From positions 186,001 to 250,000 of IMG/VR virus record IMGVR_UViG_3300005613_000002: DNA of 64,000 nucleotides, one strand, 5' to 3'. Of the stretch, positions 1 to 64,000 are shown piece after piece. Origin of the DNA: a virus. Made by a program: the position numbers and the translations under genes. A model generated the notes under the pieces. The model did not search any database. It saw only the letters and a program-made list of their open reading frames with translations, and had not been told where the DNA came from. Every line of letters starts with the position of its first letter. The stretch's first letter is position 1.

Positions 1-1
1 A

Positions 2-265
2 GAAACTTTTCAAATTGAATCAGATAGTGAGTCAAACGGTGAAATTGAGAGTAAAGAATTAATGAATAATATTGTTAAGGCATTTGAAGGATTAAAACCA
101 AAATATCAAAAGGTTGCAAGACTGTTATTTTTGGAACAAAAGAAATATGATGAAATTGCAGAAATTTGTGAAATGCCAATGAATAATGTTAAGGTAACAA
201 TTAACAGGTGCAGAAAAATGTTACAAGCTCAACTACAAAACCAAAAAGTTGAATATTCACTATAA
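2..265 (+). CDS. sigma-70 family RNA polymerase sigma factor, C-terminal part (truncated by window edge)
   Basis: The reading frame is open to the left edge, so only the last 87 residues are present. The visible part matches sigma region 4: a helix around LKPKYQKVARLLFLEQ followed by a helix-turn-helix (YDEIAEICEMPMNNVKVTINRCRKML), the part of sigma that binds the -35 element. The spacing and NVKVTINRCRKML resemble ECF/RpoE-like factors. By inference it could direct polymerase to the reiterated TTGTAAC promoters here. An internal ATG at 62 is probably not the start. It is followed by a terminator hairpin. A non-sigma helix-turn-helix regulator remains possible. Confidence 0.75.
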   Translation, partial: ETFQIESDSESNGEIESKELMNNIVKAFEGLKPKYQKVARLLFLEQKKYDEIAEICEMPMNNVKVTINRCRKMLQAQLQNQKVEYSL

Positions 266-275
266 TACACAAACC

Positions 276-316
276 TTAAAAAAGAATGTGGGCAATGTCC
301 ATATTCTTTTTTTTTA
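276..316 (+). terminator. intrinsic terminator after sigma-like gene
   Basis: An AAGAATGTGG arm pairs with CCATATTCTT (one G-U) around a short loop and runs into nine T. It lies 11 bases after the sigma-like stop. Confidence 0.75.
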
Positions 317-328
317 AAACCTAAAATT

Positions 329-640
329 ATGTTATCAATTCAAGAACATTTACAAAGGGATATTAATAATAATAAAAGTATTGCTTGGTGGGCAAAAGGT
401 TTTTATATTTCAAAAGGTGGTGAACATGGTTTTGATTTAAAGATACCTTTTTTTGCTTTTAATAATAACATTGACGAATTAAAACCAAATGATACAACTA
501 AAGTATTAGTTGATTATTTGGGTTCAATGGTTTGGGTCAATGTACTAGTACATTGGTTGCATTATGGTTATGGTGTTGAAAATTCACCAAGTAAAGAGGG
601 AAAACTTATCAGATACCAATTAGAAAATTTAAAGAATTAA
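329..640 (+). CDS. hypothetical protein, 103 aa
   Basis: Not recognised. The soluble product is rich in Trp and aromatic residues near the N-terminus (SIAWWAKGFY) and again at residues 68-80 (GSMVWVNVLVHWLHYGYG). It starts at the only good ATG, after a terminator and an A-rich leader. No TTGTAAC promoter is visible upstream, so it may depend on read-through. Its stop sits three bases before the next promoter. Confidence 0.7.
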   Translation: MLSIQEHLQRDINNNKSIAWWAKGFYISKGGEHGFDLKIPFFAFNNNIDELKPNDTTKVLVDYLGSMVWVNVLVHWLHYGYGVENSPSKEGKLIRYQLENLKN

Positions 641-642
641 AT

Positions 643-672
643 GTAACAATGTTCATTAAAAAACGTATAATA
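643..672 (+). promoter_or_regulatory. phage promoter
   Basis: GTAACA followed by ACGTATAATA at 16-17 nt spacing, then AGTATAACAATTTAAAAC leading to the ATG at 699. It is a copy of the window-wide promoter. Confidence 0.75.
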
Positions 673-698
673 AGTATAACAATTTAAAACTTACAATA

Positions 699-959
699 AT
701 GGCAAAAGTAACAACAAAAAAAGAAGTTAGACCTTTATATGAGATTGCAAATGACATTGAAAAGGATTGGAAAAATATGTATTTTGGTGCAGTTCCTTAT
801 TTTCAAGCCATGCAAACATTAAATAGTATTGAAGATGACTATATACATGATTCAGCTAAAAGCATTGTACTTTATTTCTTATCCAATGCTGGAACTTGGA
901 AGGGTGAAAAAGCTAGGGAAATCAAAAAGGAATTAAAAAAATTAGCTGGTGTTAAGTAA
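699..959 (+). CDS. conserved phage hypothetical protein, 86 aa
   Basis: A small helical protein of a type often seen in phage genomes: N-terminal RPLYEIANDIEKDW, then YFQAMQTLNSIEDDY and a YFLSNAGTWKGEKAREIKKELK tail. Function unknown. It has its own promoter (643-672) and is followed by a strong terminator. The start is fixed by the ACTTACAATAATG leader, which recurs before many genes here. Confidence 0.85.
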   Translation: MAKVTTKKEVRPLYEIANDIEKDWKNMYFGAVPYFQAMQTLNSIEDDYIHDSAKSIVLYFLSNAGTWKGEKAREIKKELKKLAGVK

Positions 960-990
960 GTGTTTCACTAGTTGATTGGAGGGAAACCTT

Positions 991-1030
991 AAAAGGGGGA
1001 AGTATTAATTTACTTTCCCCTTTTGCTTTT
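991..1030 (+). terminator. intrinsic terminator
   Basis: AAAAGGGGGAAGT pairs with ACTTTCCCCTTTT across an 8-nt loop. It ends the 699-959 unit. Confidence 0.8.
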
Positions 1031-1072
1031 AAAATAGTGATAGCACAACAATAAAAATAGTAAGTGAACAAT

Positions 1073-1102
1073 GTAACAATAGTGGTCAATGTCCGTATAA
1101 TA
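1073..1102 (+). promoter_or_regulatory. phage promoter for short transcript
   Basis: GTAACA, then a GTGGTCAATGT spacer, then CCGTATAATAAG. The spacer differs from the usual TTTTAATTAAAAA type. Only about 110 bases separate it from the next terminator. Confidence 0.65.
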
Positions 1103-1210
1103 AGTATGAAATATAAAGTAATGTACAAATAAGATATTAAACTTTTGTTTACTTTTATTGTAAGTGTGTTTAAAGGGTGAATCATTTAACCAGAATGACA
1201 CCCTTTTTTT
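1103..1210 (+). ncRNA. candidate small RNA or leader peptide unit
   Basis: The interval lies between a promoter (1073-1102) and a terminator (1172-1210) and holds no normal gene. The only reading frame is ATG at 1106 followed by eight codons, with its ATG 13 bases after the start of the -10 box. The unit is therefore either a small RNA of about 100 nt or a leaderless micro-peptide. No known RNA family is recognised. Confidence 0.45.
1172..1210 (+). terminator. intrinsic terminator
   Basis: AAAGGGTG pairs with CACCCTTT around an 18-nt loop, followed by a T run that merges with the next promoter's GTAACC box. Confidence 0.75.
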
Positions 1211-1211
1211 T

Positions 1212-1241
1212 GTAACCTTTTTTAATTAAAAACGTATAATA
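1212..1241 (+). promoter_or_regulatory. phage promoter
   Basis: GTAACC-TTTTTTAATTAAAA-ACGTATAATA. It directly abuts the preceding terminator T run and drives 1267-1602. Confidence 0.8.
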
Positions 1242-1266
1242 AGTATAACAATTAAAACATACGACA

Positions 1267-1602
1267 ATGAAAATTTTAACAAAAGAAATCGAAAAAGCAT
1301 TTAAAAAACAGGGTGATACTTCACAATGTTCAATGTCCGAGATTAAGATAGTAATGAAACTTTTTGGTGGTGGTTCATTTACTTGGTATCTATATGAACA
1401 TCTTGAAGGTGATATTTACATGGCATTTGTTAATCTTGGTGATAGTGAAATGGCTGAATGTGGTACTGTATCATTGTCTGAGATACAAGCGATTAAATTC
1501 CCTCCATTTGGTTTAGGTGTTGAAAGAGATATGCACTTCAAACCATTGTCCAGAACATTAAAAGATGTTTATGATACTGTTAAATCTGGTGGTCATGTGT
1601 AA
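1267..1602 (+). CDS. DUF2958 domain protein, 111 aa
   Basis: The protein has the DUF2958 pattern: a TWYLYEHLEGDIYMAFVNLGD core, then GTVSLSEIQAIKFPPFGLGV and a C-terminal ERDMHFKPLSRTL. The family is widespread on phages and plasmids and has no established function. The length is normal for the family. The ATG follows the common CATACGACA leader. The stop overlaps the start of the next gene by 8 bases (ATGTGTAA), so the two are probably translationally coupled. Confidence 0.85.
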   Translation: MKILTKEIEKAFKKQGDTSQCSMSEIKIVMKLFGGGSFTWYLYEHLEGDIYMAFVNLGDSEMAECGTVSLSEIQAIKFPPFGLGVERDMHFKPLSRTLKDVYDTVKSGGHV

Positions 1603-1816
1603 TACAATATATCTTAAAATAGGTAAAAAATATAAAACTAGAAATGGTTTAATTACTGAACCATTAATTAAATCCAATAATGGAACTAGTTATATTTTTG
1701 AATCAAAACTTAATGAGCCAGAATTTAAAAGTCCTTCAGTTAGGGAGTGGTTAAAGAATGGAAAGTTTCTAATTGCTGGACATAATCACAGATTAGATTT
1801 AGTTGAGGAAATATAA
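1595..1816 (+). CDS. hypothetical protein, 73 aa
   Basis: Not recognised. I chose the ATG at 1595 (MCNTIYLKIGKKYKTRNG), which overlaps the DUF2958 stop; the ATG at 1565 lies deep inside the upstream gene. The product looks like a compact beta-rich domain with many lysines and asparagines. It is followed by a GAAA-loop terminator. Confidence 0.75.
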   Translation: MCNTIYLKIGKKYKTRNGLITEPLIKSNNGTSYIFESKLNEPEFKSPSVREWLKNGKFLIAGHNHRLDLVEEI

Positions 1817-1841
1817 AGTATTCAATATACAATAATATTAT

Positions 1842-1872
1842 AAAAGGGTTGCACGAAAGTGTAACCTTTTTT
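1842..1872 (+). terminator. intrinsic terminator with GAAA tetraloop, overlaps next promoter
   Basis: GGTTGCAC-GAAA-GTGTAACC makes an 8-bp stem followed by T6. The GTAACC of the 3' arm is also the -35-like box of the promoter at 1861-1890. Near-identical hairpins lie at 4334 and 5452. Confidence 0.85.
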
Positions 1873-1890
1873 AATTAAAAACGTATAATA
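1861..1890 (+). promoter_or_regulatory. phage promoter, overlaps terminator
   Basis: GTAACCTTTTTTAATTAAAA then ACGTATAATA. The ATG of the next gene starts only 13 bases after the ACGTATA begins, so initiation may be leaderless. Confidence 0.8.
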
Positions 1891-1893
1891 AGT

Positions 1894-2013
1894 ATGGTAA
1901 CAAAAGAAATAAATAGACCAACGACATTAAAGGAATACAATCAATCATTATTAACTGATGATAAATTGTTGAGTGGTAAAGAATTTCGTAGATTGAAACG
2001 TAAAAGACTTTAA
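1894..2013 (+). CDS. small basic protein, 39 aa, possibly leaderless
   Basis: A 39-residue frame (MVTKEINRPTTLKEYNQ start, FRRLKRKRL end) fills the gap between promoter and next gene, and its stop lies 2 bases before the ATG at 2016. The ATG falls where transcription is expected to begin, and no later in-frame ATG exists. If the gene is real, its message is leaderless. Unknown function; the basic tail could bind nucleic acid. Confidence 0.6.
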   Translation: MVTKEINRPTTLKEYNQSLLTDDKLLSGKEFRRLKRKRL

Positions 2014-2015
2014 TT

Positions 2016-2372
2016 ATGAAAGACACATTAACAGATGAACAGATTAATGATTTAATTGTAACAGCAATTGAAGGTGGTATTAATTATTGGTGTTGGCAAG
2101 TTTCATTAAAAGAAGGAACAATTAAACCAGAACAACAATCAAAACTAAGATATTTATCTGATTGTATTTCCCTTGGTGGTACATTAATATTACATGATGC
2201 TGAAAGTTCTGAATCATGGGAATTAACAAAAGAAAAGTTCTTAAAAGGGATTGAAAAGACTTTAGAATGGGGTGGTAGTGCTAATGTTCAAGATTTATTT
2301 GATAACCACGATGCAGACGTTGCAGACGTTTTAATTCAATTCTCAATATTTGATAAAATAGTCTTTGGATAG
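2016..2372 (+). CDS. conserved phage hypothetical protein, 118 aa
   Basis: It contains the EGGINYWCW segment at residues 18-26 that recurs in many unannotated phage proteins. Next come a SLGGTLILHDAES strand-turn, a helical middle, and an acidic Asp-rich C-terminal third (LFDNHDADVADVLIQFSIFD). Function unknown. It is the second gene of the unit starting at 1861. Confidence 0.8.
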   Translation: MKDTLTDEQINDLIVTAIEGGINYWCWQVSLKEGTIKPEQQSKLRYLSDCISLGGTLILHDAESSESWELTKEKFLKGIEKTLEWGGSANVQDLFDNHDADVADVLIQFSIFDKIVFG

Positions 2373-2404
2373 TTGTAACTATTTTTTATTAAAAACGTAT
2401 AACT
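2373..2404 (+). promoter_or_regulatory. phage promoter
   Basis: TTGTAAC-TATTTTTTATTAAAA-ACGTATAACT starting right at the end of the previous gene. The downstream ATG (2408) is 13 bases from the start of ACGTATA. Confidence 0.75.
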
Positions 2405-2407
2405 ATT

Positions 2408-2758
2408 ATGAGCGACAAATTAGATACACAAGAATTTTATGAAGTGATGCAACAGTATCGACATTCAAATGCTAACAATCAGGAACAAGTTGTTAAATCT
2501 TTTGAAAATGTTAAAACTTGGATTCGTGATAATTTTCTTGGTGAAGTTGAAAAGAAAGTTGAGGGTTGCCCAGAATGGTTAACTTCTGATGTTCGTAAAC
2601 TTGTAAAGGAAACATGGGATAGTCATAAGGTTTGTAATGATGGTTTGACCATTAAAGCAATGAGAATAGTTCAAGCAACAGCAAAAGAAGCTGGTTATGA
2701 AATTGGTATTTCCAAAGCAATGGACTTAATGAAAGAATATTGTAATATTTACGATTAA
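2408..2758 (+). CDS. conserved phage hypothetical protein, 116 aa, possibly leaderless
   Basis: The N-terminal EFYEVMQQYRHSNANNQEQV and FENVKTWIRDNFLG resemble a family seen in many phages without known role. The protein is all-helical by eye. The ATG lies at the predicted transcription start. The next gene follows after 4 bases. Confidence 0.8.
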   Translation: MSDKLDTQEFYEVMQQYRHSNANNQEQVVKSFENVKTWIRDNFLGEVEKKVEGCPEWLTSDVRKLVKETWDSHKVCNDGLTIKAMRIVQATAKEAGYEIGISKAMDLMKEYCNIYD

Positions 2759-2762
2759 AGTC

Positions 2763-2978
2763 ATGGTTAAAACATTAGACAATACAGATAAAAACATTAA
2801 AGACTTAGAAAGTCAGGGTTATGTTAAAAGTAGTGTAAGCAAACCATTTAATTATAATAAGGTATTAAGATATGATACTAAACGTATGGTATACTGGTTT
2901 AGTTCAAGTACTGCTGCACATATGAGTGATTGTTTTTTTACTAGACAAAATGTTGGTACTATAATTATAGGTTTTTAG
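2763..2978 (+). CDS. hypothetical protein, 71 aa
   Basis: Not recognised. N-terminal helix rich in Asp/Lys (LDNTDKNIKDLESQGY), then a beta-rich part with RMVYWFSSSTAAHMSDCFF. Co-transcribed with 2408-2758. Confidence 0.75.
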   Translation: MVKTLDNTDKNIKDLESQGYVKSSVSKPFNYNKVLRYDTKRMVYWFSSSTAAHMSDCFFTRQNVGTIIIGF

Positions 2979-3010
2979 TTGTAACCTTTTTTAATTAAAA
3001 ACGTATAATT
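2979..3010 (+). promoter_or_regulatory. phage promoter
   Basis: TTGTAACCTTTTTTAATTAAAA then ACGTATAATT, overlapping the stop-codon region of the gene before. Drives 3037-3572. Confidence 0.8.
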
Positions 3011-3036
3011 ATTATAACACACTAAAAGTAAATATC

Positions 3037-3348
3037 ATGGATTTATTTGAAACATTAGGAAAGACATTAAAACCTGTAACAACATTAACTAAAGAATTTA
3101 AGGTTGGGGCAGTATCAGTAAATTCCAATTCATTTGGATTAAAGCAAATGATTATGGTTGCCAAAGATGGAACAGCATTTAAGGCATGTTTTAATTATTT
3201 GAATGTGAAGAAAGAAAAGGAAACTATTAATGCTTCTATAATTTTAAATGAAGATGGAAAAGTAATATCAACTTCATTTGTTGGTGGTGAATTAATTGAA
3301 CAAATCAGTGATGCACCAAAAGAAATAATTGAAGAACTCTGGAATTAA
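3037..3348 (+). CDS. hypothetical protein, 103 aa
   Basis: Not recognised. Residues 20-70 read as a series of beta strands (KVGAVSVNSNSFGLKQMIMVA, TAFKACFNYLNVK), with an acidic helical end (APKEIIEELWN). It is the first gene of a two-gene unit. Confidence 0.8.
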   Translation: MDLFETLGKTLKPVTTLTKEFKVGAVSVNSNSFGLKQMIMVAKDGTAFKACFNYLNVKKEKETINASIILNEDGKVISTSFVGGELIEQISDAPKEIIEELWN

Positions 3349-3359
3349 AAATAACAGTA

Positions 3360-3572
3360 ATGGAAATTTTAAAAATAAAACAATTAGAACATAGTGGAAT
3401 AGGTAATAATGCTATTCATATTAAAGTGATTGATAAGTTTAGAAAATCAAAAGAAGATGGATTGAAATATTGTAAACTCAAAGGTTTTGATGTTTCTATA
3501 ACTGATGTTTTATTAACAGTAAAACAAAATGTAATGTATGGGTTTAAAATGTCTGCATTAATTACTAATTAG
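3360..3572 (+). CDS. hypothetical protein, 70 aa
   Basis: Not recognised. Basic, with alternating strand/helix pattern (KIKQLEHSGIGNNAIHIKVIDKF). It starts 11 bases after the preceding stop, and the next promoter begins right at its own stop. Confidence 0.75.
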   Translation: MEILKIKQLEHSGIGNNAIHIKVIDKFRKSKEDGLKYCKLKGFDVSITDVLLTVKQNVMYGFKMSALITN

Positions 3573-3604
3573 TTGTAACTATTTTTAATTAAAAACGTAT
3601 AACT
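3573..3604 (+). promoter_or_regulatory. phage promoter
   Basis: TTGTAACTATTTTTAATTAAAA then ACGTATAACT. Drives 3627-4310. Confidence 0.8.
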
Positions 3605-3626
3605 ATTATAACTAAAACACAAAGTT

Positions 3627-3944
3627 ATGAAAAAGCAATTAAAAGAAATATTGAATAATTGTCCACTTTCTGCTAAATGGTTAAATATGAGAGAATGGCA
3701 AAAAGAAAAATTCTCTACAGTTTTTGAAATGTGTGAAAATGAAAATATTAAAATTCACAATCGAAATCAAAAAGGTTGTTCAGGATTATTGAAAATATAT
3801 TACGATTATGGACAAATGAGAGTGATTAGATTTTCAAGCATTAGTAATATTGAAGCTGATTTGGTTAATTTGTATGCACAAAAATGTTTATATTTAGGTG
3901 ATAAATTTAAAATAACTCACAGACTTAGGAACTATTCAAATTAA
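3627..3944 (+). CDS. hypothetical protein, 105 aa
   Basis: Not recognised. Basic and helical; contains LSAKWLNMREWQKEKF near the N-terminus and four cysteines without an obvious zinc pattern. First of three genes in a unit. Confidence 0.75.
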   Translation: MKKQLKEILNNCPLSAKWLNMREWQKEKFSTVFEMCENENIKIHNRNQKGCSGLLKIYYDYGQMRVIRFSSISNIEADLVNLYAQKCLYLGDKFKITHRLRNYSN

Positions 3945-3954
3945 AAATATACCA

Positions 3955-4149
3955 ATGAAATCAATAAACGTAAAGAATTTACAAATTCAGTTTGATAGCT
4001 TTGACGAAGGAGCAGACAAACACACGGCATTAAACATGCTTGAAGAAATCAATGGTGCATTACAAGAAAGATTCCCAGAGAACACACCTCAAATTTTTGT
4101 TGGTGCAGTTGATGACGATGACATTGAAATAGCAGATTGTAAAGAATAA
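3955..4149 (+). CDS. acidic hypothetical protein, 64 aa
   Basis: Strongly acidic C-terminal half (GAVDDDDIEIADCKE) and an amphipathic middle (HTALNMLEEINGALQERF). Its acidity contrasts with the basic neighbours on both sides. It could be a small protein that mimics DNA or binds a partner, but nothing confirms that. Confidence 0.75.
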   Translation: MKSINVKNLQIQFDSFDEGADKHTALNMLEEINGALQERFPENTPQIFVGAVDDDDIEIADCKE

Positions 4150-4154
4150 TCATA

Positions 4155-4310
4155 ATGAGACCATTTAGCACTGATAATTTCAAACATAAAGAAATTCTAA
4201 GGAGTACGACAAAAACAGCAAAATTAGTAGCAAAAAATGCTGATAGGTCGAAAAAGAAAACTGTAAGGAATAGATTAAAAAATGAAATGAATAGGGAATT
4301 GGATAATTAA
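4155..4310 (+). CDS. small very basic protein, 51 aa
   Basis: The ATG at 4155 follows the previous stop by 5 bases. The product (MRPFSTDNFKHKEILRSTTK start) has about 30 percent Lys plus Arg. It is probably a nucleic-acid-binding small protein, but no family is recognised. It ends just before a GAAA-loop terminator. Confidence 0.7.
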   Translation: MRPFSTDNFKHKEILRSTTKTAKLVAKNADRSKKKTVRNRLKNEMNRELDN

Positions 4311-4333
4311 AATTTGTTACAGTTTTTAATTAA

Positions 4334-4364
4334 AAAGGTTGCATGAAAGTGTAACCTTTTTTTT
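4334..4364 (+). terminator. intrinsic terminator with GAAA tetraloop, overlaps next promoter
   Basis: GGTTGCAT-GAAA-GTGTAACC stem followed by T8; almost the same sequence as 1842-1872. The GTAACC arm doubles as the next -35-like box. Confidence 0.85.
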
Positions 4365-4380
4365 GTTATTACGTATAATA
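4351..4380 (+). promoter_or_regulatory. phage promoter upstream of a non-coding stretch
   Basis: GTAACCTTTTTTTTGTTATT then ACGTATAATA. No gene starts within the next 150 bases, so it should transcribe the candidate RNA at 4385-4450. Confidence 0.65.
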
Positions 4381-4384
4381 ATTA

Positions 4385-4450
4385 GGCTGGATAATACTAG
4401 GGTGCAGTAATCCACTCCTGCCTGAAAGTCTGACTTTAGAATCATTCTAC
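4385..4450 (+). ncRNA. candidate small structured RNA
   Basis: A promoter directly precedes this gene-free interval, which is more GC-rich than its surroundings. It contains AAAGTC-T-GACTTT as a small hairpin, and GGCTGGAT could pair with ATCC and GCC further on. No T-arm or known RNA family was found. Confidence 0.35.
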
Positions 4451-4481
4451 ATTAATACTATAAATCTTTTTAATTAAAAAC

Positions 4482-4512
4482 TGTAACAAATTTTAATTAG
4501 AAACGTATAATA
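4482..4512 (+). promoter_or_regulatory. phage promoter of the DUF932 gene
   Basis: TGTAACAAATTTTAATTAGA then ACGTATAATA at the usual spacing, 27 bases before the ATG at 4539. Confidence 0.8.
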
Positions 4513-4538
4513 AGTATAACATTTAAAGATATACTATC

Positions 4539-5429
4539 ATGACAAAAAAAGTAAAAAAAGGAACAGAAATTTGCACAATTGAAGACTTAATGTTTCCAGT
4601 TGAAATGAGGGAAGAAACTATGGCTTGTAATAAAGAGTATTGCCGTAGGATTGTTGGTCAAATTAATGGTGAAGACTTTTTATTGAATCAGTGTTCAGAT
4701 GTTTATACATTGATTGAAAATAAGGATATCTTTCCAATGATTGAAGAAGTGCTAACTAACAATAAAGTTGAGTTTACACCAACTTACAAACATTTAAACC
4801 ATGTTCGTTTCTATGCTGATTATGATATTACTGATACCCGTTTTGGTTATCAAATGAAAGATTCATTTGATGTTATTCGACCAATGTTGAGGGTTCAACA
4901 CAGTTATAACGGTTTAACCAAGTATAAAATTATCTTTGGTTATTTCAGGTTGGTTTGTTCTAATGGTTTGGTAATTCCAATTGAAGAAATGAAAGAATTC
5001 AATTTGGCAATTGTTGGAAAACACACCGAAGTAATTCTAAAATCATTTGATGACTTGAATGAGGTGCTTATTCGTTTCACAAATGAAGCTGAAAAAATCA
5101 CGGGTGCAATTGTTAATAAATTTGAGGTTCTTCGTAGTAGGGTTCGTTCAACAACAAAAAATGTTGAAGATAGGATTGAAGAAATTTTTAAAGCTACAAA
5201 AATGTCACTTGTGGATAATAAAAATTTCAGTACAATGAATACCCTAATGTCCATAATCAGGGAAGAAGCAAATAAAACTGAATTAGGTTATGATGGTCAA
5301 ATAAATGACTGGTTGATTTACAATGCTATCAACCAATATTTAAATGATGACTCACGTAATATTGCAACACCTGAAACTAGAATGGACAAAGATTCAAAGG
5401 TGTTTGAATATATGTTACAATATGCTTAA
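4539..5429 (+). CDS. DUF932-like phage/plasmid protein, 296 aa
   Basis: The middle segment (VIRPMLRVQHSYNGLTKYKI then FGYFRLVCSNGLVIP) matches DUF932/phage-plasmid-like proteins, where a central strand set ends in a CSNG or CTNG motif. N-terminal residues 55-95 (CSDVYTLIENKDIFPMIEEVL) fit the same family. The C-terminal third is helical. The family is common on mobile elements and its biochemical role is not settled. It is a single-gene unit with its own promoter and terminator. Confidence 0.8.
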   Translation: MTKKVKKGTEICTIEDLMFPVEMREETMACNKEYCRRIVGQINGEDFLLNQCSDVYTLIENKDIFPMIEEVLTNNKVEFTPTYKHLNHVRFYADYDITDTRFGYQMKDSFDVIRPMLRVQHSYNGLTKYKIIFGYFRLVCSNGLVIPIEEMKEFNLAIVGKHTEVILKSFDDLNEVLIRFTNEAEKITGAIVNKFEVLRSRVRSTTKNVEDRIEEIFKATKMSLVDNKNFSTMNTLMSIIREEANKTELGYDGQINDWLIYNAINQYLNDDSRNIATPETRMDKDSKVFEYMLQYA

Positions 5430-5451
5430 TCTGAGCAATGTACAATATAAA

Positions 5452-5479
5452 AAAGGTTGCAGAAATGTAACCTTTTTTT
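5452..5479 (+). terminator. intrinsic terminator with GAAA tetraloop
   Basis: GGTTGCA-GAAA-TGTAACC followed by T7. Third member of this hairpin family; here the next promoter box lies 40 bases further on rather than overlapping. Confidence 0.85.
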
Positions 5480-5512
5480 GTGGTTAATTTTAATTAAAAA
5501 AACTTACAATAT

Positions 5513-5544
5513 TTGTAACTATTTTTAATTAAAAACGTATAATA
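5513..5544 (+). promoter_or_regulatory. phage promoter
   Basis: TTGTAACTATTTTTAATTAAAA then ACGTATAATA; drives 5570-6052. Confidence 0.8.
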
Positions 5545-5569
5545 AGTATAACAATTAAAACACACTATC

Positions 5570-6052
5570 ATGACAATTTTTGAAGCACTTCGATTAGCCA
5601 ACAAAATGATTTTAGAACATTCTGAATTAAAGAATTGGATTGCTGTTTCAAACAGACGTAAACGTGCATTTGGTTTATGTAGTTATAGAAAGAAAAGAAT
5701 TTCATTATCAGAATATTTAGTTCCAGCAATGACTGATAAAGCAATTAAAGACACAATTATTCATGAAATTGCTCACGCCTTAACTAAAGGTCATGGTCAC
5801 GATAAAGTATGGCAAAGTAAATGTATTGAACTCGGTGGTAATGGTTTACGTTGTGGCGGTACTGATAAATATTTTAATGGTTCTAAAGGTAAGAATGAAA
5901 TATTAAATGCAATATCTAAATATTCATTAACATGTCCTGTTTGTGGTCATGTAAGTTATATTAACAGGAAACCAAAAAAAGATTCATCTTGTGGTAATTG
6001 TTGTAATTATTTTAATCCTAAATTTAAATTAGTTTTAACTCAAAACTATTAG
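5570..6052 (+). CDS. SprT-like zinc metalloprotease, 160 aa
   Basis: Residues 58-76 carry the zinc-protease motif HEIAHALTKGHGHDKVW, an HExxH followed by a third histidine as in the SprT/Spartan family. The C-terminal part has a CPVCGHV / SCGNCCNYF four-cysteine zinc ribbon, also typical of SprT. Cellular relatives cut DNA-protein crosslinks; a phage role in cleaning its DNA or degrading host proteins is an inference. The length is normal for SprT. Single-gene unit. Confidence 0.88.
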   Translation: MTIFEALRLANKMILEHSELKNWIAVSNRRKRAFGLCSYRKKRISLSEYLVPAMTDKAIKDTIIHEIAHALTKGHGHDKVWQSKCIELGGNGLRCGGTDKYFNGSKGKNEILNAISKYSLTCPVCGHVSYINRKPKKDSSCGNCCNYFNPKFKLVLTQNY

Positions 6053-6084
6053 TTGTAACAATTTTAATTAAAAAACGTATAATA
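6053..6084 (+). promoter_or_regulatory. phage promoter
   Basis: TTGTAACAATTTTAATTAAAAA then ACGTATAATA; begins at the preceding stop codon. Confidence 0.8.
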
Positions 6085-6108
6085 AGTATAACAATTAAAA
6101 CAAGACAA

Positions 6109-6576
6109 ATGAGAGACATTAATTATTTAATACAATTATTTCCAGATAAAACAGGTAAAGAACTTTTAGCTATTCAAGCACAGGATAAACTTGATGACCA
6201 AAAAGAATTTGATGAATTGAATAAAGAAAAATTAGCATACATCAAAGACTTAAATGAAAATGGTGGTTATTTCTGTGGTAGGTTTGGAATTGACCAACAT
6301 TATTATTATCATGTTTACAATCTGGTAATGGATAATAAAGGTCGTATTACTATGGATGTTGATAAGGTTGTTTTATTTTATAATGATTCTAAAGATACTC
6401 ACCAAGTTACAAGACCAAACGAAATTCGTATGGAACGTAGAATAAAAGAATATCAAGAATTTGATAAGTATGGTTTAGAACATGAAAAGAGGGTAACCAA
6501 AAAAGAATGGGATGCAGTAAATGACTATTTAAACAAAATGTCTGAATTATTTTGGGGTCATATAAAACCTGTTTAA
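6109..6576 (+). CDS. hypothetical protein, 155 aa
   Basis: Not recognised. The N-terminal LIQLFPDKTGKELLAIQAQDKL looks helical, with a mixed middle containing GGYFCGRFGIDQHYYYHVYNL. Aromatic and charged throughout, no membrane segment. Single-gene unit. Confidence 0.8.
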   Translation: MRDINYLIQLFPDKTGKELLAIQAQDKLDDQKEFDELNKEKLAYIKDLNENGGYFCGRFGIDQHYYYHVYNLVMDNKGRITMDVDKVVLFYNDSKDTHQVTRPNEIRMERRIKEYQEFDKYGLEHEKRVTKKEWDAVNDYLNKMSELFWGHIKPV

Positions 6577-6608
6577 TTGTAACTATTTTTAATTAAAAAC
6601 GTATAACT
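6577..6608 (+). promoter_or_regulatory. phage promoter
   Basis: TTGTAACTATTTTTAATTAAAA then ACGTATAACT; overlaps the end of the previous gene and drives 6630-7357. Confidence 0.8.
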
Positions 6609-6629
6609 ATTATAACTAAAATTATAATA

Positions 6630-6914
6630 ATGAAATCATATAATTATAAAATTCAATGGGTGTTTAATGTAAATGGAAATTTCATAACACCAATAAATCA
6701 ACTTAGAAAGGAATTATATTCTGTTATTAGAGCTTTAGGTGCTAAAAGTTTAACAGTGATTAATTTCTTAGATGCTGATTTTAAAAAAGTTGATTCATAT
6801 ACTAGTATGGTTCAATACCCATATAATCTTGCAAATGAAGAAACAATAAAATTCATTAAAAAGAAATTAAAAAATAATCCTAATATAATGCAAATTGAAC
6901 TATTAAGAAAATAA
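6630..6914 (+). CDS. hypothetical protein, 94 aa
   Basis: Not recognised. Basic alpha/beta pattern with KIQWVFNVNGNF at the start. Followed after 5 bases by the next gene. Confidence 0.75.
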   Translation: MKSYNYKIQWVFNVNGNFITPINQLRKELYSVIRALGAKSLTVINFLDADFKKVDSYTSMVQYPYNLANEETIKFIKKKLKNNPNIMQIELLRK

Positions 6915-6919
6915 ATATC

Positions 6920-7135
6920 ATGACAAAAATAGACGCAATACTAGCAATGGAACAAGGTCAGAAAATTACACATGTTGACTTTACACCCGATGAATGGATG
7001 ACAATGGAAGGTAAGCAATGTAATAAAAAGATTGTTCTGGAAGATGGTGTTAAATGTTCACCTATTGAATTTTGGAAATGGCGAACAGATAAATCATGGG
7101 ACGATGGTTATTCAATTTTTACTGAAAAACAATAA
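6920..7135 (+). CDS. conserved phage hypothetical protein, 71 aa
   Basis: The pattern DAILAMEQGQKITHVDF - DEWM - VLEDGVKCSPIEFW - DDGYSIF belongs to a small-protein type common in phages. The opening (eAl.am..Gkki) loosely recalls DUF2829, the family that includes the anti-Thoeris protein Tad2. The rest differs, so I do not call it that. Middle gene of a three-gene unit. Confidence 0.75.
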   Translation: MTKIDAILAMEQGQKITHVDFTPDEWMTMEGKQCNKKIVLEDGVKCSPIEFWKWRTDKSWDDGYSIFTEKQ

Positions 7136-7147
7136 AAACATACTATT

Positions 7148-7357
7148 ATGAATAAAGCAATGTACACTGGTGAAGTAACAGTTACCGACCCAGATTCGAA
7201 ATTACCAGTTGAGGTATCAATGTTTAAACATGAAGGTGGTGGAATGTTTGGAATAGATAGTTCATATCTTGACCAAACATTTGAAGATGATATTGAACCA
7301 GTAATACCTGACCCTTTTAATACTGGTAAAGGGTTAATTTTAGAAGGTTTAGTGTAA
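7148..7357 (+). CDS. conserved phage hypothetical protein, 69 aa
   Basis: Contains GGGMFGIDSSYLDQ followed by an acidic segment and IPDPFNTGKGLI, a pattern seen in small proteins of unknown role in several phage groups. Acidic. The next promoter overlaps its stop. Confidence 0.75.
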   Translation: MNKAMYTGEVTVTDPDSKLPVEVSMFKHEGGGMFGIDSSYLDQTFEDDIEPVIPDPFNTGKGLILEGLV

Positions 7358-7383
7358 CCTTTTTTAATTAAAAACGTATAAGT
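7354..7383 (+). promoter_or_regulatory. phage promoter
   Basis: GTAACCTTTTTTAATTAAAA then ACGTATAAGT; overlaps the stop of the preceding gene. Confidence 0.8.
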
Positions 7384-7409
7384 AGGTATAACAATTTAAA
7401 TCTACTATC

Positions 7410-7742
7410 ATGACAAAAAAAGAATTTAAAAAGTTGATTAGTTTTCACAAGTATGGTAATCGTAGGGATTCAAGCATAATTGCAATTTTCTTCGATTATA
7501 ATCAAGGTGAACTTGAAAATGGTGATTATTTCCGTGGTTATAAATTTTGTTTGTTTTCAAGATCAACCAATGCAACCAAAGCAGAATTAATTAATATTGC
7601 ATACGATGCAATTATCAATGAGGTTGAAACACCTTATTACATTCAGCAAATAACTGCTCAGAATGATTCACAACGTTTTAGAGTTCCTATAGTTAGTTCA
7701 GGTTTAAATAAATTAATTAAGTACGAACCTGTAACAAATTAG
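7410..7742 (+). CDS. hypothetical protein, 110 aa
   Basis: Not recognised. Beta-rich central part (GDYFRGYKFCLFSRSTN) and a helix with IAYDAIINEVETPYYIQ. The following promoter starts inside its last codons. Confidence 0.75.
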   Translation: MTKKEFKKLISFHKYGNRRDSSIIAIFFDYNQGELENGDYFRGYKFCLFSRSTNATKAELINIAYDAIINEVETPYYIQQITAQNDSQRFRVPIVSSGLNKLIKYEPVTN

Positions 7743-7760
7743 AATAAAAAACGTATAAGT
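7731..7760 (+). promoter_or_regulatory. phage promoter
   Basis: CTGTAACAAATTAGAATAAAAA then ACGTATAAGT. The box lies within the end of 7410-7742; drives the CAP lipoprotein. Confidence 0.75.
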
Positions 7761-7785
7761 AGTATAACAATTTAAAACAAAGACA

Positions 7786-8280
7786 ATGAAAAATCTATTA
7801 TTCTTATTACTAGCAGTTTTAACCTTAACATCCTGTCAAGAAGAACTAATTACAGAGTTAGAACAAGAGCAAGAAATTGTTATTGATAATCCAATTCTTG
7901 ATTTAGTTAATGAAGTGAGGACTGTTGATTATGTAATTAATGGTATCACATATCCAGCAAAAGATGCTTTAGTTTGGAATTCGGATTTAGAAAAGATATC
8001 AAAAATACAAACCACTCACATGGATGAAAATAATGATTGGTGTATGGTTTGGGAAGATGGAACTGATTTATCTAAAAGATTTGAAATGGTTGATTGTGAT
8101 TATAAACCAAGATTTGAGGGTTATGTAAAAATGTCAACACCAACATGTCCATCAAAATTAGCAATTGATGTATTATTTAAATCATACCATGAAATATTAA
8201 TGAGTGAAAAATATAATATTGTTGCAGTTACACAAACTGGTATATATTGGTCAATTGTCTTAGCCAATAAACCTACATGA
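7786..8280 (+). CDS. lipoprotein with CAP/SCP-like domain, 164 aa
   Basis: The N-terminus is a lipoprotein signal (MKNLLFLLLAVLTLTSC, lipid-bearing Cys about residue 17). The mature part starts with a Glu/Gln-rich linker and then matches the CAP superfamily as found in Bacteroidota secreted proteins: LVNEVRT, ALVWNSDLEKISKIQTTHM, and at the end SYHEILMSEKYNIVAVTQTGIYWSIVLANK. CAP domains act outside the membrane. A surface role, for example masking the infected cell, is inference. Terminator follows. Confidence 0.75.
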   Translation: MKNLLFLLLAVLTLTSCQEELITELEQEQEIVIDNPILDLVNEVRTVDYVINGITYPAKDALVWNSDLEKISKIQTTHMDENNDWCMVWEDGTDLSKRFEMVDCDYKPRFEGYVKMSTPTCPSKLAIDVLFKSYHEILMSEKYNIVAVTQTGIYWSIVLANKPT

Positions 8281-8396
8281 CTAGCAACCCTGTTGAGAAA
8301 TGCCCATAGTATTAACCAAAGAAAACCCGATAGTATGAACAAATCTCCCCCGAAAGGGTAAATAATTAATAAATAAGATATTGAAAATATAAACGT

Positions 8397-8431
8397 AAAC
8401 GGCAGCAAATTAATTTTGTTGCCGTTTTTTT
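8397..8431 (+). terminator. intrinsic terminator
   Basis: AAACGGCAGCAAA pairs with TTTGTTGCCGTTT (one G-U), followed by T7 leading directly into TGTAACA of the next promoter. The 116 bases between 8281 and 8396 hold nothing I can name. Confidence 0.85.
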
Positions 8432-8461
8432 GTAACAATTTTAATTAAAAAACGTATAATT
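8430..8461 (+). promoter_or_regulatory. phage promoter fused to terminator
   Basis: TTGTAACAATTTTAATTAAAAA then ACGTATAATT; its first T is the last T of the terminator tract. Confidence 0.8.
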
Positions 8462-8486
8462 AGTATAACAAATTAAAACTAGACAA

Positions 8487-9737
8487 ATGAGTACTAAAAG
8501 TGATAAAGCAAAAGAAAGTGGTGTTGTTCATTTCTCAATTGGTGAGAATATGGGTGTTAGATTAATGGAAATCTCACAGGAACATCTTATTTATGGTAAC
8601 GACCCAATTAAAGCATTAAAAGCAATTACAGACAGTTTAATTGGTTGCCCTACTGATTATGCGTTAAAAATTCTTAAAGGTGATATTGTATTGTTTGTTG
8701 ATACAGCAGACCAAACAATTATGCCAACTGAACGTATTCCAGCAATACATGATAAAATCTTTCCAAAGATTGATGTTGTTGATTACATGAAAAAATGTGA
8801 CCATAAAATTCAAAAACATTCACTATCATTAATAAACACTTGGAATATATTGAAGGGTGAAATTGCTAAAAGACATTATAGTTTAACGGTTGATTTTGAT
8901 TTTGAAGATATTTTTAAATTCGTTTCGGGTAATAATGAAGTGATTTTAGAAACATTAAGAGATTTAAAAGAGGTTGACCAAATAACAGAAATAATTGGAG
9001 CAACTAAAGCATTTATTGAACATTCAAGTAAAATTCAATCTACTTTAGAATGGATGTTTAATACTTGGAATGAATTTGAAACTTTTGATAGTGATTCAAA
9101 AGAAAATCCATATGTTGAATATATTGATATTAAAGAAAATATATCAGATAATTTAATACATGCAATGCGTAAAATGCAAGAAGTTGTTAATTTAGATTTT
9201 AAATTTCAACTTGATGCAGAAAGTGAAAGTATTGATAACTATATTAATGCAGTAAAAGAGATTGATGTTGTAATAACAGAAGGAATTGAGCCAGTTGATA
9301 TATTGGATAATTGGTCAGGTGGTTGGTTAAGTCCAGAAGGTGAGTATTATGCTTTAAATGGTGAAATTGCAAACATGTTACATAATCAAATTGCTGATGC
9401 TTTACAAGAAAAAGGAATCATTCCAATGTACGAAAATGATGAAGATAAAAGCGATAAAATTAAACTGAATCCTGATTCATGGTTAGAAGAACAAGGTTGG
9501 GTTAAAATTCATGATAATAATGTACACTTTGCTGGTTGTTTAAATGTTAAATTAGATAAACCAAATGTTAACATGACTGATATACAGATTAATATGGTGC
9601 GTGACTATATTACTGATTGTCACCAATGTATAATTAAAGCAGGTTGGAGATTAATGAAACAAAGTATTGGAATGTTCACAGCTTTAGCAAAATCTGACCC
9701 AATTGCATTTAATAAGAAATATTTTACATTTGATTAA
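8487..9737 (+). CDS. hypothetical protein, 416 aa
   Basis: Not recognised by name. Mostly helical, acidic. The region from about residue 275 (NWSGGWLSPEGEYYALNGEIANMLH) to the C-terminal end (SWLEEQGWVKIHDNNVHF, then a Gln-containing helix and QCIIKAGWRLMKQS) reads like a module seen alone in shorter phage proteins, so the long N-terminal helical part may be an addition. One of the largest genes here; single-gene unit with its own promoter. Confidence 0.8.
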   Translation: MSTKSDKAKESGVVHFSIGENMGVRLMEISQEHLIYGNDPIKALKAITDSLIGCPTDYALKILKGDIVLFVDTADQTIMPTERIPAIHDKIFPKIDVVDYMKKCDHKIQKHSLSLINTWNILKGEIAKRHYSLTVDFDFEDIFKFVSGNNEVILETLRDLKEVDQITEIIGATKAFIEHSSKIQSTLEWMFNTWNEFETFDSDSKENPYVEYIDIKENISDNLIHAMRKMQEVVNLDFKFQLDAESESIDNYINAVKEIDVVITEGIEPVDILDNWSGGWLSPEGEYYALNGEIANMLHNQIADALQEKGIIPMYENDEDKSDKIKLNPDSWLEEQGWVKIHDNNVHFAGCLNVKLDKPNVNMTDIQINMVRDYITDCHQCIIKAGWRLMKQSIGMFTALAKSDPIAFNKKYFTFD

Positions 9738-9750
9738 AAAACAATAATTA

Positions 9751-9783
9751 TTGTAACAAAATAAAAAATAATACGTATATTTA
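9751..9783 (+). promoter_or_regulatory. phage promoter, TATATTT variant
   Basis: TTGTAACAAAATAAAAAATAAT then ACGTATATTTA. The TATATTT version approaches the host -7 element TAnnTTTG. The ATG is 51 bases downstream, a longer leader than usual. Confidence 0.7.
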
Positions 9784-9833
9784 AACTCAAAGTAATTAAT
9801 AATAGAAAAAGTAACAATTAAAAAAACTTTAAA

Positions 9834-10379
9834 ATGAAGAAACAATTTATTTATTTTTTAATGATTTTCGGGATGTTTTTATTAATGTCCAATTCAGGTT
9901 GTGATGATTCAACAAAACCAAATGCTGATACTGAACAGCAAAAACAAACAGAATTAGCAGCAACAGAAGGTAATCGTCAGGTTGGTATGCCCGGGATAGT
10001 TAACTATCAAGAGAAAAAAATGCTTAAATGGATTTATGAATTATGCGACCAAGAGAATTTGGTTTGTCATGCATATTTATTTAATTCAATAGAAGGTAAA
10101 GTTGGTCAATACTTAGGTGAATGTATTGGTTATGGAATTCCTTACAGTACACAATTTAGTAATCCAAATAAAGTAATTGACCCAGATCAACTCCCGGGAC
10201 AATCGTATTACAATGGTGAAGGTACACCTGTAGTAATGCCACAACCAGAACCTAATTTATTATTTAAACCAGAAGGATTATCTGCTACATGGTTAATTAT
10301 GCTTGACCCTGATACAAAGAAACCTCGACCCGTTTATGTAGAACCTGAAATTTTAGTATTTCCATATAAATTAAAATAA
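9834..10379 (+). CDS. lipoprotein, 181 aa
   Basis: A hydrophobic signal (FIYFLMIFGMFLLMSNSGC) places the lipid-bearing Cys near residue 23, followed by an Asp/Asn/Thr-rich linker. The mature domain has a core around KKMLKWIYELCDQENLVCHAY and GKVGQYLGECIGYGIPYSTQF, with a Pro-rich C-terminal part. I do not recognise the family name. The next gene (membrane protein) starts after one base, so the two probably work as a pair at the membrane. Confidence 0.8.
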   Translation: MKKQFIYFLMIFGMFLLMSNSGCDDSTKPNADTEQQKQTELAATEGNRQVGMPGIVNYQEKKMLKWIYELCDQENLVCHAYLFNSIEGKVGQYLGECIGYGIPYSTQFSNPNKVIDPDQLPGQSYYNGEGTPVVMPQPEPNLLFKPEGLSATWLIMLDPDTKKPRPVYVEPEILVFPYKLK

Positions 10380-10380
10380 G

Positions 10381-10725
10381 ATGAAAAATACATTAAAAAT
10401 TATAGGTGGAATACTTTTGTTCTTTGTTGTAATAATTGGTTTGTCTTATGGTTTAGGTTGGAATAAAGTTTTATTCACTAAAACAGTAGGCAAAGCACAG
10501 CAAAATGCAGAACGTGAAGTGTTTGAAGAAAACAAAAGTTTTGTTGACGGTAAACGTTCAACAGCATTTAAATACTACCATGAATATCAAACTTTACCTG
10601 ATTCAACAAAGCAATCATATGCAAGAACCGTTGCATTAGAATTTAAAGATTTTGATGAAGATAAATATTTCAAAGGTGATTTAAGAAATTTCATTCACAA
10701 TTGTAAATATAAGTTAATAGAATAG
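10381..10725 (+). CDS. membrane-anchored protein, 114 aa
   Basis: One N-terminal membrane helix (residues 5-25, IIGGILLFFVVIIGLSYGLG). A helical domain follows with VFEENKSFVDGKRSTAFKYY, a pattern seen in membrane proteins of other phages, then YHEYQTLPDSTKQSYA. It probably faces the periplasm. Follows the lipoprotein gene by one base. Terminator behind. Confidence 0.8.
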   Translation: MKNTLKIIGGILLFFVVIIGLSYGLGWNKVLFTKTVGKAQQNAEREVFEENKSFVDGKRSTAFKYYHEYQTLPDSTKQSYARTVALEFKDFDEDKYFKGDLRNFIHNCKYKLIE

Positions 10726-10746
10726 AGAATAAAACAAAAAGATATT

Positions 10747-10780
10747 AAAAGGTAGTGATTAATTTCACTACCTTTTTTTT
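10747..10780 (+). terminator. intrinsic terminator fused to next promoter
   Basis: AAAAGGTAGTG pairs with CACTACCTTTT with a T9 tail that continues into TTGTAACA. Confidence 0.85.
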
Positions 10781-10811
10781 TGTAACAATTTTAATTAAAA
10801 AACGTATAATA
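10780..10811 (+). promoter_or_regulatory. phage promoter
   Basis: TTGTAACAATTTTAATTAAAAA then ACGTATAATA; drives 10836-11237. Confidence 0.85.
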
Positions 10812-10835
10812 AGTATAATTTAAAACTTATAAATC

Positions 10836-11237
10836 ATGTTAGTTGAAACAAATAGAAATTATGTTGAAAGAGTTGAGGGAAGTAAACATTTCCTGAATTG
10901 TCCTAAACATATATTAAACCATACGTTAGACTGTTTTTATCGTCAATTTCATGATAATAAAGCAAAAGCAATTGAAGTAATTCATTCTTATTTAAAAGAT
11001 TATAATATTGAAAGTCCGAAACAAAAAGCAATTCAATTTGTTGAATGGCGTAGCTCTATTACTATTCAGGAGTTTAATAATATCAATGTTAATTCTTATG
11101 TTGATAATTCACCTAAACATATCAATGATATGTTAAACCACCAATGTAACTGGATTGAAACTAATACAACTTATTTTCCTTTTACTGGTATAAAAAACAA
11201 ACAACCAAGTTACCCATATAAATTTAGAACGTTGTAA
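10836..11237 (+). CDS. hypothetical protein, 133 aa
   Basis: Not recognised. Contains many His, Tyr and Asn residues, with NCPKHILNHTLDCFYRQFHDN and a YPYKFRTL end. The next promoter box starts within its last codons. Confidence 0.8.
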   Translation: MLVETNRNYVERVEGSKHFLNCPKHILNHTLDCFYRQFHDNKAKAIEVIHSYLKDYNIESPKQKAIQFVEWRSSITIQEFNNINVNSYVDNSPKHINDMLNHQCNWIETNTTYFPFTGIKNKQPSYPYKFRTL

Positions 11238-11262
11238 CAATTTTAATTAAAAAACGTATAAT
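11232..11262 (+). promoter_or_regulatory. phage promoter
   Basis: TTGTAACAATTTTAATTAAAAA then ACGTATAATA; overlaps the preceding stop. Drives 11289-11989. Confidence 0.8.
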
Positions 11263-11288
11263 AAGTATAACATTTAAAACATACGACA

Positions 11289-11537
11289 ATGAAAAAGAAA
11301 ACACTTTACAGAACAGTAATTCAAATTGAAGTTTTATCTGAAACACCTATTGAACATTCAATGAGTACAGCAGAAATACAACAAGAATGTGATGATGGTG
11401 AATTTTCAGGAATGACTGATACTACAGTAAGCAACCAACCTATTAGTGGTAAGGATGCAGCTAAACTTGTAATTGCACAAGGTACTGATGTTGAATTTTT
11501 CAACATGGATGCTGATGGAAATGAAGTTGAATATTAA
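11289..11537 (+). CDS. acidic hypothetical protein, 82 aa
   Basis: Not recognised. N-terminal strand (LYRTVIQIEVLSETPIE) and an acidic remainder rich in Asp, Glu and Thr. First of three genes; the leader CATACGACAATG is repeated in front of the next gene. Confidence 0.8.
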   Translation: MKKKTLYRTVIQIEVLSETPIEHSMSTAEIQQECDDGEFSGMTDTTVSNQPISGKDAAKLVIAQGTDVEFFNMDADGNEVEY

Positions 11538-11555
11538 CATTTAAAACATACGACA

Positions 11556-11774
11556 ATGGCAAAGAAAAGAGTAGTATTCGAAATTGAGGTTGATGCTAAT
11601 TCAAATATTGAAGGAGCTAAAACTGTTCAGGAATGGTTACAAAACCCAAATGATAATTGGCAATATTATGTTCAAGATATTGAAACATTAAAAATTGTTA
11701 CTATTGACTTGGAAGAAGATGAATCTTGTATGGAATTACCAGCAGACAATTATTCTCCAATGATTCAAAAATAA
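11556..11774 (+). CDS. acidic hypothetical protein, 72 aa
   Basis: Starts with a strand similar in style to its upstream neighbour (KRVVFEIEVDANSNIEGA), then EWLQNPNDNWQYYVQDIETL. Acidic. The two may be distant relatives; I cannot show it. Confidence 0.75.
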   Translation: MAKKRVVFEIEVDANSNIEGAKTVQEWLQNPNDNWQYYVQDIETLKIVTIDLEEDESCMELPADNYSPMIQK

Positions 11775-11779
11775 AAATT

Positions 11780-11989
11780 ATGAAAATTTATAAAACACAA
11801 TTAATTGAACTTAATAAAACTGAATTAAATAAGATTACCAAAGGTGTTCCAATTGAAGAACGAATTAAACCTTGTCCTAAATGCAAATGTACTGAATGGT
11901 GGTTACTACCAAGATTAAGTGCTAGTGTTCGTACTGGTGGTAAACATTATTGTGAATGTCTTGAATGTGGTTATCAAACACATTTATAA
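11780..11989 (+). CDS. small zinc-ribbon protein, 69 aa
   Basis: I place the start at the ATG at 11780, five bases after the preceding stop; the ATG at 11726 lies inside that gene. Cysteine pairs CPKCKC and CECLECGY, about 30 residues apart, form a four-cysteine zinc ribbon. The layout resembles small Lar-like restriction-alleviation proteins, but the similarity is limited to the zinc pattern. Confidence 0.75.
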   Translation: MKIYKTQLIELNKTELNKITKGVPIEERIKPCPKCKCTEWWLLPRLSASVRTGGKHYCECLECGYQTHL

Positions 11990-12017
11990 AATCTTTTTAA
12001 TTAAAAAGGTTATTAAG

Positions 12018-12050
12018 TTGTAACATATTTAAATTAAAAACGTATATTTG
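12018..12050 (+). promoter_or_regulatory. phage promoter with host-type -7 element
   Basis: TTGTAACATATTTAAATTAAAA then ACGTATATTTG. The TATATTTG exactly fits the Bacteroidota -7 consensus TAnnTTTG with TTG about 20 bases upstream. Drives the Gp88-like gene. Confidence 0.8.
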
Positions 12051-12086
12051 AATATGTTTAACACTTACAATTTAAAACAAATGACA

Positions 12087-12887
12087 ATGAAGTTTACGAC
12101 AATTCCAAAGGCAAAGAAATTAACAGGTTTAGCTTATTTAGGTGGTGTAAATGTTTCAGCTAAAATAATTAAAAACATGAAAGTTAGCAATAACATTACA
12201 TACTCAATATATCTTGCACCTGCAATGGTTAGCGGTTATAATGTTTGTCCTAACTCAACACCTGAATGTCGTTTAGGTTGCCTTGCTACTTCTGGACGTG
12301 CAGGAATGGATATTCTTTCAGGAAAAGGAATGGTAGAAAGAGCTAGGATTAAAAAGACTAAACTATTCCATGAACACAACGATTTTTTTATGGATTGGTT
12401 ATATGCTGAACTTAGATTAGCAAAAGCAAAAGCTGAAAGAAACGGTTTTAATTTTTCTGTTCGTTTAAATGCTACTTCTGATATTGATTGGCAAAACGTA
12501 AAACGTGATAATAAAAATGTTTTTGATGTATTTCCTGATGTTAATTTCTACGACTATACCAAAAATCCAACAAAGTTTTTTGATAAACCTGAGAATTATC
12601 ATTTAACGTTTTCATATTCAGGACACAATGTTAAAATGTGTGAAAAATTATTAAATAGAGGTTTTAATATTGCAACGGTTTTCAATGTAAAAAGAGAATC
12701 AGACCTACCAAAAACCTTTATGGGTTATGATGTGATTAACGGTGATTTAACGGACTTTAGACCAAATGATGAAAAAGGTATTATTGTTGGTTTAAAATGG
12801 AAACAAATAGCTAATAAAGAGAATAACGACAAAATTAAGAACAGTATCTTTGTTGTTCAACCAAATGATGAAAGAAGTAAATATTAA
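12087..12887 (+). CDS. Gp88-like phage protein, 266 aa
   Basis: The conserved stretch YLAPAMVSGYNVCPNST - CRLGCLATSGRAG around residues 45-75 with its cysteine cluster is the hallmark of the phage Gene product 88 family (first described in mycobacteriophages). Also present: MDWLYAELRLAKAKAERNGF and FSVRLNATSDIDW. Function unestablished. I chose the ATG at 12087 because GACAATG is the usual context here. ATGs at 12054 and 12081 are in frame, the former at the transcription start. Terminator follows. Confidence 0.85.
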   Translation: MKFTTIPKAKKLTGLAYLGGVNVSAKIIKNMKVSNNITYSIYLAPAMVSGYNVCPNSTPECRLGCLATSGRAGMDILSGKGMVERARIKKTKLFHEHNDFFMDWLYAELRLAKAKAERNGFNFSVRLNATSDIDWQNVKRDNKNVFDVFPDVNFYDYTKNPTKFFDKPENYHLTFSYSGHNVKMCEKLLNRGFNIATVFNVKRESDLPKTFMGYDVINGDLTDFRPNDEKGIIVGLKWKQIANKENNDKIKNSIFVVQPNDERSKY

Positions 12888-12892
12888 TATTT

Positions 12893-12933
12893 AATTGGCT
12901 ATAAGTAATAAAAATTAACACTTATAGCCAATT
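12893..12933 (+). terminator. strong hairpin terminator
   Basis: AATTGGCTATAAGT pairs perfectly with ACTTATAGCCAATT (14 bp) with a 13-nt loop. There is no long T tract, so it could also act as a processing or bidirectional hairpin. Confidence 0.7.
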
Positions 12934-12951
12934 ATAACAAAAATTATAGCA

Positions 12952-13242
12952 ATGATAAATTCAAAAGATTACATTATTTCAGAACGTGAAGCAATAAAAA
13001 AAGCATTATGTATGCCAACTTCATTACCTGATACTTGGAAACTTAAAGAATTAGAACCAATTGGTCAATCCAAATTTAAAGGTGATAATTTAACTGGTAA
13101 TTGGTCAGTTAACGACCAATTTGAAATTGGAAAAGTTTACCCAATTTATGAAGGTGAAGAAGATTTATTTGTTGTTGGTGCTGATGGTGGTGGTAAAAAA
13201 ATGACACCAAAAGCATGGGGTAGGATTTTATATTTTGACTAA
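12952..13242 (+). CDS. hypothetical protein, 96 aa
   Basis: Not recognised. The C-terminal half (FEIGKVYPIYEGEEDLFVVGADGGGKKMTP) looks like a small beta barrel. No TTGTAAC promoter between the hairpin and its ATG, so it probably relies on read-through. Confidence 0.75.
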   Translation: MINSKDYIISEREAIKKALCMPTSLPDTWKLKELEPIGQSKFKGDNLTGNWSVNDQFEIGKVYPIYEGEEDLFVVGADGGGKKMTPKAWGRILYFD

Positions 13243-13252
13243 AATTAAAGTA

Positions 13253-13789
13253 ATGAAAGAACCAAGAATAACTTTCTCTAATATCAAAACGTTTCGAGGT
13301 ATGGAGGGAACAGGAATAAATGCACATGTTCATATCAATGGTTTAAAATGTTTATTTATTTATGATTCAGGTGATGGTGGTGATTTAGAAATTGAAAAGT
13401 TAACTAAATCAAGTATACCTAACATTGATAAAAGAATAGAATTGCTAAATAAATTTGTTGACCAATTACCAAAAGAAAAATTTGAATTTGGTAAAACTGT
13501 GAAATATTATAAAGTCACATTGGAAAGTTATCTAAACACCAAGATTAATGATTTTATGATTGCAAAAGAAAAAGCTAAATTTCAAAAGAAGATGGAAAAG
13601 CATTTTTTAACTTGTATTGTTTTTGGTGTTCCTGATTCTGGTAGTTATCAATTTCTAAACTACAAAAAACCTTTAAGTAGTTTACCTGATATGTTTTTGG
13701 AGAATCAAATAAAGAATGTCCAAAACAAATATTGTAAAGATAATGTACAAATCTTAAATACAAATTTAGAAAAGTTTCTTTCTAATTGA
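13253..13789 (+). CDS. hypothetical protein, 178 aa
   Basis: Not recognised. I use the ATG at 13253 (MKEPRITFSNIKTFRGMEG); the frame is open upstream only from a TTG. N-terminal beta part (INAHVHINGLKCLFIYDSGDGGD) followed by a helical, lysine-rich C-terminal part. Followed by a hairpin terminator. Confidence 0.75.
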   Translation: MKEPRITFSNIKTFRGMEGTGINAHVHINGLKCLFIYDSGDGGDLEIEKLTKSSIPNIDKRIELLNKFVDQLPKEKFEFGKTVKYYKVTLESYLNTKINDFMIAKEKAKFQKKMEKHFLTCIVFGVPDSGSYQFLNYKKPLSSLPDMFLENQIKNVQNKYCKDNVQILNTNLEKFLSN

Positions 13790-13796
13790 TGCTAAT

Positions 13797-13838
13797 TATG
13801 CGGTGATTAAATGATCTATTCACCGCATTTAATTTTTA
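13797..13838 (+). terminator. intrinsic terminator
   Basis: TGCGGTGA pairs with TCACCGCA around a 12-nt loop and is followed by TTTAATTTTT. Confidence 0.75.
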
Positions 13839-13855
13839 ATTAAAAACTTACTACA

Positions 13856-13993
13856 ATGAATGAATTCATATTTATGATGGGATTTTTTAGTGGTGCTGTT
13901 ACATGTGCAATATTATATCTTGTTGCAATGTACACTATTAAAAGAGTTAACAGGAGAAAGAGGGAGAAAGAACTGATAAGAAGATATAAATAA
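13856..13993 (+). CDS. small single-pass membrane protein, 45 aa
   Basis: The ATG at 13856 opens a 45-residue frame. A membrane helix (FMMGFFSGAVTCAILYLVAMY, about residues 5-26) is followed by a strongly basic tail (IKRVNRRKREKELIRRYK), so the N-terminus is probably outside and the tail in the cytoplasm. A small early phage membrane protein of unknown role. Confidence 0.7.
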   Translation: MNEFIFMMGFFSGAVTCAILYLVAMYTIKRVNRRKREKELIRRYK

Positions 13994-13999
13994 TATATA

Positions 14000-14030
14000 G
14001 TAACATAATTGAGCAATGTACGTATAATTA
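14000..14030 (+). promoter_or_regulatory. phage promoter, GAGCAATGTAC spacer class
   Basis: GTAACATAATT-GAGCAATGT-ACGTATAATT. The same spacer sequence returns at 14697 and, with one change, at 15149, so this is a second promoter subclass. Confidence 0.75.
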
Positions 14031-14051
14031 TTATAACAAAAAGAAAAAGTA

Positions 14052-14537
14052 ATGGGACAAGTAAAAGAAATGAAAAACGCTATTGAGTTTTATCTACTCA
14101 ACATTTATACCAACATTGGAATGGATAAACCATCAAACCATGATGATATCTTAGAATTCATAGCCAATGATGTAATAGAAACAGCAGACCCAATAAATTG
14201 GCATTCAGGTGATGTATCAATAGGATTTCGCAGATGGATTGAGAGCAATGTACAACCACAAGAAACAAAAATTCCAACAGGTCTTAAAGACAGTAATAAT
14301 AACATTATTTATGTTGGTGATAATGTACAACCTAATATCTGGTCACAAATAAATAGCGATCATGAAGATGAAGGTGAAATTCATATTGATGGTTATCTAA
14401 CTGATGACGATAATGAAGAAGGAACAGTAATCGCTAAAGTCAGAATGATTGATAATGAGGTTACATATTATGATGAACGTGCAAAGACTGATAAGTATGC
14501 ACAAGAAGTAATTACTGAATGTTTTAAAAGATTATAA
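14052..14537 (+). CDS. acidic hypothetical protein, 161 aa
   Basis: Not recognised. N-terminal helix (IEFYLLNIYTNIGMDKP), then an acidic middle with HEDEGEIHIDGYLTDDDNEEG and a beta/helix end. A segment PTGLKDSNNNIIYVGDNVQP looks like a beta turn of a YopX/SH3-type fold, a weak resemblance only. Driven by 14000-14030. Confidence 0.8.
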   Translation: MGQVKEMKNAIEFYLLNIYTNIGMDKPSNHDDILEFIANDVIETADPINWHSGDVSIGFRRWIESNVQPQETKIPTGLKDSNNNIIYVGDNVQPNIWSQINSDHEDEGEIHIDGYLTDDDNEEGTVIAKVRMIDNEVTYYDERAKTDKYAQEVITECFKRL

Positions 14538-14556
14538 TTTTAATTAAAAAATAATC

Positions 14557-14694
14557 ATGGGAGCAATTAATTTACGGGATGAATATATCAATAAGATATT
14601 ATCCAACGATGATAATGATAATGATGACAATGAAGGATTTTTAGAATCATTACCATTGAGTGAACTTAAAACATTAGCTGAAGATTGTTCATAA
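14557..14694 (+). CDS. small acidic protein, 45 aa
   Basis: A 45-residue frame beginning at 14557 with a central run of Asp and Asn (NDDNDNDDNE) and an ESLPLSELKTLAEDCS end. Starts after a TTTTAATTAAAAA spacer but no full promoter. The next promoter begins right after its stop. Confidence 0.65.
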   Translation: MGAINLRDEYINKILSNDDNDNDDNEGFLESLPLSELKTLAEDCS

Positions 14695-14696
14695 TT

Positions 14697-14730
14697 TTTG
14701 TAACATAATTGAGCAATGTACGTATAATAA
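14697..14730 (+). promoter_or_regulatory. promoter of the tRNA-like RNA locus
   Basis: TTTGTAACATAATTGAGCAATGT then ACGTATAATAAT. The predicted transcription start falls within a few bases of the 5' arm of the first tRNA-like fold at 14734. Confidence 0.75.
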
Positions 14731-14733
14731 TAT

Positions 14734-14862
14734 AACAGTGAATAGCATAATGGAGTACGATAAGCTAAGTACAGGATGCGCAGGACTTTAAGTTTTATTT
14801 TTAAATGCATGTGGAAATAAAATTGTCGCTGAGAAGTGGGGTTGAATTCCCCAACACTGTTA
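14734..14862 (+). ncRNA. tRNA-like RNA 1 with enlarged central region
   Basis: A perfect 7-bp acceptor-type stem joins AACAGTG (14734-14740) to CACTGTT (14855-14861). Directly before the 3' arm is a T-arm: TGGGG (14837-14841), loop TTGAATT, CCCCA (14849-14853). TAGC/GCTA could be a D-like stem. The whole is 129 nt, about 50 more than a tRNA, and the T-loop lacks the usual TTC. TTTTATTT/AAATAAAA forms an internal 8-bp stem. Not a normal tRNA; could be a tRNA mimic, an intron-bearing or degenerate tRNA. Confidence 0.5.
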
Positions 14863-14865
14863 AAC

Positions 14866-14924
14866 GGTATTGAGTGAAGTTGTTTTGGAATTCACACCAG
14901 TAGGTTCGAAACCTGCCGATACCA
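14866..14924 (+). ncRNA. tRNA-like RNA 2, apparently without D-arm
   Basis: GGTATTG (14866-14872) pairs with CGATACC (14917-14923). The T-arm is canonical: GTAGG, loop TTCGAAA, CCTGC (14900-14916). The middle forms GTGAA-TT/AA-TTCAC with one bulged G and a 7-nt loop GTTTTGG, so the anticodon position would read TTT (Lys). There is no room for a D-arm: 59 nt in total. CACCA follows but is not a clean encoded CCA. It may be an armless tRNA or a tRNA mimic. Confidence 0.5.
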
Positions 14925-14933
14925 CACCAAAAC

Positions 14934-15008
14934 CAACCGAAAGGATGCATTCTGTTTCGGCAAGGGTTATACTCTGGGGTTCTGCTTACCCTTTAAAGCA
15001 GGAGTATA
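14934..15008 (+). ncRNA. structured RNA with likely pseudoknot
   Basis: CCGAAA/TTTCGG forms one hairpin. Next, TATACTC pairs with GAGTATA enclosing CTGCTT/AAGCAG, while AAGGGT just upstream can pair with ACCCTT in the hairpin loop, which gives a pseudoknot. All three elements lie downstream of the tRNA-like folds and upstream of the terminal stem. No known RNA family is recognised. Confidence 0.45.
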
Positions 15009-15059
15009 AAGAAGTTGTGGGCATTATTAAGGGACACTCTTGATACGAAACAACTTCTT
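15009..15059 (+). terminator. long-loop terminal stem of the RNA locus
   Basis: AAGAAGTTGT pairs perfectly with ACAACTTCTT (10 bp) enclosing a 31-nt loop that can itself fold (AAGGG..CTCTT). The T tract is short, so it is either a terminator or a processing signal. The RNA locus at 39 kb ends in a similar stem. Confidence 0.55.
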
Positions 15060-15119
15060 TGAAATTAATTAAAAATATTTGTCTGTCACTATACTTTAAA
15101 TTGTCGTTTAGTTGTGTGA

Positions 15120-15150
15120 AATGCCGTATAGAAATGTACGGTATTTTTTT
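15120..15150 (+). terminator. intrinsic terminator fused to next promoter
   Basis: AATGCCGTA pairs with TACGGTATT around an 8-nt loop; T7 follows and runs into GTAACA of the next promoter. The bases 15060-15119 show no gene. Confidence 0.8.
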
Positions 15151-15180
15151 GTAACATTATTGAGCAATCTACGTATAATA
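15149..15180 (+). promoter_or_regulatory. phage promoter, GAGCAATC spacer class
   Basis: TTGTAACATTATTGAGCAATCT then ACGTATAATA; drives 15205-15989. Confidence 0.8.
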
Positions 15181-15204
15181 ATTATAACATTTAAAACATA
15201 CACA

Positions 15205-15462
15205 ATGAAATATCAAGATTTAAAAAACAGACATGACACATTAGAACAAGATATTCTTGCTGCTTTGAGACATGAAGTTAATTCCAGCAAGAAAATGTCT
15301 AAACATATTAATGATGTCGCTATTGAAGTTAATGTTTATGATTATCATGAACTTGCAATCATTCATGATGAACTTGCATTCATGGATGAAAACGGATATC
15401 AATATTCAGTTTATGCTGAATGTTCGCTTGAAGATTTAATTGACATTTTAAGTAAAATCTAA
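15205..15462 (+). CDS. hypothetical protein, 85 aa
   Basis: The start is the ATG at 15205 after the ACATACACA leader, 25 bases behind the promoter. A long helix (residues 5-35, KNRHDTLEQDILAALRHEVN) precedes a mixed acidic end (CSLEDLIDILSKI). Unknown function. The stop overlaps the next start (TAATG). Confidence 0.8.
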   Translation: MKYQDLKNRHDTLEQDILAALRHEVNSSKKMSKHINDVAIEVNVYDYHELAIIHDELAFMDENGYQYSVYAECSLEDLIDILSKI

Positions 15463-15674
15463 TGATTAAATTATTAAATATTGGAGAAATAGATGGTGGT
15501 ACTATTAGACTACAATCACAATTATTAGTTGGAAGTGATACTGCTGATTTTATCTTAGAAAATAATGAATTAAAACATTGGGAAAATGGTAATAAAGGTT
15601 TTAATTTTTATAAAACCGATATACCATATGAAATTTTCACAGATAAAAAGGATATGGTTAGGCAACGATTATAA
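15462..15674 (+). CDS. hypothetical protein, 70 aa
   Basis: Not recognised. Beta-rich (LLNIGEIDGGTIRLQSQLLVG). Translationally coupled to the gene before through a TAATG overlap. Confidence 0.75.
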   Translation: MIKLLNIGEIDGGTIRLQSQLLVGSDTADFILENNELKHWENGNKGFNFYKTDIPYEIFTDKKDMVRQRL

Positions 15675-15689
15675 TTAAAAACAATTATT

Positions 15690-15989
15690 ATGGCATACAA
15701 TATTAATACACATGGTGATTTTAAAAATTGGTGGTGTAAAAAACAAAAGAGAACATATTGGATTCTTGGTTATTTCGGTGGTGGTTCAATAAGTATATCA
15801 GATGCATATGAGTTAGCAAAACAATATGCCAAAGCAAATAATGTTGCTATTGAAACTGTTCAAATTGATGAAGTACCAAGTTCTCGAAGATATAAATATT
15901 TCAAATTTATATTTTCAACTGCATTAGAACAAGTTCCAGCTAAAGATAGCACTGAAATGGATAATGTTTATGAATGGTTAAGAGATTAA
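15690..15989 (+). CDS. conserved hypothetical protein, 99 aa
   Basis: Contains TYWILGYFGGGSISISDAYE, then an alpha-helical AKQYAKANNVAIETVQIDEV and SRRYKYFKFIFS; reads like a small alpha/beta phage protein of unknown role. Last gene before the rII region; terminator at 16046. Confidence 0.8.
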   Translation: MAYNINTHGDFKNWWCKKQKRTYWILGYFGGGSISISDAYELAKQYAKANNVAIETVQIDEVPSSRRYKYFKFIFSTALEQVPAKDSTEMDNVYEWLRD

Positions 15990-16045
15990 TTTTAATTAAA
16001 AATACTATTAAGTTAGGTATTAGTTCCATAATGCCTCCTTTCTTT

Positions 16046-16080
16046 AAGTGTCAGTCCCGTTAAGACTGGCACTTTTTTTT
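16046..16080 (+). terminator. intrinsic terminator fused to next promoter
   Basis: AAGTGTCAGTC pairs with GACTGGCACTT (one G-U) around a 7-nt loop, T8 follows and runs into TTGTAACA. Confidence 0.88.
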
Positions 16081-16110
16081 GTAACATTAATTAAAAATTT
16101 ACGTATAAAT
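16079..16110 (+). promoter_or_regulatory. first of three tandem promoters upstream of rIIA
   Basis: TTGTAACATTAATTAAAAATTT then ACGTATAAAT. The 80 bases downstream contain only a 10-codon frame at 16154, so it may make a short leader RNA. Confidence 0.7.
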
Positions 16111-16191
16111 AAGTGGTCGGCAACCTAAAGTTGTGGAAAGAATAAACCTTACTATGGATATAATTGATCTAATAAGCATTATTTAAATTAA

Positions 16192-16223
16192 CTGTAACCT
16201 TTTTTAATTAAAAACGTATAAAT
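16192..16223 (+). promoter_or_regulatory. second tandem promoter upstream of rIIA
   Basis: CTGTAACCTTTTTTAATTAAAA then ACGTATAAAT; no gene starts before the third promoter. Confidence 0.7.
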
Positions 16224-16266
16224 AATCGAAATCACAATTATTCTATTTAAAAAATGTTTTGATTAA

Positions 16267-16299
16267 TTGTAACATTTATATTTAATATACGTATATTTG
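16267..16299 (+). promoter_or_regulatory. third promoter upstream of rIIA, host-type -7
   Basis: TTGTAACATTTATATTTAATAT then ACGTATATTTG. TATATTTG matches the Bacteroidota -7 element exactly; it lies 30 bases before the rIIA ATG. Confidence 0.8.
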
Positions 16300-16329
16300 T
16301 ATAGAACATAACACATTAAAAATACTATC

Positions 16330-18654
16330 ATGGAAATTAATTTACTAGAATTAAGTACACAAGGTGTTGAAAGTACAACCACTGCAAGAAAAATGGGAAT
16401 GTCAAAGAATGCACAATCAATGGTATTCCAATTGTTTACAAAAAATGTATATTCTAATCCAATTGGTACAGTTGTACGTGAAATTACTTCCAATTGTTTT
16501 GATAGCCATGTTGAAGCCAAAGTTAAATCTCCTGTACTTATCAAGAAAACCTATGATGAACAAACTAAAACACATTATATATCATTTATTGATTTTGGTG
16601 TTGGTATGTCAGAAGAAAGGATTTATGAGATTTATGGTGTATATTTTGAAAGTACCAAACGTGTTGATAATACACAAATTGGTGGTTTTGGAATTGGTGG
16701 TAAAACTCCATTAGCATATAAACGTTCAACAGGTCAAGGTGATGGTGAATATGATAATAGCTTTTATATTATCACTAATTATAATGGTACTCGTTATTAC
16801 TATTGCATATATGAAGGTGCTGATGCTCCTGTAATTTCCCCTTTACATTCTGAACCAACAACAGAAAGAAACGGAACTGAAATTCGTATTCCAGTTTTAG
16901 AAAAAGATATGGATGACTTTGCTAAAGAAATGGTACGTCAACTTTATTATTTTGAAGATGTTATTTTTGAAGGTTTTGAAGATGCTTGGAGGCATGGTGA
17001 AACCTTATCAAATGAGTATCAAATATTCAGAGGTAAAACATTCTTATTTAGAGGTGACGATTATTTGAGCAATGTACATATATGTTTGGGTAGAGTTGCT
17101 TACCCAATTGATTATTCTGTTTTAGGTTTATCTTCTGGTGAATATAATTTACCAGTTGCAATTAGACTTGAAGTTGGAGATTTAAATGTTACAGTTTCAA
17201 GGGAAAGTATTGATTATAGTGAGTCTACAATCAAGATGTTAAAAAAGAAATTGGTTGAGGTGAAAACTGAAATTATTGGAATGATGGTGAAACAATATGA
17301 AAATATTGTTACCCTTGAAGATTATTTCAAAATGAAAACCGATTTTGGAAACTATACTTTTAGCAATGGGAAAAGTATTTCAGTTGGAAATGTTGTTAAA
17401 GAAAAAGATATTGATTTTACAAATTTCAATTTCAGTTTCATGAAAATGCCAACAGATAAACAATTGTTTAATTTGTTCTTCAATGTTAAATCTTATGGTA
17501 AAAAACCTAATAGAAGTCGTTATGGTAGTAGTAGTAATGAATTCGAAGGTGGTTATAAAGAATTACTTTCAAGTTCAAACCTTTATCATTTTAATAACGT
17601 TTTTAATCGTAAGGTTATTAAACAATCTTATTTAAAATCAGAACACATATTGTACCATATCATTAATCGTGAAAATTTGTCACAACCACATTTGCGTCAT
17701 AAGATTACTGAATTGTTCAATGTACATTTAGATTCACTTGTTGATGAAAATGGTGTTCCTGTTCAATTTGTTCAATCATTAATGGCAATGCAGGATGAAT
17801 ATTTTACCATTGTACAAGATCAAACTGTATGTTACGATACTTTGGAAGTTCCAGAAGATTTTATTGCAGAAAGAAAGAACCGTAATAAAATCACTGATGA
17901 TATGAGGAAATTAACATTTCCAATAAAATTCATGTGTGAATATTCTGGAAGTCCTACAAGAGTAAAACTAGATCATTTATTTAAATTTAATATGCCTATC
18001 TTTTATGGTACTACTGACGATGAATTTAAATTAGAAAAAGCTAGTAAAATATATAGACATTTGTTTAATGAGAAATTTTTAATAACTGGTTATTCTGAAT
18101 ATGGTTATAACAATAGTGTTGATAAATTTAATAGAGTAGGACATGATTCAACACAAAAAGCTGGAATTATGTTTATCAGAATAGCAAAAGGAAATGTTAA
18201 ATATATGAAGTTTTGCAAAAATGCAAATCATATTGATACTGTTTATGATAAACTATTCAAACGTAAAGAAAAAGTAGTTTTGAATTATTTTAAAACTTAT
18301 CAATTATTTAATAGTTATAATAATCTGGATGATTTATATAAAGATAAACATTTTGGATTAATTGATGAAAATTGGGGTGAAACAATTATTAAACTCAATA
18401 CTGATATTACTAAAATTAAGGATTCTTTATTGGTGAAAGATTTGGAATATATTGAATCATCATTAAGTCATTATTTTAATATTGATAGAAATAAAATTGA
18501 TAAGAAATACGATAAATTAATAAAAGCTATTGATGATCTGGTAATGTTGGAAGAAGTAAATAAAGATATTGTTGAATTTATTCGTATTCCACATAGTTTA
18601 GAATATGGAAATAAAAAACTATTTCCACTATTGAAAAAAGTAATGATATTATAA
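16330..18654 (+). CDS. rIIA: rIIA-like protein with GHKL ATPase domain, 774 aa
   Basis: The first 250 residues show the GHKL ATP-binding fold: VVREITSNCFDSHVE (N-box Glu/Asn, about residues 47-61), FIDFGVGMS (DxGxG), and GGFGIGGKTPLAY (Gly-rich lid). The order and length match T4 rIIA, and the next gene matches rIIB. In T4 the rII proteins prevent RexAB-mediated abortive infection and associate with the membrane. A comparable anti-defence or membrane role in this host is inference. The long C-terminal part is not recognised. Three promoters precede it. Confidence 0.88.
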   Translation: MEINLLELSTQGVESTTTARKMGMSKNAQSMVFQLFTKNVYSNPIGTVVREITSNCFDSHVEAKVKSPVLIKKTYDEQTKTHYISFIDFGVGMSEERIYEIYGVYFESTKRVDNTQIGGFGIGGKTPLAYKRSTGQGDGEYDNSFYIITNYNGTRYYYCIYEGADAPVISPLHSEPTTERNGTEIRIPVLEKDMDDFAKEMVRQLYYFEDVIFEGFEDAWRHGETLSNEYQIFRGKTFLFRGDDYLSNVHICLGRVAYPIDYSVLGLSSGEYNLPVAIRLEVGDLNVTVSRESIDYSESTIKMLKKKLVEVKTEIIGMMVKQYENIVTLEDYFKMKTDFGNYTFSNGKSISVGNVVKEKDIDFTNFNFSFMKMPTDKQLFNLFFNVKSYGKKPNRSRYGSSSNEFEGGYKELLSSSNLYHFNNVFNRKVIKQSYLKSEHILYHIINRENLSQPHLRHKITELFNVHLDSLVDENGVPVQFVQSLMAMQDEYFTIVQDQTVCYDTLEVPEDFIAERKNRNKITDDMRKLTFPIKFMCEYSGSPTRVKLDHLFKFNMPIFYGTTDDEFKLEKASKIYRHLFNEKFLITGYSEYGYNNSVDKFNRVGHDSTQKAGIMFIRIAKGNVKYMKFCKNANHIDTVYDKLFKRKEKVVLNYFKTYQLFNSYNNLDDLYKDKHFGLIDENWGETIIKLNTDITKIKDSLLVKDLEYIESSLSHYFNIDRNKIDKKYDKLIKAIDDLVMLEEVNKDIVEFIRIPHSLEYGNKKLFPLLKKVMIL

Positions 18655-18663
18655 TCATTACTT

Positions 18664-18696
18664 TTTGTAACAAAATTTTAATTAATACGTATAATA
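18664..18696 (+). promoter_or_regulatory. phage promoter of rIIB
   Basis: TTTGTAACAAAATTTTAATTA then ATACGTATAATA, 30 bases before the ATG at 18727, so rIIB can be made independently of rIIA. Confidence 0.8.
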
Positions 18697-18726
18697 ATAA
18701 ACAAACATTAATAAACAATAATAATC

Positions 18727-19923
18727 ATGAAAAACATTCAAGGTGTAAAAATCGGAAATGTTGTAAATCTATCAATTGATGGTAGACTTTGCAAAAAGAA
18801 TTGTGGTAGTCCAGAAGAAGCAGATGAACTTTTTCGTTTGGTACTAAAAGCAAAAGAAAACCCAACGGATGAAAATGTGAAAAACATTCGTGTTTATCTG
18901 AATGAACAAACTCGTATTGCAATGCTTGCTGGATTAGAATCAGATGTAGATACTGGTGAAGTATTCTTAGCTGGCTTTAATACTCCTGTACCTGAAACTC
19001 TTTTGGAAGTTATTAAAGAGTACCATGAAAATAAGTATCCTTTAGATGCTGTTATCAATTTCTGGAAACTCTTAATGATTAATCCAGATACACGTGTTCG
19101 AACTTCATTGTTTGATTTTATTAAATCACATGACTTTGTTTTAACTGATAAAGGTTATATGGTGGTTTATAAAGCAGTTTACTTGAAAGAAGCAAAAGTA
19201 AACACACCTGAGAAAAAATATGTGGAATTCCTTTCAAACAAATATCTTCATGTGAAAAAAACATGGAAATGTTCACCTAACAAATATGTGGCATATAAAA
19301 TTCTTGAAGATAATTCATATGGAATTACCAAAACAGTAACTGCTGAAAAATGGGATGAAAAGGAAAAGAACATTGAAATCTTAGGTAAACTTGGTGACTT
19401 ACATAAAGCCATTATTGAAAATAAGGTTGAAGTTAAAGAAGACCTAGCACCATTGTACACCGATATGTATTCAAAAACTATGAGTATCCAACTTGGTGTA
19501 CCAGTTTGTCAAGAAAGAAAAGATTGTAATGGAAATCCAAAAATAGAATGTTCTGATGGTTTGCATTGTGGTGCAACAAAATATGTTGAAAACTATGCAA
19601 ATAGAAGTTCTGCAATCTTAGCTTGTTTTGTTAATCCTGCAAATGTAGTTGCTGTTCCAGATTACGATAAATCAAAAATGCGTACCTGTGAATATTTCCC
19701 TTTTGCAGTTGCAACATTCGAAAATAAAAAGATTGACATTATTGAACAATCATATTTTGAAGAAGATTATTGCAATTATGAATCTACCGAATTAGAAAAA
19801 CAAATTGCAAAGATCAAAGCAAATGAACTTCCAATTGCAACAGCAAAGAAAGCTGAAAAGGAAACCCGACCAATGGTCGAACTTATGAAAATACTTGAAA
19901 CAAGATTAGTTGATATTGTGTAA
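18727..19923 (+). CDS. rIIB: rIIB-like protein, 398 aa
   Basis: The second half matches T4 rIIB. Residues 125-150 (RTSLFDFIKSHDFVLTDKGYM) fit the rIIB SRLFDFL...ITEDGY segment. The C-terminal CSDGLHCGATKYVENY - ILACFVNPANVVAVPDYD - KMRTCEYF fits the rIIB GLHVCSKSY - VHPRDVVSIPIDYNDAKMRTC module. It is longer than T4 rIIB (312 aa) mainly because of an insertion of about 100 residues in the middle. Partner of the rIIA-like gene just upstream. Terminator at 19934. Confidence 0.88.
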   Translation: MKNIQGVKIGNVVNLSIDGRLCKKNCGSPEEADELFRLVLKAKENPTDENVKNIRVYLNEQTRIAMLAGLESDVDTGEVFLAGFNTPVPETLLEVIKEYHENKYPLDAVINFWKLLMINPDTRVRTSLFDFIKSHDFVLTDKGYMVVYKAVYLKEAKVNTPEKKYVEFLSNKYLHVKKTWKCSPNKYVAYKILEDNSYGITKTVTAEKWDEKEKNIEILGKLGDLHKAIIENKVEVKEDLAPLYTDMYSKTMSIQLGVPVCQERKDCNGNPKIECSDGLHCGATKYVENYANRSSAILACFVNPANVVAVPDYDKSKMRTCEYFPFAVATFENKKIDIIEQSYFEEDYCNYESTELEKQIAKIKANELPIATAKKAEKETRPMVELMKILETRLVDIV

Positions 19924-19933
19924 TGTTTGTGTT

Positions 19934-19968
19934 AAACCTTCCTGTATAATGTACAGGGAGGTTTTAGT
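19934..19968 (+). terminator. intrinsic terminator after rIIB
   Basis: AAACCTTCCTGTA pairs over 13 positions with TACAGGGAGGTTT (one G-U), 5-nt loop, then TTAGTTT. Confidence 0.85.
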
Positions 19969-20013
19969 TTATTAACAAACATTAAGGGTAATAATCGTTT
20001 TAATTAAAAAAAT

Positions 20014-20292
20014 ATGAGTAAAATATATTTATCAGCAGACATAAGGGAAATTAATAGTTTTAACTTTACAGTTGAAGTTGATGATAATCTACCTATAACA
20101 AAAGCAGTTGAAGTTGCTAAAGATAAATTAAAAGCACATCTGGATGTTCAATGTCCAAACCCTTTACAAAGTTCACCAGATAAGAATGGAATTCATTGTT
20201 ATGATTGTGAAGGTTCTGTTGAAACCGAAGACACCGTTTCTATTGATGTAAATAATACATTACATAAAATTCAATCGATAACAACAAAATAA
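20014..20292 (+). CDS. hypothetical protein, 92 aa
   Basis: Not recognised. An opening strand/helix (FNFTVEVDDNLPITKAVEVAKDKLKAHLDV) and two cysteines (CYDCE) near residue 66. It is preceded by a TTTTAATTAAAAA element but no full promoter, so its own promoter is unclear. Begins a run of closely spaced genes to 22 kb. Confidence 0.75.
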   Translation: MSKIYLSADIREINSFNFTVEVDDNLPITKAVEVAKDKLKAHLDVQCPNPLQSSPDKNGIHCYDCEGSVETEDTVSIDVNNTLHKIQSITTK

Positions 20293-20297
20293 TTATC

Positions 20298-20777
20298 ATG
20301 GATATCAATACTAAAAGAAAATATAAAAAAATTAGTAAAAATTTATATAAAGCAGCTACTAGTTGTATTGTATTATTTTTTATTGTTCTAATTGTATTAG
20401 GAACAAAAAAAATTGACGCATCAAATTTAAATGCTGCTTGGGGTATGGTAATAATTATGTCACCAATATTCATTGGGTTATTCTTTGCTTTCTTTGGTGC
20501 TATATATTATGAATATTTCAATAGCTATCATAAAAAAGTTATTGAATATCGTAAACGTTTCCATATTACCAAGATTTATGAATTTATTGATATTGGTGAT
20601 TTCGAGAAAGCTATTCCTATCTATAACAATCTTAAACAAAGTATGGATAAGGATATGTTGTACATCTATTTAATTAAATCTTCAATGGATTCAGATGACC
20701 CCAAACAAAAAGCTAAAGGTTTAGAGAATTATAATGTTATACGCAACTGGTATGATGTTGAAAAAGTTTTTAATTAA
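20298..20777 (+). CDS. two-helix membrane protein, 159 aa
   Basis: Two membrane segments (residues about 18-38 with CIVLFFIVLIVLG, and 50-72 with MVIIMSPIFIGLFFAFFGAIYY) follow a basic N-terminus. The C-terminal cytoplasmic part resembles a tetratricopeptide-like helix pair (GDFEKAIPIYNNLKQSMD). Role unknown. Confidence 0.8.
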   Translation: MDINTKRKYKKISKNLYKAATSCIVLFFIVLIVLGTKKIDASNLNAAWGMVIIMSPIFIGLFFAFFGAIYYEYFNSYHKKVIEYRKRFHITKIYEFIDIGDFEKAIPIYNNLKQSMDKDMLYIYLIKSSMDSDDPKQKAKGLENYNVIRNWYDVEKVFN

Positions 20778-20779
20778 TA

Positions 20780-21028
20780 ATGGCTAACAGAAAATCAGGA
20801 AAAGAACTTAGAAAGGAATATCAAGACCTTCTGGATAAGACCAAGGCAATGCGTAAACGCATTATTAAAAGAGCAGAAGATTTAATTAAAAGATATCCAA
20901 ATGTTGTTGTAAATGATTTTGATCTATATAAACTAAATATACAAGCAGCAATGTCCATTATTGAAAAAATTGAAGAACATATTGCTGACAAACATCCACA
21001 TCAACAAACTAAAATGTTTAACACTTAA
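20780..21028 (+). CDS. helical hypothetical protein, 82 aa
   Basis: Very basic, largely coiled-coil-like (GKELRKEYQDLLDKTKAMRKR, AMSIIEKIEEHIADKH). Starts 2 bases after the membrane protein's stop. Function unknown. Confidence 0.75.
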   Translation: MANRKSGKELRKEYQDLLDKTKAMRKRIIKRAEDLIKRYPNVVVNDFDLYKLNIQAAMSIIEKIEEHIADKHPHQQTKMFNT

Positions 21029-21038
21029 AAAATACATA

Positions 21039-21449
21039 ATGAAAAAAGCTAAAGTATTAGAAATAAAAACTTCAGAAATAAAAACTTCAGTAAATAGAAT
21101 TACTGAAAAAGTAATTCTTTTAGAAAAAAAGAATAAAGATTTTTTCTTGAAAGTCAATTCATTATTATATAATCCAATATATAATGGCTTCCATGAACTT
21201 AGAAAAATCAATGATGATGATACTGTTGTCATTAGTGATTGTTGTAATTATCTTATTGACGCAACAACAACTATCTCCAATAATAAAGTAAAGGTTGATT
21301 ATTTAACTAAACTAAAACCAGTTTATAAACTTCATAATTTTATGGAATATTGTAATACTGTTAAGGCGTGGAGAGTTAAAAAAAGTTTAGGACATAAATC
21401 ATACTTGTTCTATAAAGATATTAATGTTATTAATATCTTCGAACATTAG
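21039..21449 (+). CDS. hypothetical protein with tandem KTSEI repeat, 136 aa
   Basis: I take the ATG at 21039 (MKKAKVLEIKTSEIKTSVNR) because the frame upstream overlaps the previous gene. A 15-bp unit is repeated directly near the N-terminus, giving EIKTSEIKTS. The rest is basic and mixed, not recognised. Confidence 0.7.
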   Translation: MKKAKVLEIKTSEIKTSVNRITEKVILLEKKNKDFFLKVNSLLYNPIYNGFHELRKINDDDTVVISDCCNYLIDATTTISNNKVKVDYLTKLKPVYKLHNFMEYCNTVKAWRVKKSLGHKSYLFYKDINVINIFEH

Positions 21450-21452
21450 ATA

Positions 21453-21620
21453 ATGTACAGAATATCTAAGAACATAAGAAAGTTTAGCTCAACACCCATT
21501 GTACGACCATACAAAGATGATAAGGGTAAAGAGAAAGAACAAATGGTTTGTGTATGCATTGGTAAGAAAAAAGAAGCTGATGCTTTAGCATTAAAAATTG
21601 TTGAACTATTAAATCAATAA
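21453..21620 (+). CDS. small basic protein, 55 aa
   Basis: The frame from the ATG at 21453 (MYRISKNIRKFSSTPIVRP) has a central VCVCIGKKKEADALALKIVE. This looks like a small AP2/integrase-arm type DNA-binding fold, a weak resemblance. It contains the 15-mer CAACACCCATTGTAC also found in the convergent zone at 23581. Next ATG follows after one base. Confidence 0.65.
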   Translation: MYRISKNIRKFSSTPIVRPYKDDKGKEKEQMVCVCIGKKKEADALALKIVELLNQ

Positions 21621-21621
21621 T

Positions 21622-21864
21622 ATGACACACGAAGACTTACTTGAAATTGGTTTTAAACTATATGGTGAAACAGAAAATGACCCATACTATAAACTAATCT
21701 ATAGACCACCATTTAATTTTGGTATTACTTCTTTATCTGGTGTGTTCTTAGGATTAAATAATACCGAATTTTATCTTTATAATAACAACACTAGATATAC
21801 TGATAAAAAAGAGTTAAAAACATTAGTTAATATACTAGGAAATGAAATATATGGTATTGATTAA
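21622..21864 (+). CDS. hypothetical protein, 80 aa
   Basis: The start HEDLLEIGFKLY recalls the small-protein family represented at 46817-47080 and, less closely, 29785-30081 (a DDL..IGF opening, a tyrosine-rich strand, and a final helix with TLVNILGNEIYG). Role unknown. Confidence 0.75.
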   Translation: MTHEDLLEIGFKLYGETENDPYYKLIYRPPFNFGITSLSGVFLGLNNTEFYLYNNNTRYTDKKELKTLVNILGNEIYGID

Positions 21865-21895
21865 TGTTAAATCATAACAAATTAAATAAAATATC

Positions 21896-22039
21896 ATGAA
21901 CGATAAATCAAGAGACTGGTGGAACATGCAATCTTTAGATAACCAAATCTGGTTATTAATGAAACATGGGTTTGAAAACTTTAATCCTAAGAATGTGAAA
22001 CTTGAACAAATATCAAAATTATATAAATTAGAGCATTAA
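21896..22039 (+). CDS. small hypothetical protein, 47 aa
   Basis: A short frame with four Trp/aromatic residues (SRDWWNMQSLDNQIWLLMKH) at the N-terminus. Fills the space between neighbour and terminator; starts after an AAATATC leader. Confidence 0.65.
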   Translation: MNDKSRDWWNMQSLDNQIWLLMKHGFENFNPKNVKLEQISKLYKLEH

Positions 22040-22046
22040 ACTTATA

Positions 22047-22086
22047 AACTGAAAGCTCAGACCCTAGTAAGAACAACTTTCAGTTT
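22047..22086 (+). terminator. hairpin terminator
   Basis: AAACTGAAAG pairs perfectly with CTTTCAGTTT around a 20-nt loop; weak T tract after it. Confidence 0.65.
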
Positions 22087-22131
22087 AATAGAATAATGTA
22101 CGTTTTACTTACAGATTAATAATTTTAAACT

Positions 22132-22599
22132 ATGATTAAATATATTAAAGGTGATGCAACATCACCAGTAGGAGAAGGAAATAAAGTAATAGCACATATT
22201 TCTAATGATGTTGGTGGTTGGGGTGCAGGTTTCGTATTAGCATTATCCAAGAGGTGGATACAACCTGAAGCACATTATCGTGCTGAAGCTAAAAAACTAA
22301 CCAAAGAGAACCCATACTTAACTCTGGGTGATGTACAGTTTGTACAAGTTGAAAATAATATTGTTGTTGCTAATATGATAGGACAACACCTAACTGTCTC
22401 AAGAACAAAAGAAACCCCAATTAGATATGAAGCAGTTAAAAAATGCTTAGAAGAAGTAAATGAATTCTGTATGTTAAATAACGCAACACTTCATGCACCA
22501 AGATTCGGTTCAGGTTTAGCTGGTGGTGATTGGAATAAGATTGAAGCAATCATTAATTCCACAATGTCCGTTGATGTTACTATATACGATTTTAATTAA
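22132..22599 (+). CDS. macro-domain protein (ADP-ribose binding/hydrolase type), 155 aa
   Basis: The fold is recognisable from start to end: MIKYIKGDATSP, VIAHISNDVGGWGAGFV, VVANMIGQHL and HAPRFGSGLAGGDWNKIEAII. It is a stand-alone macro domain closest in style to the TARG1/Appr-1-p processing group, whose catalytic Asp would fit the GGDW position. Such proteins bind or remove ADP-ribose or its derivatives. In a phage this could counter ADP-ribosylation or NAD-derived defence signals (inference). Usual length for the family. No TTGTAAC promoter directly upstream. Confidence 0.88.
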   Translation: MIKYIKGDATSPVGEGNKVIAHISNDVGGWGAGFVLALSKRWIQPEAHYRAEAKKLTKENPYLTLGDVQFVQVENNIVVANMIGQHLTVSRTKETPIRYEAVKKCLEEVNEFCMLNNATLHAPRFGSGLAGGDWNKIEAIINSTMSVDVTIYDFN

Positions 22600-22633
22600 A
22601 AAAGGTTACAAATATTATTAACTAAAAACTTAT

Positions 22634-22918
22634 ATGAGTAGAATTGTTAATTACAAAGACGATAGATTATGTTTCGTTTCAGGATTAGATCATGTTTTAG
22701 GAAAGTTTATTCAACTATATGATAACGAAATTGAAACACCTGATGGTGAAGGAATTGTTTTAGATTGGACTGAACGTTTCGGAATATCAATTAACCTAAC
22801 TGGAGAATCAATAAGTAATAATGAACATGAAGTTCTAATGATGATTAGTAAATATCTCTCAAAACATAACAAAGAATTAATCATTATTACTGCCGAACAA
22901 CAAAACAATCTAAATTAA
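22634..22918 (+). CDS. hypothetical protein, 94 aa
   Basis: Not recognised. Acidic, mixed alpha/beta, with CFVSGLDHVLGKFIQLYDN and a helix LMMISKYLSKHNKELIII. Follows the macro-domain gene after a TTTTAATTAAAAA spacer. Confidence 0.75.
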   Translation: MSRIVNYKDDRLCFVSGLDHVLGKFIQLYDNEIETPDGEGIVLDWTERFGISINLTGESISNNEHEVLMMISKYLSKHNKELIIITAEQQNNLN

Positions 22919-22999
22919 TCATAAGCCGAATGTAATTCATATTGATATTTTTATTACATTTACATTACGATAAAATAATTCCAATAATTAGAGAGATAT

Positions 23000-23464
23000 A
23001 TGACTAGAAGAAAAAAAGAATACTCCCCTGAAGAAAACACAACATTTAATACTACCAATAATTATAACATAGAACTAGAGTTTAACCTTATCAATCATGA
23101 TAAAGAATTATCAGATGCTGAAGATGCTATCGAAACATTAAAGCTGAAGGTCATTGAAATTATTATTAATGAAACCTTAGACGATAATGTACATGAAGAA
23201 TTCTATGAGGAAATAATGAGAGTGCTCGACTATACAGGTAGACTATCAATGCAAATATTCGCAATTAATGACTTGCTTGAAGAACAATACCTGAAGAAAT
23301 ATAAAAACGCTCCTGCAATGGCTAAAGAATTATGGCTTAACCATTATGAACAATTACACCAACCATATAACAAAATTAAAAATAGATGCTTTAAACTCTT
23401 AGATCGTTTAGATAATGGTTATGTCGCATTGTACGATAAGAACCCTCCTAACTGGAATCCATAA
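23000..23464 (+). CDS. helical hypothetical protein, 154 aa
   Basis: Not recognised. N-terminal basic/Asn-rich part, then amphipathic helices (HDKELSDAEDAIETLKLKVI, HEEFYEEIMRVLDYTGRLSM). Last rightward gene of the window; preceded by AGAGAGATAT, an unusual purine-rich leader. Terminator at 23519. Confidence 0.75.
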   Translation: MTRRKKEYSPEENTTFNTTNNYNIELEFNLINHDKELSDAEDAIETLKLKVIEIIINETLDDNVHEEFYEEIMRVLDYTGRLSMQIFAINDLLEEQYLKKYKNAPAMAKELWLNHYEQLHQPYNKIKNRCFKLLDRLDNGYVALYDKNPPNWNP

Positions 23465-23518
23465 TGTACAATCTAAAAAATAATTGTAGTTCATCACATT
23501 AATGCTACAGTGTTCTCG

Positions 23519-23557
23519 AATGTCCAGTTTATTTAATTATTTACTGGACATTTTTTA
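23519..23557 (+). terminator. strong terminator ending the rightward half
   Basis: AATGTCCAGT pairs perfectly with ACTGGACATT around a 14-nt loop, then TTTTATT. Confidence 0.88.
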
Positions 23558-23561
23558 TTCA

Positions 23562-23620
23562 CCATTGTACACAAACTCTACAACACCCATTGTACACCTA
23601 ATATATTTTACCATTGTACG
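23562..23620. repeat. three direct repeats CCATTGTAC
   Basis: CCATTGTACAC at 23562 and 23588 and CCATTGTACG at 23611, spacing 26 and 23 bases; a fourth ATTGTACACC lies at 23850. They sit in the gene-free strand-switch zone. Iteron-like or a protein-binding array. Confidence 0.6.
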
Positions 23621-23969
23621 AAGATACATTCCCAGAGGGTGTTAACCTTTATCTAAAATAAATAAAGTAACCCCTAAGTTTATAGTTATTTATAAAATAT
23701 TATAAAATTAAGTTTCTATAAAAAATATCTATAAGGAAAGTTTGGCGTGTGGGGACTACATTTTCTTGATTTTACCATAAAAACCATTATTTTTCTTCCA
23801 TTTCATGACACAATCTTCCATTTTAAACCTTCAATTTACTGAAAGATGTATTGTACACCGTCTAACTACCTGATAATCAGTAGTACCATTATATTATAAA
23901 ATAGTACAAAATATTACAGTTTTTTAGGGTTATGGTACAGTTAAAGTTAGGTTATGTTTATATTAAATT
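23621..23969. other. gene-free convergent zone
   Basis: About 350 bases between the last rightward and last leftward gene. No frame or promoter motif found. It holds an AT-rich stretch (23690-23740), an isolated G-rich patch GGCGTGTGGGG near 23744, and an ATTGTACACC motif at 23850. It could be an origin, a packaging or a regulatory site; nothing decides between these. Confidence 0.4.
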
Positions 23970-24104
23970 TTAGATATATTCCTCACCACATTTATATATC
24001 TTAGTTTTAAGTCCTAATTCATTATAGACATCATGTTTAAATAATCTACCATTAAAGTTACAATTATTACATTTAGGATGTAAGAACCTCCAAAAATTCA
24101 TCAT
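23970..24104 (-). CDS. small CxxC protein, 44 aa
   Basis: Frame starting MMNFWRFLHPKCNNCNFNG with one CxxC and a later single Cys (YKCGEEYI). Two ATGs in tandem; its start lies 2 bases after the upstream stop. Last gene of the leftward region. Probably binds zinc, perhaps as a dimer. Confidence 0.65.
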   Translation of the reverse strand: MMNFWRFLHPKCNNCNFNGRLFKHDVYNELGLKTKIYKCGEEYI

Positions 24105-24106
24105 AA

Positions 24107-24436
24107 TCACAATGAATTTAATTTTACTTTTCCTTTAACAACATTTATTTTATCTTTATTCTTTTCACCAATTTTGATATCTAAATCATATTCTCTGGAA
24201 AGCAGCATATTGTTTGCATCTTCTTTAGTTATTATTTTTAAGAATTCATTAGTCATACCAGAGTGTTCATGAATATCTTTATAAATTTTATCACCTATTA
24301 GATACTCAAGATCATATTTAAGTTCTTTATTGTCACCTCTGTCTGCTTTTCTGACATTTCTTATTATACCTAATCCATATGCACCTCTTTCAATATGGTG
24401 TACTAGTTGACCATCTTTAATGTATTTTCTATTCAT
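24107..24436 (-). CDS. hypothetical protein, 109 aa
   Basis: Not recognised. The first half reads as a small beta barrel (KDGQLVHHIERGAYGLGIIRNV), similar in style to KOW/SH3-like folds, followed by an acidic stretch and a basic tail. Confidence 0.75.
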   Translation of the reverse strand: MNRKYIKDGQLVHHIERGAYGLGIIRNVRKADRGDNKELKYDLEYLIGDKIYKDIHEHSGMTNEFLKIITKEDANNMLLSREYDLDIKIGEKNKDKINVVKGKVKLNSL

Positions 24437-24484
24437 GATTATTAATTAAAATTATATTTATTTATATACCTATAACTACAAAAA

Positions 24485-24841
24485 TTATGAGTTATAGAAG
24501 TTAACTATTTTAGAATACATATCTTTAATAGTAGTCCATTTAACTGGAACTTTTTGCATATAGTATTCATTGTTATCGTCATTATTGCAAGTATTACATT
24601 CGCCACAATCACAATATTCATTGTTTGCTATTTCGATTGTTTCATTTATTTCTCCACAGAGCAGGTTTTTAGCTCCATTTTCGACAGTTAAGCTAGTGGG
24701 TAATAGATTTAGGTCTTTAACAACATTTATTGCGTCATTAATAGCTTTTACATAACCTTCTCTAAATTTAGAGTCTTCGTTATGTTCGTTAACTTCTCTA
24801 TCTATTTTTAATTGTTTAAATTTCTTTTCTGCTATATTCAT
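24485..24841 (-). CDS. hypothetical protein with Cys cluster, 118 aa
   Basis: N-terminal helix, then a central CDCGECNTCNNDDNNEYY cluster (about residues 78-95) that could bind a metal. Acidic around the cluster. Family unknown. Confidence 0.78.
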   Translation of the reverse strand: MNIAEKKFKQLKIDREVNEHNEDSKFREGYVKAINDAINVVKDLNLLPTSLTVENGAKNLLCGEINETIEIANNEYCDCGECNTCNNDDNNEYYMQKVPVKWTTIKDMYSKIVNFYNS

Positions 24842-24858
24842 ATTTTTAATTAAGAATA

Positions 24859-25224
24859 TTAACGAGTAATGAATCTATCTGGGATTACAAAATAGTTATT
24901 GATTGGACTTCCAAATATTTTTCTACAATCATCAATTATTGTTTTATCGAATTTCATTTTTACAATTCTTCCAGTTGGGAGTTTATATTTACGTTTAGTT
25001 AGAATACAGACGGATAAATCATTTCCAATTGCATCGACTAAAAATGGTTGATTATATTCGATAACTTGGTTTAGAGTTATTTTGCTTTTATCTTCATCTG
25101 TTTTATAGAAAAAATCGATATCGTTTCTTGTATGAGCTTTTATAAGACCACCGTTATTTATTGTTTCATAGGTTAGGGTTTTGATGAATCTTTTTAATCC
25201 TTCATAATCTATAATGTAGTTCAT
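24859..25224 (-). CDS. hypothetical protein, 121 aa
   Basis: Not recognised. Mixed alpha/beta with TYETINNGGLIKAHTRNDIDF and CILTKRKYKLPTGRIVKMKFD; basic C-terminus. Confidence 0.78.
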   Translation of the reverse strand: MNYIIDYEGLKRFIKTLTYETINNGGLIKAHTRNDIDFFYKTDEDKSKITLNQVIEYNQPFLVDAIGNDLSVCILTKRKYKLPTGRIVKMKFDKTIIDDCRKIFGSPINNYFVIPDRFITR

Positions 25225-25245
25225 ATTAGATAGTTTTTATTGGAA

Positions 25246-25392
25246 TTATAATGTATCATAAGTTCCCAGATACTTATCGTTTATATGGACTTCTGCCTCT
25301 TTTTTATTTTCTTTAAAATAAATTGTTACTTTATCTTTATCTGTACCAACTAATTTTTGTATTGCTTCCAAAATATCTTCCCAGTATTCCAT
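25246..25392 (-). CDS. small hypothetical protein, 48 aa
   Basis: I start it at 25392 (MEYWEDILEAIQKLVGTDKD), eight bases after the stop of the gene at 25400-25510; the frame extends further upstream but would overlap that gene. Helix followed by two strands (VTIYFKENKKEAEVHI). Confidence 0.65.
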   Translation of the reverse strand: MEYWEDILEAIQKLVGTDKDKVTIYFKENKKEAEVHINDKYLGTYDTL

Positions 25393-25399
25393 ATAGTTT

Positions 25400-25510
25400 T
25401 TATTTATATAATTGAATATAATATCCATCAATACCTTTAACTACTTTACCGATTACCAACCAATCTCCAGTAGGTGCTTGTTCATAAACATATCTTCCTA
25501 TTTGTACCAT
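25400..25510 (-). CDS. small hypothetical protein, 36 aa
   Basis: Frame MVQIGRYVYEQAPTGDWLVI followed by a short beta-rich end (YYIQLYK). It fits exactly between its neighbours and uses the same ATAGTTTTTAATTAA-type spacing, which supports it as a real gene. Confidence 0.6.
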   Translation of the reverse strand: MVQIGRYVYEQAPTGDWLVIGKVVKGIDGYYIQLYK

Positions 25511-25519
25511 AGTTTTTAA

Positions 25520-25810
25520 TTAATAGTCAGCACTAATATGATATTTTTTATTTTTATATTCAATTTTTTCTACACGTCTTTCTATTTCATTTATTTCACC
25601 AACTGCATCGGTATTAAAATATATTGAAAAACTTCCTAGAAGGTTTAATTCATGGCAACGAACTAAATAGTTTAGAGTTTCTATTTGTAGTTCAGATAAT
25701 TCTTTTTCATCTAATTTAATAATATAACCAAAACCTTTATCTGGATTTTTAAATACATCTAAAAAGACATTTTGATTTACATTAAAATATATTCCTTTAA
25801 ATATTTGCAT
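25520..25810 (-). CDS. hypothetical protein, 96 aa
   Basis: Not recognised. Starts MQIFKGIYFNVNQNVFLDVF; a helix with LSELQIETLNYLVRCHELN; then beta strands. Operon member, preceded by a TTTTTAATTAAAA spacer. Confidence 0.75.
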   Translation of the reverse strand: MQIFKGIYFNVNQNVFLDVFKNPDKGFGYIIKLDEKELSELQIETLNYLVRCHELNLLGSFSIYFNTDAVGEINEIERRVEKIEYKNKKYHISADY

Positions 25811-25844
25811 AGTTTTTAATTAAAAGTTTAAGCACAAAATATTT

Positions 25845-26252
25845 TTACAAATTATCAAATTCAGGAATCCATCTATTTGGCATTCTTTTAAATTCCATGA
25901 TTGCTTTACTATTTTCATGTGAATATAAGCACCATTTACTCCATTTCTTTTTATTTGTTTTTCTACTTGGTTGCCAAATAGAATAATCATCATCATTATA
26001 AAACTTCCAAATATCTCTATGATTGGTTTTTATTTCATAACTTTCTGTATGTCTTAATGAAAGGTTTACGAAATATTTATAACCTTTTTCTTTTAGTGAT
26101 TCTAAATATTTTTCAACTTCTCTAAGATAACCTTTCACTAAGAAATTACCTTTATTGGAGTATACATAAGCTAGGGTATATGCACCACCATACCAACCTT
26201 TTTTACCATCAGGTTTGATTTCGATTACATTTTTCCAAGTTTTATTTTTCAT
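25845..26252 (-). CDS. conserved phage hypothetical protein, 135 aa
   Basis: The pattern GKKGWYGGAYTLAYVYSNKGNFLVKG, then EVEKYLESLKEKGYKYFVN, is familiar from unannotated phage proteins. C-terminal part is Trp/Lys-rich (KKKWSKWCLYSHENSKA). First gene behind the leader with repeats and hairpin at 26267-26359, so its expression may be attenuated. Confidence 0.8.
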   Translation of the reverse strand: MKNKTWKNVIEIKPDGKKGWYGGAYTLAYVYSNKGNFLVKGYLREVEKYLESLKEKGYKYFVNLSLRHTESYEIKTNHRDIWKFYNDDDYSIWQPSRKTNKKKWSKWCLYSHENSKAIMEFKRMPNRWIPEFDNL

Positions 26253-26266
26253 TTTTTTAAATTAAA

Positions 26267-26323
26267 AAGAGACATTATTATTGGATTAATTAAGCTTTCT
26301 ATATTTAATCACTAATGTCTCTT
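26267..26323 (-). terminator. hairpin with long loop in gene leader (attenuator-like)
   Basis: AAGAGACATTA and TAATGTCTCTT form an 11-bp stem enclosing a 35-nt loop. In the leftward transcript TCTTTTTAATTT follows, so it can terminate transcription 15 bases before the ATG of 25845-26252. Confidence 0.6.
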
Positions 26324-26359
26324 ATGGGTTAATTATGCTTTTTATATATAACCACTAAT
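26281..26359 (-). repeat. imperfect tandem duplication of 36 bases
   Basis: 26281-26316 and 26324-26359 agree at about 30 of 36 positions (shared GGxTTAATTAxGCTTT and CACTAAT). One copy is inside the loop of the hairpin, the other between promoter and hairpin. Confidence 0.7.
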
Positions 26360-26360
26360 T

Positions 26361-26392
26361 TATTATACGTAAAACATTAATAAATGTTACAA
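26361..26392 (-). promoter_or_regulatory. phage promoter
   Basis: Leftward TTGTAACATTTATTAATGTTTT then ACGTATAATA; drives the leader and 25845-26252. Confidence 0.8.
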
Positions 26393-26695
26393 TTTTAACA
26401 TATCAATTAATTCTGCTGTATTACAACCACCGCCATTATCATTTTCCCACCATACACCATCTTCTTTACTGTATGTATATTTCCAATTTTGTTTAGATGC
26501 TTTTGCTAATAAGTGATCGATGAAAACATTTTTTATTTCATCTTCAAGTTCTAACATTGCATCTAAAGTAGTTTGATATTCTGGTTGTTCTTTAATTTCT
26601 TCAATACTACAATAACTTTCATTGGTTCTATTAAGCATAGTTTTTATATGCTTATCAAGAATTTCTTTTTTTGTTTTTATTTTAATTTTACTCAT
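26387..26695 (-). CDS. hypothetical protein, 102 aa
   Basis: Not recognised. N-terminal Lys-rich helix, acidic middle (TLDAMLELEDEIKNVFIDHL), and a Trp/Gly-rich end (YSKEDGVWWENDNGGGC). Its start overlaps the upstream gene's stop by 8 bases; its own stop overlaps the promoter at 26361-26392. Confidence 0.8.
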   Translation of the reverse strand: MSKIKIKTKKEILDKHIKTMLNRTNESYCSIEEIKEQPEYQTTLDAMLELEDEIKNVFIDHLLAKASKQNWKYTYSKEDGVWWENDNGGGCNTAELIDMLKL

Positions 26696-27089
26696 GGTTA
26701 ATAGTATTAAATGCTTGTTTTAAATCGTTTTCAAATTGTTCTTTAGTTCTAACATCAAAATCATCATTCAACCAACATTTAACAAAATTACTCACATCAT
26801 TATTTGCTTTTGAATAATATGAGTCTGCTAAAGAGTTTCCATATGCTTTAATTGTTATAACTTCAATTTTACATTCAAATGAACCATATACGAATGTTAC
26901 TTTATATTCGAATATTTCTTCATCCTTATTTTCTTGTTCTTTTTTCCATGTAGTCCATCTTGGAACTATTCTTATGGCTCTACGTATTCCAGTTTGGAAA
27001 TAGTATTGGGTTTCTTCTGGAAGTTCTATTTCCTTTGAATCAATTTCTTTCTGTACGTATTCGTATTGTTTTAATTTTATTGTAGTCAT
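26688..27089 (-). CDS. hypothetical protein, 133 aa
   Basis: Beta-rich domain including PRWTTWKKEQENKDEEIFEY and SFECKIEVITIKAYG. The RWTxW motif also occurs in the proteins at 40789 and 49677, so these may share a domain. First gene after the promoter at 27105. Confidence 0.78.
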   Translation of the reverse strand: MTTIKLKQYEYVQKEIDSKEIELPEETQYYFQTGIRRAIRIVPRWTTWKKEQENKDEEIFEYKVTFVYGSFECKIEVITIKAYGNSLADSYYSKANNDVSNFVKCWLNDDFDVRTKEQFENDLKQAFNTINHE

Positions 27090-27104
27090 GATTTAAATTT
27101 TATT

Positions 27105-27136
27105 ATTTATACGTAAAAATAGTTATTTTGTTACAA
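27105..27136 (-). promoter_or_regulatory. phage promoter
   Basis: TTGTAACAAAATAACTATTTTT then ACGTATAAAT, leftward; 20 bases before the ATG at 27089. Overlaps the stop of the preceding gene. Confidence 0.8.
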
Positions 27137-27490
27137 TTATTCTTCATAACCACATTTTCTACATTTTGAAATTACACTACCAGTATCATAATCTGGATAC
27201 ATATCATGGTTACACTCTTTAGGTTTACAAATTTCTGCACCACCAAGGCATGATATATAATCAGAATCACCACCATAATCTGTACGTCTTATTGTTTTAA
27301 GTCTTCTACTATTTTCACCATTGGTTATTTTTTCATTTATACCAGTGATTAAAATAAAATTTCTATCGAAGATTATATGCCAGATAGCGTTTAGTCTTTG
27401 TTTAAATGGGTGAACTTCTCTAACATATGATTTATCATTTATATTAGATTTAGTTGTTGCAATATGATTTATATGGTTTTTATTACTCAT
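27137..27490 (-). CDS. putative zinc protein, 117 aa
   Basis: The C-terminal third has CLGGAEICKPKECNHDMY and a final SKCRKCGYEE, a four- to six-cysteine zinc pattern. The N-terminal half (RLNAIWHIIFDRNFILITG) has a hydrophobic strand. Family unknown. Confidence 0.78.
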   Translation of the reverse strand: MSNKNHINHIATTKSNINDKSYVREVHPFKQRLNAIWHIIFDRNFILITGINEKITNGENSRRLKTIRRTDYGGDSDYISCLGGAEICKPKECNHDMYPDYDTGSVISKCRKCGYEE

Positions 27491-27504
27491 GATTATCTTT
27501 TTAA

Positions 27505-27798
27505 TTAAGATTTATTGAATATATCACCAAACCCACTAAATGGATTATTTTTATCAAAACCTTTCCCAAAAGGATTATCTTTAAATATATCACCAAACAT
27601 TGAATTAATTTGACTATTTTCTTTATCACATTTATGGACTATTAATTGTTGAAAGTCTTTATATTTTCTTTTTAGAAACTTTTCAAATTCAACTTGTGCT
27701 TCTATGGAGTTTGATTTGTTTTTAACTATAGTTATTCCATTTTTTTTCAAGATGGAATTATTCTTTCCTTTTACGGTATATTCGATTTTATAGTCCAT
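27505..27798 (-). CDS. hypothetical protein with NPFG repeats, 97 aa
   Basis: Basic N-terminal domain, then a low-complexity tail with DNPFGKGFDKNNPFSGFGDIF. The Asn-Pro-Phe repetitions recall small phage proteins with glycine/phenylalanine-rich tails. Role unknown. Confidence 0.75.
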   Translation of the reverse strand: MDYKIEYTVKGKNNSILKKNGITIVKNKSNSIEAQVEFEKFLKRKYKDFQQLIVHKCDKENSQINSMFGDIFKDNPFGKGFDKNNPFSGFGDIFNKS

Positions 27799-27806
27799 GT
27801 TATGAT

Positions 27807-28244
27807 TTATTTCTTTGGTGATATTACATCATATCCTTCACTAAATAACCATTTAATACTATCCATCACATTATTAAATGTTAAATAATGGCTACGCATA
27901 CCCAGAGCAATTTGTCCTTGATACTGTTCATCATATCCTAATGCTTTACACATTGGGTTTATTTCATCTTCATTATCTAGTTTATGATAGATTGCTTTTA
28001 AACTATCACCAGAGACTTCATCTTTAGAATTTAGGTTTTGATCTAATTGAATTTGATTTAGTTTAAACTCAACCTCAGTCATTTTATCCCTAAGTTCTTT
28101 TCCTTTATCAATTCTTTCTGGTGTTTCTCTATAGCTATGGACATATGCCATTATAAATGCACCATCATAACATTCACCTAAGTGTTCGATATATTCTCTT
28201 TGGAGTTTGATATATTCTTGTTGTAATTTAATTTTATTTTTCAT
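27807..28244 (-). CDS. helical hypothetical protein, 145 aa
   Basis: Long helices (KNKIKLQQEYIKLQREYIEH; KGKELRDKMTEVEFKLNQIQ) suggest a coiled coil or four-helix bundle. The end has SIKWLFSEGYDVISPKK. Its start overlaps the preceding gene by 11 bases. Confidence 0.78.
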   Translation of the reverse strand: MKNKIKLQQEYIKLQREYIEHLGECYDGAFIMAYVHSYRETPERIDKGKELRDKMTEVEFKLNQIQLDQNLNSKDEVSGDSLKAIYHKLDNEDEINPMCKALGYDEQYQGQIALGMRSHYLTFNNVMDSIKWLFSEGYDVISPKK

Positions 28245-28614
28245 AATTCCATTTAATTATGTTAATACTTATTGGTTTCATTGTAATACTACTTGCCCAT
28301 TGAATTTTATTGTTAGAATTTGGGATTCTAACTACATGAAAGCTAGAATCAAATTCATCATACCCAATACAGGGAACTAATTCATGTGGAAGTTCAATAT
28401 TTATTGATGTCGGTTTCATGTTTTTTCTCAATAATAATTTACTTTCCCACAATTCACCTTCATAACAAATTTTATTTAATCCTTTTTCAGCATAATAACT
28501 ACCAACATTACAATCGTTTATCTTAGTATGGTCATCTTCATAATTAAACCTACAGTTCAAGCAGGTTTGTTTAGATTTCTTTTTGAAATATGATTTAAAA
28601 TTATTTTTTTTCAT
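28234..28614 (-). CDS. putative zinc-binding protein, 126 aa
   Basis: CLNCRFNYEDDHTKINDCNVGSYY near the N-terminus and a later Cys form a likely CxxC...C...C site (residues 17-47). The C-terminal half is beta-rich. Unknown function. Confidence 0.75.
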   Translation of the reverse strand: MKKNNFKSYFKKKSKQTCLNCRFNYEDDHTKINDCNVGSYYAEKGLNKICYEGELWESKLLLRKNMKPTSINIELPHELVPCIGYDEFDSSFHVVRIPNSNNKIQWASSITMKPISINIIKWNYEK

Positions 28615-28661
28615 TTCGTTTTATTGAGAGTTTATAGCAATTTTCTCTAACTCATTCAATA

Positions 28662-28952
28662 TTAATCGTTATTTAGTCTAATAATCATACTACCCCATTT
28701 ATTCGTACCTTTTTTATGTGGTAAACCTTTATAATGTAAAGTCATCCCTGTGAATTCACATTCTTTATTATTTAATGACTTTTTAAATAACCAATCTTTA
28801 GCTTCTTTTCTGATGATATCATTTTCATTATTACTATACCAACCAATACTGAGAATTAATTTACCTAATCTTAATTGTTTAAGTTTAGATTTCTTTTTAT
28901 GTCGTTTATTTCCGAATTCTTTAGTAATTCGAGCTAGTTCTTTTAAATTCAT
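28662..28952 (-). CDS. basic hypothetical protein, 96 aa
   Basis: Very basic N-terminal third (FGNKRHKKKSKLKQLRLGKL) then an alpha/beta part ending GSMIIRLNND. May bind nucleic acid; not recognised. Confidence 0.75.
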   Translation of the reverse strand: MNLKELARITKEFGNKRHKKKSKLKQLRLGKLILSIGWYSNNENDIIRKEAKDWLFKKSLNNKECEFTGMTLHYKGLPHKKGTNKWGSMIIRLNND

Positions 28953-28962
28953 CTTTCATGTA

Positions 28963-29136
28963 TTAAAATAAATTATCCCAATTTATTTGCCAGATAGCCA
29001 TATATATCATAAAGATAATAATTAATAGATGTATTACTATTGGTTTTAGTTTATTTTTCTTATTACTTCTAACTAATTTAATAAAATCATAAACGTTATA
29101 TAGAATTATAAGTATAAATAATATTAAGCAAATCAT
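28963..29136 (-). CDS. two-helix membrane protein, 57 aa
   Basis: Two hydrophobic stretches (ICLILFILIILYNVY and IVIHLLIIIFMIYMAIW) separated by a basic loop KLVRSNKKNKLK. The basic loop should lie in the cytoplasm. Starts four bases after the preceding stop. Confidence 0.7.
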   Translation of the reverse strand: MICLILFILIILYNVYDFIKLVRSNKKNKLKPIVIHLLIIIFMIYMAIWQINWDNLF

Positions 29137-29140
29137 AGTT

Positions 29141-29293
29141 TTAAGTTTTAAATATTAATTTAAACAGACCAATGAAACCAACTACAATGGATAATAATGT
29201 TGTTGAAATTAACAAGTAGAAGATAACAGTACCTGCTGCACTTATCTTTACTCTTTCTATCCATTTTTCAAATCTTATGATATATTTTTTCAT
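29141..29293 (-). CDS. small single-pass membrane protein, 50 aa
   Basis: Basic, amphipathic first half (KKYIIRFEKWIERVK) and a membrane helix (TVIFYLLISTTLLSIVVGFIG). Sits in tandem with another small membrane protein, so the two may form a complex. Confidence 0.7.
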   Translation of the reverse strand: MKKYIIRFEKWIERVKISAAGTVIFYLLISTTLLSIVVGFIGLFKLIFKT

Positions 29294-29298
29294 AGTTT

Positions 29299-29565
29299 TT
29301 AATTAATATTTGTTAGTATTTCTTTAGCTTTTTTCTGATATACATTAGCAAATTTTGATAATTCTTTTTCTTTAACCAATTCCTTTAAGAACTTAATTAA
29401 AGTTTTAATGTGTTTAGGTTGGGATGGTAATTTATTAAATTCATCTCTGAATTCACGTAAATCTTTTAATCTCATGTGACCATATGTTGTTAGAGTAAAT
29501 TCTCCAGAATTTTCCCAACCCTCCAACTTTTTAATTTCTCTATTTACTTTAGTTATGTATTTCAT
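29299..29565 (-). CDS. basic helical protein, 88 aa
   Basis: Repeated basic amphipathic helices (NREIKKLEGWENSGEFTL, LIKFLKELVKEKELSKFANV). Not recognised. Confidence 0.78.
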   Translation of the reverse strand: MKYITKVNREIKKLEGWENSGEFTLTTYGHMRLKDLREFRDEFNKLPSQPKHIKTLIKFLKELVKEKELSKFANVYQKKAKEILTNIN

Positions 29566-29585
29566 AGATTTGTTTTCAAAATTAA

Positions 29586-29771
29586 TTATCTATTTCGTCT
29601 AACTTTATCTCTAGCAACTTGTTCTTGGTTACAAAAGCTAATTAATTCATCAAATTCTTTTTGAGTTAGTTCTTTTTCTTTTACCCATTTAAAGACTAAT
29701 TTAGTTCTTTCAGATAATTCATCTTCTCTGTAAAGAATATTTAATAAATGTGTTAATCCGTGTATATCCAT
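29586..29771 (-). CDS. helical hypothetical protein, 61 aa
   Basis: Short protein with GLTHLLNILYREDELSERTK and a LTQKEFDELISFCNQEQ helix. Not recognised. Confidence 0.75.
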   Translation of the reverse strand: MDIHGLTHLLNILYREDELSERTKLVFKWVKEKELTQKEFDELISFCNQEQVARDKVRRNR

Positions 29772-29784
29772 GATTATAATTTTA

Positions 29785-30081
29785 TTACCAAGTTAAACTC
29801 AAAATCTTTCTCACATCATCCTGACTAAATACATAACCATTAAATACTGTTCTAGTATCACCATCTTTCCGAATACTAATACTATTATTAGGTTCTAATT
29901 CTTTACCAAAATATGTAACACTATTACCTTCTTCATTCCAATAAATATGTGTTAATCCTATTCGGTCTTTTGCCTTACCATATATTTGATATGGCTTGAA
30001 TGTACTCTTGGTTTCTGATATTAATGTAAAACCAATTTCATCAAGAAACTCTGGTGTAAATATTTTTAGAAATTCACTCAT
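29785..30081 (-). CDS. small phage protein of the IGF family, 98 aa
   Basis: FTPEFLDEIGFTLISETKST, later GLTHIYWNEEGNSVTYFG and a final helix DVRKILSLTW. The layout (..L..IGF.. then Y/W strand then closing helix) parallels 21622 and 46817. Overlaps the upstream gene by 4 bases (ATGA). Confidence 0.75.
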   Translation of the reverse strand: MSEFLKIFTPEFLDEIGFTLISETKSTFKPYQIYGKAKDRIGLTHIYWNEEGNSVTYFGKELEPNNSISIRKDGDTRTVFNGYVFSQDDVRKILSLTW

Positions 30082-30374
30082 ATTAGCTTCTCATTAAACG
30101 AGATTTGAAATTCATCTTTGGTGCAAATATTACGTTTCACATATAAATCTTCATAATGCCACCAACCCTCAACTCTATTCTCCCAGATTATGGTCAATGC
30201 TTTTGTTTTATCACATTCCTTAACACAAGGATAGACATTATTTTGTTTAGTTTGAACACCTCTTGAATTTAATGCTTCTCTTTGACTTGACATTTGACAC
30301 AAATCTCCTTCAAGATAGAATGAATAATCTTCATTTTTTTCTTCTGAAATTGCTGATTCTATTAAATTATACAT
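30078..30374 (-). CDS. hypothetical protein, 98 aa
   Basis: Acidic N-terminus, four cysteines (LCQM, YPCVKEC, NIC), and an aromatic segment TIIWENRVEGWWHYEDLY. Not recognised. Confidence 0.75.
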   Translation of the reverse strand: MYNLIESAISEEKNEDYSFYLEGDLCQMSSQREALNSRGVQTKQNNVYPCVKECDKTKALTIIWENRVEGWWHYEDLYVKRNICTKDEFQISFNEKLI

Positions 30375-30385
30375 AATTATTTGTT

Positions 30386-30616
30386 TTATTTAGTAATTAA
30401 TTCAATTGTATCGCTTACTTGATATAAAGTATCTGTGTAAATTTTGATATTATTATTATCGTTAATTTCAAGAATTACTCTATATTTATAATCTTCCCAA
30501 TTAAGTTCTTTTACACTTTTAACAATTACAGTATCTTCTTGTTTTAATTGAACCTCATTAGTACAAGATATTAAAGTTAATAATAGTCCTATTATGAATA
30601 TTTTTATTAGTTTCAT
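30386..30616 (-). CDS. small lipoprotein, 76 aa
   Basis: A classic lipoprotein signal (MKLIKIFIIGLLLTLISC; lipid Cys at residue 18) followed by a short beta-rich domain ending DTLYQVSDTIELITK. The protein at 34393 has the same size and ends DTLYQINDTTKVI, so the two look like paralogues. Membrane-anchored, periplasmic or surface-facing; superinfection exclusion is a possibility without direct evidence. Confidence 0.8.
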   Translation of the reverse strand: MKLIKIFIIGLLLTLISCTNEVQLKQEDTVIVKSVKELNWEDYKYRVILEINDNNNIKIYTDTLYQVSDTIELITK

Positions 30617-30620
30617 ATGA

Positions 30621-30842
30621 TTATTTTAAAAATGGTTTAATTTCTTTCCATGATGTTAATTCAAAATTATCGGTATTCCAAGCATTAGAATCACTCCCAA
30701 CTTTTTCGGTATGACCAACATCTTTAATAACTACAGCATTGAACTGTGTTTCGCTAGGTGCTTTATCATTAATAACCATAAGAAATAATGGATATTCATT
30801 TGTTCTAGCTTTACTTTTAACTAATTTTCCAACTTTAAACAT
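30621..30842 (-). CDS. hypothetical protein, 73 aa
   Basis: Beta-rich small domain (KVGKLVKSKARTNEYPLFLM, FNAVVIKDVGHTEKVG). Resembles small barrel folds; not recognised. First gene after its promoter. Confidence 0.75.
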   Translation of the reverse strand: MFKVGKLVKSKARTNEYPLFLMVINDKAPSETQFNAVVIKDVGHTEKVGSDSNAWNTDNFELTSWKEIKPFLK

Positions 30843-30865
30843 ATTATTGTTTTTTCGATTATATT

Positions 30866-30897
30866 AGTTATACGTGAATATGTTTTAAATGTTACAA
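30866..30897 (-). promoter_or_regulatory. phage promoter
   Basis: TTGTAACATTTAAAACATATTC then ACGTATAACT, leftward; drives 30842 and the genes below it. Confidence 0.8.
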
Positions 30898-31080
30898 TTT
30901 TTCACTAATATTGCTTTTGGATTCTTCATGTGCTTGCAATATATCAAGTAATTCTTCTGGTGTTAAAGTAAATTCATCTAACATTTCATGAGTTTTGAAT
31001 TTACCACCATCACAATGAAATAATAAATTAACTTTATCATCACATGTTTTTATTTCAGTACTTATTTTATAATCACTCAT
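30892..31080 (-). CDS. acidic hypothetical protein, 62 aa
   Basis: ISTEIKTCDDKVNLLFHCDG then an acidic helix (LTPEELLDILQAHEESKS). Not recognised. Overlaps its upstream neighbour by 8 bases. Confidence 0.75.
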   Translation of the reverse strand: MSDYKISTEIKTCDDKVNLLFHCDGGKFKTHEMLDEFTLTPEELLDILQAHEESKSNISEKL

Positions 31081-31261
31081 TACTTATTAATCTTCTATAC
31101 TTCCTATGAGAAATAAATTTAGGGTCAGGAGCATATTGCCCAATACAATTAGCTTTAACCCATTTTGATGGGTCATTATAGTTTGCTGACATTTCAACCT
31201 CGTCACCTTCTTTAATTTCTTCACCTTTTTTAAGGTAATAATACTTATTTACTGATTCCAT
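31073..31261 (-). CDS. hypothetical protein, 62 aa
   Basis: Contains YYLKKGEEIKEGDEVEMSAN and WVKANCIGQYAPDPKFISHRKYRR, the layout of a small beta domain with a basic end, seen in several phage hypothetical proteins. Confidence 0.75.
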   Translation of the reverse strand: MESVNKYYYLKKGEEIKEGDEVEMSANYNDPSKWVKANCIGQYAPDPKFISHRKYRRLISNE

Positions 31262-31276
31262 AATTTTTAAATTGTT

Positions 31277-31447
31277 TTATAAATTCATTATATCGACTTC
31301 ACCATAATAATAAACATAATCACCAAAAGATGAACTAGATATTTTTATGTGTTCTGGTTTTATACCTTTTTTATCTAAATCATTTAGTGCTGCCGTTAAA
31401 TCTTCAATTGTTTTATACATTCCTTTATATTTCCATTTTCTAATCAT
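31277..31447 (-). CDS. small hypothetical protein, 56 aa
   Basis: Frame beginning MIRKWKYKGMYKTIEDLTAA with a helix and an aromatic strand (SFGDYVYYYGEVDIM). Fits the spacing between neighbours; not recognised. Confidence 0.65.
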   Translation of the reverse strand: MIRKWKYKGMYKTIEDLTAALNDLDKKGIKPEHIKISSSSFGDYVYYYGEVDIMNL

Positions 31448-31468
31448 AATATAATTGTATTATAATTT

Positions 31469-31642
31469 CTAACTAAAAAGATGTAAATAATTCACACATT
31501 TTACTTTTTTCTTCTTTATTATTCCTTCTACTTGTTTTCTATCACAAGTAGAATAAAACTTACATGAACTAATACGACATAAATCTGAATACTTAATTCG
31601 CATCAGATTTACTTGACTTTTTATTTGTGCTTTATTCAACAT
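31469..31642 (-). CDS. small Cys-rich basic protein, 57 aa
   Basis: Cysteines in LCRISSCKFYSTCDRKQ (CX4CX5C) plus one further Cys, in a Lys/Arg-rich background. The next gene (31649) has a comparable cluster, suggesting paralogues or a metal-binding pair. Confidence 0.65.
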   Translation of the reverse strand: MLNKAQIKSQVNLMRIKYSDLCRISSCKFYSTCDRKQVEGIIKKKKVKCVNYLHLFS

Positions 31643-31648
31643 AATATA

Positions 31649-31789
31649 TTAAATTTTATAATCAACACATTTATCTTTCTCAGATTCACAAACACTAAAA
31701 CATTCATCCCTGTATTTACAGACCTTTACGCTTTTATTCCATTTTAACTTTAAACGTTTAAATTTGTTTATGAGTTTATCTTTTTTCAT
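31649..31789 (-). CDS. small Cys-rich basic protein, 46 aa
   Basis: Basic first half (KKDKLINKFKRLKLKWNK), then VCKYRDECFSVCESEKDKC with cysteines CX5CX3CX6C. ATG overlaps the stop of the upstream gene by one base (TAATG). Confidence 0.65.
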   Translation of the reverse strand: MKKDKLINKFKRLKLKWNKSVKVCKYRDECFSVCESEKDKCVDYKI

Positions 31790-32058
31790 TACATCCAAAA
31801 ATTTTTCAATATTGATATGTTTAATATTTTAACTTGTTCCAATTTTCTTCTTTTTTCCAAATAGTTTTGAATATATATGTGTTCTACTTTTTTCAATACA
31901 TCTTCCTCAGTATCACCATGATTGGATAAATTAGAATATTCATTGGAATCATATGAATAAGATATTCCTGTAGTAATTCCATTAGTTTTTTCAATAGAAA
32001 AGATATTAATCATCATCCTTGATTCTATTCTTAATTTTTTTAATAGTTTTACTTTCAT
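31789..32058 (-). CDS. hypothetical protein, 89 aa
   Basis: Basic N-terminus, then a Ser/Asn-rich middle (GISYSYDSNEYSNLSNHGD) and a helix with EEDVLKKVEHIYIQNYLEKR. Not recognised. Confidence 0.75.
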   Translation of the reverse strand: MKVKLLKKLRIESRMMINIFSIEKTNGITTGISYSYDSNEYSNLSNHGDTEEDVLKKVEHIYIQNYLEKRRKLEQVKILNISILKNFWM

Positions 32059-32064
32059 GATTAC

Positions 32065-32259
32065 TTAGTTTAATATTAATTTAGAAGCAGATATTTCAGA
32101 TTGTTTTGATTTCCTTATATAATCTTTTCTAACATCTTCCATATATTTATTAATGCTTTCAATTTTATTTAAGTCTTCTGGGGAATCCAACACTTTTATC
32201 TTACCTTCTTTATTTAATTTAGTTAATATCTTTTTGGTTTTACTTATCTTTTTATACAT
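32065..32259 (-). CDS. basic helical protein, 64 aa
   Basis: About one third Lys/Arg; helices ISKTKKILTKLNKEGKIKV and YMEDVRKDYIRKSKQ. Not recognised. Confidence 0.72.
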   Translation of the reverse strand: MYKKISKTKKILTKLNKEGKIKVLDSPEDLNKIESINKYMEDVRKDYIRKSKQSEISASKLILN

Positions 32260-32268
32260 AATATTTTA

Positions 32269-32517
32269 TTAACTTTCCCAAACGACTGATGAAAATCTAT
32301 CCATCCAATCTTTAGCTCTATCCATGTTATTTTTGTGAGTACTAATCCTTTTTTTTGCTTCATATAATGTTTCACAAATGACTGAACTTGGTTTAAATAA
32401 TCGTCCGATTTGCATCCTATTTATATTTAACCATATGCCACATATTTTGTATTGTGCCGTAAAATATGTTTTAGCGAAAGGATGTTCCCATTTTTTTATT
32501 CTATATTTTAGTTTCAT
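32269..32517 (-). CDS. hypothetical protein, 82 aa
   Basis: Basic alpha/beta protein with FTAQYKICGIWLNINRMQIG and AKDWMDRFSSVVWES. Its start coincides with the upstream stop (1-base overlap). Confidence 0.75.
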   Translation of the reverse strand: MKLKYRIKKWEHPFAKTYFTAQYKICGIWLNINRMQIGRLFKPSSVICETLYEAKKRISTHKNNMDRAKDWMDRFSSVVWES

Positions 32518-32807
32518 TATTTTTGTTTTATCATTTTTTCATCTTCCATAATTTTCATCAAACCACAAAATTCTCTCCAATGATATTCAGTTATTTTCTC
32601 ACCTACTTTATTACTCATTAGTGATAAAACTTTATAAATTCCATCATAAATATTCTGTTTTTTATTTGGTGTTCTTTCTATTGATATAATATTTCTAACA
32701 CCTTCAACAATATAAAATTGTTGAATGGCATCTAAGATATTACTAGCAGCATAAGAACCTATTTCTTCCGTACCATCTTTATCAATAAATAATATTCTAA
32801 ATTCCAT
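32517..32807 (-). CDS. hypothetical protein, 96 aa
   Basis: The start MEFRILFIDKDGTEEIGSYA plus AIQQFYIVEG looks like a small alpha/beta domain seen in other Bacteroidota phage proteins. C-terminal helix is acidic/basic mixed. Function unknown. Confidence 0.75.
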   Translation of the reverse strand: MEFRILFIDKDGTEEIGSYAASNILDAIQQFYIVEGVRNIISIERTPNKKQNIYDGIYKVLSLMSNKVGEKITEYHWREFCGLMKIMEDEKMIKQK

Positions 32808-33225
32808 TATTTTCTAAATTAAAAAATTCCAACCAACTAGTGATATCATGTTCAAGATTACGTTCATCGATTAAAATATATGAGTGTTTATTTTTTACTT
32901 GTTTATATAGTTTATTTTTCTTAAAACATATTTCACCATTTCTAACCATTCTTTTTGTTGTATTACAACGCCAAAATGCATCATAATTAATATTAGCTTT
33001 AGGTTTATTTATAGAATTTTTAAGAAAATACTCATAATCATCCAATATTTCATTAACATCATCAATATTGAACTCTGGTTCATTTTTCATCCATTCAAGA
33101 AGATTAGATAATTTTAAACGTTCAGATTTTTTTTCTTCAATAAATGAAGAAATTTTATATCTAATAGATAATATAATTAATGCTGTAATATATATTACTA
33201 CTCCTGCTAATATTAAATTTTCCAT
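32797..33225 (-). CDS. membrane-anchored hypothetical protein, 142 aa
   Basis: I start at 33225 (MENLILAGVVIYITALIILS), which puts a membrane helix at the N-terminus; the longer frame overlaps the gene before. A cytoplasmic, charged domain follows with FNIDDVNEILDDYEYFLKN and two cysteines. Confidence 0.75.
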   Translation of the reverse strand: MENLILAGVVIYITALIILSIRYKISSFIEEKKSERLKLSNLLEWMKNEPEFNIDDVNEILDDYEYFLKNSINKPKANINYDAFWRCNTTKRMVRNGEICFKKNKLYKQVKNKHSYILIDERNLEHDITSWLEFFNLENNGI

Positions 33226-33238
33226 AATTATTAATGTT

Positions 33239-33568
33239 TTAATAACAATATAAGGTTTTAGGTAAATAACCATATACGAATTTAGTTACATGACACAGCC
33301 ACACATCGAATTCATACATATCACTTTTAAGATTATATAACCCACCATCTGCTTCATCTTTTTCAAAGGTAAGAATAAATTTTGGATTTTCAACTTTTAT
33401 TTCACTGATATTGAGATGAACTACGTTTTCTCCTTGTGCGATAATATCTAACATAGTATCAGCACCATATACCATTTCAAGTTCAGCTTTATCTCCTTTC
33501 CATTCAGGTAATACTGCATACCATCTATTATCTTCTTCTCTTTCGAATTTGAAATTTTTATTTATCAT
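33239..33568 (-). CDS. hypothetical protein, 109 aa
   Basis: Start taken at 33568 (MINKNFKFEREEDNRWYAVL), with the usual A-rich leader. Beta-rich acidic protein: WKGDKAELEMVYGADTMLDI, then DMYEFDVWLCHVTKFVYGYL. The pattern RWYAVLPEWKGDKAELEMV is familiar from unnamed phage proteins. Confidence 0.78.
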   Translation of the reverse strand: MINKNFKFEREEDNRWYAVLPEWKGDKAELEMVYGADTMLDIIAQGENVVHLNISEIKVENPKFILTFEKDEADGGLYNLKSDMYEFDVWLCHVTKFVYGYLPKTLYCY

Positions 33569-33614
33569 AGTATTTCTTGTTAATCCCAATGGTCAACACA
33601 AACATCTCTCTGCA

Positions 33615-33749
33615 TTAAATCAATATATTCAGCTTTTTTCCACAATAATAACAACTATTCTTTAGTTTTTTCTTAATTTTTATTCCTCTAATCCAATATC
33701 CAATGATAAATGATATAATAATTAATATAACTGAAATATATAATTCCAT
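33615..33749 (-). CDS. small membrane protein with CxxC, 44 aa
   Basis: Membrane helix (LYISVILIIISFIIGYWI) followed by basic residues and YYCGKKLN; a YCxxCGKKL-like zinc end is almost complete (CYYCGKK gives one CxxC). Starts 3 bases after the upstream stop. Confidence 0.65.
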   Translation of the reverse strand: MELYISVILIIISFIIGYWIRGIKIKKKLKNSCYYCGKKLNILI

Positions 33750-33751
33750 TT

Positions 33752-33961
33752 TTATAGTAATTTGGTTTTAATTAACACATATTCTCCAGTATCATACAGT
33801 TTATCAGCATGTTCTTCATCTGTTAATACAAAAGTTACATTATCACTAGTTCTGTACATAACATAACAATCAGTACCTTTTTCAAGAAAAGGCAAATCAA
33901 TTTGTTCTTGATATTCTTTAACAATACTTTTTGCTTTTAAATAATCTTCTTTTTTAATCAT
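33752..33961 (-). CDS. hypothetical protein, 69 aa
   Basis: Helix (DYLKAKSIVKEYQEQIDLPF) and strands (DCYVMYRTSDNVTFVLTDEE), a common small phage layout (kaxxivkxYexq). Function unknown. Overlaps the upstream gene by 8 bases. Confidence 0.75.
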   Translation of the reverse strand: MIKKEDYLKAKSIVKEYQEQIDLPFLEKGTDCYVMYRTSDNVTFVLTDEEHADKLYDTGEYVLIKTKLL

Positions 33962-34157
33962 TTTTCTTTTTATCTAATAATTTAATAAAATTCTTAACAG
34001 CAAATTCAGTATTAACATTACTAAAATATGGTGGAGGTGAATATCCTTGCCCACCAACATGTCTAGGATTTACCATTTTTATTTCATAACCTTCTTTATT
34101 TAAGAAGTCAATAAATTCTTGACAACTAACATTTTTAAGTGAATCATTATTTTTCAT
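33954..34157 (-). CDS. hypothetical protein, 67 aa
   Basis: Contains CQEFIDFLNKEGYEIKMVNP and a Gly/Pro/Tyr loop (HVGGQGYSPPPYFSN), then a helix. Not recognised. Confidence 0.75.
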   Translation of the reverse strand: MKNNDSLKNVSCQEFIDFLNKEGYEIKMVNPRHVGGQGYSPPPYFSNVNTEFAVKNFIKLLDKKKND

Positions 34158-34160
34158 TAG

Positions 34161-34409
34161 TTATTTATTTAAACGTACATATTTTTCTAAAACAAAATTT
34201 AATTTATCCATGAATCTTTTATCTGATTCAATTTCTTTAAGCATTTCATATTGATAATTCAATTCCATTGAGTTATCATCATATTCTCCATGTGTTAAAA
34301 ATTGACGAAAATTAGCATTAATAAAATAGTCTACTTCATCAAATTCTTTAATTTCATCAATATCATCATTGATACGTTTTTTTATTTTTTCTCTATCTTT
34401 GTACCTCAT
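34161..34409 (-). CDS. helical hypothetical protein, 82 aa
   Basis: Charged helices (YKDREKIKKRINDDIDEIKE, NYQYEMLKEIESDKRF). Start overlaps the upstream lipoprotein gene by 17 bases, which suggests coupled translation. Confidence 0.72.
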   Translation of the reverse strand: MRYKDREKIKKRINDDIDEIKEFDEVDYFINANFRQFLTHGEYDDNSMELNYQYEMLKEIESDKRFMDKLNFVLEKYVRLNK

Positions 34410-34602
34410 GTTTTTTTATTACCTTTGTTGTGTCATTTATTTGATATAAAGTATCAACATTAAATCTAAAAAATAAATTAGAATTTCCTATTTTTAGATT
34501 AATTTCAGTAACACTTTTAATAGTTAACGTATTTTTAACACTACTACATGAAGTTAAACAAACAAAGAATATTATTAATAATATTTTAACTATTAATTTC
34601 AT
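34393..34602 (-). CDS. small lipoprotein, 69 aa
   Basis: Signal MKLIVKILLIIFFVCLTSC with the lipid Cys at residue 19, then a short beta domain containing LKIGNSNLFFRFNVDTLYQI. Shares MKLI..., size, and DTLYQxxDT with the lipoprotein at 30386, so it is probably a paralogue. Its start overlaps the previous gene's end by 17 bases. Confidence 0.78.
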   Translation of the reverse strand: MKLIVKILLIIFFVCLTSCSSVKNTLTIKSVTEINLKIGNSNLFFRFNVDTLYQINDTTKVIKKHEVQR

Positions 34603-34777
34603 GATTTTTATTTAAAATTTCACCCATAACTGCTCCATCTGTTTTTCTAACAATTAATTTTCGTTCAATTTTAATATTATCATTCATAAATTCAAATATT
34701 ATTTCATCTTCTGTATATCTTTGTTTTTGTGAAGAATCAACAGAAATTCTGACATTTAATATCATTTTTGGTTTCAT
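34586..34777 (-). CDS. hypothetical protein, 63 aa
   Basis: Not recognised. Strand-rich (KMILNVRISVDSSQKQRYTE, DNIKIERKLIVRKTDGAVM), start six bases below the deformylase stop. Confidence 0.72.
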   Translation of the reverse strand: MKPKMILNVRISVDSSQKQRYTEDEIIFEFMNDNIKIERKLIVRKTDGAVMGEILNKNHEINS

Positions 34778-34782
34778 GTTTA

Positions 34783-35346
34783 TTAATTATAAATTAAACA
34801 ACATTTTTTATATTTTTTTCCTGACCCACAAGGGCAAGGTTCATTTCTACCAGCATTAATTGGTTTTGGTTCTTCAAAGGAATAATCTTTAACATCTTCT
34901 TCAATTCCATTAAGATGATTAATTTCATGTTGCCAAATTTGTCCTGAAAACCCTTTGAATATATTAACATGTGGTTGTCCTTCCATGTCATAGTATTTAA
35001 CCTTAACTGCACGTGAACGTTCAGCTACAATTATTTTATCTTTCCAAGTTAAACAACCTTCAACTTTAATATCTTTAAGTCCTAGATATTCAACAATTTC
35101 TGGATTAATAATAATTGACCAATCATCAATTACCATACTACGTAAAGCAAATGCACGTAAACTAAACCTATTTCCGTCTAATGCTGTTTGATTTGCAGCA
35201 AGACCAACTCCATTATCTTTAGTTTTTGCATATTCAAGAAATGCTGAGAGTTCGACTTTATGTTTTTCAATATAGTCATTAACTAATTCATGTTGAATTT
35301 TCCCAATTTCTGGTGTCTGTTCGTTTGGTATGATTGTAAATTTCAT
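34783..35346 (-). CDS. def: peptide deformylase with C-terminal SEC-C zinc motif, 187 aa
   Basis: All three deformylase motifs are present in order: GVGLAANQ (about residue 46), EGCLTW (about 92) and QHEINHL (about 134), with the metal ligands Cys and the two His of HExxH. The end (RNEPCPCGSGKKYKKCC) is a SEC-C zinc motif that ordinary deformylases lack. The enzyme removes the formyl group from new proteins; phage versions are known. I use the ATG at 35346 because the longer frame overlaps the gene before. Confidence 0.93.
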   Translation of the reverse strand: MKFTIIPNEQTPEIGKIQHELVNDYIEKHKVELSAFLEYAKTKDNGVGLAANQTALDGNRFSLRAFALRSMVIDDWSIIINPEIVEYLGLKDIKVEGCLTWKDKIIVAERSRAVKVKYYDMEGQPHVNIFKGFSGQIWQHEINHLNGIEEDVKDYSFEEPKPINAGRNEPCPCGSGKKYKKCCLIYN

Positions 35347-35357
35347 GTAATTATATT

Positions 35358-35555
35358 TTAATTCCAATTATCAAAAGCGAATTCCAAATGGATTTTACCA
35401 AATTTAACTATAAAATCTAAAAATGATTTTCCTGTTATTACCCAAAACAAAATATTAATTATAGCTGATAATCCAATTATAAACATCGTCACAATTATTA
35501 ATGGGATTGAAATTACTTTTGCTAATCGAATTAATATTAATTTAATTGTTTTCAT
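35358..35555 (-). CDS. membrane protein, 65 aa
   Basis: Basic start then a long hydrophobic region (VISIPLIIVTMFIIGLSAIINILFWV), probably one or two membrane helices, ending FGKIHLEFAFDNWN. First gene behind its promoter; deformylase follows, though no functional link is evident. Confidence 0.75.
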   Translation of the reverse strand: MKTIKLILIRLAKVISIPLIIVTMFIIGLSAIINILFWVITGKSFLDFIVKFGKIHLEFAFDNWN

Positions 35556-35560
35556 GTTTA

Positions 35561-35592
35561 TTTATACGTAATTTATTCTCAAATGTTACAAT
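35561..35592 (-). promoter_or_regulatory. phage promoter
   Basis: TTGTAACATTTGAGAATAAATT then ACGTATAAAT, leftward; overlaps the stop of 35592-35822. Drives 35555 and below. Confidence 0.8.
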
Positions 35593-35822
35593 TAGTTATC
35601 AAGCCAATCTTTATTATAAATCTTCTCTACTTTATTCTTAGCAATATTAACATGATATATGTAATTTGTATTATCAGTTTTAAACACATATATACTATCA
35701 AGATAGTTATGAATTATAATACTTTCGATTGGTTCATCCACATATTTTTCAAAAAGATTAATTGCAACAGTAAGTTTTCTTTTACTAATTAATTGTGTTT
35801 TTCTATCTTTTAGAATTTTCAT
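35592..35822 (-). CDS. hypothetical protein, 76 aa
   Basis: Basic, with a helix (SKRKLTVAINLFEKYVDEP) and strands (DSIYVFKTDNTNYIYHVNI). Not recognised. Confidence 0.75.
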   Translation of the reverse strand: MKILKDRKTQLISKRKLTVAINLFEKYVDEPIESIIIHNYLDSIYVFKTDNTNYIYHVNIAKNKVEKIYNKDWLDN

Positions 35823-35827
35823 TGGTT

Positions 35828-36172
35828 TTATTTAAGTTTAGTAATTTTATCATTTAATTCATCGACTTCTAATTTTAATAAATCAAGTTTTGTTTTTTCA
35901 ATTTCATATGCTTCAATTTTCTCTATGTTTTCTTTAGTATTTTCAGCAAATGCCCACCCATAATTACATCGATACTTTTCTCCAGTATCTTTAACTATAA
36001 ACTCATAACTATTGTTAGGGAGTTTAACTACATTTTTAACTATAGAATTTGGTAGAATAGGGAAACCACCAAGTTCATTGGGTTTCCAAACCATATCAAG
36101 TCTGTATATGTATTCCATATCAGATTTTGGGTTTTTATTCTCTTTATCAATTAAGAAATCGAAATATGCCAT
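35828..36172 (-). CDS. hypothetical protein, 114 aa
   Basis: Contains YIYRLDMVWKPNELGGFPIL and EKYRCNYGWAFAENTKENIE, then a coiled-coil tail (LLKLEVDELNDKITKLK). Start overlaps the radical SAM stop by one base. Confidence 0.75.
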   Translation of the reverse strand: MAYFDFLIDKENKNPKSDMEYIYRLDMVWKPNELGGFPILPNSIVKNVVKLPNNSYEFIVKDTGEKYRCNYGWAFAENTKENIEKIEAYEIEKTKLDLLKLEVDELNDKITKLK

Positions 36173-36882
36173 TATAATTGTTTTAGTTTTCTATCCCAAC
36201 TTTGGGAAATTTCACCATCTACATGGAATTTATAACTTTGATATGGGTTTTCTTTAATTACTTTATCATTTCTTTTTATGATATGACCTCTATATTTTAA
36301 TCCTTCAATTTCATCAAACAACACCAATTTTTCAGCGTTTAGTGTATCTAAATAATAAACATTTTGCATCTGTCTAGTCCATTCATTACAAGAGGTTAAA
36401 GTGCTGAATTTCAGATGACCATAATTCTGGTATTTATCGATGAATGAATTAAGTTCATTAGTATTTGGTAATTGCTTTTTATGAATCAATGTAGTAATTG
36501 TAATATCACTAATAAAATCACATTGCATTGGTAATTCTTTTTGATTATAAAAAGAAATATTAAAACAATCAATAATACCATCAAGTTGTTTTATTATTGA
36601 AGGTTTAGTATAATTAGTTGTAAGAATACTTTTAAAACCATATTCTTTTACTAGTTTTGCAATTTCAACAATATTTGGATGTAATGTTGGTTCTCCACCA
36701 ACTATTAATATTTCTTTTAGGTTTAAAGATTTGGCTTTATTAAGTGCTTTAATTACATTTTCAAGTGTAATATACTCATATCTACCTCTGTACTTATCAA
36801 TACAAAATCTACAATATTTATTACATTCATGAGTTACAACTAATGACCCAAATTCTGTTGTTTTCACTTTTCCATCAAACAT
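36172..36882 (-). CDS. radical SAM protein, 236 aa
   Basis: The 4Fe-4S motif CNKYCRFC (CX3CX2C) lies at about residues 19-26 and is followed by the GGEPTLHP SAM-binding motif (about 62-69) and LTTNYTKP. This order is diagnostic of radical SAM enzymes. The size fits short activases or QueE-type enzymes, but the substrate cannot be read from the sequence and no queuosine genes are nearby. It probably acts in the cytoplasm. Located next to other small genes in the operon led by the promoter at 37187. Confidence 0.88.
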   Translation of the reverse strand: MFDGKVKTTEFGSLVVTHECNKYCRFCIDKYRGRYEYITLENVIKALNKAKSLNLKEILIVGGEPTLHPNIVEIAKLVKEYGFKSILTTNYTKPSIIKQLDGIIDCFNISFYNQKELPMQCDFISDITITTLIHKKQLPNTNELNSFIDKYQNYGHLKFSTLTSCNEWTRQMQNVYYLDTLNAEKLVLFDEIEGLKYRGHIIKRNDKVIKENPYQSYKFHVDGEISQSWDRKLKQL

Positions 36883-36884
36883 AG

Positions 36885-37181
36885 TTAGTTGTTTTTATTT
36901 ATAAAAGACCAATCAATATCAGCAATAATACATTTATCATCTCTATCACCACAAATCATAGAGAAAACAGGTAATAAACTTGGTAATAACTTGGGGTCAT
37001 TTTCTAATGTTGAAACATATAATGAACATAACACTAGTAATATTCCAGCACTTCTATCATTAATGACTTTAGATTCAAACACTTCAGATTCTAAAACGCA
37101 TTGAATTTCATTTAATCTTCTCCCAGAGGTTTCTGGTTTAGATGCCTCAACTAATAATTTATGTATTTCTTTTGTTTCCAT
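36885..37181 (-). CDS. hypothetical protein, 98 aa
   Basis: Helical (KEIHKLLVEASKPETSGRRL, LLVLCSLYVSTLENDPKLLP). Not recognised. Only 2 bases separate its stop from the radical SAM start; the two may act together. Confidence 0.75.
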   Translation of the reverse strand: METKEIHKLLVEASKPETSGRRLNEIQCVLESEVFESKVINDRSAGILLVLCSLYVSTLENDPKLLPSLLPVFSMICGDRDDKCIIADIDWSFINKNN

Positions 37182-37186
37182 AATTA

Positions 37187-37217
37187 CTTATACGTAATTA
37201 TCATTATTTTGTTACAA
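37187..37217 (-). promoter_or_regulatory. phage promoter
   Basis: TTGTAACAAAATAATGATAATT then ACGTATAAGT, leftward; overlaps the 3' end of 37204-37641. Confidence 0.8.
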
Positions 37218-37641
37218 CTGTGAAGCCAGCATTTTCTAATGCTTTAATTCCTGCCGAATCAGTACCATCAATACTACCATTTTTTTCAACATAGTCAGTA
37301 AGTTGTTTCATCCCATTAATATATTCCAAGAGGTCAGGATATAACACTTTAGCATCACCAAGAATTTTAATTCCCCATTCATCATCATATTCAGTGGCAT
37401 ACCAATTTTTTCCACCATCCCATGAATGTATCATATAATTGAAAAATTTACCATCTTTTTCTTTATCCCAATTTGGTGGGAAATATACTGATGTACCACC
37501 TTGGTGTCTTAAATTAATCTTTGACTGTTCTTCTTGACGTTTTAACATATATTCATAATCACGCAATTTAGGAGCAGTATATAATCCTAAAGCAATTATG
37601 GTCAAACCTAATACTAATGATATAATCAATAATCCTTTCAT
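37204..37641 (-). CDS. membrane-anchored protein, 145 aa
   Basis: N-terminal membrane segment (LLIISLVLGLTIIALGLY), then a soluble domain rich in Trp and Asp (FNYMIHSWDGGKNWYATEYD). The segment YMIHSWDGGKNWYA recurs in unnamed phage proteins. Outside or periplasmic domain expected. Confidence 0.78.
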   Translation of the reverse strand: MKGLLIISLVLGLTIIALGLYTAPKLRDYEYMLKRQEEQSKINLRHQGGTSVYFPPNWDKEKDGKFFNYMIHSWDGGKNWYATEYDDEWGIKILGDAKVLYPDLLEYINGMKQLTDYVEKNGSIDGTDSAGIKALENAGFTVVTK

Positions 37642-37669
37642 TTTATTTAATTTTAGTTTATTTGTATTA

Positions 37670-37894
37670 TTAAAATTTTTTATAATTAAACATTGGGTAT
37701 TTCTTATTTACAATTTTATGTTGTTCTTCTGTATATGGAATTATTTCTGATTTGTAATAAGAATTAAGTTTTTGAACTACCCCTGTGACCATTTCACATT
37801 GTAAATTATCTGGTTGACAAAAATCAACACCAACATAATAACCTAGATCATAACCGAATCCAGAATCCCATATTATTTTATCATTTTTTTCCAT
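37670..37894 (-). CDS. hypothetical protein, 74 aa
   Basis: Acidic start, Gly/Tyr-rich segment (DSGFGYDLGYYVGVDFCQPD), two cysteines. Not recognised. Confidence 0.75.
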   Translation of the reverse strand: MEKNDKIIWDSGFGYDLGYYVGVDFCQPDNLQCEMVTGVVQKLNSYYKSEIIPYTEEQHKIVNKKYPMFNYKKF

Positions 37895-37904
37895 AATAAC
37901 ATTT

Positions 37905-38024
37905 TTATATTGTTGATGTGCAGGTGGATATTTCCATTAATGCACCAATAAATCCTAGAAATAATATAAGACATATTACACCAAAAAGTATTGTTGAACC
38001 ATATTTTTCACTAAATTCCATCAT
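37905..38024 (-). CDS. small single-pass membrane protein, 39 aa
   Basis: Two ATGs in tandem, then a membrane helix (TILFGVICLILFLGFIGALM) and a polar end. Sits between two genes with tight spacing. Confidence 0.65.
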   Translation of the reverse strand: MMEFSEKYGSTILFGVICLILFLGFIGALMEISTCTSTI

Positions 38025-38033
38025 AATATTTGT

Positions 38034-38615
38034 TTATTGATAATTTTCTGTTTGAATTATTCCATATTTATGAAAATACCTAAGTGGTCGCCACTTGACA
38101 AGTTTTCCAGTTTTTTTATTTGTTACCCAGAAACCCCATTTATGATATGGTCTACTGCATAATAATATAGTCCAAGCACCACCTTTAGGGATACATAACC
38201 AATGTCTATCAGTTGCTTTAGAATACCAAATTGAATCTTGTGGATTGAAAAATGATTTCCATGAATTAAACATTCCTTCAACATGACAGAATGTTTCATT
38301 TCTAAAATGATGTGTACAACCTCTTTTTAAATCAGCACTCATATGTTTATCCATTGGTGTATCACCGATGTATGGTGTTGAATCTTCACGTGTCGGTTTA
38401 ACATTCCAATAATGACCTTTTAATACGATACTAATTAAATCAGTTGCATGGTCATGAAAGAATCTATTATCATCAGATTTAATCCAGTGATGAAGTCTAA
38501 AGGTATAACCAAATAGAATAAGTGTCCACCTATAAAGATATGGTGATTCAGGAATTCCCATTGGTTCTTTCCAACGTATTTGAAATATTCTATTAAATTT
38601 TCTAAATGGTTTCAT
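38034..38615 (-). CDS. cupin-like protein, 193 aa
   Basis: The core RFFHDHATDLISIVLKGHYW (about residues 51-70) with a later THHFRNETFCHVEG and RHWLCIPKG fits a double-stranded beta-helix (cupin-like) fold whose His residues may bind a metal. Such proteins occur in phages without assigned reaction. Basic N-terminus. First gene behind the promoter at 38621. Confidence 0.72.
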   Translation of the reverse strand: MKPFRKFNRIFQIRWKEPMGIPESPYLYRWTLILFGYTFRLHHWIKSDDNRFFHDHATDLISIVLKGHYWNVKPTREDSTPYIGDTPMDKHMSADLKRGCTHHFRNETFCHVEGMFNSWKSFFNPQDSIWYSKATDRHWLCIPKGGAWTILLCSRPYHKWGFWVTNKKTGKLVKWRPLRYFHKYGIIQTENYQ

Positions 38616-38620
38616 GATTA

Positions 38621-38651
38621 CTTATACGAAATTAAAGATAAAATGTTACAA
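38621..38651 (-). promoter_or_regulatory. phage promoter
   Basis: TTGTAACATTTTATCTTTAATT then TCGTATAAGT, leftward; the first base of the -10 block differs from the usual ACG. Confidence 0.75.
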
Positions 38652-38662
38652 ATAATTAACAT

Positions 38663-38950
38663 TTAAATTTCGATATTACTTGTATCTGTAATCATATCAG
38701 GAAAAGGTTTAGACCATTGAGCACGTTTCATTGAGTTATTCTTTAACTTTAACTCATATGTTAGATTAGTTACGATCATTTTAGAAAAATCAATAACTTT
38801 AGCACTCCCTCGTCTTATATCACTAACTTGAAATTGTGTTGGTTTAATTTCTTTCTTATAAGAAAGAACATTACCACTAAGAGTTTGTGTTGAATCAATT
38901 AAATCTAAATACTTTTGAGGAATTCCTTCTTTTGAATTAATTTTTGACAT
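38663..38950 (-). CDS. hypothetical protein, 95 aa
   Basis: Not recognised. Basic, with DIRRGSAKVIDFSKMIVTNL and an end NSMKRAQWSKPFPDM. Lies behind the terminal stem of the RNA locus with no promoter of its own, so it is probably expressed by read-through. Confidence 0.72.
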   Translation of the reverse strand: MSKINSKEGIPQKYLDLIDSTQTLSGNVLSYKKEIKPTQFQVSDIRRGSAKVIDFSKMIVTNLTYELKLKNNSMKRAQWSKPFPDMITDTSNIEI

Positions 38951-38968
38951 TTTATTTGTTTTTAATTA

Positions 38969-39025
38969 AAAATGATAGAATTCAAGTGGGTAGTCATACT
39001 AACCATCTTAAATATCTATCATTTT
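38969..39025 (-). terminator. long-loop terminal stem of RNA locus 2
   Basis: AAAATGATAGA and TCTATCATTTT form an 11-bp stem with a 35-nt loop, in which GGTTAGT/ACTACC can pair. In leftward transcripts a T5 follows. Same architecture as 15009-15059 and 26267-26323. Confidence 0.6.
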
Positions 39026-39032
39026 ATTTTGT

Positions 39033-39238
39033 CAACCCAACGGGGTTCGAACCAAACGTGACCTCCTGCATGTTAATACCGCCAATCTATTTCCGATTTC
39101 ATCCAAATTTCATGATATTAGCTTTATATCAATTCATATATTTTACTTTCTTATTTCCACCTTTAGTACCCCATTATCCGTAAACCGCTAAATAAACATT
39201 TAATTAGGACAGGCACTCTACCACTGAGCTATGGGTTG
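39033..39238 (-). ncRNA. tRNA-like RNA split by about 130-nt insertion
   Basis: The leftward strand shows CAACCCA (39238-39232), TA, a canonical D-arm GCTC-AGTGGTA-GAGT and CCTGT (39213-39209). After 139 bases come GCAGG (39069-39065), AGGTC, a T-arm with loop TTCGAAC and TGGGTTG (39039-39033). Acceptor arms pair 7/7 and anticodon arms 5/5 (one U-G). The T-stem has a 3-nt bulge (TTT). The insert sits in the anticodon loop, where introns occur. I see no group I or II core. It could be an interrupted tRNA or a mimic. Confidence 0.6.
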
Positions 39239-39240
39239 AT

Positions 39241-39495
39241 GTTTAAATAAAGTAGATTAGGTAGGCTTTCGCATTATTACTTATGCACTTTCGTAATGTT
39301 ACCTTGATGGTTTGTTTCGCATTTCTATTGATTAAACAAAACCAGAGCATCATATTATCACTACCCACGAACTATCTTTCACTCATTGTGATGTTCAAGA
39401 GTCAGTCATGACTATTGTTCCCTATTTCACGACACAAATCTATGGGTTCTACTACTTTAAATTTTCAATATTTTAAAGAACTGTTTTCTTATAAT
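39241..39495 (-). ncRNA. 5' part of RNA locus 2, structured leader
   Basis: About 255 bases between promoter and tRNA-like fold with no reading frame. Visible pairings on the leftward strand: GGTTTTGTTT with AAACAAACC (one bulge), ACCCA with TGGGT enclosing about 80 nt, AGTCATGACT palindrome. GCGAAA occurs twice. Possibly a processed RNA; no family recognised. Confidence 0.4.
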
Positions 39496-39528
39496 ACTTA
39501 TACGTTAGAAATAAAAAAATGTTACAAA
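39496..39528 (-). promoter_or_regulatory. promoter of RNA locus 2
   Basis: TTGTAACATTTTTTTATTTCTA then ACGTATAAGT, leftward; next 540 bases hold no gene. Confidence 0.78.
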
Positions 39529-39542
39529 AAAAGTGAACTATT

Positions 39543-39719
39543 TTATTTAACTTCACCAATTATTGATTCAATTCTTTTGATTATATTCAACGTATTATTA
39601 TATGTGTGAATTTTTGCGGTATGACTATATTCTGAAATATTAGGACTATTCATTACATCTGAACGATCTTGATTTTCATTTTTTAATTCTCTAACTAGTT
39701 TTTCGAATTCTAATTTCAT
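39543..39719 (-). CDS. small hypothetical protein, 58 aa
   Basis: Frame starting MKLEFEKLVRELKNENQDRS with helices at both ends (LNIIKRIESIIGEVK). Not recognised; last gene of the operon above. Confidence 0.65.
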   Translation of the reverse strand: MKLEFEKLVRELKNENQDRSDVMNSPNISEYSHTAKIHTYNNTLNIIKRIESIIGEVK

Positions 39720-39729
39720 TCTATTTATT

Positions 39730-39930
39730 TTAAATTAAAAACATACTTTTCCATGTAGACTCTCCACATATTTCAGTTATAACAACACTGAAATCCATAT
39801 CTTGTGTTTCTTTCCAGTTCCATGTAATTAGATTAAAGAATATTGTAAATAATAATAAGAAAATCCAAAAACACCAACCTAAAATAAATTTAAGATAATA
39901 TGCGACAATATATTTAAAAAATTTTCTCAT
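39730..39930 (-). CDS. membrane protein, 66 aa
   Basis: Basic aromatic start (RKFFKYIVAYYLKF), hydrophobic stretch LGWCFWIFLLLFTIFFNLI, then a polar tail. One membrane helix. Its ATG overlaps the upstream stop by one base. Confidence 0.75.
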   Translation of the reverse strand: MRKFFKYIVAYYLKFILGWCFWIFLLLFTIFFNLITWNWKETQDMDFSVVITEICGESTWKSMFLI

Positions 39931-40127
39931 TATTTATTTGTTAATTGTTTTAATGCCAGAAAAGCGATATTCTTTTTTAAATGATGACCATCAGCTTCAT
40001 AGTCTGATTTCTCTAACTGTTCAACAATCTTTCCTAATGCACCAATTACTTCATTATTTAAATGATTCTTAGCATTACCAAGATATTTGTTAATTTGTTT
40101 TTGTGTATTACTTATTTCCTGTACCAT
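39930..40127 (-). CDS. helical hypothetical protein, 65 aa
   Basis: Amphipathic helices with Asn/Lys (NTQKQINKYLGNAKNHLNNE, GALGKIVEQLEKSD). Not recognised. Confidence 0.75.
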   Translation of the reverse strand: MVQEISNTQKQINKYLGNAKNHLNNEVIGALGKIVEQLEKSDYEADGHHLKKNIAFLALKQLTNK

Positions 40128-40137
40128 GATTCTTAAT

Positions 40138-40350
40138 TTAAATTCTATTATTTAATTCAACTATAGTGTCATTCCATAATGCCCACTTAGGATTTAGATT
40201 ACCAATATACATTGGGTGACTTTCTTTCACTTGTTCAGCAATCAAAATTGCAACATTAACTATTTTATCATAAGTTAAACTATAATTTAGTTTTGCAACT
40301 AAATCTTCTAATTTATCAGCATTTTTTTGGACTTCAGTTTTCATAATCAT
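40138..40350 (-). CDS. hypothetical protein, 70 aa
   Basis: Helical N-terminus (NADKLEDLVAKLNYSLTYDK) and KWALWNDTIVELNNRI at the end. Starts at 40350 or 40344 (two in-frame ATGs); the first overlaps the upstream stop (TAATG). Confidence 0.75.
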   Translation of the reverse strand: MIMKTEVQKNADKLEDLVAKLNYSLTYDKIVNVAILIAEQVKESHPMYIGNLNPKWALWNDTIVELNNRI

Positions 40351-40592
40351 TATTTTTTCTTCTCAGGATTACTTGAAAAACTTTTAAGTAAAAGCATAGT
40401 GGCTTTAAATCCTACTGCACTTTCAAGCATTGATTTAAAAAGTCTAAGTTCATTTTGATTATAATTATTTTTTTCAACAAACTCTTTTAATTTATCTTCA
40501 AAATCTTTAGGGAGTTGAGCATTTAAAAACTCATTAGCTGCTTTCCAAAAATCAATACTATCATTTATTTTATTAATTTTTTTTGTGTTCAT
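40350..40592 (-). CDS. helical hypothetical protein, 80 aa
   Basis: Lys-rich helices (DSIDFWKAANEFLNAQLPKD, RLFKSMLESAVGFKATMLLL). Not recognised. Confidence 0.75.
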   Translation of the reverse strand: MNTKKINKINDSIDFWKAANEFLNAQLPKDFEDKLKEFVEKNNYNQNELRLFKSMLESAVGFKATMLLLKSFSSNPEKKK

Positions 40593-40613
40593 GATTTCAT
40601 AATTTATGTTGGA

Positions 40614-40778
40614 TTAAACTTCCTTTTCCCAAATTTCTTGAATTTCTCTCCCTGTTAAAGAGTATAGAGTTCTTTCTTTAAAATATCGTTTCTGTAGATC
40701 AATTCTATCTAATAGTCTAAGGTCAGTATTCCACCATTTCAATGCTGTTGACCTTTTGTTATGGTATTCGCTTATCAT
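40614..40778 (-). CDS. small basic protein, 54 aa
   Basis: MISEYHNKRSTALKWWNTDL start and a charged helical end (SLTGREIQEIWEKEV). It follows the upstream stop by about 10 bases; real by spacing, unknown by function. Confidence 0.68.
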   Translation of the reverse strand: MISEYHNKRSTALKWWNTDLRLLDRIDLQKRYFKERTLYSLTGREIQEIWEKEV

Positions 40779-40788
40779 TTTATAATTA

Positions 40789-41091
40789 TTAACAAATTAA
40801 TTTATTTTGTACTTTACCACATCTTAAACAAGTTCTTTTTTGTCTATAATCAAAAGAATCTTTACCTTTAATTACCACATTTTCTGTGTATTCTTTCCAT
40901 TTAGTCCATTTGTGTCTAAAAAAACAATTACCAGAAATACCTTGTTCTTGAACAAGAAAATTCTTATCATTAGCATTATATCCAAATATAACTGCTAACC
41001 TAACAAATTCTTTCACCCCACCTTTTGGGTTTATGACCTTTAGTTGTTCAAAACATTCTTGACCTAATTTATCAAAATCAGTTTTATTCAT
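40789..41091 (-). CDS. putative zinc protein with RHKWTKW motif, 100 aa
   Basis: The end CFFRHKWTKWKEYTENVV followed by KRTCLRCGKVQNKLIC carries a likely four-cysteine site. The KWTKW segment is shared in part with 26688 and 49677. The N-terminus looks like a helical substrate or partner domain. Unknown function. Confidence 0.75.
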   Translation of the reverse strand: MNKTDFDKLGQECFEQLKVINPKGGVKEFVRLAVIFGYNANDKNFLVQEQGISGNCFFRHKWTKWKEYTENVVIKGKDSFDYRQKRTCLRCGKVQNKLIC

Positions 41092-41093
41092 GA

Positions 41094-41339
41094 TTATTCA
41101 ATTATTTTTACAATAAATATTCTCATTTCAGAATTAGTATCATCTGATTTTTTCCAATATATCTTATCCCAGATTTTACCAAATAAACTTTTTTCAGCAA
41201 TAACAAAACAATAATCATTCATCTTTTCTTTTTGTTTAATTGTTATCACTTTCTCTTGAATCATTTTATTTAAAAATAATTCTTTTAACTGATTACCATG
41301 TTCAGTTAAACCTGTTGCAGTCATTGTATATGCTTTCAT
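41094..41339 (-). CDS. hypothetical protein, 81 aa
   Basis: Mixed alpha/beta; KAYTMTATGLTEHGNQLKEL at the start looks like a conserved small-protein opening; end MRIFIVKIIE. Not recognised. Confidence 0.75.
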   Translation of the reverse strand: MKAYTMTATGLTEHGNQLKELFLNKMIQEKVITIKQKEKMNDYCFVIAEKSLFGKIWDKIYWKKSDDTNSEMRIFIVKIIE

Positions 41340-41341
41340 AG

Positions 41342-41629
41342 TTATTTAGGTAACATTTCTTTTTTTAACTCTCCTAACATAGAAATTAAACAATCAATAC
41401 TATCTACCTCATTAAAAATGAATACTAATTCAGGTTTCATTTCATCATATGATTTGATTGATGTTTCAACTAGTTTATTTATTTGTTTAGATTCTTTTAC
41501 TGTTTTAAACCCTAACACAGTTTCTTGATTTTCACCTAATTCTGAACCAACCATCCAAACATCACCAGAACCAAACTCACAAACAACCACATTTTGAGTT
41601 TCACCAAATGTTGCGTTTTTTGTTATCAT
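41342..41629 (-). CDS. hypothetical protein, 95 aa
   Basis: Beta strands (TQNVVVCEFGSGDVWMVGSE) then helices with acidic residues. Its start overlaps the upstream stop (TAATG). Confidence 0.75.
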   Translation of the reverse strand: MITKNATFGETQNVVVCEFGSGDVWMVGSELGENQETVLGFKTVKESKQINKLVETSIKSYDEMKPELVFIFNEVDSIDCLISMLGELKKEMLPK

Positions 41630-41796
41630 TATTTTTTAGAATTAATATATTTTCGTTCTATTTTTTTTAATCTATTTATTTCATGTTTATTATTGATTAT
41701 TATTTCAATTAGTCTTTCTTTAGACATAAAATCATAATAATTTTTATAATCATTATAACTCATTGAGGATTCACCACCTCCACATTCTTCTACCAT
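41629..41796 (-). CDS. small hypothetical protein, 55 aa
   Basis: Begins MVEECGGGESSMSYNDYKNY and continues as a basic helix (RLIEIIINNKHEINRLKKIE). Not recognised. Confidence 0.65.
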   Translation of the reverse strand: MVEECGGGESSMSYNDYKNYYDFMSKERLIEIIINNKHEINRLKKIERKYINSKK

Positions 41797-41801
41797 AATT
41801 A

Positions 41802-41936
41802 TTAATCTTTGTTCTGTTTTAACTGTTTTCGTTTTTTTAAATTATATGAAATAGTTGGAATTATTACCACAACAAATATAACTATAATTAAAATAACTTT
41901 CACTATAAATTCTATCATAATTAATATATTTCCCAT
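41802..41936 (-). CDS. small single-pass membrane protein, 44 aa
   Basis: Membrane helix (VKVILIIVIFVVVIIPTI) with a basic tail (NLKKRKQLKQNKD). Starts one base after the upstream stop. Confidence 0.68.
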   Translation of the reverse strand: MGNILIMIEFIVKVILIIVIFVVVIIPTISYNLKKRKQLKQNKD

Positions 41937-41937
41937 A

Positions 41938-42366
41938 TTAATTATTGTCAACAGTTTGTAATATTATATTCACATCACATAATAAATTTCTCATTTCTCC
42001 TGTTGGTATGATACTAATTGCATCATTAAGCCTTTTCACTAAGTCTTTTATTGGGAGTTCATTATAATGTAATTTTTCAATTGATGAATCTTTCATAAAT
42101 TCCAATGTTTCACTTGGAATTGTATTATTTTCTTTTCTTAGAAAGATATATGCTTCTCTAATTTCTTTTTCGATTTGTTTTCTTGCATCATTAAATTCAT
42201 CATTACTAGACTCAACTGTTTTAGGTATAAGTATTTCAGCTTCATTATTTTCATCAATATGTTTAGTTGGTTGGGTTTTTCGCCAAAAATAAAACGAAAC
42301 ATAAATTATACTAAATGATAAAGTAAAAAATCCTATTATTGCAAAAATTATTATTAATATTTCCAT
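41938..42366 (-). CDS. membrane-anchored protein, 142 aa
   Basis: N-terminal membrane helix (IIIFAIIGFFTLSFSIIYVSF) then a helical cytoplasmic or periplasmic part (DARKQIEKEIREAYIFLRKE, IKDLVKRLNDAISII). First gene behind the promoter at 42375; the following gene is also a small membrane protein. Confidence 0.78.
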   Translation of the reverse strand: MEILIIIFAIIGFFTLSFSIIYVSFYFWRKTQPTKHIDENNEAEILIPKTVESSNDEFNDARKQIEKEIREAYIFLRKENNTIPSETLEFMKDSSIEKLHYNELPIKDLVKRLNDAISIIPTGEMRNLLCDVNIILQTVDNN

Positions 42367-42374
42367 TTTTTATT

Positions 42375-42406
42375 ATTTATACGTGTGTATTATTTTTTTG
42401 TTACAA
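42375..42406 (-). promoter_or_regulatory. phage promoter
   Basis: TTGTAACAAAAAAATAATACAC then ACGTATAAAT, leftward. Confidence 0.8.
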
Positions 42407-42721
42407 TTACCACCACCTTTTTATCATTTCTTCATCTGTTCCAAGATCAACTTTAGTATCAAACATTTCGACTTCTACCCAATCACTATATGGGTCATAA
42501 TTCCATTTCCATTTTCTTTTACATCTTTCACAAATACATTTATCTGGCATATTAGTGAAATTATATTTAAGTTTATGACCTTTTATTTTACATAATATAT
42601 TATTCTTATCGAATAACCACCAACTAACCCAAAATGATATTCTCATTATCGCATAAAATAATAAAAATATAACAGTTAAAATTACTATACCATATCCGAA
42701 TTCAATAATTAATAGATTCAT
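42407..42721 (-). CDS. membrane protein with zinc motif, 104 aa
   Basis: Membrane helix (GYGIVILTVIFLLFYAIMRI), then LCKIKGHKLKYNF and DKCICERCKRKWKW, which together give a C...H...CxCxxC pattern typical of short zinc ribbons in phage proteins. Acidic C-terminus. Confidence 0.75.
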   Translation of the reverse strand: MNLLIIEFGYGIVILTVIFLLFYAIMRISFWVSWWLFDKNNILCKIKGHKLKYNFTNMPDKCICERCKRKWKWNYDPYSDWVEVEMFDTKVDLGTDEEMIKRWW

Positions 42722-42731
42722 AACATTTAAT

Positions 42732-42944
42732 TTATGTTAAATATTCTTTCATAAATTTATAAAACTTATCTTTCATTTCAAATTTTAAACGTACCTTTGC
42801 CATATGGTCTTGACATGTTGTTAAGCTTGGTTCTACATGTGCCACACCTCTAATCATTCTAACTGCATTTAGAATTATTTCTACATCTTCTTCACTATAA
42901 TCTTGTTCTAATGTAACTGTAAATCCTTTAACTTTATGTCCCAT
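42732..42944 (-). CDS. conserved phage hypothetical protein, 70 aa
   Basis: Resembles a small protein common to many phages: KGFTVTLEQDYSEEDVEIIL, then NAVRMIRGVAHVEPSL and a basic end. The family is a ferredoxin-like alpha/beta fold by eye; function unknown. Confidence 0.8.
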   Translation of the reverse strand: MGHKVKGFTVTLEQDYSEEDVEIILNAVRMIRGVAHVEPSLTTCQDHMAKVRLKFEMKDKFYKFMKEYLT

Positions 42945-42953
42945 GATGAATTA

Positions 42954-43178
42954 TTATAAAGGTGATGTTTGATTTTTACTTGGTTTGAAAATATCCTTAA
43001 ATATCTCATAAGGGACATTTAACTTATTGTTTTGTGAATTAATTAAGACTGCAAATGATTTTTTATCTTTAATTGAAATACTATCAAGTTCACATCTTTC
43101 ACCAGCACATGCTGTGTATCTTGAATCTTTATCCCATATTGTAACATATGGTTCGTATATTTTAAATTTGTTTTCCAT
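42954..43178 (-). CDS. hypothetical protein, 74 aa
   Basis: I start it at 43178 (MENKFKIYEPYVTIWDKDSR); the longer frame overlaps the zinc gene before. Beta-rich, with two cysteines (ACAGERCEL). Not recognised. Confidence 0.7.
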   Translation of the reverse strand: MENKFKIYEPYVTIWDKDSRYTACAGERCELDSISIKDKKSFAVLINSQNNKLNVPYEIFKDIFKPSKNQTSPL

Positions 43179-43197
43179 TCTTAAAATATTTATTGAT

Positions 43198-43389
43198 TTA
43201 TCTACAGGTACAATTCTCAACTCTTTTCCCACAACCATCACAATGCCAATGCTCACCATACCCAGAATAATGTTTATAGGTCATTGACCATTTATTACAG
43301 GTTGGACACATACCTGTTGTGGTATGTTTACCTCTACGTTGTAACTCTTTTTCAAGTTCATTTGTTGATGCTAGTCTAAGATTTACCAT
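43198..43389 (-). CDS. small zinc-ribbon protein, 63 aa
   Basis: CPTCNKWSMTYKHYSG and HWHCDGCGKRVENCTCR form a CxxC...CxxC ribbon. N-terminal helix ASTNELEKELQRRGKH is basic. The composition suggests nucleic acid binding. ATG overlaps the upstream stop by one base. Confidence 0.8.
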   Translation of the reverse strand: MVNLRLASTNELEKELQRRGKHTTTGMCPTCNKWSMTYKHYSGYGEHWHCDGCGKRVENCTCR

Positions 43390-43631
43390 TAGGTTCTTTT
43401 TTCAATTGGTAACATACAGGTAGTACAAAAATCTCTACCATTTTTAAATCTAACTTGTGGATATGGGCAAATACATGTGTCATGAACTAAAGTAATTAAT
43501 CTGGTTTCAAGTTCTTTTGCATAAACTTCCCAACCACAAGAGGGTTCATCAAAACCCTTTAAATAATAATTCATTTCAGTTATTACTTCTTTTCTTAGTT
43601 CAACTATTCCACATTTAGAATTTTTACCCAT
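43389..43631 (-). CDS. putative zinc protein, 80 aa
   Basis: Four cysteines late in the chain (DTCICPYPQVRF, DFCTTCMLPIEK) form a likely zinc site; N-terminal helical part with WEVYAKELETRLITLVHD. Start overlaps upstream stop (TAATG). Confidence 0.75.
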   Translation of the reverse strand: MGKNSKCGIVELRKEVITEMNYYLKGFDEPSCGWEVYAKELETRLITLVHDTCICPYPQVRFKNGRDFCTTCMLPIEKRT

Positions 43632-43888
43632 TATTCAATATTTTTATTTGCTTCTTCAATAAATTTCATTTGTTCTAATGCCCATTTCCTAGCATCATTA
43701 TAATCTGACTCAATTGGTTTTCGAAAACATTTACCAAATTTTTTACTTAATAGACGAATGTGAACATCATTCTGGTTTAACTTTATTAATGGAGTTGAAA
43801 CTTTATATATTTCAGCAATAACTTTCCCATAATAAGGCTCAATTGTAAATCCATACTCTCTATTATTAATTTTCAAGTTTTCACTCAT
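43631..43888 (-). CDS. hypothetical protein, 85 aa
   Basis: Strand-rich first half (YGFTIEPYYGKVIAEIYKVS), then a helical, Lys-rich end (DARKWALEQMKFIEEANKN). Not recognised. Confidence 0.75.
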   Translation of the reverse strand: MSENLKINNREYGFTIEPYYGKVIAEIYKVSTPLIKLNQNDVHIRLLSKKFGKCFRKPIESDYNDARKWALEQMKFIEEANKNIE

Positions 43889-43901
43889 GACTTATTTTTA
43901 T

Positions 43902-44075
43902 TTAAAATTTTAATTCAATAACAATCCCTTCAATACCATCAGAATACTTAGTTCTTTCACGCATTTCAACAACAATATTATCAATGTTATCATCTAACAT
44001 TTTCTTTATTTCTAATTTGTCAACAACAGTACCTTTTTTATATGTTTCCTGATAGGTAATACTATTTTTTGCCAT
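43902..44075 (-). CDS. hypothetical protein, 57 aa
   Basis: MAKNSITYQETYKKGTVVDK and later VEMRERTKYSDGIEGIVIEL; overlaps the end of the gene above by 14 bases in another frame. Not recognised. Confidence 0.65.
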   Translation of the reverse strand: MAKNSITYQETYKKGTVVDKLEIKKMLDDNIDNIVVEMRERTKYSDGIEGIVIELKF

Positions 44076-44445
44076 GATTATAATTTTTTAATTTAAATTC
44101 ATTTACTAGATCATTAACTTTTTTCGGGTCAACAATCTCATAATCTTTTTTGAACTGCATCACATCTTCAATAGTTTTTAACCAACTAAATTTAGCACCT
44201 AATATTTGATGTTTGCTTTGATTATTGGCTTTCATCATTCTTCCAACTTCTTCCTTCACTTTAGTTTTTCTTGCTGGTCTAATTGGAAGATAAGCATATC
44301 TTTTCCCTTTATAATTAAAACTATAACCTAATAGTGTATTATTGAAAATAGTTTCATTCTTTCTAATTGAGAAATGTTTATGCGTAAATATATAAATTAA
44401 CAGAATAGAGTTAATAATTGTAATTATATAATTTAATATCATCAT
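44062..44445 (-). CDS. membrane-anchored protein, 127 aa
   Basis: I use the ATG at 44445 (MMILNYIITIINSILLIYIF), which gives one membrane helix and avoids overlap with the gene before. The rest is basic: SFNYKGKRYAYLPIRPARKT and a C-terminal helix (QFKKDYEIVDPKKVNDLVNE). Not recognised. Confidence 0.72.
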   Translation of the reverse strand: MMILNYIITIINSILLIYIFTHKHFSIRKNETIFNNTLLGYSFNYKGKRYAYLPIRPARKTKVKEEVGRMMKANNQSKHQILGAKFSWLKTIEDVMQFKKDYEIVDPKKVNDLVNEFKLKNYNHGKK

Positions 44446-44455
44446 AATTTTAAAA

Positions 44456-44670
44456 TTAAATAAAAAGAATATTACCAAATGAAACAATATCTTGCAACAT
44501 CATCATTCCATTATCACAACGACATTGCTTTAATACTGGACGATTACTGTGTTCAATAATCCAATTTTTAAACTGTTCTTTAGTTACTTGGGATGAACCC
44601 CAAAGTGTGTCCTTGTTATTTTTCCACAAGCTCTACATTTTACATCATATTCCCAATTTCTATCTTCCAT
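44456..44670 (-). pseudogene. zinc protein gene interrupted by a frameshift
   Basis: The first frame runs from 44670 (MEDRNWEYDVKCRACGK) to a stop after 28 codons. A second frame continues smoothly from the five-A run just after CRACGK with TLWGSSQVTKEQFKNWIIEH, then CRCDNGMMMLQDIVSFGN. Joining the two gives a CxxC...CxC phage protein type with a VSFGN end. One missing A in the run would explain the break. It could be a mutation, programmed frameshifting, or a sequencing error. Confidence 0.6.
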
Positions 44671-44684
44671 AACTGTATCTTATT

Positions 44685-44704
44685 TTATACCCTTAAAGGT
44701 ATAA
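44685..44704 (-). repeat. 20-bp palindrome, copy 1
   Basis: TTATACCCTTAAAGGTATAA, arms TTATACC/GGTATAA, placed 15 bases upstream of the interrupted gene. Identical copy at 44725, 40 bases apart start to start. Confidence 0.75.
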
Positions 44705-44724
44705 TTATTAGTTTTTTACTCTCA

Positions 44725-44744
44725 TTATACCCTTAAAGGTATAA
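44725..44744 (-). repeat. 20-bp palindrome, copy 2
   Basis: Exact copy of 44685-44704, lying 5 bases beyond the stop of 44749-44979. The pair may be an operator or two RNA hairpins. Confidence 0.75.
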
Positions 44745-44748
44745 ATGA

Positions 44749-44979
44749 TTATGATGTTAACATTCTTAATATAGTATATTTCACATCATCAATAATAATG
44801 AGATCATCATAAACGCTAACACCCATTAGATTACTTTTACGTTTATCACCATTTTTATTTACCATAAGAAATATATCCATATAACTATCATAGGTTTCTA
44901 CTCTGACTAAATCATTATCAACAACAGCATTATTTTTTATGTTAGTTGTTGGGGTGAATACAATTTTACTCTTACTCAT
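44749..44979 (-). CDS. hypothetical protein, 76 aa
   Basis: Beta-rich: VETYDSYMDIFLMVNKNGDK and GVSVYDDLIIIDDVKYTILR. Not recognised. Overlaps the lipoprotein gene by 8 bases. Confidence 0.75.
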   Translation of the reverse strand: MSKSKIVFTPTTNIKNNAVVDNDLVRVETYDSYMDIFLMVNKNGDKRKSNLMGVSVYDDLIIIDDVKYTILRMLTS

Positions 44980-45253
44980 TTGTTATCGTTTTATTACGTT
45001 CAGCACAATATTTACAATTCCCCTTATGTGCTAAACTTTGATTATCACTTGAACCATCACGTAAAATATATTCACAACTATCAATTTCAATTATTTTAAC
45101 ATTGTGAGGTAAATTAAATTCAATACGATTTGATTTATTCTTTTCTGCTTCTTTTAATTCTTTCAATTTAGTTTCATGATATTCAATATCATGAACACAT
45201 CCAACACTAAAAAATAGTGTAATTAAGAATAAAAATTTAATTAAATTTTTCAT
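44972..45253 (-). CDS. small lipoprotein, 93 aa
   Basis: Signal KNLIKFLFLITLFFSVGC with lipid Cys at residue 19. Mature part has charged helix (YHETKLKELKEAEKNKSNRI), a strand VKIIEIDSCEYILRDG and a CKYCAE pair near the end. The pattern LPHNVKIIEIDSCEYI and CKYC is seen in small Bacteroidota phage lipoproteins. Anchored in the outer or inner membrane. Confidence 0.8.
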   Translation of the reverse strand: MKNLIKFLFLITLFFSVGCVHDIEYHETKLKELKEAEKNKSNRIEFNLPHNVKIIEIDSCEYILRDGSSDNQSLAHKGNCKYCAERNKTITNE

Positions 45254-45254
45254 T

Positions 45255-45446
45255 TTATTTATCCTTTTTAATTAATATATGTGGACTATTTTCTGCATTA
45301 ATTTGACTACACATCTTATCAACCTCATTTAGGAACTCATTCATAAATGGTAAATTGTTCGGAAATATCCAAGTACCATCCGTACCTCTAAAGTGATATT
45401 CGAGTCTTTGTTTAACTATATCAGATTGTTTTTTTAAATCGCTCAT
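45255..45446 (-). CDS. hypothetical protein, 63 aa
   Basis: KQRLEYHFRGTDGTWIFPNN then a helix (FLNEVDKMCSQINAENSP). Not recognised. Confidence 0.75.
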   Translation of the reverse strand: MSDLKKQSDIVKQRLEYHFRGTDGTWIFPNNLPFMNEFLNEVDKMCSQINAENSPHILIKKDK

Positions 45447-45454
45447 TATTTCTA

Positions 45455-45811
45455 TTAGGTTATAATCATTAATTCTTTTAAAACTTCAACATATCTTTCT
45501 TTACTCATTGCCATAACTACTGAATCATCACTAGTATCAGCATAACAATCGAACTTATTTTCAAAAATCTGTTTAAGTTCATTTTCACTATATTGCTTAA
45601 TTCTATTTAAGATTTGTTCATTGGTTTGTAAATCTTTAACTGGAATATCTTTCGATGAATTATTAGCTAGAATAGCATCATCTTTACCTAAATAATATGC
45701 TTTATGTTTTAAACTATTATTACGGATTCTAAAAGTATGTGATATTAACTCATTTAACCCATCCCTATAACCCCACATATAATATTCCAATAAATCTTTA
45801 TCTGTTATCAT
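45455..45811 (-). CDS. hypothetical protein, 118 aa
   Basis: DLLEYYMWGYRDGLNELISH at the start and a KAYYLGKDDAILANNSS segment, seen in unnamed phage proteins; acidic middle and a C-terminal helix. Function unknown. Confidence 0.78.
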   Translation of the reverse strand: MITDKDLLEYYMWGYRDGLNELISHTFRIRNNSLKHKAYYLGKDDAILANNSSKDIPVKDLQTNEQILNRIKQYSENELKQIFENKFDCYADTSDDSVVMAMSKERYVEVLKELMIIT

Positions 45812-45819
45812 TTTTATTA

Positions 45820-46110
45820 TTATTGATTACATTCACAAGTTTTACAATCTTCATTTAAACAATCGTGATATCTTGTTGCTTTCAGAAAACCACCATTATA
45901 ACAAATTAAATTATTAATAGTGCTTTTTATTTCAATATCTTCTAACTTCTTTGCTTTATTAAATGAAACATCTGGAATTAAACCAGCGTCATAACATTTC
46001 AAGAAATGAATGAATTTATCAACTTGAATAAGATTCCACCATAAAATAATTAATCTTTGTCTTTTAGTTAAAGATTTAAGATATTTTATATATTTCGATT
46101 CTTCTTTCAT
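45820..46110 (-). CDS. putative Cys-rich protein, 96 aa
   Basis: Basic helical start with a hydrophobic segment (LIILWWNLIQVDKFIHFLKC) and a Cys-rich end (HDCLNEDCKTCECNQ). Probably metal-binding. First gene behind its promoter. Confidence 0.75.
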   Translation of the reverse strand: MKEESKYIKYLKSLTKRQRLIILWWNLIQVDKFIHFLKCYDAGLIPDVSFNKAKKLEDIEIKSTINNLICYNGGFLKATRYHDCLNEDCKTCECNQ

Positions 46111-46114
46111 AATA

Positions 46115-46146
46115 GATTATACGAATACTAATAAAAAATGTTACAA
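46115..46146 (-). promoter_or_regulatory. phage promoter
   Basis: TTGTAACATTTTTTATTAGTAT then TCGTATAATC, leftward. Confidence 0.75.
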
Positions 46147-46338
46147 ACTTTTAATACCAATTTTTCTCATTGTTTTACATCTTTCAACTAAATCCTTAAA
46201 ATCAGTATCAACAAAAAAGCATTGAAAATATTTTTGAGGTTCATCAACTAGAATCACCTTAATATAGTTATTATTGGTATTATCAATAATTGCTATTTTA
46301 TTTGTTCCCTCATAAAAATCATGTACGTCTTGTCTCAT
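46141..46338 (-). CDS. hypothetical protein, 65 aa
   Basis: KIAIIDNTNNNYIKVILVDE followed by a helix (FKDLVERCKTMRKIGIKSL). Start overlaps the upstream stop (TAATG). Confidence 0.75.
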   Translation of the reverse strand: MRQDVHDFYEGTNKIAIIDNTNNNYIKVILVDEPQKYFQCFFVDTDFKDLVERCKTMRKIGIKSL

Positions 46339-46478
46339 TACTCATTATCTTTAGTACGCACAACAATATAACCATATGTATTTTTATATTCATATGCTTC
46401 ACTTGCATAGTCACAATAAAGATTACCTGCTGGTGTTATTACTGTCCATGCTTTTTTTTCTGTTCTTGATGTTGCCAT
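46338..46478 (-). CDS. small hypothetical protein, 46 aa
   Basis: MATSRTEKKAWTVITPAGNL then aromatic residues (YCDYASEAYEYKNTYGYIVV). Compact; its operon position supports it. Confidence 0.68.
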   Translation of the reverse strand: MATSRTEKKAWTVITPAGNLYCDYASEAYEYKNTYGYIVVRTKDNE

Positions 46479-46486
46479 AGTATTAT

Positions 46487-46648
46487 TTAATTAATATCAT
46501 AAATAAAAATAATAAGTATCCAACTTACTACTATTAACATTATCAAATGATAACGTAAAAACCATGAATACTTAAAATATCTACGTTCTTTCCTGAAATA
46601 TTCAATAAAAAAACCAATATATGGAATAAATGAAAGTATGTTTTTCAT
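46487..46648 (-). CDS. small membrane protein, 53 aa
   Basis: Aromatic/basic first half (FFIEYFRKERRYFKYSWFLR) and a membrane helix (HLIMLIVVSWILIIFIYDI). ATG overlaps the preceding stop. Confidence 0.7.
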   Translation of the reverse strand: MKNILSFIPYIGFFIEYFRKERRYFKYSWFLRYHLIMLIVVSWILIIFIYDIN

Positions 46649-46833
46649 TATGTTTTTTCATTTAAAATTTCAGCATCAGAAAAACTAATTATTCCAGTTA
46701 AAAGTCCTTCATCAGTTTCAACCTTATAACCATGTTTGTGCGTTTCTTTACTAACTTCAACGGTTTTTCCAACTTGATCTCTATACCAATAAGTTGGTTT
46801 ACTACATTTTATGATTTTAACCAACAATCCCAT
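46648..46833 (-). CDS. hypothetical protein, 61 aa
   Basis: Small beta domain (LLVKIIKCSKPTYWYRDQVG, KTVEVSKETHKHGYKVETDE) of the barrel type found in many phage small proteins. Start overlaps its upstream neighbour by 17 bases. Confidence 0.75.
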   Translation of the reverse strand: MGLLVKIIKCSKPTYWYRDQVGKTVEVSKETHKHGYKVETDEGLLTGIISFSDAEILNEKT

Positions 46834-47080
46834 ATATTATATTTAAAATCTTTTTCTTAGTTAAATATCCATCATAATCATAATTATGAAGACATATTAT
46901 TTCAGTTACATTTTTTTCATCTTGGTCTGATGTTTCAGTGATGAACATCATTTCATTAGGTGTTCCAACAGCAGCAACACTTATTTGTCGATGTCTACCC
47001 AATTTATAGATATGGGAATTTGAAACAGTAAAATGTGGAATAGGTTCAAAACCTATTAATACTAAATCATCACTAGTCAT
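46817..47080 (-). CDS. small phage protein of the IGF/YDYDG family, 87 aa
   Basis: Start taken at 47080 (MTSDDLVLIGFEPIPHFTVS), one base after the upstream stop. Continues HIYKLGRHRQISVAAVGTPN and LHNYDYDGYLTKKKILNIIY, a pattern shared by small phage proteins. Related in outline to 21622 and 29785. Function unknown. Confidence 0.8.
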   Translation of the reverse strand: MTSDDLVLIGFEPIPHFTVSNSHIYKLGRHRQISVAAVGTPNEMMFITETSDQDEKNVTEIICLHNYDYDGYLTKKKILNIIYGIVG

Positions 47081-47081
47081 T

Positions 47082-47333
47082 TTAATTTCTTTTAATGAAA
47101 AGTCTTTCAACTCTATTATTTACATCTTTTTCATAATATCCAGCAAACCTACTTAAATTTCCTTTTGCTGAATTTTCAGCTTCACTATATCCACAATTAT
47201 GTGTCATTTGGATATATTGGATATAATCTGCCATATATTGTTTAGCATCAGCTTCATCAGTAATTAACATAGCTGGTTTTAATGTCTCGCTATATGATAA
47301 TTCTTTTTTGTTTTCTGGATTAAATTTTGTCAT
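47082..47333 (-). CDS. hypothetical protein, 83 aa
   Basis: LITDEADAKQYMADYIQYIQ then CGYSEAENSAKGNLSRFAGY; alpha-helical. The DYIxYIQ...GYSEAExxAKxNLxRFAGY type occurs in other Bacteroidota phage proteins. Function unknown. Confidence 0.78.
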   Translation of the reverse strand: MTKFNPENKKELSYSETLKPAMLITDEADAKQYMADYIQYIQMTHNCGYSEAENSAKGNLSRFAGYYEKDVNNRVERLFIKRN

Positions 47334-47342
47334 GATAATAGT

Positions 47343-47690
47343 TTAAATAATTGGAATTTCTTTATATCTAAATTTTGGTATTTGTGCTTTATCATAAAAA
47401 CCAATAGACCAACAATCATTCACAGTCCAGAATCCTTTTGATTCACAAAACTCTTTAGCTTCATCTTCTGTTAATTTATAACCATATGGCTTATAACCAT
47501 CAGCGTTTCTATTTTCCATTGGGTCAATCCAACCCTTTTCAATTAAGAATATTGATTTGAATTCTCTTTCAGAATTAATTATAGCTTCTTTAATTTGGAA
47601 TTCAGCATACTCTTTTTGTTGTTCATCTAAACCAACACGTTTGTTAATCCATTCAACCCTTTGTTTTGCATCTGCTTCAATACTTTTCAT
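47343..47690 (-). CDS. hypothetical protein, 115 aa
   Basis: Helical first half (RVEWINKRVGLDEQQKEYAE), then DPMENRNADGYKPYGYKLTEDEA and GFWTVNDCWSIGFYDKAQIP. Pattern known from unnamed phage proteins; function unknown. Confidence 0.78.
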   Translation of the reverse strand: MKSIEADAKQRVEWINKRVGLDEQQKEYAEFQIKEAIINSEREFKSIFLIEKGWIDPMENRNADGYKPYGYKLTEDEAKEFCESKGFWTVNDCWSIGFYDKAQIPKFRYKEIPII

Positions 47691-47696
47691 TTGGAT

Positions 47697-47927
47697 TTAT
47701 TTTACAACCAATTCAAAATCAACATCTTTTTTACTACATGTAGTATAAAATTTGAATAAATATCCTTTATTAAAACATGCTTCTCTTAACCTATCGGCAA
47801 ATTCACTACCACCTTCATCATTTTCTGGTTTTAAAACATCAACCTTATCAATAGGTATTGTTAGAAATGGTGGTTCTTTAATTGTTTCATCATATCTTGT
47901 TATGATACATTTTTTTAGAATTTCCAT
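47697..47927 (-). CDS. hypothetical protein, 76 aa
   Basis: KKCIITRYDETIKEPPFLTI and a helix (SEFADRLREACFNKGYLFKF). Not recognised. First gene after its promoter. Confidence 0.75.
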   Translation of the reverse strand: MEILKKCIITRYDETIKEPPFLTIPIDKVDVLKPENDEGGSEFADRLREACFNKGYLFKFYTTCSKKDVDFELVVK

Positions 47928-47940
47928 GTTGTTTTTTATT

Positions 47941-47972
47941 TATTATACGAAGATTATTATTTTTTGTTACAA
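47941..47972 (-). promoter_or_regulatory. phage promoter
   Basis: TTGTAACAAAAAATAATAATCT then TCGTATAATA, leftward; overlaps the stop of the gene above. Confidence 0.78.
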
Positions 47973-48434
47973 CCATTCACCATTTTCATCACATTTTACT
48001 AAATCATTAGCAAAATAAGCTGAAACTCTATCTTCTTTACCATATGGTTTAAAATATAATTGACCATCTTCTTTTTTATATATTTTTTGTGCTCCATCTT
48101 TCTGCACATCAACATAATCATCTTCGTTTAATTCTCTTTTAAATTTATCATAACATTTAATAAATTTTTTACCTGCTTCACAATCACATTGAATATATTT
48201 TTCAAATGGTTCAGAATAACGTGAGCCACTATCCTTACATTTCTCACATTTATATACTGTAGGTATGAAATGAATTGTTAAATTATCTAGTTCTCCATCA
48301 TCGTATTCATTCCAACTAATTGAGTCAACTGAACATAGGTTAATACCCATATAATTAGGAATTACATGTAATGGTAATGGGCATTTCTCATTGTTATTAA
48401 TTATATCATCAACTTTTTTTATAATTCTTTTCAT
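47967..48434 (-). CDS. putative zinc protein, 155 aa
   Basis: A CEKCKDSGSRYSEPFEKYIQ...CDCEAG cluster (about residues 62-88) resembles the CxxC-CxC zinc ribbon of DnaJ-like proteins, but no J domain is present. The N-terminal part is alpha/beta, C-terminal part acidic. Confidence 0.76.
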   Translation of the reverse strand: MKRIIKKVDDIINNNEKCPLPLHVIPNYMGINLCSVDSISWNEYDDGELDNLTIHFIPTVYKCEKCKDSGSRYSEPFEKYIQCDCEAGKKFIKCYDKFKRELNEDDYVDVQKDGAQKIYKKEDGQLYFKPYGKEDRVSAYFANDLVKCDENGEWL

Positions 48435-48440
48435 TTGGAT

Positions 48441-48707
48441 TTATTTTAGATTTTTTATTGGTATACCAGTATTCTTATCATATTTACTCATAATTGATAG
48501 TCTTTCTTCATCAGTTAAATTCTTAAACGCACATACTACAGAATTCTTTTTATGTGATTTAATTAATTCATGAACTGATTTAGCTACACCAGATGAATCA
48601 AATTTAAAATATGCTTCTAAATATTTTACATGTTCATCAAGAGTAAAAAACTTATTGAAGTCTATAAATTCTGCATGTTTTATTTTCTTTTCGTCTTTCT
48701 TACTCAC
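48441..48707 (-). CDS. helical hypothetical protein, 88 aa
   Basis: Basic start (KKDEKKIKHAEFIDFNKFF), helices with EHVKYLEAYFKFDSSGVAKS. Not recognised. Start overlaps its upstream gene by 4 bases. Confidence 0.75.
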   Translation of the reverse strand: MSKKDEKKIKHAEFIDFNKFFTLDEHVKYLEAYFKFDSSGVAKSVHELIKSHKKNSVVCAFKNLTDEERLSIMSKYDKNTGIPIKNLK

Positions 48708-48955
48708 TTTAAACTATCTTTATTTTTTGCATATTTTCTTGCACCTTTACTTAATGGTTTAACTAGAACATTAATTCCATATTCTGCTTTTCCATTACTT
48801 GAAATGCTTGGGATTTTAAAACAAACTTTTTTAACTACCTCAAATTCCCAACCAGTATTATCAGGTAAAAAAACATCACCTTTATTTAGATATTTGGCAG
48901 CTTCTGCATCTGCTAAATATTCAAAAGTTTTATATATTCTTACGTGTATACTCAT
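48704..48955 (-). CDS. hypothetical protein, 83 aa
   Basis: IHVRIYKTFEYLADAEAAKY, then GDVFLPDNTGWEFEVVKKVC; alpha/beta. The phrase KGDVFLPDNTGWEFEV looks like a small beta domain. Function unknown. Confidence 0.76.
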   Translation of the reverse strand: MSIHVRIYKTFEYLADAEAAKYLNKGDVFLPDNTGWEFEVVKKVCFKIPSISSNGKAEYGINVLVKPLSKGARKYAKNKDSLK

Positions 48956-48964
48956 GTTTTATAA

Positions 48965-49207
48965 TTATACAGACCATGCTTCATCCATGTCTGATTTAAC
49001 GTTACTTAATTCAGTTTGGATATTAATTAATAGTTCGTGATATTCTTGTTGTTTAGCATCGATTTGTTCATCTGCGAACTTAATTTTACCTATGACATCT
49101 TCTTTATATTCATAAGCAATACTAAGTTCATCTTTTAGTTGAACCTGCTTTAGTTTCAATTCATCTAACTTTTTTAATCTTTTTAAATATTTTTCTGGAA
49201 ATCCCAT
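48965..49207 (-). CDS. coiled-coil protein, 80 aa
   Basis: Almost entirely a heptad-like helix (LKKLDELKLKQVQLKDELSI ... DEQIDAKQQEYHELLINIQT), so probably an oligomeric coiled coil. Function unknown. Confidence 0.78.
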   Translation of the reverse strand: MGFPEKYLKRLKKLDELKLKQVQLKDELSIAYEYKEDVIGKIKFADEQIDAKQQEYHELLINIQTELSNVKSDMDEAWSV

Positions 49208-49209
49208 AA

Positions 49210-49674
49210 TTATTTTTCTTTAAAAAAACAACTAACGATATTTGATAATTCATCAGTTATTTCAGTTTGTATTTCTTTACCGATATTATTCCACCAATCA
49301 TCAAAACCACTTCTATCATTTAATGCAAATATCATTCTACCAACGACTTCTTTTGTGTCTTTAGTGTTAATGTTTTCACATTCTATGAAAGCATATTGGA
49401 GTTTCTTTTTATATACATCACCAATAATTTTAAAGAAATATTCATTAGAATAAATCCCAATATATTTACCAAAATCAGCAATTTGTGTTGTATTATCTGG
49501 TATATTTATAGTTTGTGTATCTTTAAATTGATTTTTAATTACACATTCTAATCCAACACCACCAAATTTTGCAGATTCAATTTGATTTAAAATACATACT
49601 GGTAATTTTTTCAGTAATTCCTCTGCTTTTTGAAATGTTTCAATATCTTGAGCAGTAATATTAATGTTTTTCAT
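49210..49674 (-). CDS. hypothetical protein, 154 aa
   Basis: N-terminal helix, then a beta-rich centre (SAKFGGVGLECVIKNQFKDT) and a helical end (WWNNIGKEIQTEITDELSNI). Not recognised. Confidence 0.78.
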   Translation of the reverse strand: MKNINITAQDIETFQKAEELLKKLPVCILNQIESAKFGGVGLECVIKNQFKDTQTINIPDNTTQIADFGKYIGIYSNEYFFKIIGDVYKKKLQYAFIECENINTKDTKEVVGRMIFALNDRSGFDDWWNNIGKEIQTEITDELSNIVSCFFKEK

Positions 49675-49676
49675 AA

Positions 49677-50102
49677 TTATTTTTTTTCAACTTTTTTATA
49701 TTTGACCATTCCAGTATATTTGTTTGTCTTTTTCATTACGTCACAACAAACACTTATTGGTTTTGATTCATAACCTAAAAATGGATTGGATGTGGTCTTG
49801 GTATATCTCTTGTCAGCTTCATAAATTTCCCATTTAGTCCACCTGTTAAAAATTCTATTAAGAAAATTGAAACTAAAGAAACGTTTCTTTATCTTTTTAG
49901 GGTTATCAATATCATACCATTTATTAAACAATTCATTCAGCTTATTAGCATCGTTAACTTCCAGACTTAGAGCAACACATGTAGAATTATCACCAATTTC
50001 ATAAGGATTGCATTTAAAACGTGCTGTAGGTAAATTAGTCCTGATAAAAGACTTTAATTCTGTAAGTCTATGAGTTTTTATATTAAATGTTTGTTCTACC
50101 AT
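49677..50102 (-). CDS. hypothetical protein with RWTKW motif, 141 aa
   Basis: N-terminal part resembles a small alpha/beta domain (TFNIKTHRLTELKSFIRTNL, STCVALSLEVNDANKLNELF). The C-terminal part has FNRWTKWEIYEADKRYTK and a two-Cys SVCCDVMKK, similar to 26688 and 40789. Probably two fused small domains. Confidence 0.76.
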   Translation of the reverse strand: MVEQTFNIKTHRLTELKSFIRTNLPTARFKCNPYEIGDNSTCVALSLEVNDANKLNELFNKWYDIDNPKKIKKRFFSFNFLNRIFNRWTKWEIYEADKRYTKTTSNPFLGYESKPISVCCDVMKKTNKYTGMVKYKKVEKK

Positions 50103-50113
50103 TTTTCACAAAA

Positions 50114-50266
50114 TTAATCATTATTTGAGTTAGCTCTTTCTTTTATATATTCTTCAAGCTTTTCATAGAATAAACCTACGTCATTCCATTTATTATGAAT
50201 TTCTCTCACTTGTTCTTCACACATGTCATAATCTCGTGCCGTTTGTTTAATACAATTATCGTTCAT
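50114..50266 (-). CDS. small acidic helical protein, 50 aa
   Basis: Frame MNDNCIKQTARDYDMCEEQV then KWNDVGLFYEKLEEYIKERA. Two cysteines. Lies directly behind the promoter at 50291. Confidence 0.68.
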   Translation of the reverse strand: MNDNCIKQTARDYDMCEEQVREIHNKWNDVGLFYEKLEEYIKERANSNND

Positions 50267-50290
50267 GATTATTATTTTAAATTATATTAA

Positions 50291-50320
50291 ATTATACGTA
50301 TATTTTAAAATAATGTTACA
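50291..50320 (-). promoter_or_regulatory. phage promoter
   Basis: TGTAACATTATTTTAAAATA then TACGTATAAT, leftward; slightly shorter spacer than most. Confidence 0.72.
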
Positions 50321-50675
50321 TTTTCTCTTGTTTATCTTTATCACTCTCAATTTCGTCTTCAATTTGTTTTTTCATTTCATCCATGAACGTTCCAAAATGA
50401 TAAACATATGCTGCTTCAAACCCATACATTCTTAATGGATTATCCATATTCAACATTACGTCAAACTCGCTTTTTGGTAATATGTTTGTTTTTTGTAATT
50501 CAGTTAGATTAAGATTAAATAAATATTTAGCGAATTCAATTCTAACTTCATTACATTCATCATTACTAATTTCAACACCATCATACATTTTTCTAATGAA
50601 ATAACGGAATAATCCCTCAGAACATAAAAATGATTCATATGAATCATTCTCGGTTTTTTCTTTTTTATTTTTCAT
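50316..50675 (-). CDS. helical acidic protein, 119 aa
   Basis: Start taken at 50675 (MKNKKEKTENDSYESFLCSE), overlapping the preceding stop by 11 bases; the frame upstream opens only at GTG. Helices FRYFIRKMYDGVEISNDECN and FMDEMKKQIEDEIESDKDKQ. Not recognised. Confidence 0.74.
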   Translation of the reverse strand: MKNKKEKTENDSYESFLCSEGLFRYFIRKMYDGVEISNDECNEVRIEFAKYLFNLNLTELQKTNILPKSEFDVMLNMDNPLRMYGFEAAYVYHFGTFMDEMKKQIEDEIESDKDKQEKM

Positions 50676-51081
50676 CTGATTTTTGTTTAGCTTCACAATG
50701 TTTATTGATTTTTTCTTGAGTTTCCAAATATGTTAACTCACCATTATTGAATTTATCCATGAATTCTTGAGTTTCTGGATTATTTTTCACATAATCAACA
50801 ACATACCAAGAAAAATATTTTTGATCTGATTTTTTACAATGGGATTTCAATCCTTCTGGACTTGTCCCACCAGAATTACAACCATTACTGTTTATAGTAT
50901 GTTCACAATCATCACATAATGGAGCACCACATACTAAACCCATTGTTTCAGAACATTCATGAGTTGCTTTAGCACCACAACTACAACACATAATATCTTT
51001 ATGTTCTTCACAATAACCTGATTCATCGGCATCATTTTTACATTTACCAATCCATGCTTTATCAAATTTACATTTTTTCAT
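50665..51081 (-). CDS. multi-zinc-motif protein, 138 aa
   Basis: At least ten cysteines in the first 85 residues: KCKFDKAWIGKCKNDADESG, CEEHKDIMCCSCGAKATHEC, then VCGAPLCDDCEH. This looks like B-box/treble-clef or ZZ-like finger repeats, and ends in a helical tail (KINKHCEAKQKSDEK). Probably an adaptor or regulator; no family certain. Confidence 0.8.
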   Translation of the reverse strand: MKKCKFDKAWIGKCKNDADESGYCEEHKDIMCCSCGAKATHECSETMGLVCGAPLCDDCEHTINSNGCNSGGTSPEGLKSHCKKSDQKYFSWYVVDYVKNNPETQEFMDKFNNGELTYLETQEKINKHCEAKQKSDEK

Positions 51082-51083
51082 GA

Positions 51084-51290
51084 TTATTTGTTGTTATTTA
51101 ATATTTTAATACAGTCAACCCATTTATTAAATGAAACACATGGTATAGTTCCACCACCGATAATACTTTTCATTTCTCTAATACGGTCATTATCTTGAAG
51201 TGATTTCTTCCATTCTTTACCATATAATGCCAACCATGCAGCAACAAGGGTATCATCATCATAAGTTATTGAATTTATTTTTTGTTCCAT
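51084..51290 (-). CDS. hypothetical protein, 68 aa
   Basis: DDDTLVAAWLALYGKEWKKS then GGGTIPCVSFNKWVDCIKIL; alpha/beta. Not recognised. First gene behind its promoter. Confidence 0.75.
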   Translation of the reverse strand: MEQKINSITYDDDTLVAAWLALYGKEWKKSLQDNDRIREMKSIIGGGTIPCVSFNKWVDCIKILNNNK

Positions 51291-51293
51291 AAT

Positions 51294-51326
51294 TGATTAT
51301 ACGTAATGATGAATATTTTGTTACAA
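51294..51326 (-). promoter_or_regulatory. phage promoter
   Basis: TTGTAACAAAATATTCATCATT then ACGTATAATC, leftward. Confidence 0.8.
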
Positions 51327-51536
51327 TTCTTTTAATTTTAGTTTAAGTTTATCAACTAACATATTTTCTAAATCAACAAACTTACTTGCCATTTCTTTTG
51401 TTGTTTCATCAAGTATTTCATTAGATGTTGTATCTTGTATTACAATTAATACCTCAACAAATTTTTTTCTTGTTGATTCAATAAAAATAATAGTTTCATC
51501 AATATCCCTTACTAATTCAATATTTCTATATTCCAT
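51321..51536 (-). CDS. helical hypothetical protein, 71 aa
   Basis: Mostly one or two long helices (RDIDETIIFIESTRKKFVEV, ASKFVDLENMLVDKLKLKLK). Start overlaps the SLOG gene stop by 11 bases. Confidence 0.75.
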   Translation of the reverse strand: MEYRNIELVRDIDETIIFIESTRKKFVEVLIVIQDTTSNEILDETTKEMASKFVDLENMLVDKLKLKLKEL

Positions 51537-51879
51537 AATAACTAATTTTTATTTTTAGGTTTTTACTTTTTGCTAAATCTATCATATGTTTACTTCCTTT
51601 ACTTTCACCATCCCAGAAAATGATTAATGCGTCAGCATATTCACTCATTTTCTCATTTCGAATATAACCTGCTTTTCTACCGAGTAAATCCCAATTAGCT
51701 GGAAATTGTTTTATTGGATATCCTTTTTCATTAGCATAATTTTCACCAAGTTTATCAGCACCATTTGCTGTTCCACTAACTATTTCAATATCAGTTTGGT
51801 TTGATAACATATGATTACAAACTTTACGTAGTTTATTATAATCATTAAAATCTCTACCACCAGCAATTATTACTTTCAT
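51526..51879 (-). CDS. SLOG-family (YspA/DUF2493-like) nucleotide-binding protein, 117 aa
   Basis: Motifs in order: IIAGGRDFND (residues 3-12), VSGTANGADKLGENYANEKG (about 34-53), and DALIIFWDGESKGSKHMIDL near the end. This is the Rossmann-like SLOG layout of the YspA/DUF2493 group. SLOG domains bind nucleotide-derived ligands, some in NAD- or nucleotide-signalling defence systems; here its ligand and role are unknown. The leader upstream carries the triple ATGAGGGAGTAA repeat. Confidence 0.85.
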   Translation of the reverse strand: MKVIIAGGRDFNDYNKLRKVCNHMLSNQTDIEIVSGTANGADKLGENYANEKGYPIKQFPANWDLLGRKAGYIRNEKMSEYADALIIFWDGESKGSKHMIDLAKSKNLKIKISYYGI

Positions 51880-51900
51880 TTGATTAATATTTAATCAGTT

Positions 51901-51936
51901 TTACTCCCTCATTTACTCCCTCATTTACTCCCTCAT
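51901..51936 (-). repeat. three tandem 12-bp units, each ATG-AGG-GAG-TAA
   Basis: On the leftward strand the unit ATGAGGGAGTAA is repeated exactly three times with no spacer. Each unit is a complete start-to-stop minigene (Met-Arg-Glu-stop). It lies 21 bases upstream of the SLOG gene start. Confidence 0.8.
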
Positions 51937-51941
51937 ATAGT

Positions 51942-52005
51942 TATCAGGATAACACAAACAATTAGTTAAAAGCTATAATTGCTATCAGAATAACACAAAC
52001 AATTA
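51942..52005 (-). repeat. duplicated 23-base tail of the membrane-protein gene
   Basis: TATCAGxATAACACAAACAATTA (forward sense; one mismatch) occurs at 51942-51964 and 51983-52005. The second copy codes for part of the membrane helix, the first lies at and just beyond the stop codon. A tandem duplication of the gene end is likely. Confidence 0.7.
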
Positions 52006-52123
52006 ATAGAATATTAATTAATCTTTGTTTACGAAACTCATAATATCCAGTTGCTCGACCACCATAACATGGTGTGCCTGTTTCAACAAATTTATACCAA
52101 AAACGTTTCCAAGATTTATTCAT
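51962..52123 (-). CDS. small single-pass membrane protein, 53 aa
   Basis: MNKSWKRFWYKFVETGTPCY start, basic and aromatic, then a membrane helix (RLINILLIVCVILIAIIAF). The stop falls in a duplicated segment, so the C-terminus may have been shortened or moved recently. Confidence 0.68.
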   Translation of the reverse strand: MNKSWKRFWYKFVETGTPCYGGRATGYYEFRKQRLINILLIVCVILIAIIAFN

Positions 52124-52134
52124 AACTATCATTT

Positions 52135-52353
52135 TTAATTAAAACCATCAATCCAGTTTTTCATTTGGTGAGCATTCGATAAATTACCAGATATTAACAA
52201 CATAGTACCCATTTCTAATGCAAGATGATTTTCTGTTTCTGGATGTTTACTCATATCACTATGAAAACTAGCAAATGCACCAGAAACATCACCCTTATCA
52301 ATACATTCATTTGCTCTTTCTTTACACCAATTTAAATGTTCTGCTCTATTCAT
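52135..52353 (-). CDS. conserved phage hypothetical protein, 72 aa
   Basis: NRAEHLNWCKERANECIDKG, then GAFASFHSDMSKHPETENHL and LALEMGTMLLISGNL, a well-defined helical small protein type found in many phages with no assigned function. Confidence 0.82.
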   Translation of the reverse strand: MNRAEHLNWCKERANECIDKGDVSGAFASFHSDMSKHPETENHLALEMGTMLLISGNLSNAHQMKNWIDGFN

Positions 52354-52355
52354 AA

Positions 52356-52592
52356 TTATTTTTTATCAATTAAACGTTCATCCCATAAATTTTGTGCTTG
52401 CTCTGAAATATTTTGAGCCATATGATGTCCATTCCCATGCAATCTTTTACCGTCAGTAAGTTTACCATGTTCCCCAATATTCTCATAAAATTGAACACTT
52501 GTCTTATAGATAGCATTACCTAATTCTCTCTTTGCTGTTTCCGAATCCATTTCTTCTGGAATCATTATTTTTATTTCTCTAAATTTTTTCAT
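52356..52592 (-). CDS. hypothetical protein, 78 aa
   Basis: Mixed: IMIPEEMDSETAKRELGNAI then GKRLHGNGHHMAQNISEQAQ. Not recognised. Starts directly after the stop at 52593. Confidence 0.75.
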   Translation of the reverse strand: MKKFREIKIMIPEEMDSETAKRELGNAIYKTSVQFYENIGEHGKLTDGKRLHGNGHHMAQNISEQAQNLWDERLIDKK

Positions 52593-52703
52593 TTATTTTC
52601 TCTTTTTTATTTTATCAATCATATGTTCCAATTCATGATACAACATTGTAAATTTATTTACTTCACTTAATCTATTTTCACACAATAAAGTAATAACAAG
52701 TAA
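52593..52703 (-). pseudogene. 3' half of a gene interrupted by an in-frame stop
   Basis: An open stretch of 36 codons in the same frame as 52704-52853, directly after its TAA: LLVITLLCENRLSEVNKFTM then LYHELEHMIDKIKKRK. It ends one base before the next ATG, as real genes here do, but has no good ATG at its start (only an internal one after about 20 codons). Confidence 0.45.
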
Positions 52704-52853
52704 TTAGGACGATGAAAACATATCATTTGAATTAGCCTCTAAATGCTTAATATATAATTCTAATGCGTTTGAATATTTCTCATAATCATATCCACCAAAT
52801 GGTGATATCATATTTCCCGAAGTACTAAAATCTTCTAATTTTGGTTTTTTCAT
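52704..52853 (-). CDS. hypothetical protein, 49 aa (possibly the first part of an interrupted gene)
   Basis: MKKPKLEDFSTSGNMISPFG then YEKYSNALELYIKHLEANSN; ends FSSS-stop. Reads straight on in the same frame at 52593-52703. It is either a complete small protein or the front of an 86-residue protein broken by a TAA. Start overlaps the upstream stop (ATGA). Confidence 0.65.
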   Translation of the reverse strand: MKKPKLEDFSTSGNMISPFGGYDYEKYSNALELYIKHLEANSNDMFSSS

Positions 52854-53209
52854 TTTATATTGTGTTTTTTAATTAAAATTGCATCATCAAAAGGACATCT
52901 AATACTACCATTACCCATCCCACCTGAATCAACCCAATAACCATGTTTTCCAACAATTTGTATATAACCTCTTTTAGGTTCACCGAAAAAATCAAATTCA
53001 ATCAAATCTTCAACTTCCAATCTTTCTTTTATTGGTGCTGGTGGATATGCCCTTTTCTTTGTCCTAAATTCTTTAAACTCACATTTTTTATTAATATATG
53101 GATATTCAGAACAACATCTAGCACCAATACCCAATAAAGAACGTTTAATGTTTTTATTGGTGCACCATGCTCCATTATTATTGAATTTACAATTAATTTT
53201 AGAAATCAT
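52850..53209 (-). CDS. hypothetical protein, 119 aa
   Basis: Start at 53209 (MISKINCKFNNNGAWCTNKN), 13 bases after the upstream stop; the longer frame overlaps that gene. Five cysteines in the first half (CTNKNI, GARCCSEYPYINKKCEF), then a beta part with GKHGYWVDSGGMGNGSIRCP. Probably metal-binding. Confidence 0.75.
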   Translation of the reverse strand: MISKINCKFNNNGAWCTNKNIKRSLLGIGARCCSEYPYINKKCEFKEFRTKKRAYPPAPIKERLEVEDLIEFDFFGEPKRGYIQIVGKHGYWVDSGGMGNGSIRCPFDDAILIKKHNIK

Positions 53210-53222
53210 TTTAGTTTCACAA

Positions 53223-53615
53223 TTAAAATTTACAATTATACTTGAATACCCAATAAGGATATCCAGAACTAACATTACAACCAGTCATAATTCCAACCAG
53301 TTCTAACTCTGGTTTATTGTAATAATCACGAAGAAATGCTTCAATTTGTTTAAAACCTCTACCATCCCAATACTGTCCTTGATTACCAAAATGTTTTTCA
53401 CAAAATTTATCATGTTTTTTTGAATCCCATTGATAAAGTCGATCTGAATAAACAGCATGTTCATACTTATCTGCCTTTTTTGAAACAACATAAGCATCAT
53501 AGCTATATCTATATTCATCTCGTGTTCTTTTTACAGGATTCCCATCCCAATCTTTATATCTGCTTTCACCTTCGAAAAAACATAAACCATCACTTGTGTA
53601 TATTCTATTATTCAT
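53223..53615 (-). CDS. hypothetical protein, 130 aa
   Basis: Start at 53615 (MNNRIYTSDGLCFFEGESRY) in the usual AATACTATG context; an ATG at 53645 is also possible. Basic and Tyr/Trp-rich: DEYRYSYDAYVVSKKADKYE and GNQGQYWDGRGFKQIEAFLR. Not recognised. Confidence 0.75.
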   Translation of the reverse strand: MNNRIYTSDGLCFFEGESRYKDWDGNPVKRTRDEYRYSYDAYVVSKKADKYEHAVYSDRLYQWDSKKHDKFCEKHFGNQGQYWDGRGFKQIEAFLRDYYNKPELELVGIMTGCNVSSGYPYWVFKYNCKF

Positions 53616-53642
53616 AGTATTATTTTTACTGCTTATAATTTT

Positions 53643-53677
53643 CATTAATACTGCTCAAATGTTTAATTAATGAGCAG
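53643..53677 (-). terminator. hairpin between genes
   Basis: AATACTGCTCA pairs perfectly with TGAGCAGTATT (11 bp) around a 13-nt loop. A second small hairpin, GTCGAA/TTCGAC, lies at about 53714-53728. Either a terminator or an RNA element upstream of 53615. Confidence 0.55.
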
Positions 53678-53735
53678 TATTATAATATGTTTCGATCATA
53701 ACCTTCAACCAGTCGAATTTTTCGACCACTTTAAA

Positions 53736-54155
53736 TTAATCCATATAATCAACATCTTCTTGAGATATTTCAAGACAATCGATTTTATCTAAACAATTTT
53801 CAAGATAAACATGAATAAATGGTTCACTTCTACGTGGCATGAAACCTCTTACGAATGTGTGTCCTTCTTTAGATAAATATTTCCATACTGGTATATTCCA
53901 CTTATCAAAAATCCAATCAGAACTTTTAAATGTATCATAAATTGTTGGTCTCACATTTTTAAATGCGCCAAGTCTATCAAAACCTTTTGGCATTCCTAAA
54001 AAGAAAGACCCAATAAATGAACCAATTGTTCCTGCTGTATGTTTACCACAACCAATTCCACCAATAGTGTTTGGTTCAAAACATGAAATATTCCTTCCAC
54101 AAATACATCCAGTACACTGGTATTCTTCGATTGCTAATTTAAATTTATCTTCCAT
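53736..54155 (-). CDS. hypothetical protein with Cys cluster, 139 aa
   Basis: N-terminal cluster CTGCICGRNISCFEP plus GIGCGKH, then a Gly-rich hydrophobic segment (TAGTIGSFIGSFFLGMPKGF) and a C-terminal alpha/beta part. Could be a metal protein with a membrane-associated stretch. First gene behind its promoter. Confidence 0.74.
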   Translation of the reverse strand: MEDKFKLAIEEYQCTGCICGRNISCFEPNTIGGIGCGKHTAGTIGSFIGSFFLGMPKGFDRLGAFKNVRPTIYDTFKSSDWIFDKWNIPVWKYLSKEGHTFVRGFMPRRSEPFIHVYLENCLDKIDCLEISQEDVDYMD

Positions 54156-54180
54156 TTTATTTTTGTTTTTGAATTATACT

Positions 54181-54212
54181 ACTTATACGAATATAATAGC
54201 TTTTTGTTACAA
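54181..54212 (-). promoter_or_regulatory. phage promoter
   Basis: TTGTAACAAAAAGCTATTATAT then TCGTATAAGT, leftward. Confidence 0.78.
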
Positions 54213-54230
54213 AAATTATTATTTATTTCC

Positions 54231-54419
54231 TTATGGTAATTTCAATATGAAATAACAATCAGATTTATGAATCCCATCAGTGCAACCACAATATTCACAT
54301 TTGTTATTAATATATTTCCTCTCAAAATTATTACTATCACTAGAACAACAATCACAATATTTTGGGGAATATGGCTCATGTTTACATCCAGTACAAACTT
54401 TTTGTTTATTAATTTTCAT
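54231..54419 (-). CDS. multi-cysteine zinc protein, 62 aa
   Basis: Nine cysteines in 62 residues: VCTGCKHEPYSPKYCDCCSS and KCEYCGCTDGIHKSDC, so probably two zinc sites. Very short; no named family. Confidence 0.76.
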   Translation of the reverse strand: MKINKQKVCTGCKHEPYSPKYCDCCSSDSNNFERKYINNKCEYCGCTDGIHKSDCYFILKLP

Positions 54420-54425
54420 TCTTTT

Positions 54426-54602
54426 TTAATTAATAATAACTGCTTCAATTTCATCAATATCAATAGTGAAGTTTTTATTACCAGTCCAATTCATTGAACG
54501 ATTAGTGTTTCCACTTAATTTATCAATTGTAAACGTTTTAAATCTTACAGTTATTTTATTCCCGCTTTTCATATAGAAAGTAACCTTAATTTTTTTTCCC
54601 AT
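54426..54602 (-). CDS. small hypothetical protein, 58 aa
   Basis: Beta-rich: MGKKIKVTFYMKSGNKITVR, then NKNFTIDIDEIEAVIIN. A short beta-sandwich or barrel type (KVxFxMKSGNxI...vdidxIexV) common in phages. Fits between neighbours. Confidence 0.7.
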   Translation of the reverse strand: MGKKIKVTFYMKSGNKITVRFKTFTIDKLSGNTNRSMNWTGNKNFTIDIDEIEAVIIN

Positions 54603-54613
54603 GATTAATATAA

Positions 54614-54892
54614 TTAAATAACTGTTGTTAAGTCAAAGTTTGTTGTTTTTATTTTATAGCAGTTTCTCCAAAAACCAGTAACTAAATCAATTTTACTATT
54701 ATCTAATACTCTATCATTTTGATTGATTTCATATTTCATTTCTTCTGTTAAGCATTTTTGAACATCAGCAATACCTGCAAAAAAGAAAATAAAGTAATCA
54801 TCAATTTCAATTGGTGTTGTATTATCTTCACAAGTAAAATCAAATTTCTTATTTGAATCAGAACTATCTACTTTAGTTTTAAAATTTTCCAT
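54614..54892 (-). CDS. hypothetical protein, 92 aa
   Basis: Acidic, strand-helix mix (DYFIFFFAGIADVQKCLTEE). Not recognised. Confidence 0.75.
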   Translation of the reverse strand: MENFKTKVDSSDSNKKFDFTCEDNTTPIEIDDYFIFFFAGIADVQKCLTEEMKYEINQNDRVLDNSKIDLVTGFWRNCYKIKTTNFDLTTVI

Positions 54893-54894
54893 AA

Positions 54895-55167
54895 TTACTT
54901 ATCTTTGGTTTTATCTCTTGATAATAATAATCTTAATCCCATAACAGGACGTATTGGTGTCATTCCGAGGTCAACATCATCCAGTAAATGATTACAACAA
55001 TCTAACAAAGCATCGTAATGAATTTTTTCATCAGATTTTAAAGTTATTTCATTTTGTTCTTCCAAATGATTTATATATTTTTCTAATTCATCGTAATACT
55101 TATTAAGTTGTTCACGATATTCCATTTGGTTTGATGTCTGATAATCTTTTATGTTTGGTCGTTTCAT
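54895..55167 (-). CDS. helical hypothetical protein, 90 aa
   Basis: QMEYREQLNKYYDELEKYIN and KIHYDALLDCCNHLLDDVDL; alpha-helical. Start overlaps the gene above by 4 bases. Confidence 0.76.
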   Translation of the reverse strand: MKRPNIKDYQTSNQMEYREQLNKYYDELEKYINHLEEQNEITLKSDEKIHYDALLDCCNHLLDDVDLGMTPIRPVMGLRLLLSRDKTKDK

Positions 55168-55382
55168 AATACATATGTTGTTTTACTATTTACAAATGAT
55201 AATCTAAGACCAATCTGACCTTCAATTAAATCACTTCGTAATTCCCAATTATTTTTAAAATCTGGTCTTAAAAATTTACAATTATTACACAAATAATGCC
55301 CATCACCCCAACATTTACCATTTGGTTCACCAGAAGTGAAATCTTCCGTAGGACAATCAATATGTTCTTGCATGTTCTCCAT
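55164..55382 (-). CDS. zinc-motif hypothetical protein, 72 aa
   Basis: CPTEDFTSGEPNGKCWGDGH and YLCNNCKFL form a C...C...CxxC arrangement with a beta-rich end. Start overlaps the upstream stop (TAATG). Confidence 0.76.
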   Translation of the reverse strand: MENMQEHIDCPTEDFTSGEPNGKCWGDGHYLCNNCKFLRPDFKNNWELRSDLIEGQIGLRLSFVNSKTTYVL

Positions 55383-55672
55383 TAAATTTTCATTTTTTTA
55401 ATGAAGCACCAATATTCTATAATAACTGGTCTTAAATTTTGATGTAAAAATCGTAGATATTTAATATCTGGAATTGTTGCTTTTTCTTCGAAAGTTGGAT
55501 TACTTTCCCACCTTTTCATTTCTTCCAATGATACAGGTTCAATATCTTCAATCACCATTTTTTTTAGTAGATGATATCCTGTTGATTGTGAATGATCTGG
55601 TAAATTTGGTAAATATAATTTATCACATAATTTATAACAAAATTCATCAAAAGTAAATTCTCTGATGCCCAT
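55382..55672 (-). CDS. hypothetical protein, 96 aa
   Basis: EFTFDEFCYKLCDKLYLPNL, two Cys, a helical centre and LRFLHQNLRPVIIEYWCFIK at the end. Not recognised. Confidence 0.76.
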   Translation of the reverse strand: MGIREFTFDEFCYKLCDKLYLPNLPDHSQSTGYHLLKKMVIEDIEPVSLEEMKRWESNPTFEEKATIPDIKYLRFLHQNLRPVIIEYWCFIKKMKI

Positions 55673-55675
55673 GTT

Positions 55676-56221
55676 TTATAATTTAAATAGTTTAGTTTCA
55701 CCAGTAAGTTTATCTATTCTAAGAATACCACGTTTGGTTTTATCTTTATCATATTCATTATTCAAGAAGATAAAATCTTTAGATTTCATTCTTGAATAAC
55801 TGGTACAATAATATTCATCAGTTTCAATATTATAATATTTATCACCAATTGAATAAACACAACCACCAATCAAATAAGGACTATCTGATTGAGCAAAAAC
55901 CTTTTTCTCCACACCATCGTTATCAATAATACAAGCACAATTCGCAAGATGTCTTGGATTGCTATCAAATTTAGTGCCTTGCTTTTTATTGAAATCTTTA
56001 GATGAATCCATAATTGATTTATCATAAAAAGATTCAACTTGTTTAAGTATCATAAAATACTTATCTTTGGGATTAAAACCAAAACCACCAACTCTATATA
56101 GAGTGTCATTAAGTTTCACACCATTTTTATATAGGTTTACAAAATCAGTTTGATTTACACGCCACTTTTTACGATATTTTTCATCTAATTCAACTGGTTT
56201 TACTTCGATTAAATTTTCCAT
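55676..56221 (-). CDS. hypothetical protein, 181 aa
   Basis: I start at 56221 (MENLIEVKPVELDEKYRKKW), since the promoter lies across the longer frame. KWRVNQTDFVNLYKNGVKLN and YRVGGFGFNPKDKYFMILKQ suggest a beta/alpha soluble domain; then KDKTKRGILRIDKLTGET. Possible KTSC-like or small DNA-binding role cannot be shown. Confidence 0.78.
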   Translation of the reverse strand: MENLIEVKPVELDEKYRKKWRVNQTDFVNLYKNGVKLNDTLYRVGGFGFNPKDKYFMILKQVESFYDKSIMDSSKDFNKKQGTKFDSNPRHLANCACIIDNDGVEKKVFAQSDSPYLIGGCVYSIGDKYYNIETDEYYCTSYSRMKSKDFIFLNNEYDKDKTKRGILRIDKLTGETKLFKL

Positions 56222-56239
56222 GATATTATCTTTTTTTAA

Positions 56240-56270
56240 CTTATACGTGGTATCTAATAAAATGTTACAA
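56240..56270 (-). promoter_or_regulatory. phage promoter
   Basis: TTGTAACATTTTATTAGATACC then ACGTATAAGT, leftward, 20 bases before the ATG at 56221. Confidence 0.8.
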
Positions 56271-56462
56271 TTTACCACCTTTAATTACATCATGCAATAA
56301 ACCAATGAATTCATCATCCTTTTTAAATTTCTCTCTCCATTTAAGAATACACTCGATTTTTTCAACAGTCGTTGATTCTTGCGACATAATTTTTATATCA
56401 GCAATAAGTCTCTTATTTTCCTCTTTTACTTTTTGATATACACTTCTGCTTACATTACTCAT
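56265..56462 (-). CDS. helical hypothetical protein, 65 aa
   Basis: Start at 56462 (MSNVSRSVYQKVKEENKRLI), after the upstream stop. Coiled-coil-like with KIECILKWREKFKKDDEFIG. Not recognised. Confidence 0.72.
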   Translation of the reverse strand: MSNVSRSVYQKVKEENKRLIADIKIMSQESTTVEKIECILKWREKFKKDDEFIGLLHDVIKGGKL

Positions 56463-56472
56463 AATATGGATT

Positions 56473-56742
56473 TTAATCGTCAAATACAAACATAATTCTT
56501 TGCATGAATGGATGTGCATCATAAAAATTATTAATCCATTCTACACTAAATTCAGTATTGTGAGATGCTTTACTTATTTTTCCAACATAATATGTTTTTC
56601 CATCTTCACCAAACATTTTACTATCTCTACATAAATCACATAGTTGATTCCAATCATAATCAGAATTAGCTTCAATAAATTTAACCATATCAGCTTCTGA
56701 TACATAATATATTGCTTCGTTTACATTAATTACTGATTTCAT
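56473..56742 (-). CDS. hypothetical protein, 89 aa
   Basis: Start at 56742 (MKSVINVNEAIYYVSEADMV), two bases below the upstream stop. KFIEANSDYDWNQLCDLCRD, then a strand TYYVGKISKASHNTEFSV. Not recognised. Confidence 0.74.
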   Translation of the reverse strand: MKSVINVNEAIYYVSEADMVKFIEANSDYDWNQLCDLCRDSKMFGEDGKTYYVGKISKASHNTEFSVEWINNFYDAHPFMQRIMFVFDD

Positions 56743-56744
56743 AC

Positions 56745-57128
56745 TTAAACAGTTATTTTTAATACGTTTTTCACCCAACTTTTACCTTGTAAGTACATCC
56801 CTAGATTAAAATATTTATTCATTTTTTTATCGATAATTATTTCAGTCCCATCTTTTTCACTAATCACAACAATTTGAGCTTTCATTATCTCGTTTTTAAA
56901 TGAATCACCTGTTATAATAAGCGTATCACCTTGTTTAATATCATAAATTGTTTTTATTGATATTATTTTAACTGTATTATTCTTGGGATATAAGAAATCT
57001 ATACTCTGTTTTAACACATCAATAGTATGTTTCTTTTCTAATGAAAATTCTGGCATATGTTTATTCAATGCCAGAATGTCTTCATCAATCAATTTTTGAT
57101 ATGTTTCTTTATTTAATTTAGTTCCCAT
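56745..57128 (-). CDS. hypothetical protein, 127 aa
   Basis: The opening (LNKETYQKLIDEDILALNKH and LEKKHTIDVLKQSIDFLY) matches a helical element common in phage small proteins. The second half is a beta domain (KQGDTLIITGDSFKNEIMKA). Looks like two fused small modules. Confidence 0.78.
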   Translation of the reverse strand: MGTKLNKETYQKLIDEDILALNKHMPEFSLEKKHTIDVLKQSIDFLYPKNNTVKIISIKTIYDIKQGDTLIITGDSFKNEIMKAQIVVISEKDGTEIIIDKKMNKYFNLGMYLQGKSWVKNVLKITV

Positions 57129-57132
57129 AATA

Positions 57133-57375
57133 TTAACTAATTTCTAGTCCTTTTAACCAATTTATTGAAAATCTGTAAAGTACAGTCCCATCAGTACCAG
57201 TTATAGCAAAGTTATTACCTCCGTCAACTGGAAATATTTCAGTTTCAGTAAAAGGAATATCATTATATGTTGTCCTATATTTTAGATAAAGTCTTTTTTC
57301 ATTAATTCTTAGTTCCTTTAACCAGAGTTTATTTCCGCTATTATCTGCTGGTATACATGCTATTTTAATTCCCAT
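57133..57375 (-). CDS. hypothetical protein, 80 aa
   Basis: Beta-rich: KIACIPADNSGNKLWLKELR, then FPVDGGNNFAITGTDGTVLY. Not recognised. Confidence 0.75.
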   Translation of the reverse strand: MGIKIACIPADNSGNKLWLKELRINEKRLYLKYRTTYNDIPFTETEIFPVDGGNNFAITGTDGTVLYRFSINWLKGLEIS

Positions 57376-57377
57376 AG

Positions 57378-57596
57378 TTATTTTTTTAAATTAAATTCAT
57401 TAAGATATACTTTGAATCGTTCTTGTTTTCCATCAATATTAACAACAACACTAATGTAATCACCAAAGGAAGCAAAACCACCACCCATTTCAATTAATCT
57501 ATTTTTATAATAGTATTTGGTTTCACCCCATAAACCTTGAATATTGTTAAAATGTTTTGTTTTAAGATATTTAACTAATTCTTCTTTTGTTGACAT
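57378..57596 (-). CDS. hypothetical protein, 72 aa
   Basis: I start at 57596 (MSTKEELVKYLKTKHFNNIQ) because the longer frame overlaps a better gene (57601-57756). GLWGETKYYYKNRLIEMGGG then beta strands (YISVVVNIDGKQERFKVYLN). Function unknown. Confidence 0.75.
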   Translation of the reverse strand: MSTKEELVKYLKTKHFNNIQGLWGETKYYYKNRLIEMGGGFASFGDYISVVVNIDGKQERFKVYLNEFNLKK

Positions 57597-57600
57597 ATCA

Positions 57601-57756
57601 TTAAATTTTAATTTCTTTCCAGATATTATACATTTCTTCTGTAGTATGTTTTTTTTCGTAATTATCTCCCCTGTAAGTCCATTGATGTCTCTCTGCTCTA
57701 ATTCCTTCAACATCAATCCATTCTGCAAAACCTAATACATCATCAATATTACTCAT
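57601..57756 (-). CDS. conserved phage hypothetical protein, 51 aa
   Basis: VLGFAEWIDVEGIRAERHQW then TYRGDNYEKKHTTEEMYNIW is a recognisable small phage protein type (sometimes seen as GFAEWI..... W....TTeeLY.iw). Its frame was hidden under a longer shadow. ATG overlaps the upstream stop by 8 bases (ATGAGTAA). Confidence 0.78.
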   Translation of the reverse strand: MSNIDDVLGFAEWIDVEGIRAERHQWTYRGDNYEKKHTTEEMYNIWKEIKI

Positions 57757-57973
57757 TATTCAAATCTTCGGTATATAAAGCATAATCAACACCCTTTTCA
57801 CGACCCATGTAATTAAGGAAGTCAGTAAGCACAGCATCAACATGTCGTTGTTGAATCTGTTCACCATCTTCAATTTCATTCATATGGTTATTACGAACTA
57901 AACTTTCTTGTGCTTCTTTCCTATATTTAATTGCACTTTTTTTTGCTAAATCTAAATATTCTAATGCTCCCAT
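57749..57973 (-). CDS. hypothetical protein, 74 aa
   Basis: Acidic helical: ALEYLDLAKKSAIKYRKEAQ, then RHVDAVLTDFLNYMGREKGV. Not recognised. Confidence 0.76.
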   Translation of the reverse strand: MGALEYLDLAKKSAIKYRKEAQESLVRNNHMNEIEDGEQIQQRHVDAVLTDFLNYMGREKGVDYALYTEDLNNE

Positions 57974-57980
57974 AATATTA

Positions 57981-58232
57981 TTAATTGTTTATTGATTCCC
58001 ACCATTCACTAAAATGTTTAATTACTTTTTCACTAGCATTCTCACCACCTAAAAAATATTCATAATAATATGGTGATTTCGTTTCTCCATCAGCATGTCT
58101 TAAACCACTTTTGATAGTGCAAAATCCTGCACCTTCATGAATTTCGAACCAATCAATCATTGTCATATGACCATTAAATTTAAACTCAGGTCTTAGTTTA
58201 AGAATTTGTTTTCTTGTTAAAATCTTACCCAT
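57981..58232 (-). CDS. hypothetical protein, 83 aa
   Basis: Start at 58232 (MGKILTRKQILKLRPEFKFN), right after the ATPase stop. Contains GHMTMIDWFEIHEGAGFCTI. The longer frame overlaps the ATPase. Not recognised; adjacent to the ATPase, so a partner role is possible. Confidence 0.75.
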   Translation of the reverse strand: MGKILTRKQILKLRPEFKFNGHMTMIDWFEIHEGAGFCTIKSGLRHADGETKSPYYYEYFLGGENASEKVIKHFSEWWESINN

Positions 58233-58233
58233 T

Positions 58234-58827
58234 TTATATATTATTTGCTTCGATAAACATCTTAGATCGAAACCATCTATGATGTTCAAGTGAATATACA
58301 TTATCAAAATGCTGAATAATTGGTAAACAATGTGTTGCAATTATTAATTGAACGTTTCTATTCGCAGCATTTTCAATTTCTTTTGCTAATTTATATTGAT
58401 TCCTAAGTGATAATGCTGCTTCTGGTTCATCTAAGTATAATACACAATCTTTAGTATCTTTAATTCTATTAACTGTAAATTCTTTTAATACTTCACCATG
58501 TGACATGAAATGTGATTGCATAGCAGCACCAACACCAATACCTCTTGATGTTCCATTAGGATTAGTATACATTTGTAAATCAACAATTCTTGGATTCATT
58601 TTTTCAGCATCAAAATAAAAAGTGTTAATTCCTTTTTTTATTGTGTCTTCATGCAATTCGACTTTAATTATATCTGAATTTTCTTGAAGTAGAGTGAGAA
58701 GTGTGCTTTTTCCACAACCCTGTTCTCCAACTAACAATGTAACATGATTAAACTCAATTTTTAATCCTTTGTTTAAAGAATATTTATCAGCTAATAATTC
58801 AACTGATTTAAGATGTATATTACTCAT
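58234..58827 (-). CDS. AAA/ABC-type ATPase, 197 aa
   Basis: Walker A GEQGCGKST (about residues 35-43), Walker B CVLYLDEPE (about 133-141) and an ATHC H-loop-like segment (about 170). RIVDLQMYTNPNGTSRGIGV and FMSHGEVLKEF occupy the signature position. Single-domain, soluble, with the AAA_21/SMC-like head layout but without a coiled coil. Phage relatives have no fixed role. Start at 58827 overlaps the upstream stop by 8 bases. Confidence 0.86.
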   Translation of the reverse strand: MSNIHLKSVELLADKYSLNKGLKIEFNHVTLLVGEQGCGKSTLLTLLQENSDIIKVELHEDTIKKGINTFYFDAEKMNPRIVDLQMYTNPNGTSRGIGVGAAMQSHFMSHGEVLKEFTVNRIKDTKDCVLYLDEPEAALSLRNQYKLAKEIENAANRNVQLIIATHCLPIIQHFDNVYSLEHHRWFRSKMFIEANNI

Positions 58828-59041
58828 TTTCTTTTCGTCTTTTATAAAGTTCAAGAAGCATTTCTAATTGAATCTTTTGAACTTTATCTTTATTTTTTAT
58901 TTCTAAAAGCCAACGTCCGAACTCAATGATTTCATTATCAAATTCATCATAAATTTTATCAATTTTAGACATGATTGCTTTAGGTTTCCCATAGCTATCT
59001 TTATCATCTCTAAACATTTGTTTTGCTTCTTTCCTTTTCAT
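58820..59041 (-). CDS. helical hypothetical protein, 73 aa
   Basis: Basic/acidic alternating helices (RKEAKQMFRDDKDSYGKPKA, QKIQLEMLLELYKRRKENE). First gene behind the promoter at 59048; possibly the partner of the ATPase because of the overlap. Confidence 0.75.
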   Translation of the reverse strand: MKRKEAKQMFRDDKDSYGKPKAIMSKIDKIYDEFDNEIIEFGRWLLEIKNKDKVQKIQLEMLLELYKRRKENE

Positions 59042-59047
59042 TATTAT

Positions 59048-59078
59048 CTTATACGTAAGATTTTATCTTTTGTTACAA
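59048..59078 (-). promoter_or_regulatory. phage promoter
   Basis: TTGTAACAAAAGATAAAATCTT then ACGTATAAGA, leftward; begins right after the stop of 59079-59315. Confidence 0.8.
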
Positions 59079-59315
59079 TTAATAATAATCACCAACACCA
59101 ACAAAAAGTATCCTATTATGAAACAGATATTTAACCTTAACATTATTATCAAAAATATCTTCAAAATCACCAATTAAACTTCTACGTTTATCCATTTTTT
59201 TTCCATTGAAATGAATTTCTTTGCATGACAATTTAGCTTCATCGATTAATGACATAAAATCTTCAAAAGAATTAGAAATCTTTAGATTTTCTACGGTTTT
59301 AGTTTCAGTTAACAT
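59079..59315 (-). CDS. hypothetical protein, 78 aa
   Basis: VENLKISNSFEDFMSLIDEA, then KDIFD-type acidic and a beta end (VKYLFHNRILFVGVGDYY). Not recognised. Confidence 0.74.
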   Translation of the reverse strand: MLTETKTVENLKISNSFEDFMSLIDEAKLSCKEIHFNGKKMDKRRSLIGDFEDIFDNNVKVKYLFHNRILFVGVGDYY

Positions 59316-59318
59316 ATT

Positions 59319-59549
59319 TTACTTTTTAATATCAAATGGTCTACTATCCCTCCTAATATAATCTTCAAACATTATTTGTGTTTGTTCTGCCGATAATATT
59401 ACTTGTTCGAATACATCATATATATCCATCCCATCAACCATCATATGGACAGTTTTATTAAAAACAGCATTTCTCCTATATAATTCTTCACCATTTTTAA
59501 ATTTACTAATTATTTCAGTAATTTTATTGTATCGTTCAGTTTGATTCAT
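59319..59549 (-). CDS. hypothetical protein, 76 aa
   Basis: Helical: YNKITEIISKFKNGEELYRR, then HMMVDGMDIYDVFEQVILSA. Not recognised. Start overlaps the zinc gene stop by one base. Confidence 0.75.
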   Translation of the reverse strand: MNQTERYNKITEIISKFKNGEELYRRNAVFNKTVHMMVDGMDIYDVFEQVILSAEQTQIMFEDYIRRDSRPFDIKK

Positions 59550-59872
59550 TATTTTGGTTCTTTAGGTTCTTTAGATTTCCATTTATTAAATCCAACACAT
59601 TCTTTACCACAATTAATAGTTTCAGATATATAGTGTTCACATGTTTGACAAGATACCGAAGATATATGTGGGAATTCATCATTATAAAAGAACTTCATTT
59701 TAATTGGAACATCTTCATCAGAACCCCAAACAATTCCTCTATCACAACTTCTACATGTTTCAGGTGTTATATCAGTTGTAGAACCACCATAACCACCATT
59801 AATTTGATTGTAAAATCCGTTTGGGACTTGACTTGTGCCACTACATACGGGGCAAACAAATGGAATCTTCAT
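59549..59872 (-). CDS. zinc-ribbon phage protein, 107 aa
   Basis: Two cysteine pairs at the start (CPVCSGTSQVPNGFYNQ ... CRSCDRGIVW) and a further C...C...C...C set (SCQTCEHYISETINCGKEC). The CPVCxGTxxVPxGFY opening is a recurrent phage small-protein motif; zinc binding likely, function unknown. Confidence 0.82.
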   Translation of the reverse strand: MKIPFVCPVCSGTSQVPNGFYNQINGGYGGSTTDITPETCRSCDRGIVWGSDEDVPIKMKFFYNDEFPHISSVSCQTCEHYISETINCGKECVGFNKWKSKEPKEPK

Positions 59873-59879
59873 AGTTTTA

Positions 59880-60101
59880 TTATTTATTTAATGTTTGTGA
59901 AAAACTTGGTTGTTCAGAATGACCTTCAAACCCTCTTAATACACAATCTTGTAATGGATGAACCAAATTTTTACACTCAATAGCATACATACCAGCAGTT
60001 ACAGTATTAATCTTTTCAAGAACATCATGTCGAAAATGTGCACAATTATTACAATTAAATTCTGGTAAGACTGTTGTTCTTAATTGTTTATTATCTATCA
60101 T
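59880..60101 (-). CDS. Cys-containing hypothetical protein, 73 aa
   Basis: FNCNNCAHFRHDVLEKINTV, then AIECKNLVHPLQDCVLRG; CxxC plus two single Cys typical of a small zinc site. Unknown. Confidence 0.75.
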   Translation of the reverse strand: MIDNKQLRTTVLPEFNCNNCAHFRHDVLEKINTVTAGMYAIECKNLVHPLQDCVLRGFEGHSEQPSFSQTLNK

Positions 60102-60103
60102 TA

Positions 60104-60376
60104 TTAATTATTTGATGGTTCATATGCTTTTGTAATATAAACTGATTGTGGTTTATATTTTGATGTTAAATATACATAACTTGCACGTTCCATTTGATTT
60201 GCGCTTAGTTCGTAATTCATTATTGTTAATCCTTCATTAAAGACACGACTAATTACGTCTTTATTTTCGATCATAAACTCACCAACTGTCATTTCCTCAT
60301 TGGTTTTTATCGTTTTTGAATACATCACCATTGTGCTATGGGCGAAATAAATCATTAATCTGTATTTTTCACTCAT
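60104..60376 (-). CDS. hypothetical protein, 90 aa
   Basis: Start at 60376 (MSEKYRLMIYFAHSTMVMYS), where ATGAGTGA overlaps the upstream stop. Helical plus strands; MTVGEFMIENKDVISRVFNE. Not recognised. Confidence 0.74.
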   Translation of the reverse strand: MSEKYRLMIYFAHSTMVMYSKTIKTNEEMTVGEFMIENKDVISRVFNEGLTIMNYELSANQMERASYVYLTSKYKPQSVYITKAYEPSNN

Positions 60377-60893
60377 TTTCAAGATTTTTTATGTTTCCAG
60401 ATAAATATTCAATACACCTTTTAGAATTAATTATTTCTTTTTTAATGAATTCATCAATTTTAGGGTCTTTAATATTTGATTCAAGTAATGCGATTAAATT
60501 AGTAATTGGTGTCAATTTATTTCTAATATCAGGAATACTTAACACTTCAACATCATCACCACTTTGTTTGTGATACCACATAATAACATCATCATGTGTC
60601 ATTCCAATACCAACATTATCTGTATCAATAAATGTTGTAATATGGTCATTATATAATAATAGTGAGTTTAAAATGTTAATATTTTTTTCCATTGTTAAAT
60701 GAACTTGATGACAATCAACAATACTTTCATCTTCAAGTATAAATGCTTGTTTGAATGAGTGTGGATTTGTTGTAATATTAACAACACGTTCAATTTGTTT
60801 ACCACCTTTAAATGGTTTCTTTGAATGTTTAATCACATCACAACCAACCCAATTTTCCCAATCATCTTTATGTTTAAATTTATCGACTTTCAT
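60369..60893 (-). CDS. hypothetical protein, 174 aa, two-part
   Basis: First half is a familiar phage module: DDWENWVGCDVIKHSKKPFK then EDESIVDCHQVHLTMEKN. The second half is helical, with IRNKLTPITNLIALLESNIK and EIINSKRCIEYLSGNIKN. It faintly recalls the dimerisation helices of histidine kinases, but the phospho-acceptor His is absent. Two ATGs (60896, 60893); overlaps its upstream gene. Confidence 0.76.
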   Translation of the reverse strand: MKVDKFKHKDDWENWVGCDVIKHSKKPFKGGKQIERVVNITTNPHSFKQAFILEDESIVDCHQVHLTMEKNINILNSLLLYNDHITTFIDTDNVGIGMTHDDVIMWYHKQSGDDVEVLSIPDIRNKLTPITNLIALLESNIKDPKIDEFIKKEIINSKRCIEYLSGNIKNLENE

Positions 60894-61200
60894 CATTTAA
60901 CCAATTAAGTGAATTACATTCTACATAACTATCGCTACTTAATGCAGAATAACCTTTTATTTTGAACATTCCTTCACATTTAACACTTCTAAATATTGAC
61001 TCCAGTTCTGGTGAATTATAAACATTTTTGTTTACATTTTTTATAAACTCGTCTTTATCAACATCAGAAACTTCATGAACTACATCAAAAAGTTTATTTA
61101 CATCAATCACATTTTGTGTGATAGGAGTAAATCCGTTAAAACTTACACTAACTGTAAATTTCTTGCAAAGTTCTTTTAATTTTTCAATATTAATTTTCAT
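60880..61200 (-). CDS. hypothetical protein, 106 aa
   Basis: Basic/acidic mix: KINIEKLKELCKKFTVSVSF, then acidic FDVVHEVSDVDKDEFIKNVN. Not recognised. Start overlaps the upstream stop by one base. Confidence 0.75.
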   Translation of the reverse strand: MKINIEKLKELCKKFTVSVSFNGFTPITQNVIDVNKLFDVVHEVSDVDKDEFIKNVNKNVYNSPELESIFRSVKCEGMFKIKGYSALSSDSYVECNSLNWLNDESR

Positions 61201-61400
61201 TATAGTTTAATTTTAATATGTTTCCTAACGTTTTTCAAACACACAACATCAACTTCAACAGCATGACCCCAAATTTCATTATCAGCATATGTACATAACC
61301 AATGTTTAGTATGTAATTTTAAATCATCAATTAGTGTACTTTCTAATTCTTTAAGTTTTTCTAATGATAGTTTCTCAAGTGTCTTATTATCGTAAATCAT
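61200..61400 (-). CDS. hypothetical protein, 66 aa
   Basis: LEKLSLEKLKELESTLIDDL then WLCTYADNEIWGHAVEVDVV; alpha/beta. First gene after its promoter. Confidence 0.75.
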   Translation of the reverse strand: MIYDNKTLEKLSLEKLKELESTLIDDLKLHTKHWLCTYADNEIWGHAVEVDVVCLKNVRKHIKIKL

Positions 61401-61414
61401 TATTATTGTTTATT

Positions 61415-61446
61415 ACTTATACGTTGAATTTAAAATTTTGTTACAA
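61415..61446 (-). promoter_or_regulatory. phage promoter
   Basis: TTGTAACAAAATTTTAAATTCA then ACGTATAAGT, leftward; overlaps the stop of the gene above. Confidence 0.8.
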
Positions 61447-61824
61447 TATTTTAACAATAGATTTTTGAAAGCTATCTAAAGTATGAAATTGGATGTTATG
61501 ACCAAACAAATTAGTACTGATAAATTTTAAAGAATTTTTATAAAAAACACCAGATTGTTTATACATTTTAAACTTTTTTTGTGACCCAAGAAACTGTGGT
61601 GTTTCAATAACACAGTTAATAACATCAACATTAGGTATATTTGTAATTTTCTTTTTTGTGGTTTTAGTAAAAATCTTTTTAATTAAAAATTTGAAACCAA
61701 CTTCTTTCTGAGCAGATTCCATTAAGTTTAACACTTGATTAAATGATAACAATTGAGCAGATTCACCCCAATTTTTAACCAAACCTAAGTGTTGTTCATT
61801 TATGATGTCTTTATTTGTTTTCAT
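61441..61824 (-). CDS. hypothetical protein, 127 aa
   Basis: Start at 61824 (MKTNKDIINEQHLGLVKNWG), one base below the upstream stop. Helix with SAQLLSFNQVLNLMESAQKE, then a basic stretch (KIFTKTTKKKITN) and beta strands. Not recognised. Confidence 0.75.
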   Translation of the reverse strand: MKTNKDIINEQHLGLVKNWGESAQLLSFNQVLNLMESAQKEVGFKFLIKKIFTKTTKKKITNIPNVDVINCVIETPQFLGSQKKFKMYKQSGVFYKNSLKFISTNLFGHNIQFHTLDSFQKSIVKIL

Positions 61825-61825
61825 T

Positions 61826-62029
61826 TTATTCAATTTCTGATAAACGATTAGTCATTGTGTCCCATTCTGAAAGATTGTCAGGAGTTTTTATCCTACAAAA
61901 TAGTTTCCCATATATTCCAACTAATACAATTTTAAAACCACCACGATGATTTTTATCTAAGATATAAGATTTACCAACAGTAAGCTTTATACCTTTATTT
62001 GTTATAATTTCAGTTATTGAATTAATCAT
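61826..62029 (-). CDS. hypothetical protein, 67 aa
   Basis: Start at 62029 (MINSITEIITNKGIKLTVGK), where ATGATTAA overlaps the upstream stop. Beta domain with SYILDKNHRGGFKIVLVGIY, a familiar small phage fold. Function unknown. Confidence 0.76.
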   Translation of the reverse strand: MINSITEIITNKGIKLTVGKSYILDKNHRGGFKIVLVGIYGKLFCRIKTPDNLSEWDTMTNRLSEIE

Positions 62030-62348
62030 CGTCAAAGAGTATTGTGTTGTTACCAACAATTTTAATTGCTTTTAATATTTTCTCTTGGTTATCATATAGA
62101 ATTTTCATTCTATATTCATTACTATTAAATTCAGCAAGACTTAATTGTGTTAATTGAATATTGTTAAGTTCTTCTAGTGACTTAATAGTTTTGTTTGCTT
62201 CATTATCTTCCCTTTGTAATTCTTCCAATACTGTTACAGCAGCAAACATAGTCGCAAAACTACCATCTTCATGACGAATTTCAAATGGACTTTCACATTC
62301 AATTATCCAACCATTTCTTTCTAATAATTTAATTTCTTTTTTATCCAT
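62022..62348 (-). CDS. hypothetical protein, 108 aa
   Basis: NGWIIECESPFEIRHEDGSF, then helices with LQREDNEANKTIKSLEELNN. Beta/helix mix; acidic end DDD. Not recognised. Confidence 0.76.
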   Translation of the reverse strand: MDKKEIKLLERNGWIIECESPFEIRHEDGSFATMFAAVTVLEELQREDNEANKTIKSLEELNNIQLTQLSLAEFNSNEYRMKILYDNQEKILKAIKIVGNNTILFDDD

Positions 62349-62349
62349 G

Positions 62350-62571
62350 CTATTTTATTTTTTCATTTAATATCTTAATTTCATTTTCAAAAAAATCATT
62401 ATCAACACCTCGTTTAACATCATTAATGTAAATATAAAGAGATATTGCTACAACCCAAATAACATTCAATTCAGTTAACCAGAATAATATAGAAAACGGA
62501 AAAATTAATGAAGTTATGTGCCAAATTAAATTAAAACCTAAATGTTTTATCTTCTTTTTATTGTTTCTCAT
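62350..62571 (-). CDS. two-helix membrane protein, 73 aa
   Basis: Basic start (RNNKKKIKHL), then two hydrophobic stretches (LIWHITSLIFPFSILFWLTE, NVIWVVAISLYIYI) and a helical tail. Not recognised. Confidence 0.76.
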   Translation of the reverse strand: MRNNKKKIKHLGFNLIWHITSLIFPFSILFWLTELNVIWVVAISLYIYINDVKRGVDNDFFENEIKILNEKIK

Positions 62572-62608
62572 GATTTTATTATTTTAATCAAGATATGATT
62601 TTACATCA

Positions 62609-62995
62609 TTATAATTTATCTAAGTCAAATCTTTTATTTCCTTCATCATCAGTAACTTTGGTACATGCAATAAGACCACAAAGTGTATGGATTGCACGTT
62701 CAATTGGTAATTCAGAATCGTTTGATAATCTTTTTTGGAAGGTAGATGAAAAAACATCTTTAATTTGTTGAAAGTTCCCACTGAAATCTTCTTTAATTTT
62801 CAAATGAACATCAAGAAGTTTATAGAAAATCACTTGTAGATATTGTTGGTAGTTTTCATCAGGATTCACTCCATATACTTCAAAATACCAAGGTTTAATT
62901 GTGTTTTCCCATTTACCTGTTAAAGGATATTTATCAGTTAAATGTCCTTTACAAAGTAAAATCAATTGTTTATCATATTTATCCAGTTTAATCAT
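62609..62995 (-). CDS. hypothetical protein, 128 aa
   Basis: Helical: DKYDKQLILLCKGHLTDKYP, then WYFEVYGVNPDENYQQYLQV and PIERAIHTLCGLIACTKV. Pattern common in phages (KW..L...Y.VYg). Function unknown. First gene behind the promoter at 63013. Confidence 0.78.
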   Translation of the reverse strand: MIKLDKYDKQLILLCKGHLTDKYPLTGKWENTIKPWYFEVYGVNPDENYQQYLQVIFYKLLDVHLKIKEDFSGNFQQIKDVFSSTFQKRLSNDSELPIERAIHTLCGLIACTKVTDDEGNKRFDLDKL

Positions 62996-63012
62996 AATAT
63001 TGTTTTTTATTG

Positions 63013-63044
63013 ATTATACGTAGATTAATTATTTTTGTTACAAT
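63013..63044 (-). promoter_or_regulatory. phage promoter
   Basis: TTGTAACAAAAATAATTAATCT then ACGTATAATC, leftward; starts three bases after the stop of 63047-63265. Confidence 0.8.
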
Positions 63045-63046
63045 TT

Positions 63047-63265
63047 TTATCCTGTAAAGTCAGAAAATGTTTTATGTATATCATTAAAGAAATGAAAGTA
63101 ATTTAAATTCTCTTTTTCTGTCCATAATTTTTGTGCTTGTTCAATTGTTTCTGTATGGTCAACTATTTTCAATCCTTTTGTATTATCATCAGGACAATAA
63201 TCAGTGAAAAATCTAGTACCCCTATCAATATGTTCGAAAACTGTGTATTTGAATTTCTTTTCCAT
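63047..63265 (-). CDS. hypothetical protein, 72 aa
   Basis: KYTVFEHIDRGTRFFTDYCP then HTETIEQAQKLWTEKENLNY; alpha/beta. Not recognised. Confidence 0.75.
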   Translation of the reverse strand: MEKKFKYTVFEHIDRGTRFFTDYCPDDNTKGLKIVDHTETIEQAQKLWTEKENLNYFHFFNDIHKTFSDFTG

Positions 63266-63266
63266 A

Positions 63267-63887
63267 TTATAATTTTATTGGTTCAACTATATCAAAATCT
63301 TCATATTCACAATTAATTTTATTCTTTAGTAATTTATAGGCTAATTTCCCATTATTTTCATTAATTGATTTAAGAACTAAATCATAATAATTGTTATTTT
63401 CTTTATATTCTTTTAAAGTATTAATATAATTATCCAATTCAATTCTTGCAGCTTTTTGAATTCCTGCTGGCATTTCTTTAATATCAGACTCTATGAAACC
63501 TAATTCATTAAGTTTAATATTTCGTTTTTGTATATAACCATTATCTATTCGTTGTTTTAATACATGAATAGATACTTTATATAAATCATTTAACGTAGGA
63601 ATTGAATAAATCATGTCGCCATGTTTTTCCCTAAAAATTATAATTTTATTTGTAATGACTTCATCATCAGCAATTCTTAATAAAAATTCTTCAAAGAAAT
63701 GATATGGTGAAGTTTCAAGAAGTTTTTTACCTTCCTCACATATTTCTTTAGATTTGTTTTCAATTATATTTACCTTCAAAACCCTATCAAACAAAAAATA
63801 ACCATAATCAGTTTTCTTTAAATATAATCTATCAAGAATCATTGGGTTAATTGACCCAATTCTAATTTTTTCTGTATAGTCTTCCAT
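63267..63887 (-). CDS. hypothetical protein, 206 aa
   Basis: Acidic/basic alternating helices and strands: INPMILDRLYLKKTDYGYFL, then YHFFEEFLLRIADDEVITNK and a helical C-terminal half (RIELDNYINTLKEYKENNNY). Not recognised; its size stands out among its neighbours. Confidence 0.78.
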   Translation of the reverse strand: MEDYTEKIRIGSINPMILDRLYLKKTDYGYFLFDRVLKVNIIENKSKEICEEGKKLLETSPYHFFEEFLLRIADDEVITNKIIIFREKHGDMIYSIPTLNDLYKVSIHVLKQRIDNGYIQKRNIKLNELGFIESDIKEMPAGIQKAARIELDNYINTLKEYKENNNYYDLVLKSINENNGKLAYKLLKNKINCEYEDFDIVEPIKL

Positions 63888-63889
63888 GA

Positions 63890-64000
63890 TTAACTTTTGA
63901 TTAATTTTAATGAATAGTTTCTTAAATGTGATAATTTTTTATCTTTTGTTCGACTAATAACACCCTTATTTTTCTTATAGCGAAAACCATAATAAACTAT
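63890..64000 (-). CDS. hypothetical protein, C-terminal part (truncated by window edge)
   Basis: The leftward frame is open to the right edge. The last 36 residues (YYGFRYKKNKGVISRTKDKK then LSHLRNYSLKLIKS) are very basic. Family cannot be judged from this part. Confidence 0.6.
   Translation of the reverse strand: MVYYGFRYKKNKGVISRTKDKKLSHLRNYSLKLIKS

Follow-up and report, generated by a model that had tools for sequence, protein, structure and literature searches.

The window analysed here is a stretch of 64,000 nucleotides (bases 186001-250000) within a 321,624-bp record of an uncultured phage whose terminase is T4-like. The rIIA gene occupies positions 16330-18654 of the window, and upstream of it lies a noncoding unit of about 0.4 kb that includes a 59-nt tRNA-like element. 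No forward open reading frame of at least 60 amino acids is found between 14537 and 15112. The unit opens with a promoter-like repeat of the TTGTAACATAATTGAGCAATGTACGTATAAT type (14699-14729, plus strand; sigma-70-like match at 14700-14728), of which 11 further partial copies occur in the genome; the repeat also precedes other genes of the region. A probable intrinsic terminator hairpin, GCCGTA..TACGGTATTTTTTT (about 15122-15150, plus strand), was recognized by eye from the sequence rather than called by the automatic scan, and probably closes the unit.

The 59-nt element (E2) may be directly preceded by a second, degenerate tRNA-like element (E1; 14734-14861, plus strand), which is proposed with low confidence. 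E1 has a 7-bp closing stem (AACAGTG/CACTGTT), a D-arm-like TAGC..GCTA, a long inserted hairpin and a T-arm-like GGGG-TTGAATT-CCCC at 14838-14852 (GGGGTTGAATTCCCC). No homologue of E1 was found in the relatives.

Elsewhere in the phage genome (G000), ARAGORN predicts 46 tRNAs and one tmRNA. The tmRNA, which is separate from the 59-nt element, lies at G000:132007-132367, and most of the tRNAs fall within G000:122564-159617. Several isoacceptors are present twice in this interval, as one normal-length and one longer copy (e.g., 73 and 86 nt for His, 73 and 87 nt for Asn, and 76 and 85 nt for Gln). The tRNA-like sequence at G000:148146-148268 (plus strand) has an isoleucine-type GAT loop and about 60 nt inserted between the anticodon stem and the T-arm, which fold into a long extra arm. 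Another, at about G000:43466-43612 (minus strand), is missed by default ARAGORN; it has a T-arm and a TGA-type anticodon loop (Ser), and its acceptor strand GGGGAGA lies about 100 nt upstream, as if the D-arm had a large insertion.

Structure of the 59-nt element and the adjoining core RNA

E2 (14866-14924, plus strand) is a tRNA-shaped RNA without a D-arm, as judged from its sequence, its fold, a motif scan and comparison with relatives. The acceptor strands GGTATTG (14866-14872) and CGATACC (14917-14923) form 7 of 7 pairs, one of them G-U. Only a single nucleotide, A14873, separates the acceptor from the second hairpin, and the element therefore has no D-arm. The second hairpin (GTGAA-g-TT-GTTTTGG-AA-TTCAC, 14874-14895) has 7 bp and a bulged G; as an anticodon-type hairpin it is weak, because its stem needs the bulge. 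It is joined by ACCA (14896-14899) to the T-arm GTAGG-TTCGAAA-CCTGC (14900-14916), which has a 5-bp stem. The discriminator is A14924, and the CCA does not directly follow it (A-CACCA). The predicted fold has a minimum free energy of -18.5 kcal/mol (z = -2.4), and the minimum-energy structure is also the centroid. The initial annotation had read a 7-bp acceptor stem, a T-arm with a TTCGAAA loop and a GTTTTGG hairpin into these 59 nt, with no D-arm; all of these are in place, and fold and scan agree that the element is D-armless, tRNA-like and phage-borne.

A strict acceptor/T-arm scan (G53-C61, TTCRANN, 5/5 T-stem, 7/7 acceptor, length 48-71) of the 321,624-bp genome yields four matches, namely E2 and three canonical tRNAs, and the same scan of twenty first-order Markov genomes of equal size yields none. 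The Rfam tRNA model aligns to E2 from end to end (14866-14924) with 15.5 bits, below the gathering score of 29, and ARAGORN calls no tRNA in the window.

E2 is not a stand-alone tRNA: it stands exactly 9 nt before a second structured RNA, referred to here as the core, which the initial annotation did not include. The junction from acceptor stem to core RNA (ACACCAAAA; 14924-14932, plus strand) has the same length in six phages. In the 3' direction from E2 follow AAAACCAACCG, a short variable part, CGGCAAGGG, a TTATACTC/GAGTATAA helix around a pseudoknot, and a long stem. The first core helix, P1 (14933-14966, plus strand), pairs CCAACCG (14933-14939) with CGGCAAGGG (14958-14966), has an A/CAA internal loop and encloses the variable domain; its pattern is CCAACCG/CGGCAAKGG. 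The pseudoknot domain (14967-15009, plus strand) consists of an 8-bp outer helix, TTATACTC (14967-14974) with GAGTATAA (15002-15009), around a compact H-type pseudoknot with the stems GGGT/ACCC and CTGCTT/AAGCAG. It is followed by the long 3' stem AGAAGTTGT..ACAACTTCTT (15010-15059, plus strand), in whose place the relatives, compared by eye, have a long stem of other sequence, often with a T run after it.

The CCAACCG and CGGCAAKGG motifs occur together at only one place in this genome. At the gathering threshold no Rfam family, including GOLLD and ROOL, matches the window; for the core, none matches at E<=10 in 14000-15300 or at E<=0.5 in ten other loci. Two known families were considered and rejected: GOLLD/ROOL, whose Rfam models match neither the window nor the ten loci, and tmRNA, which has no match in the window (ARAGORN, Rfam RF00023) and reaches 31.3 bits in the best relative, against a cut-off of 47. 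The best explanation of the core, judging from its sequence, is a new family of structured phage noncoding RNA without an Rfam match.

Distribution and conservation among related phages

A 327.7-kb relative (G001) has the same arrangement upstream of rIIA; its terminase is 78% and its rIIA 53% identical. A pattern search and a search with the rIIB core added L196, L320, L321, L322, L324 and L329; as queries, rIIA and full-length rIIB were mostly unsuccessful, and the 52-aa rIIB core worked. Of 48 records searched with a covariance model built on the pseudoknot domain (R1), ten have a match at E < 1e-4, each a single one. The model drew on six of these ten; the other four (G014, G051, G052 and G058) are new members. 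G051 and G052 look near-identical and are counted as one lineage. The relatives are all metagenomic records, many of them fragments. In every record in which rIIA was located (9/9: the window, G001, L320, L321, L322, L324, L329, G052 and G058), the core lies on the same strand as rIIA, 0.8 to about 12 kb upstream. L196 is a very different phage, with two weak protein matches in the roughly 32 kb compared and a somewhat differently built pseudoknot domain, and its membership is for these reasons probable rather than certain.

Searches beyond these records gave little. A 339.9-kb relative (G002) has neither a core match by R1 nor a CGGCAAKGG motif. Neither an exact-sequence search of IMG/VR with the element or the promoter nor blastn against cultured phages returned a homologue of the unit. 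The CCAACCG/CGGCAAKGG scan of IMG/VR gave chance matches only, apart from L196, among the first 80 of 108 stretches listed. In bacterial genomes the matches listed are likewise due to chance, and so, among them, a core in bacterial chromosomes is unsupported.

The core structure is conserved by compensation. In the outer helix all cells are paired in seven members, with two-sided changes at 6 of the 8 pairs; none of 500 shuffles reaches the covariation score, and slid controls are 29-41% paired. In ten members, 234 of the 235 cells of P1, the outer helix and the two pseudoknot stems are paired, a figure that is descriptive, the structure having been hand-drawn on the same sequences; the real evidence for the pseudoknot is the variety of pair types in its columns. 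Because MAFFT misaligned the pseudoknot domain, the two alignments (A4 and A5) were put together manually out of N-padded pieces of equal length, with a 2-nt bulge of L320 omitted. The L329 row of the ten-member table has one extra G before the first pseudoknot stem, which leaves the paired positions unaffected.

In six phages (the window, G001, L322, L324, L333 = G014, and L196), an acceptor stem and T-arm stand exactly 9 nt before CCAACCG, and the 9-nt junction starts with A in all six. The loss of acceptor or T-arm pairing that would have counted against the original proposal was looked for in these relatives and did not appear: all 72 acceptor and T-stem pair cells are paired, with two-sided changes at 10 of the 12 pairs, a score that none of 500 shuffles equals (slid controls, 39-56% paired). 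No two members have the same body between acceptor and T-arm. In L196 it is that of a canonical tRNA-Gln(TTG) (65.9 bits as tRNA) and in G001 that of a cloverleaf with a damaged anticodon and a 10-nt anticodon loop (54.8 bits); in the window, L322, L324 and L333 = G014 the bodies are D-armless or rebuilt and 27-96 nt long. A correctly placed CCA is encoded in two of the six units (G001 and L324).

This pattern bears on two readings of the element. A charged and decoding D-armless tRNA, with the anticodon UUU for lysine if GTTTTGG represents positions 32-38, would account for the 7-nt loop, the U33-like position and the textbook T-arm, and E2 does have the 7-bp acceptor stacked on a 5-bp T-stem and the TTCRANN loop of a functional tRNA. 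This is extremely improbable, given that the GTTTTGG loop is present in no other member, that two canonical tRNA-Lys(UUU) genes are present in the phage anyway, and that the tRNA model score is 15.5 bits; a functional tRNA was rejected on a score under the curated cut-off, the absence of an ARAGORN call and the lack of a conserved anticodon stem with a 7-nt loop. The idea of a D-armless tRNA in the mitochondrial sense is not supported: the anticodon hairpin differs from phage to phage; what is conserved is the acceptor and T-arm at 9 nt from the second RNA, and some relatives lack the tRNA-like altogether. A decaying pseudo-tRNA, left where a phage tRNA gene used to be, its remaining pairing functionless, is quite improbable. 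The 46 predicted tRNA genes and the series from a canonical tRNA to damaged forms look favourable to it; decay, however, would not spare all acceptor and T-stem pairs in six divergent phages through two-sided changes, nor the exact length of the junction, and a pure pseudogene was ranked low or rejected on these grounds.

The tRNA-like is not universal. L320 has its own (38.1 bits) about 215 nt before its core, and five records in four lineages (L321, L329, G051, G052 and G058) have no T-arm directly before the core; in L321, G052 and G058 the leader before P1 can, by eye, form a hairpin around GTTCT..AAGA. The downstream core is, in these sequences, the more widely conserved part.

Several other features were noted in the relatives. 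Upstream of rIIA, G001 has another long noncoding stretch (L152:1436-900, minus strand), with a tRNA-like that has an enlarged anticodon loop (GCGATGT..ATCGCTACA; 48.3 bits as tRNA) and structured-looking flanks. At their start, a short way past the promoter, several units (L321:about 5775, L322:about 5920, L333:about 1270 and L341:about 1320) have a GTTCTTTAA-like sequence, which we take to resemble the boxA antitermination site of rRNA leaders. The stretches L343:12417-15500 and L324:1-700 belong to a 364.7-kb phage record (G057) that encodes a protein of 482 aa in which a Cas12f1-like TNB domain is recognized (5.9e-18). The gene precedes a CRISPR array whose six 36-bp repeats (GTTGTAAACAACCACAAATTGAAAGGTACTTACAAC) are all identical, and the array stops just short of this phage's tRNA-like and core RNA; by its sequence the locus appears to be a type V-like system of compact size, carried by a jumbo phage.

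A probable processing module and its relation to known systems

The unit combines a tRNA-like fold, a fixed 9-nt junction, covariation in both elements and synteny upstream of rIIA. Transcription and cleavage of the unit, as well as any function of the core RNA, are inferred. E2 is probably a tRNA-derived module 5' of a structured phage noncoding RNA, kept for RNase P and RNase Z after the decoding half was lost: only the half that these enzymes read is conserved, which argues for a maturation or 5'-end module. Most likely E2 borrows host tRNA-processing enzymes, or guards the front end of the core RNA, rather than carrying amino acids. A mimic that recruits host processing enzymes, which the initial annotation offered as its alternative, is the best-supported reading. 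The acceptor stem stacked on the T-arm would present the part of a pre-tRNA that RNase P and RNase Z measure. Host RNase P would cut at 14865/14866, freeing the upstream leader or E1, and RNase Z would cut after A14924, freeing a core RNA (P1, the nested H-type pseudoknot and the 3' stem) whose 5' end would be fixed 8 nt ahead of P1. Where the module is missing, a hairpin can form near the transcription start instead. A regulatory or protein-binding core RNA would fit the single copy and the place upstream of rIIA.

RNase P binds the stack of T-stem-loop and acceptor and measures from the elbow (PMC4919913), and it cleaves model substrates made of acceptor, T-stem and T-loop (PMC11143913). The unconstrained body, the paired acceptor and T-arm, the exact junction and the syntenic, covarying core all favour processing. 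On the other side, an element that has no D-loop cannot make the G19-C56 elbow pair, which RNase P uses, in the normal manner, CCA is well placed in just two of six units, and the tRNA-like of L320 is about 215 nt away. The module is not essential, since five records have the core without any tRNA-like.

The main rival to processing is a tRNA-like that stays uncut as a 5' structural domain, either a protective cap or a dock for a tRNA-binding host factor; its logic would resemble that of tmRNA. Both readings predict invariant spacing, and sequence therefore cannot separate them: a cleavage site and a fixed spatial register would account for the 9-nt junction equally well. Retention is a tentative possibility, to which the by-eye 5' hairpin of units without a tRNA-like and the 31 bits of the L324 element with the tmRNA model (below the cut-off of 47) lend some weight; the intact tRNA-Gln of L196, however, would be expected to be excised, and CCA is at the right place in G001 and L324. 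That the element is a permanent domain of a pseudoknotted regulatory RNA of a new class in phages, a non-tmRNA tRNA-mimic chimera engaging the host translation or tRNA-handling machinery during infection, is doubtful. Phage tRNAs are known to counter anticodon nucleases, and a decoy that draws a host defence enzyme away from tRNAs, or a sponge that takes up RNase P, would suit the tRNA shape and the position in a region of small genes. It is very improbable: the members share no anticodon loop, and a free decoy would not be expected to be tied so strictly, at one spacing, to an RNA downstream of it.

Comparable arrangements exist in several systems. D-armless metazoan mitochondrial tRNAs (e.g., PMC4013460) share with E2 a secondary structure without a D-arm, but they are charged and decoding, whereas E2 lacks a conserved anticodon and has a 1-nt 5' linker. 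In tmRNA (RF00023), too, a tRNA-like half without a D-stem is combined with pseudoknots; there the pseudoknot body is inserted in the tRNA-like, whereas here it lies downstream and no tag frame was identified. GOLLD and ROOL (PMC12286853) are likewise large, structured and phage-borne, have no known function and often lie close to tRNA islands; GOLLD env-38 lies downstream of a tRNA, and tRNAs can occupy the GOLLD linker (PMC12286853). This unit has no Rfam match to them and measures about 0.4 kb, against more than 800 nt for many GOLLD members. The phi80 M3 RNA and the phage-derived C4 antisense RNA are phage non-tRNA RNAs on which host RNase P acts (PMC11143913), as proposed here; the likeness is one of description, and nothing suggests homology.

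A close parallel in form is with mascRNA and menRNA, the tRNA-likes that serve the maturation of MALAT1 and MEN-beta; no amino acid is loaded onto mascRNA (PMC11693755). Like E2, these RNAs are about 60 nt long, keep acceptor and T-arm with a reduced D part and no working anticodon, and adjoin a long noncoding RNA, theirs having an end defined through RNase P and RNase Z. E2 shares the retained acceptor and T-arm, the lost decoding half and the fixed place beside a conserved noncoding RNA (6/6 adjoining units). The animal elements, however, lie 3' of the long noncoding RNA and set its 3' end, whereas the phage element lies 5' of the core and would set its 5' end, its cleavage being predicted. 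The core would represent a structured RNA family of giant phages outside Rfam, present once per genome wherever found. Its units grade naturally from one with an intact tRNA to those reduced to the acceptor/T-arm stack, which makes a testable case for tRNA-likes as maturation signals of noncoding RNAs, so far best known from MALAT1, and minimal natural substrates of the E2 type would help to define what RNase P and RNase Z need.
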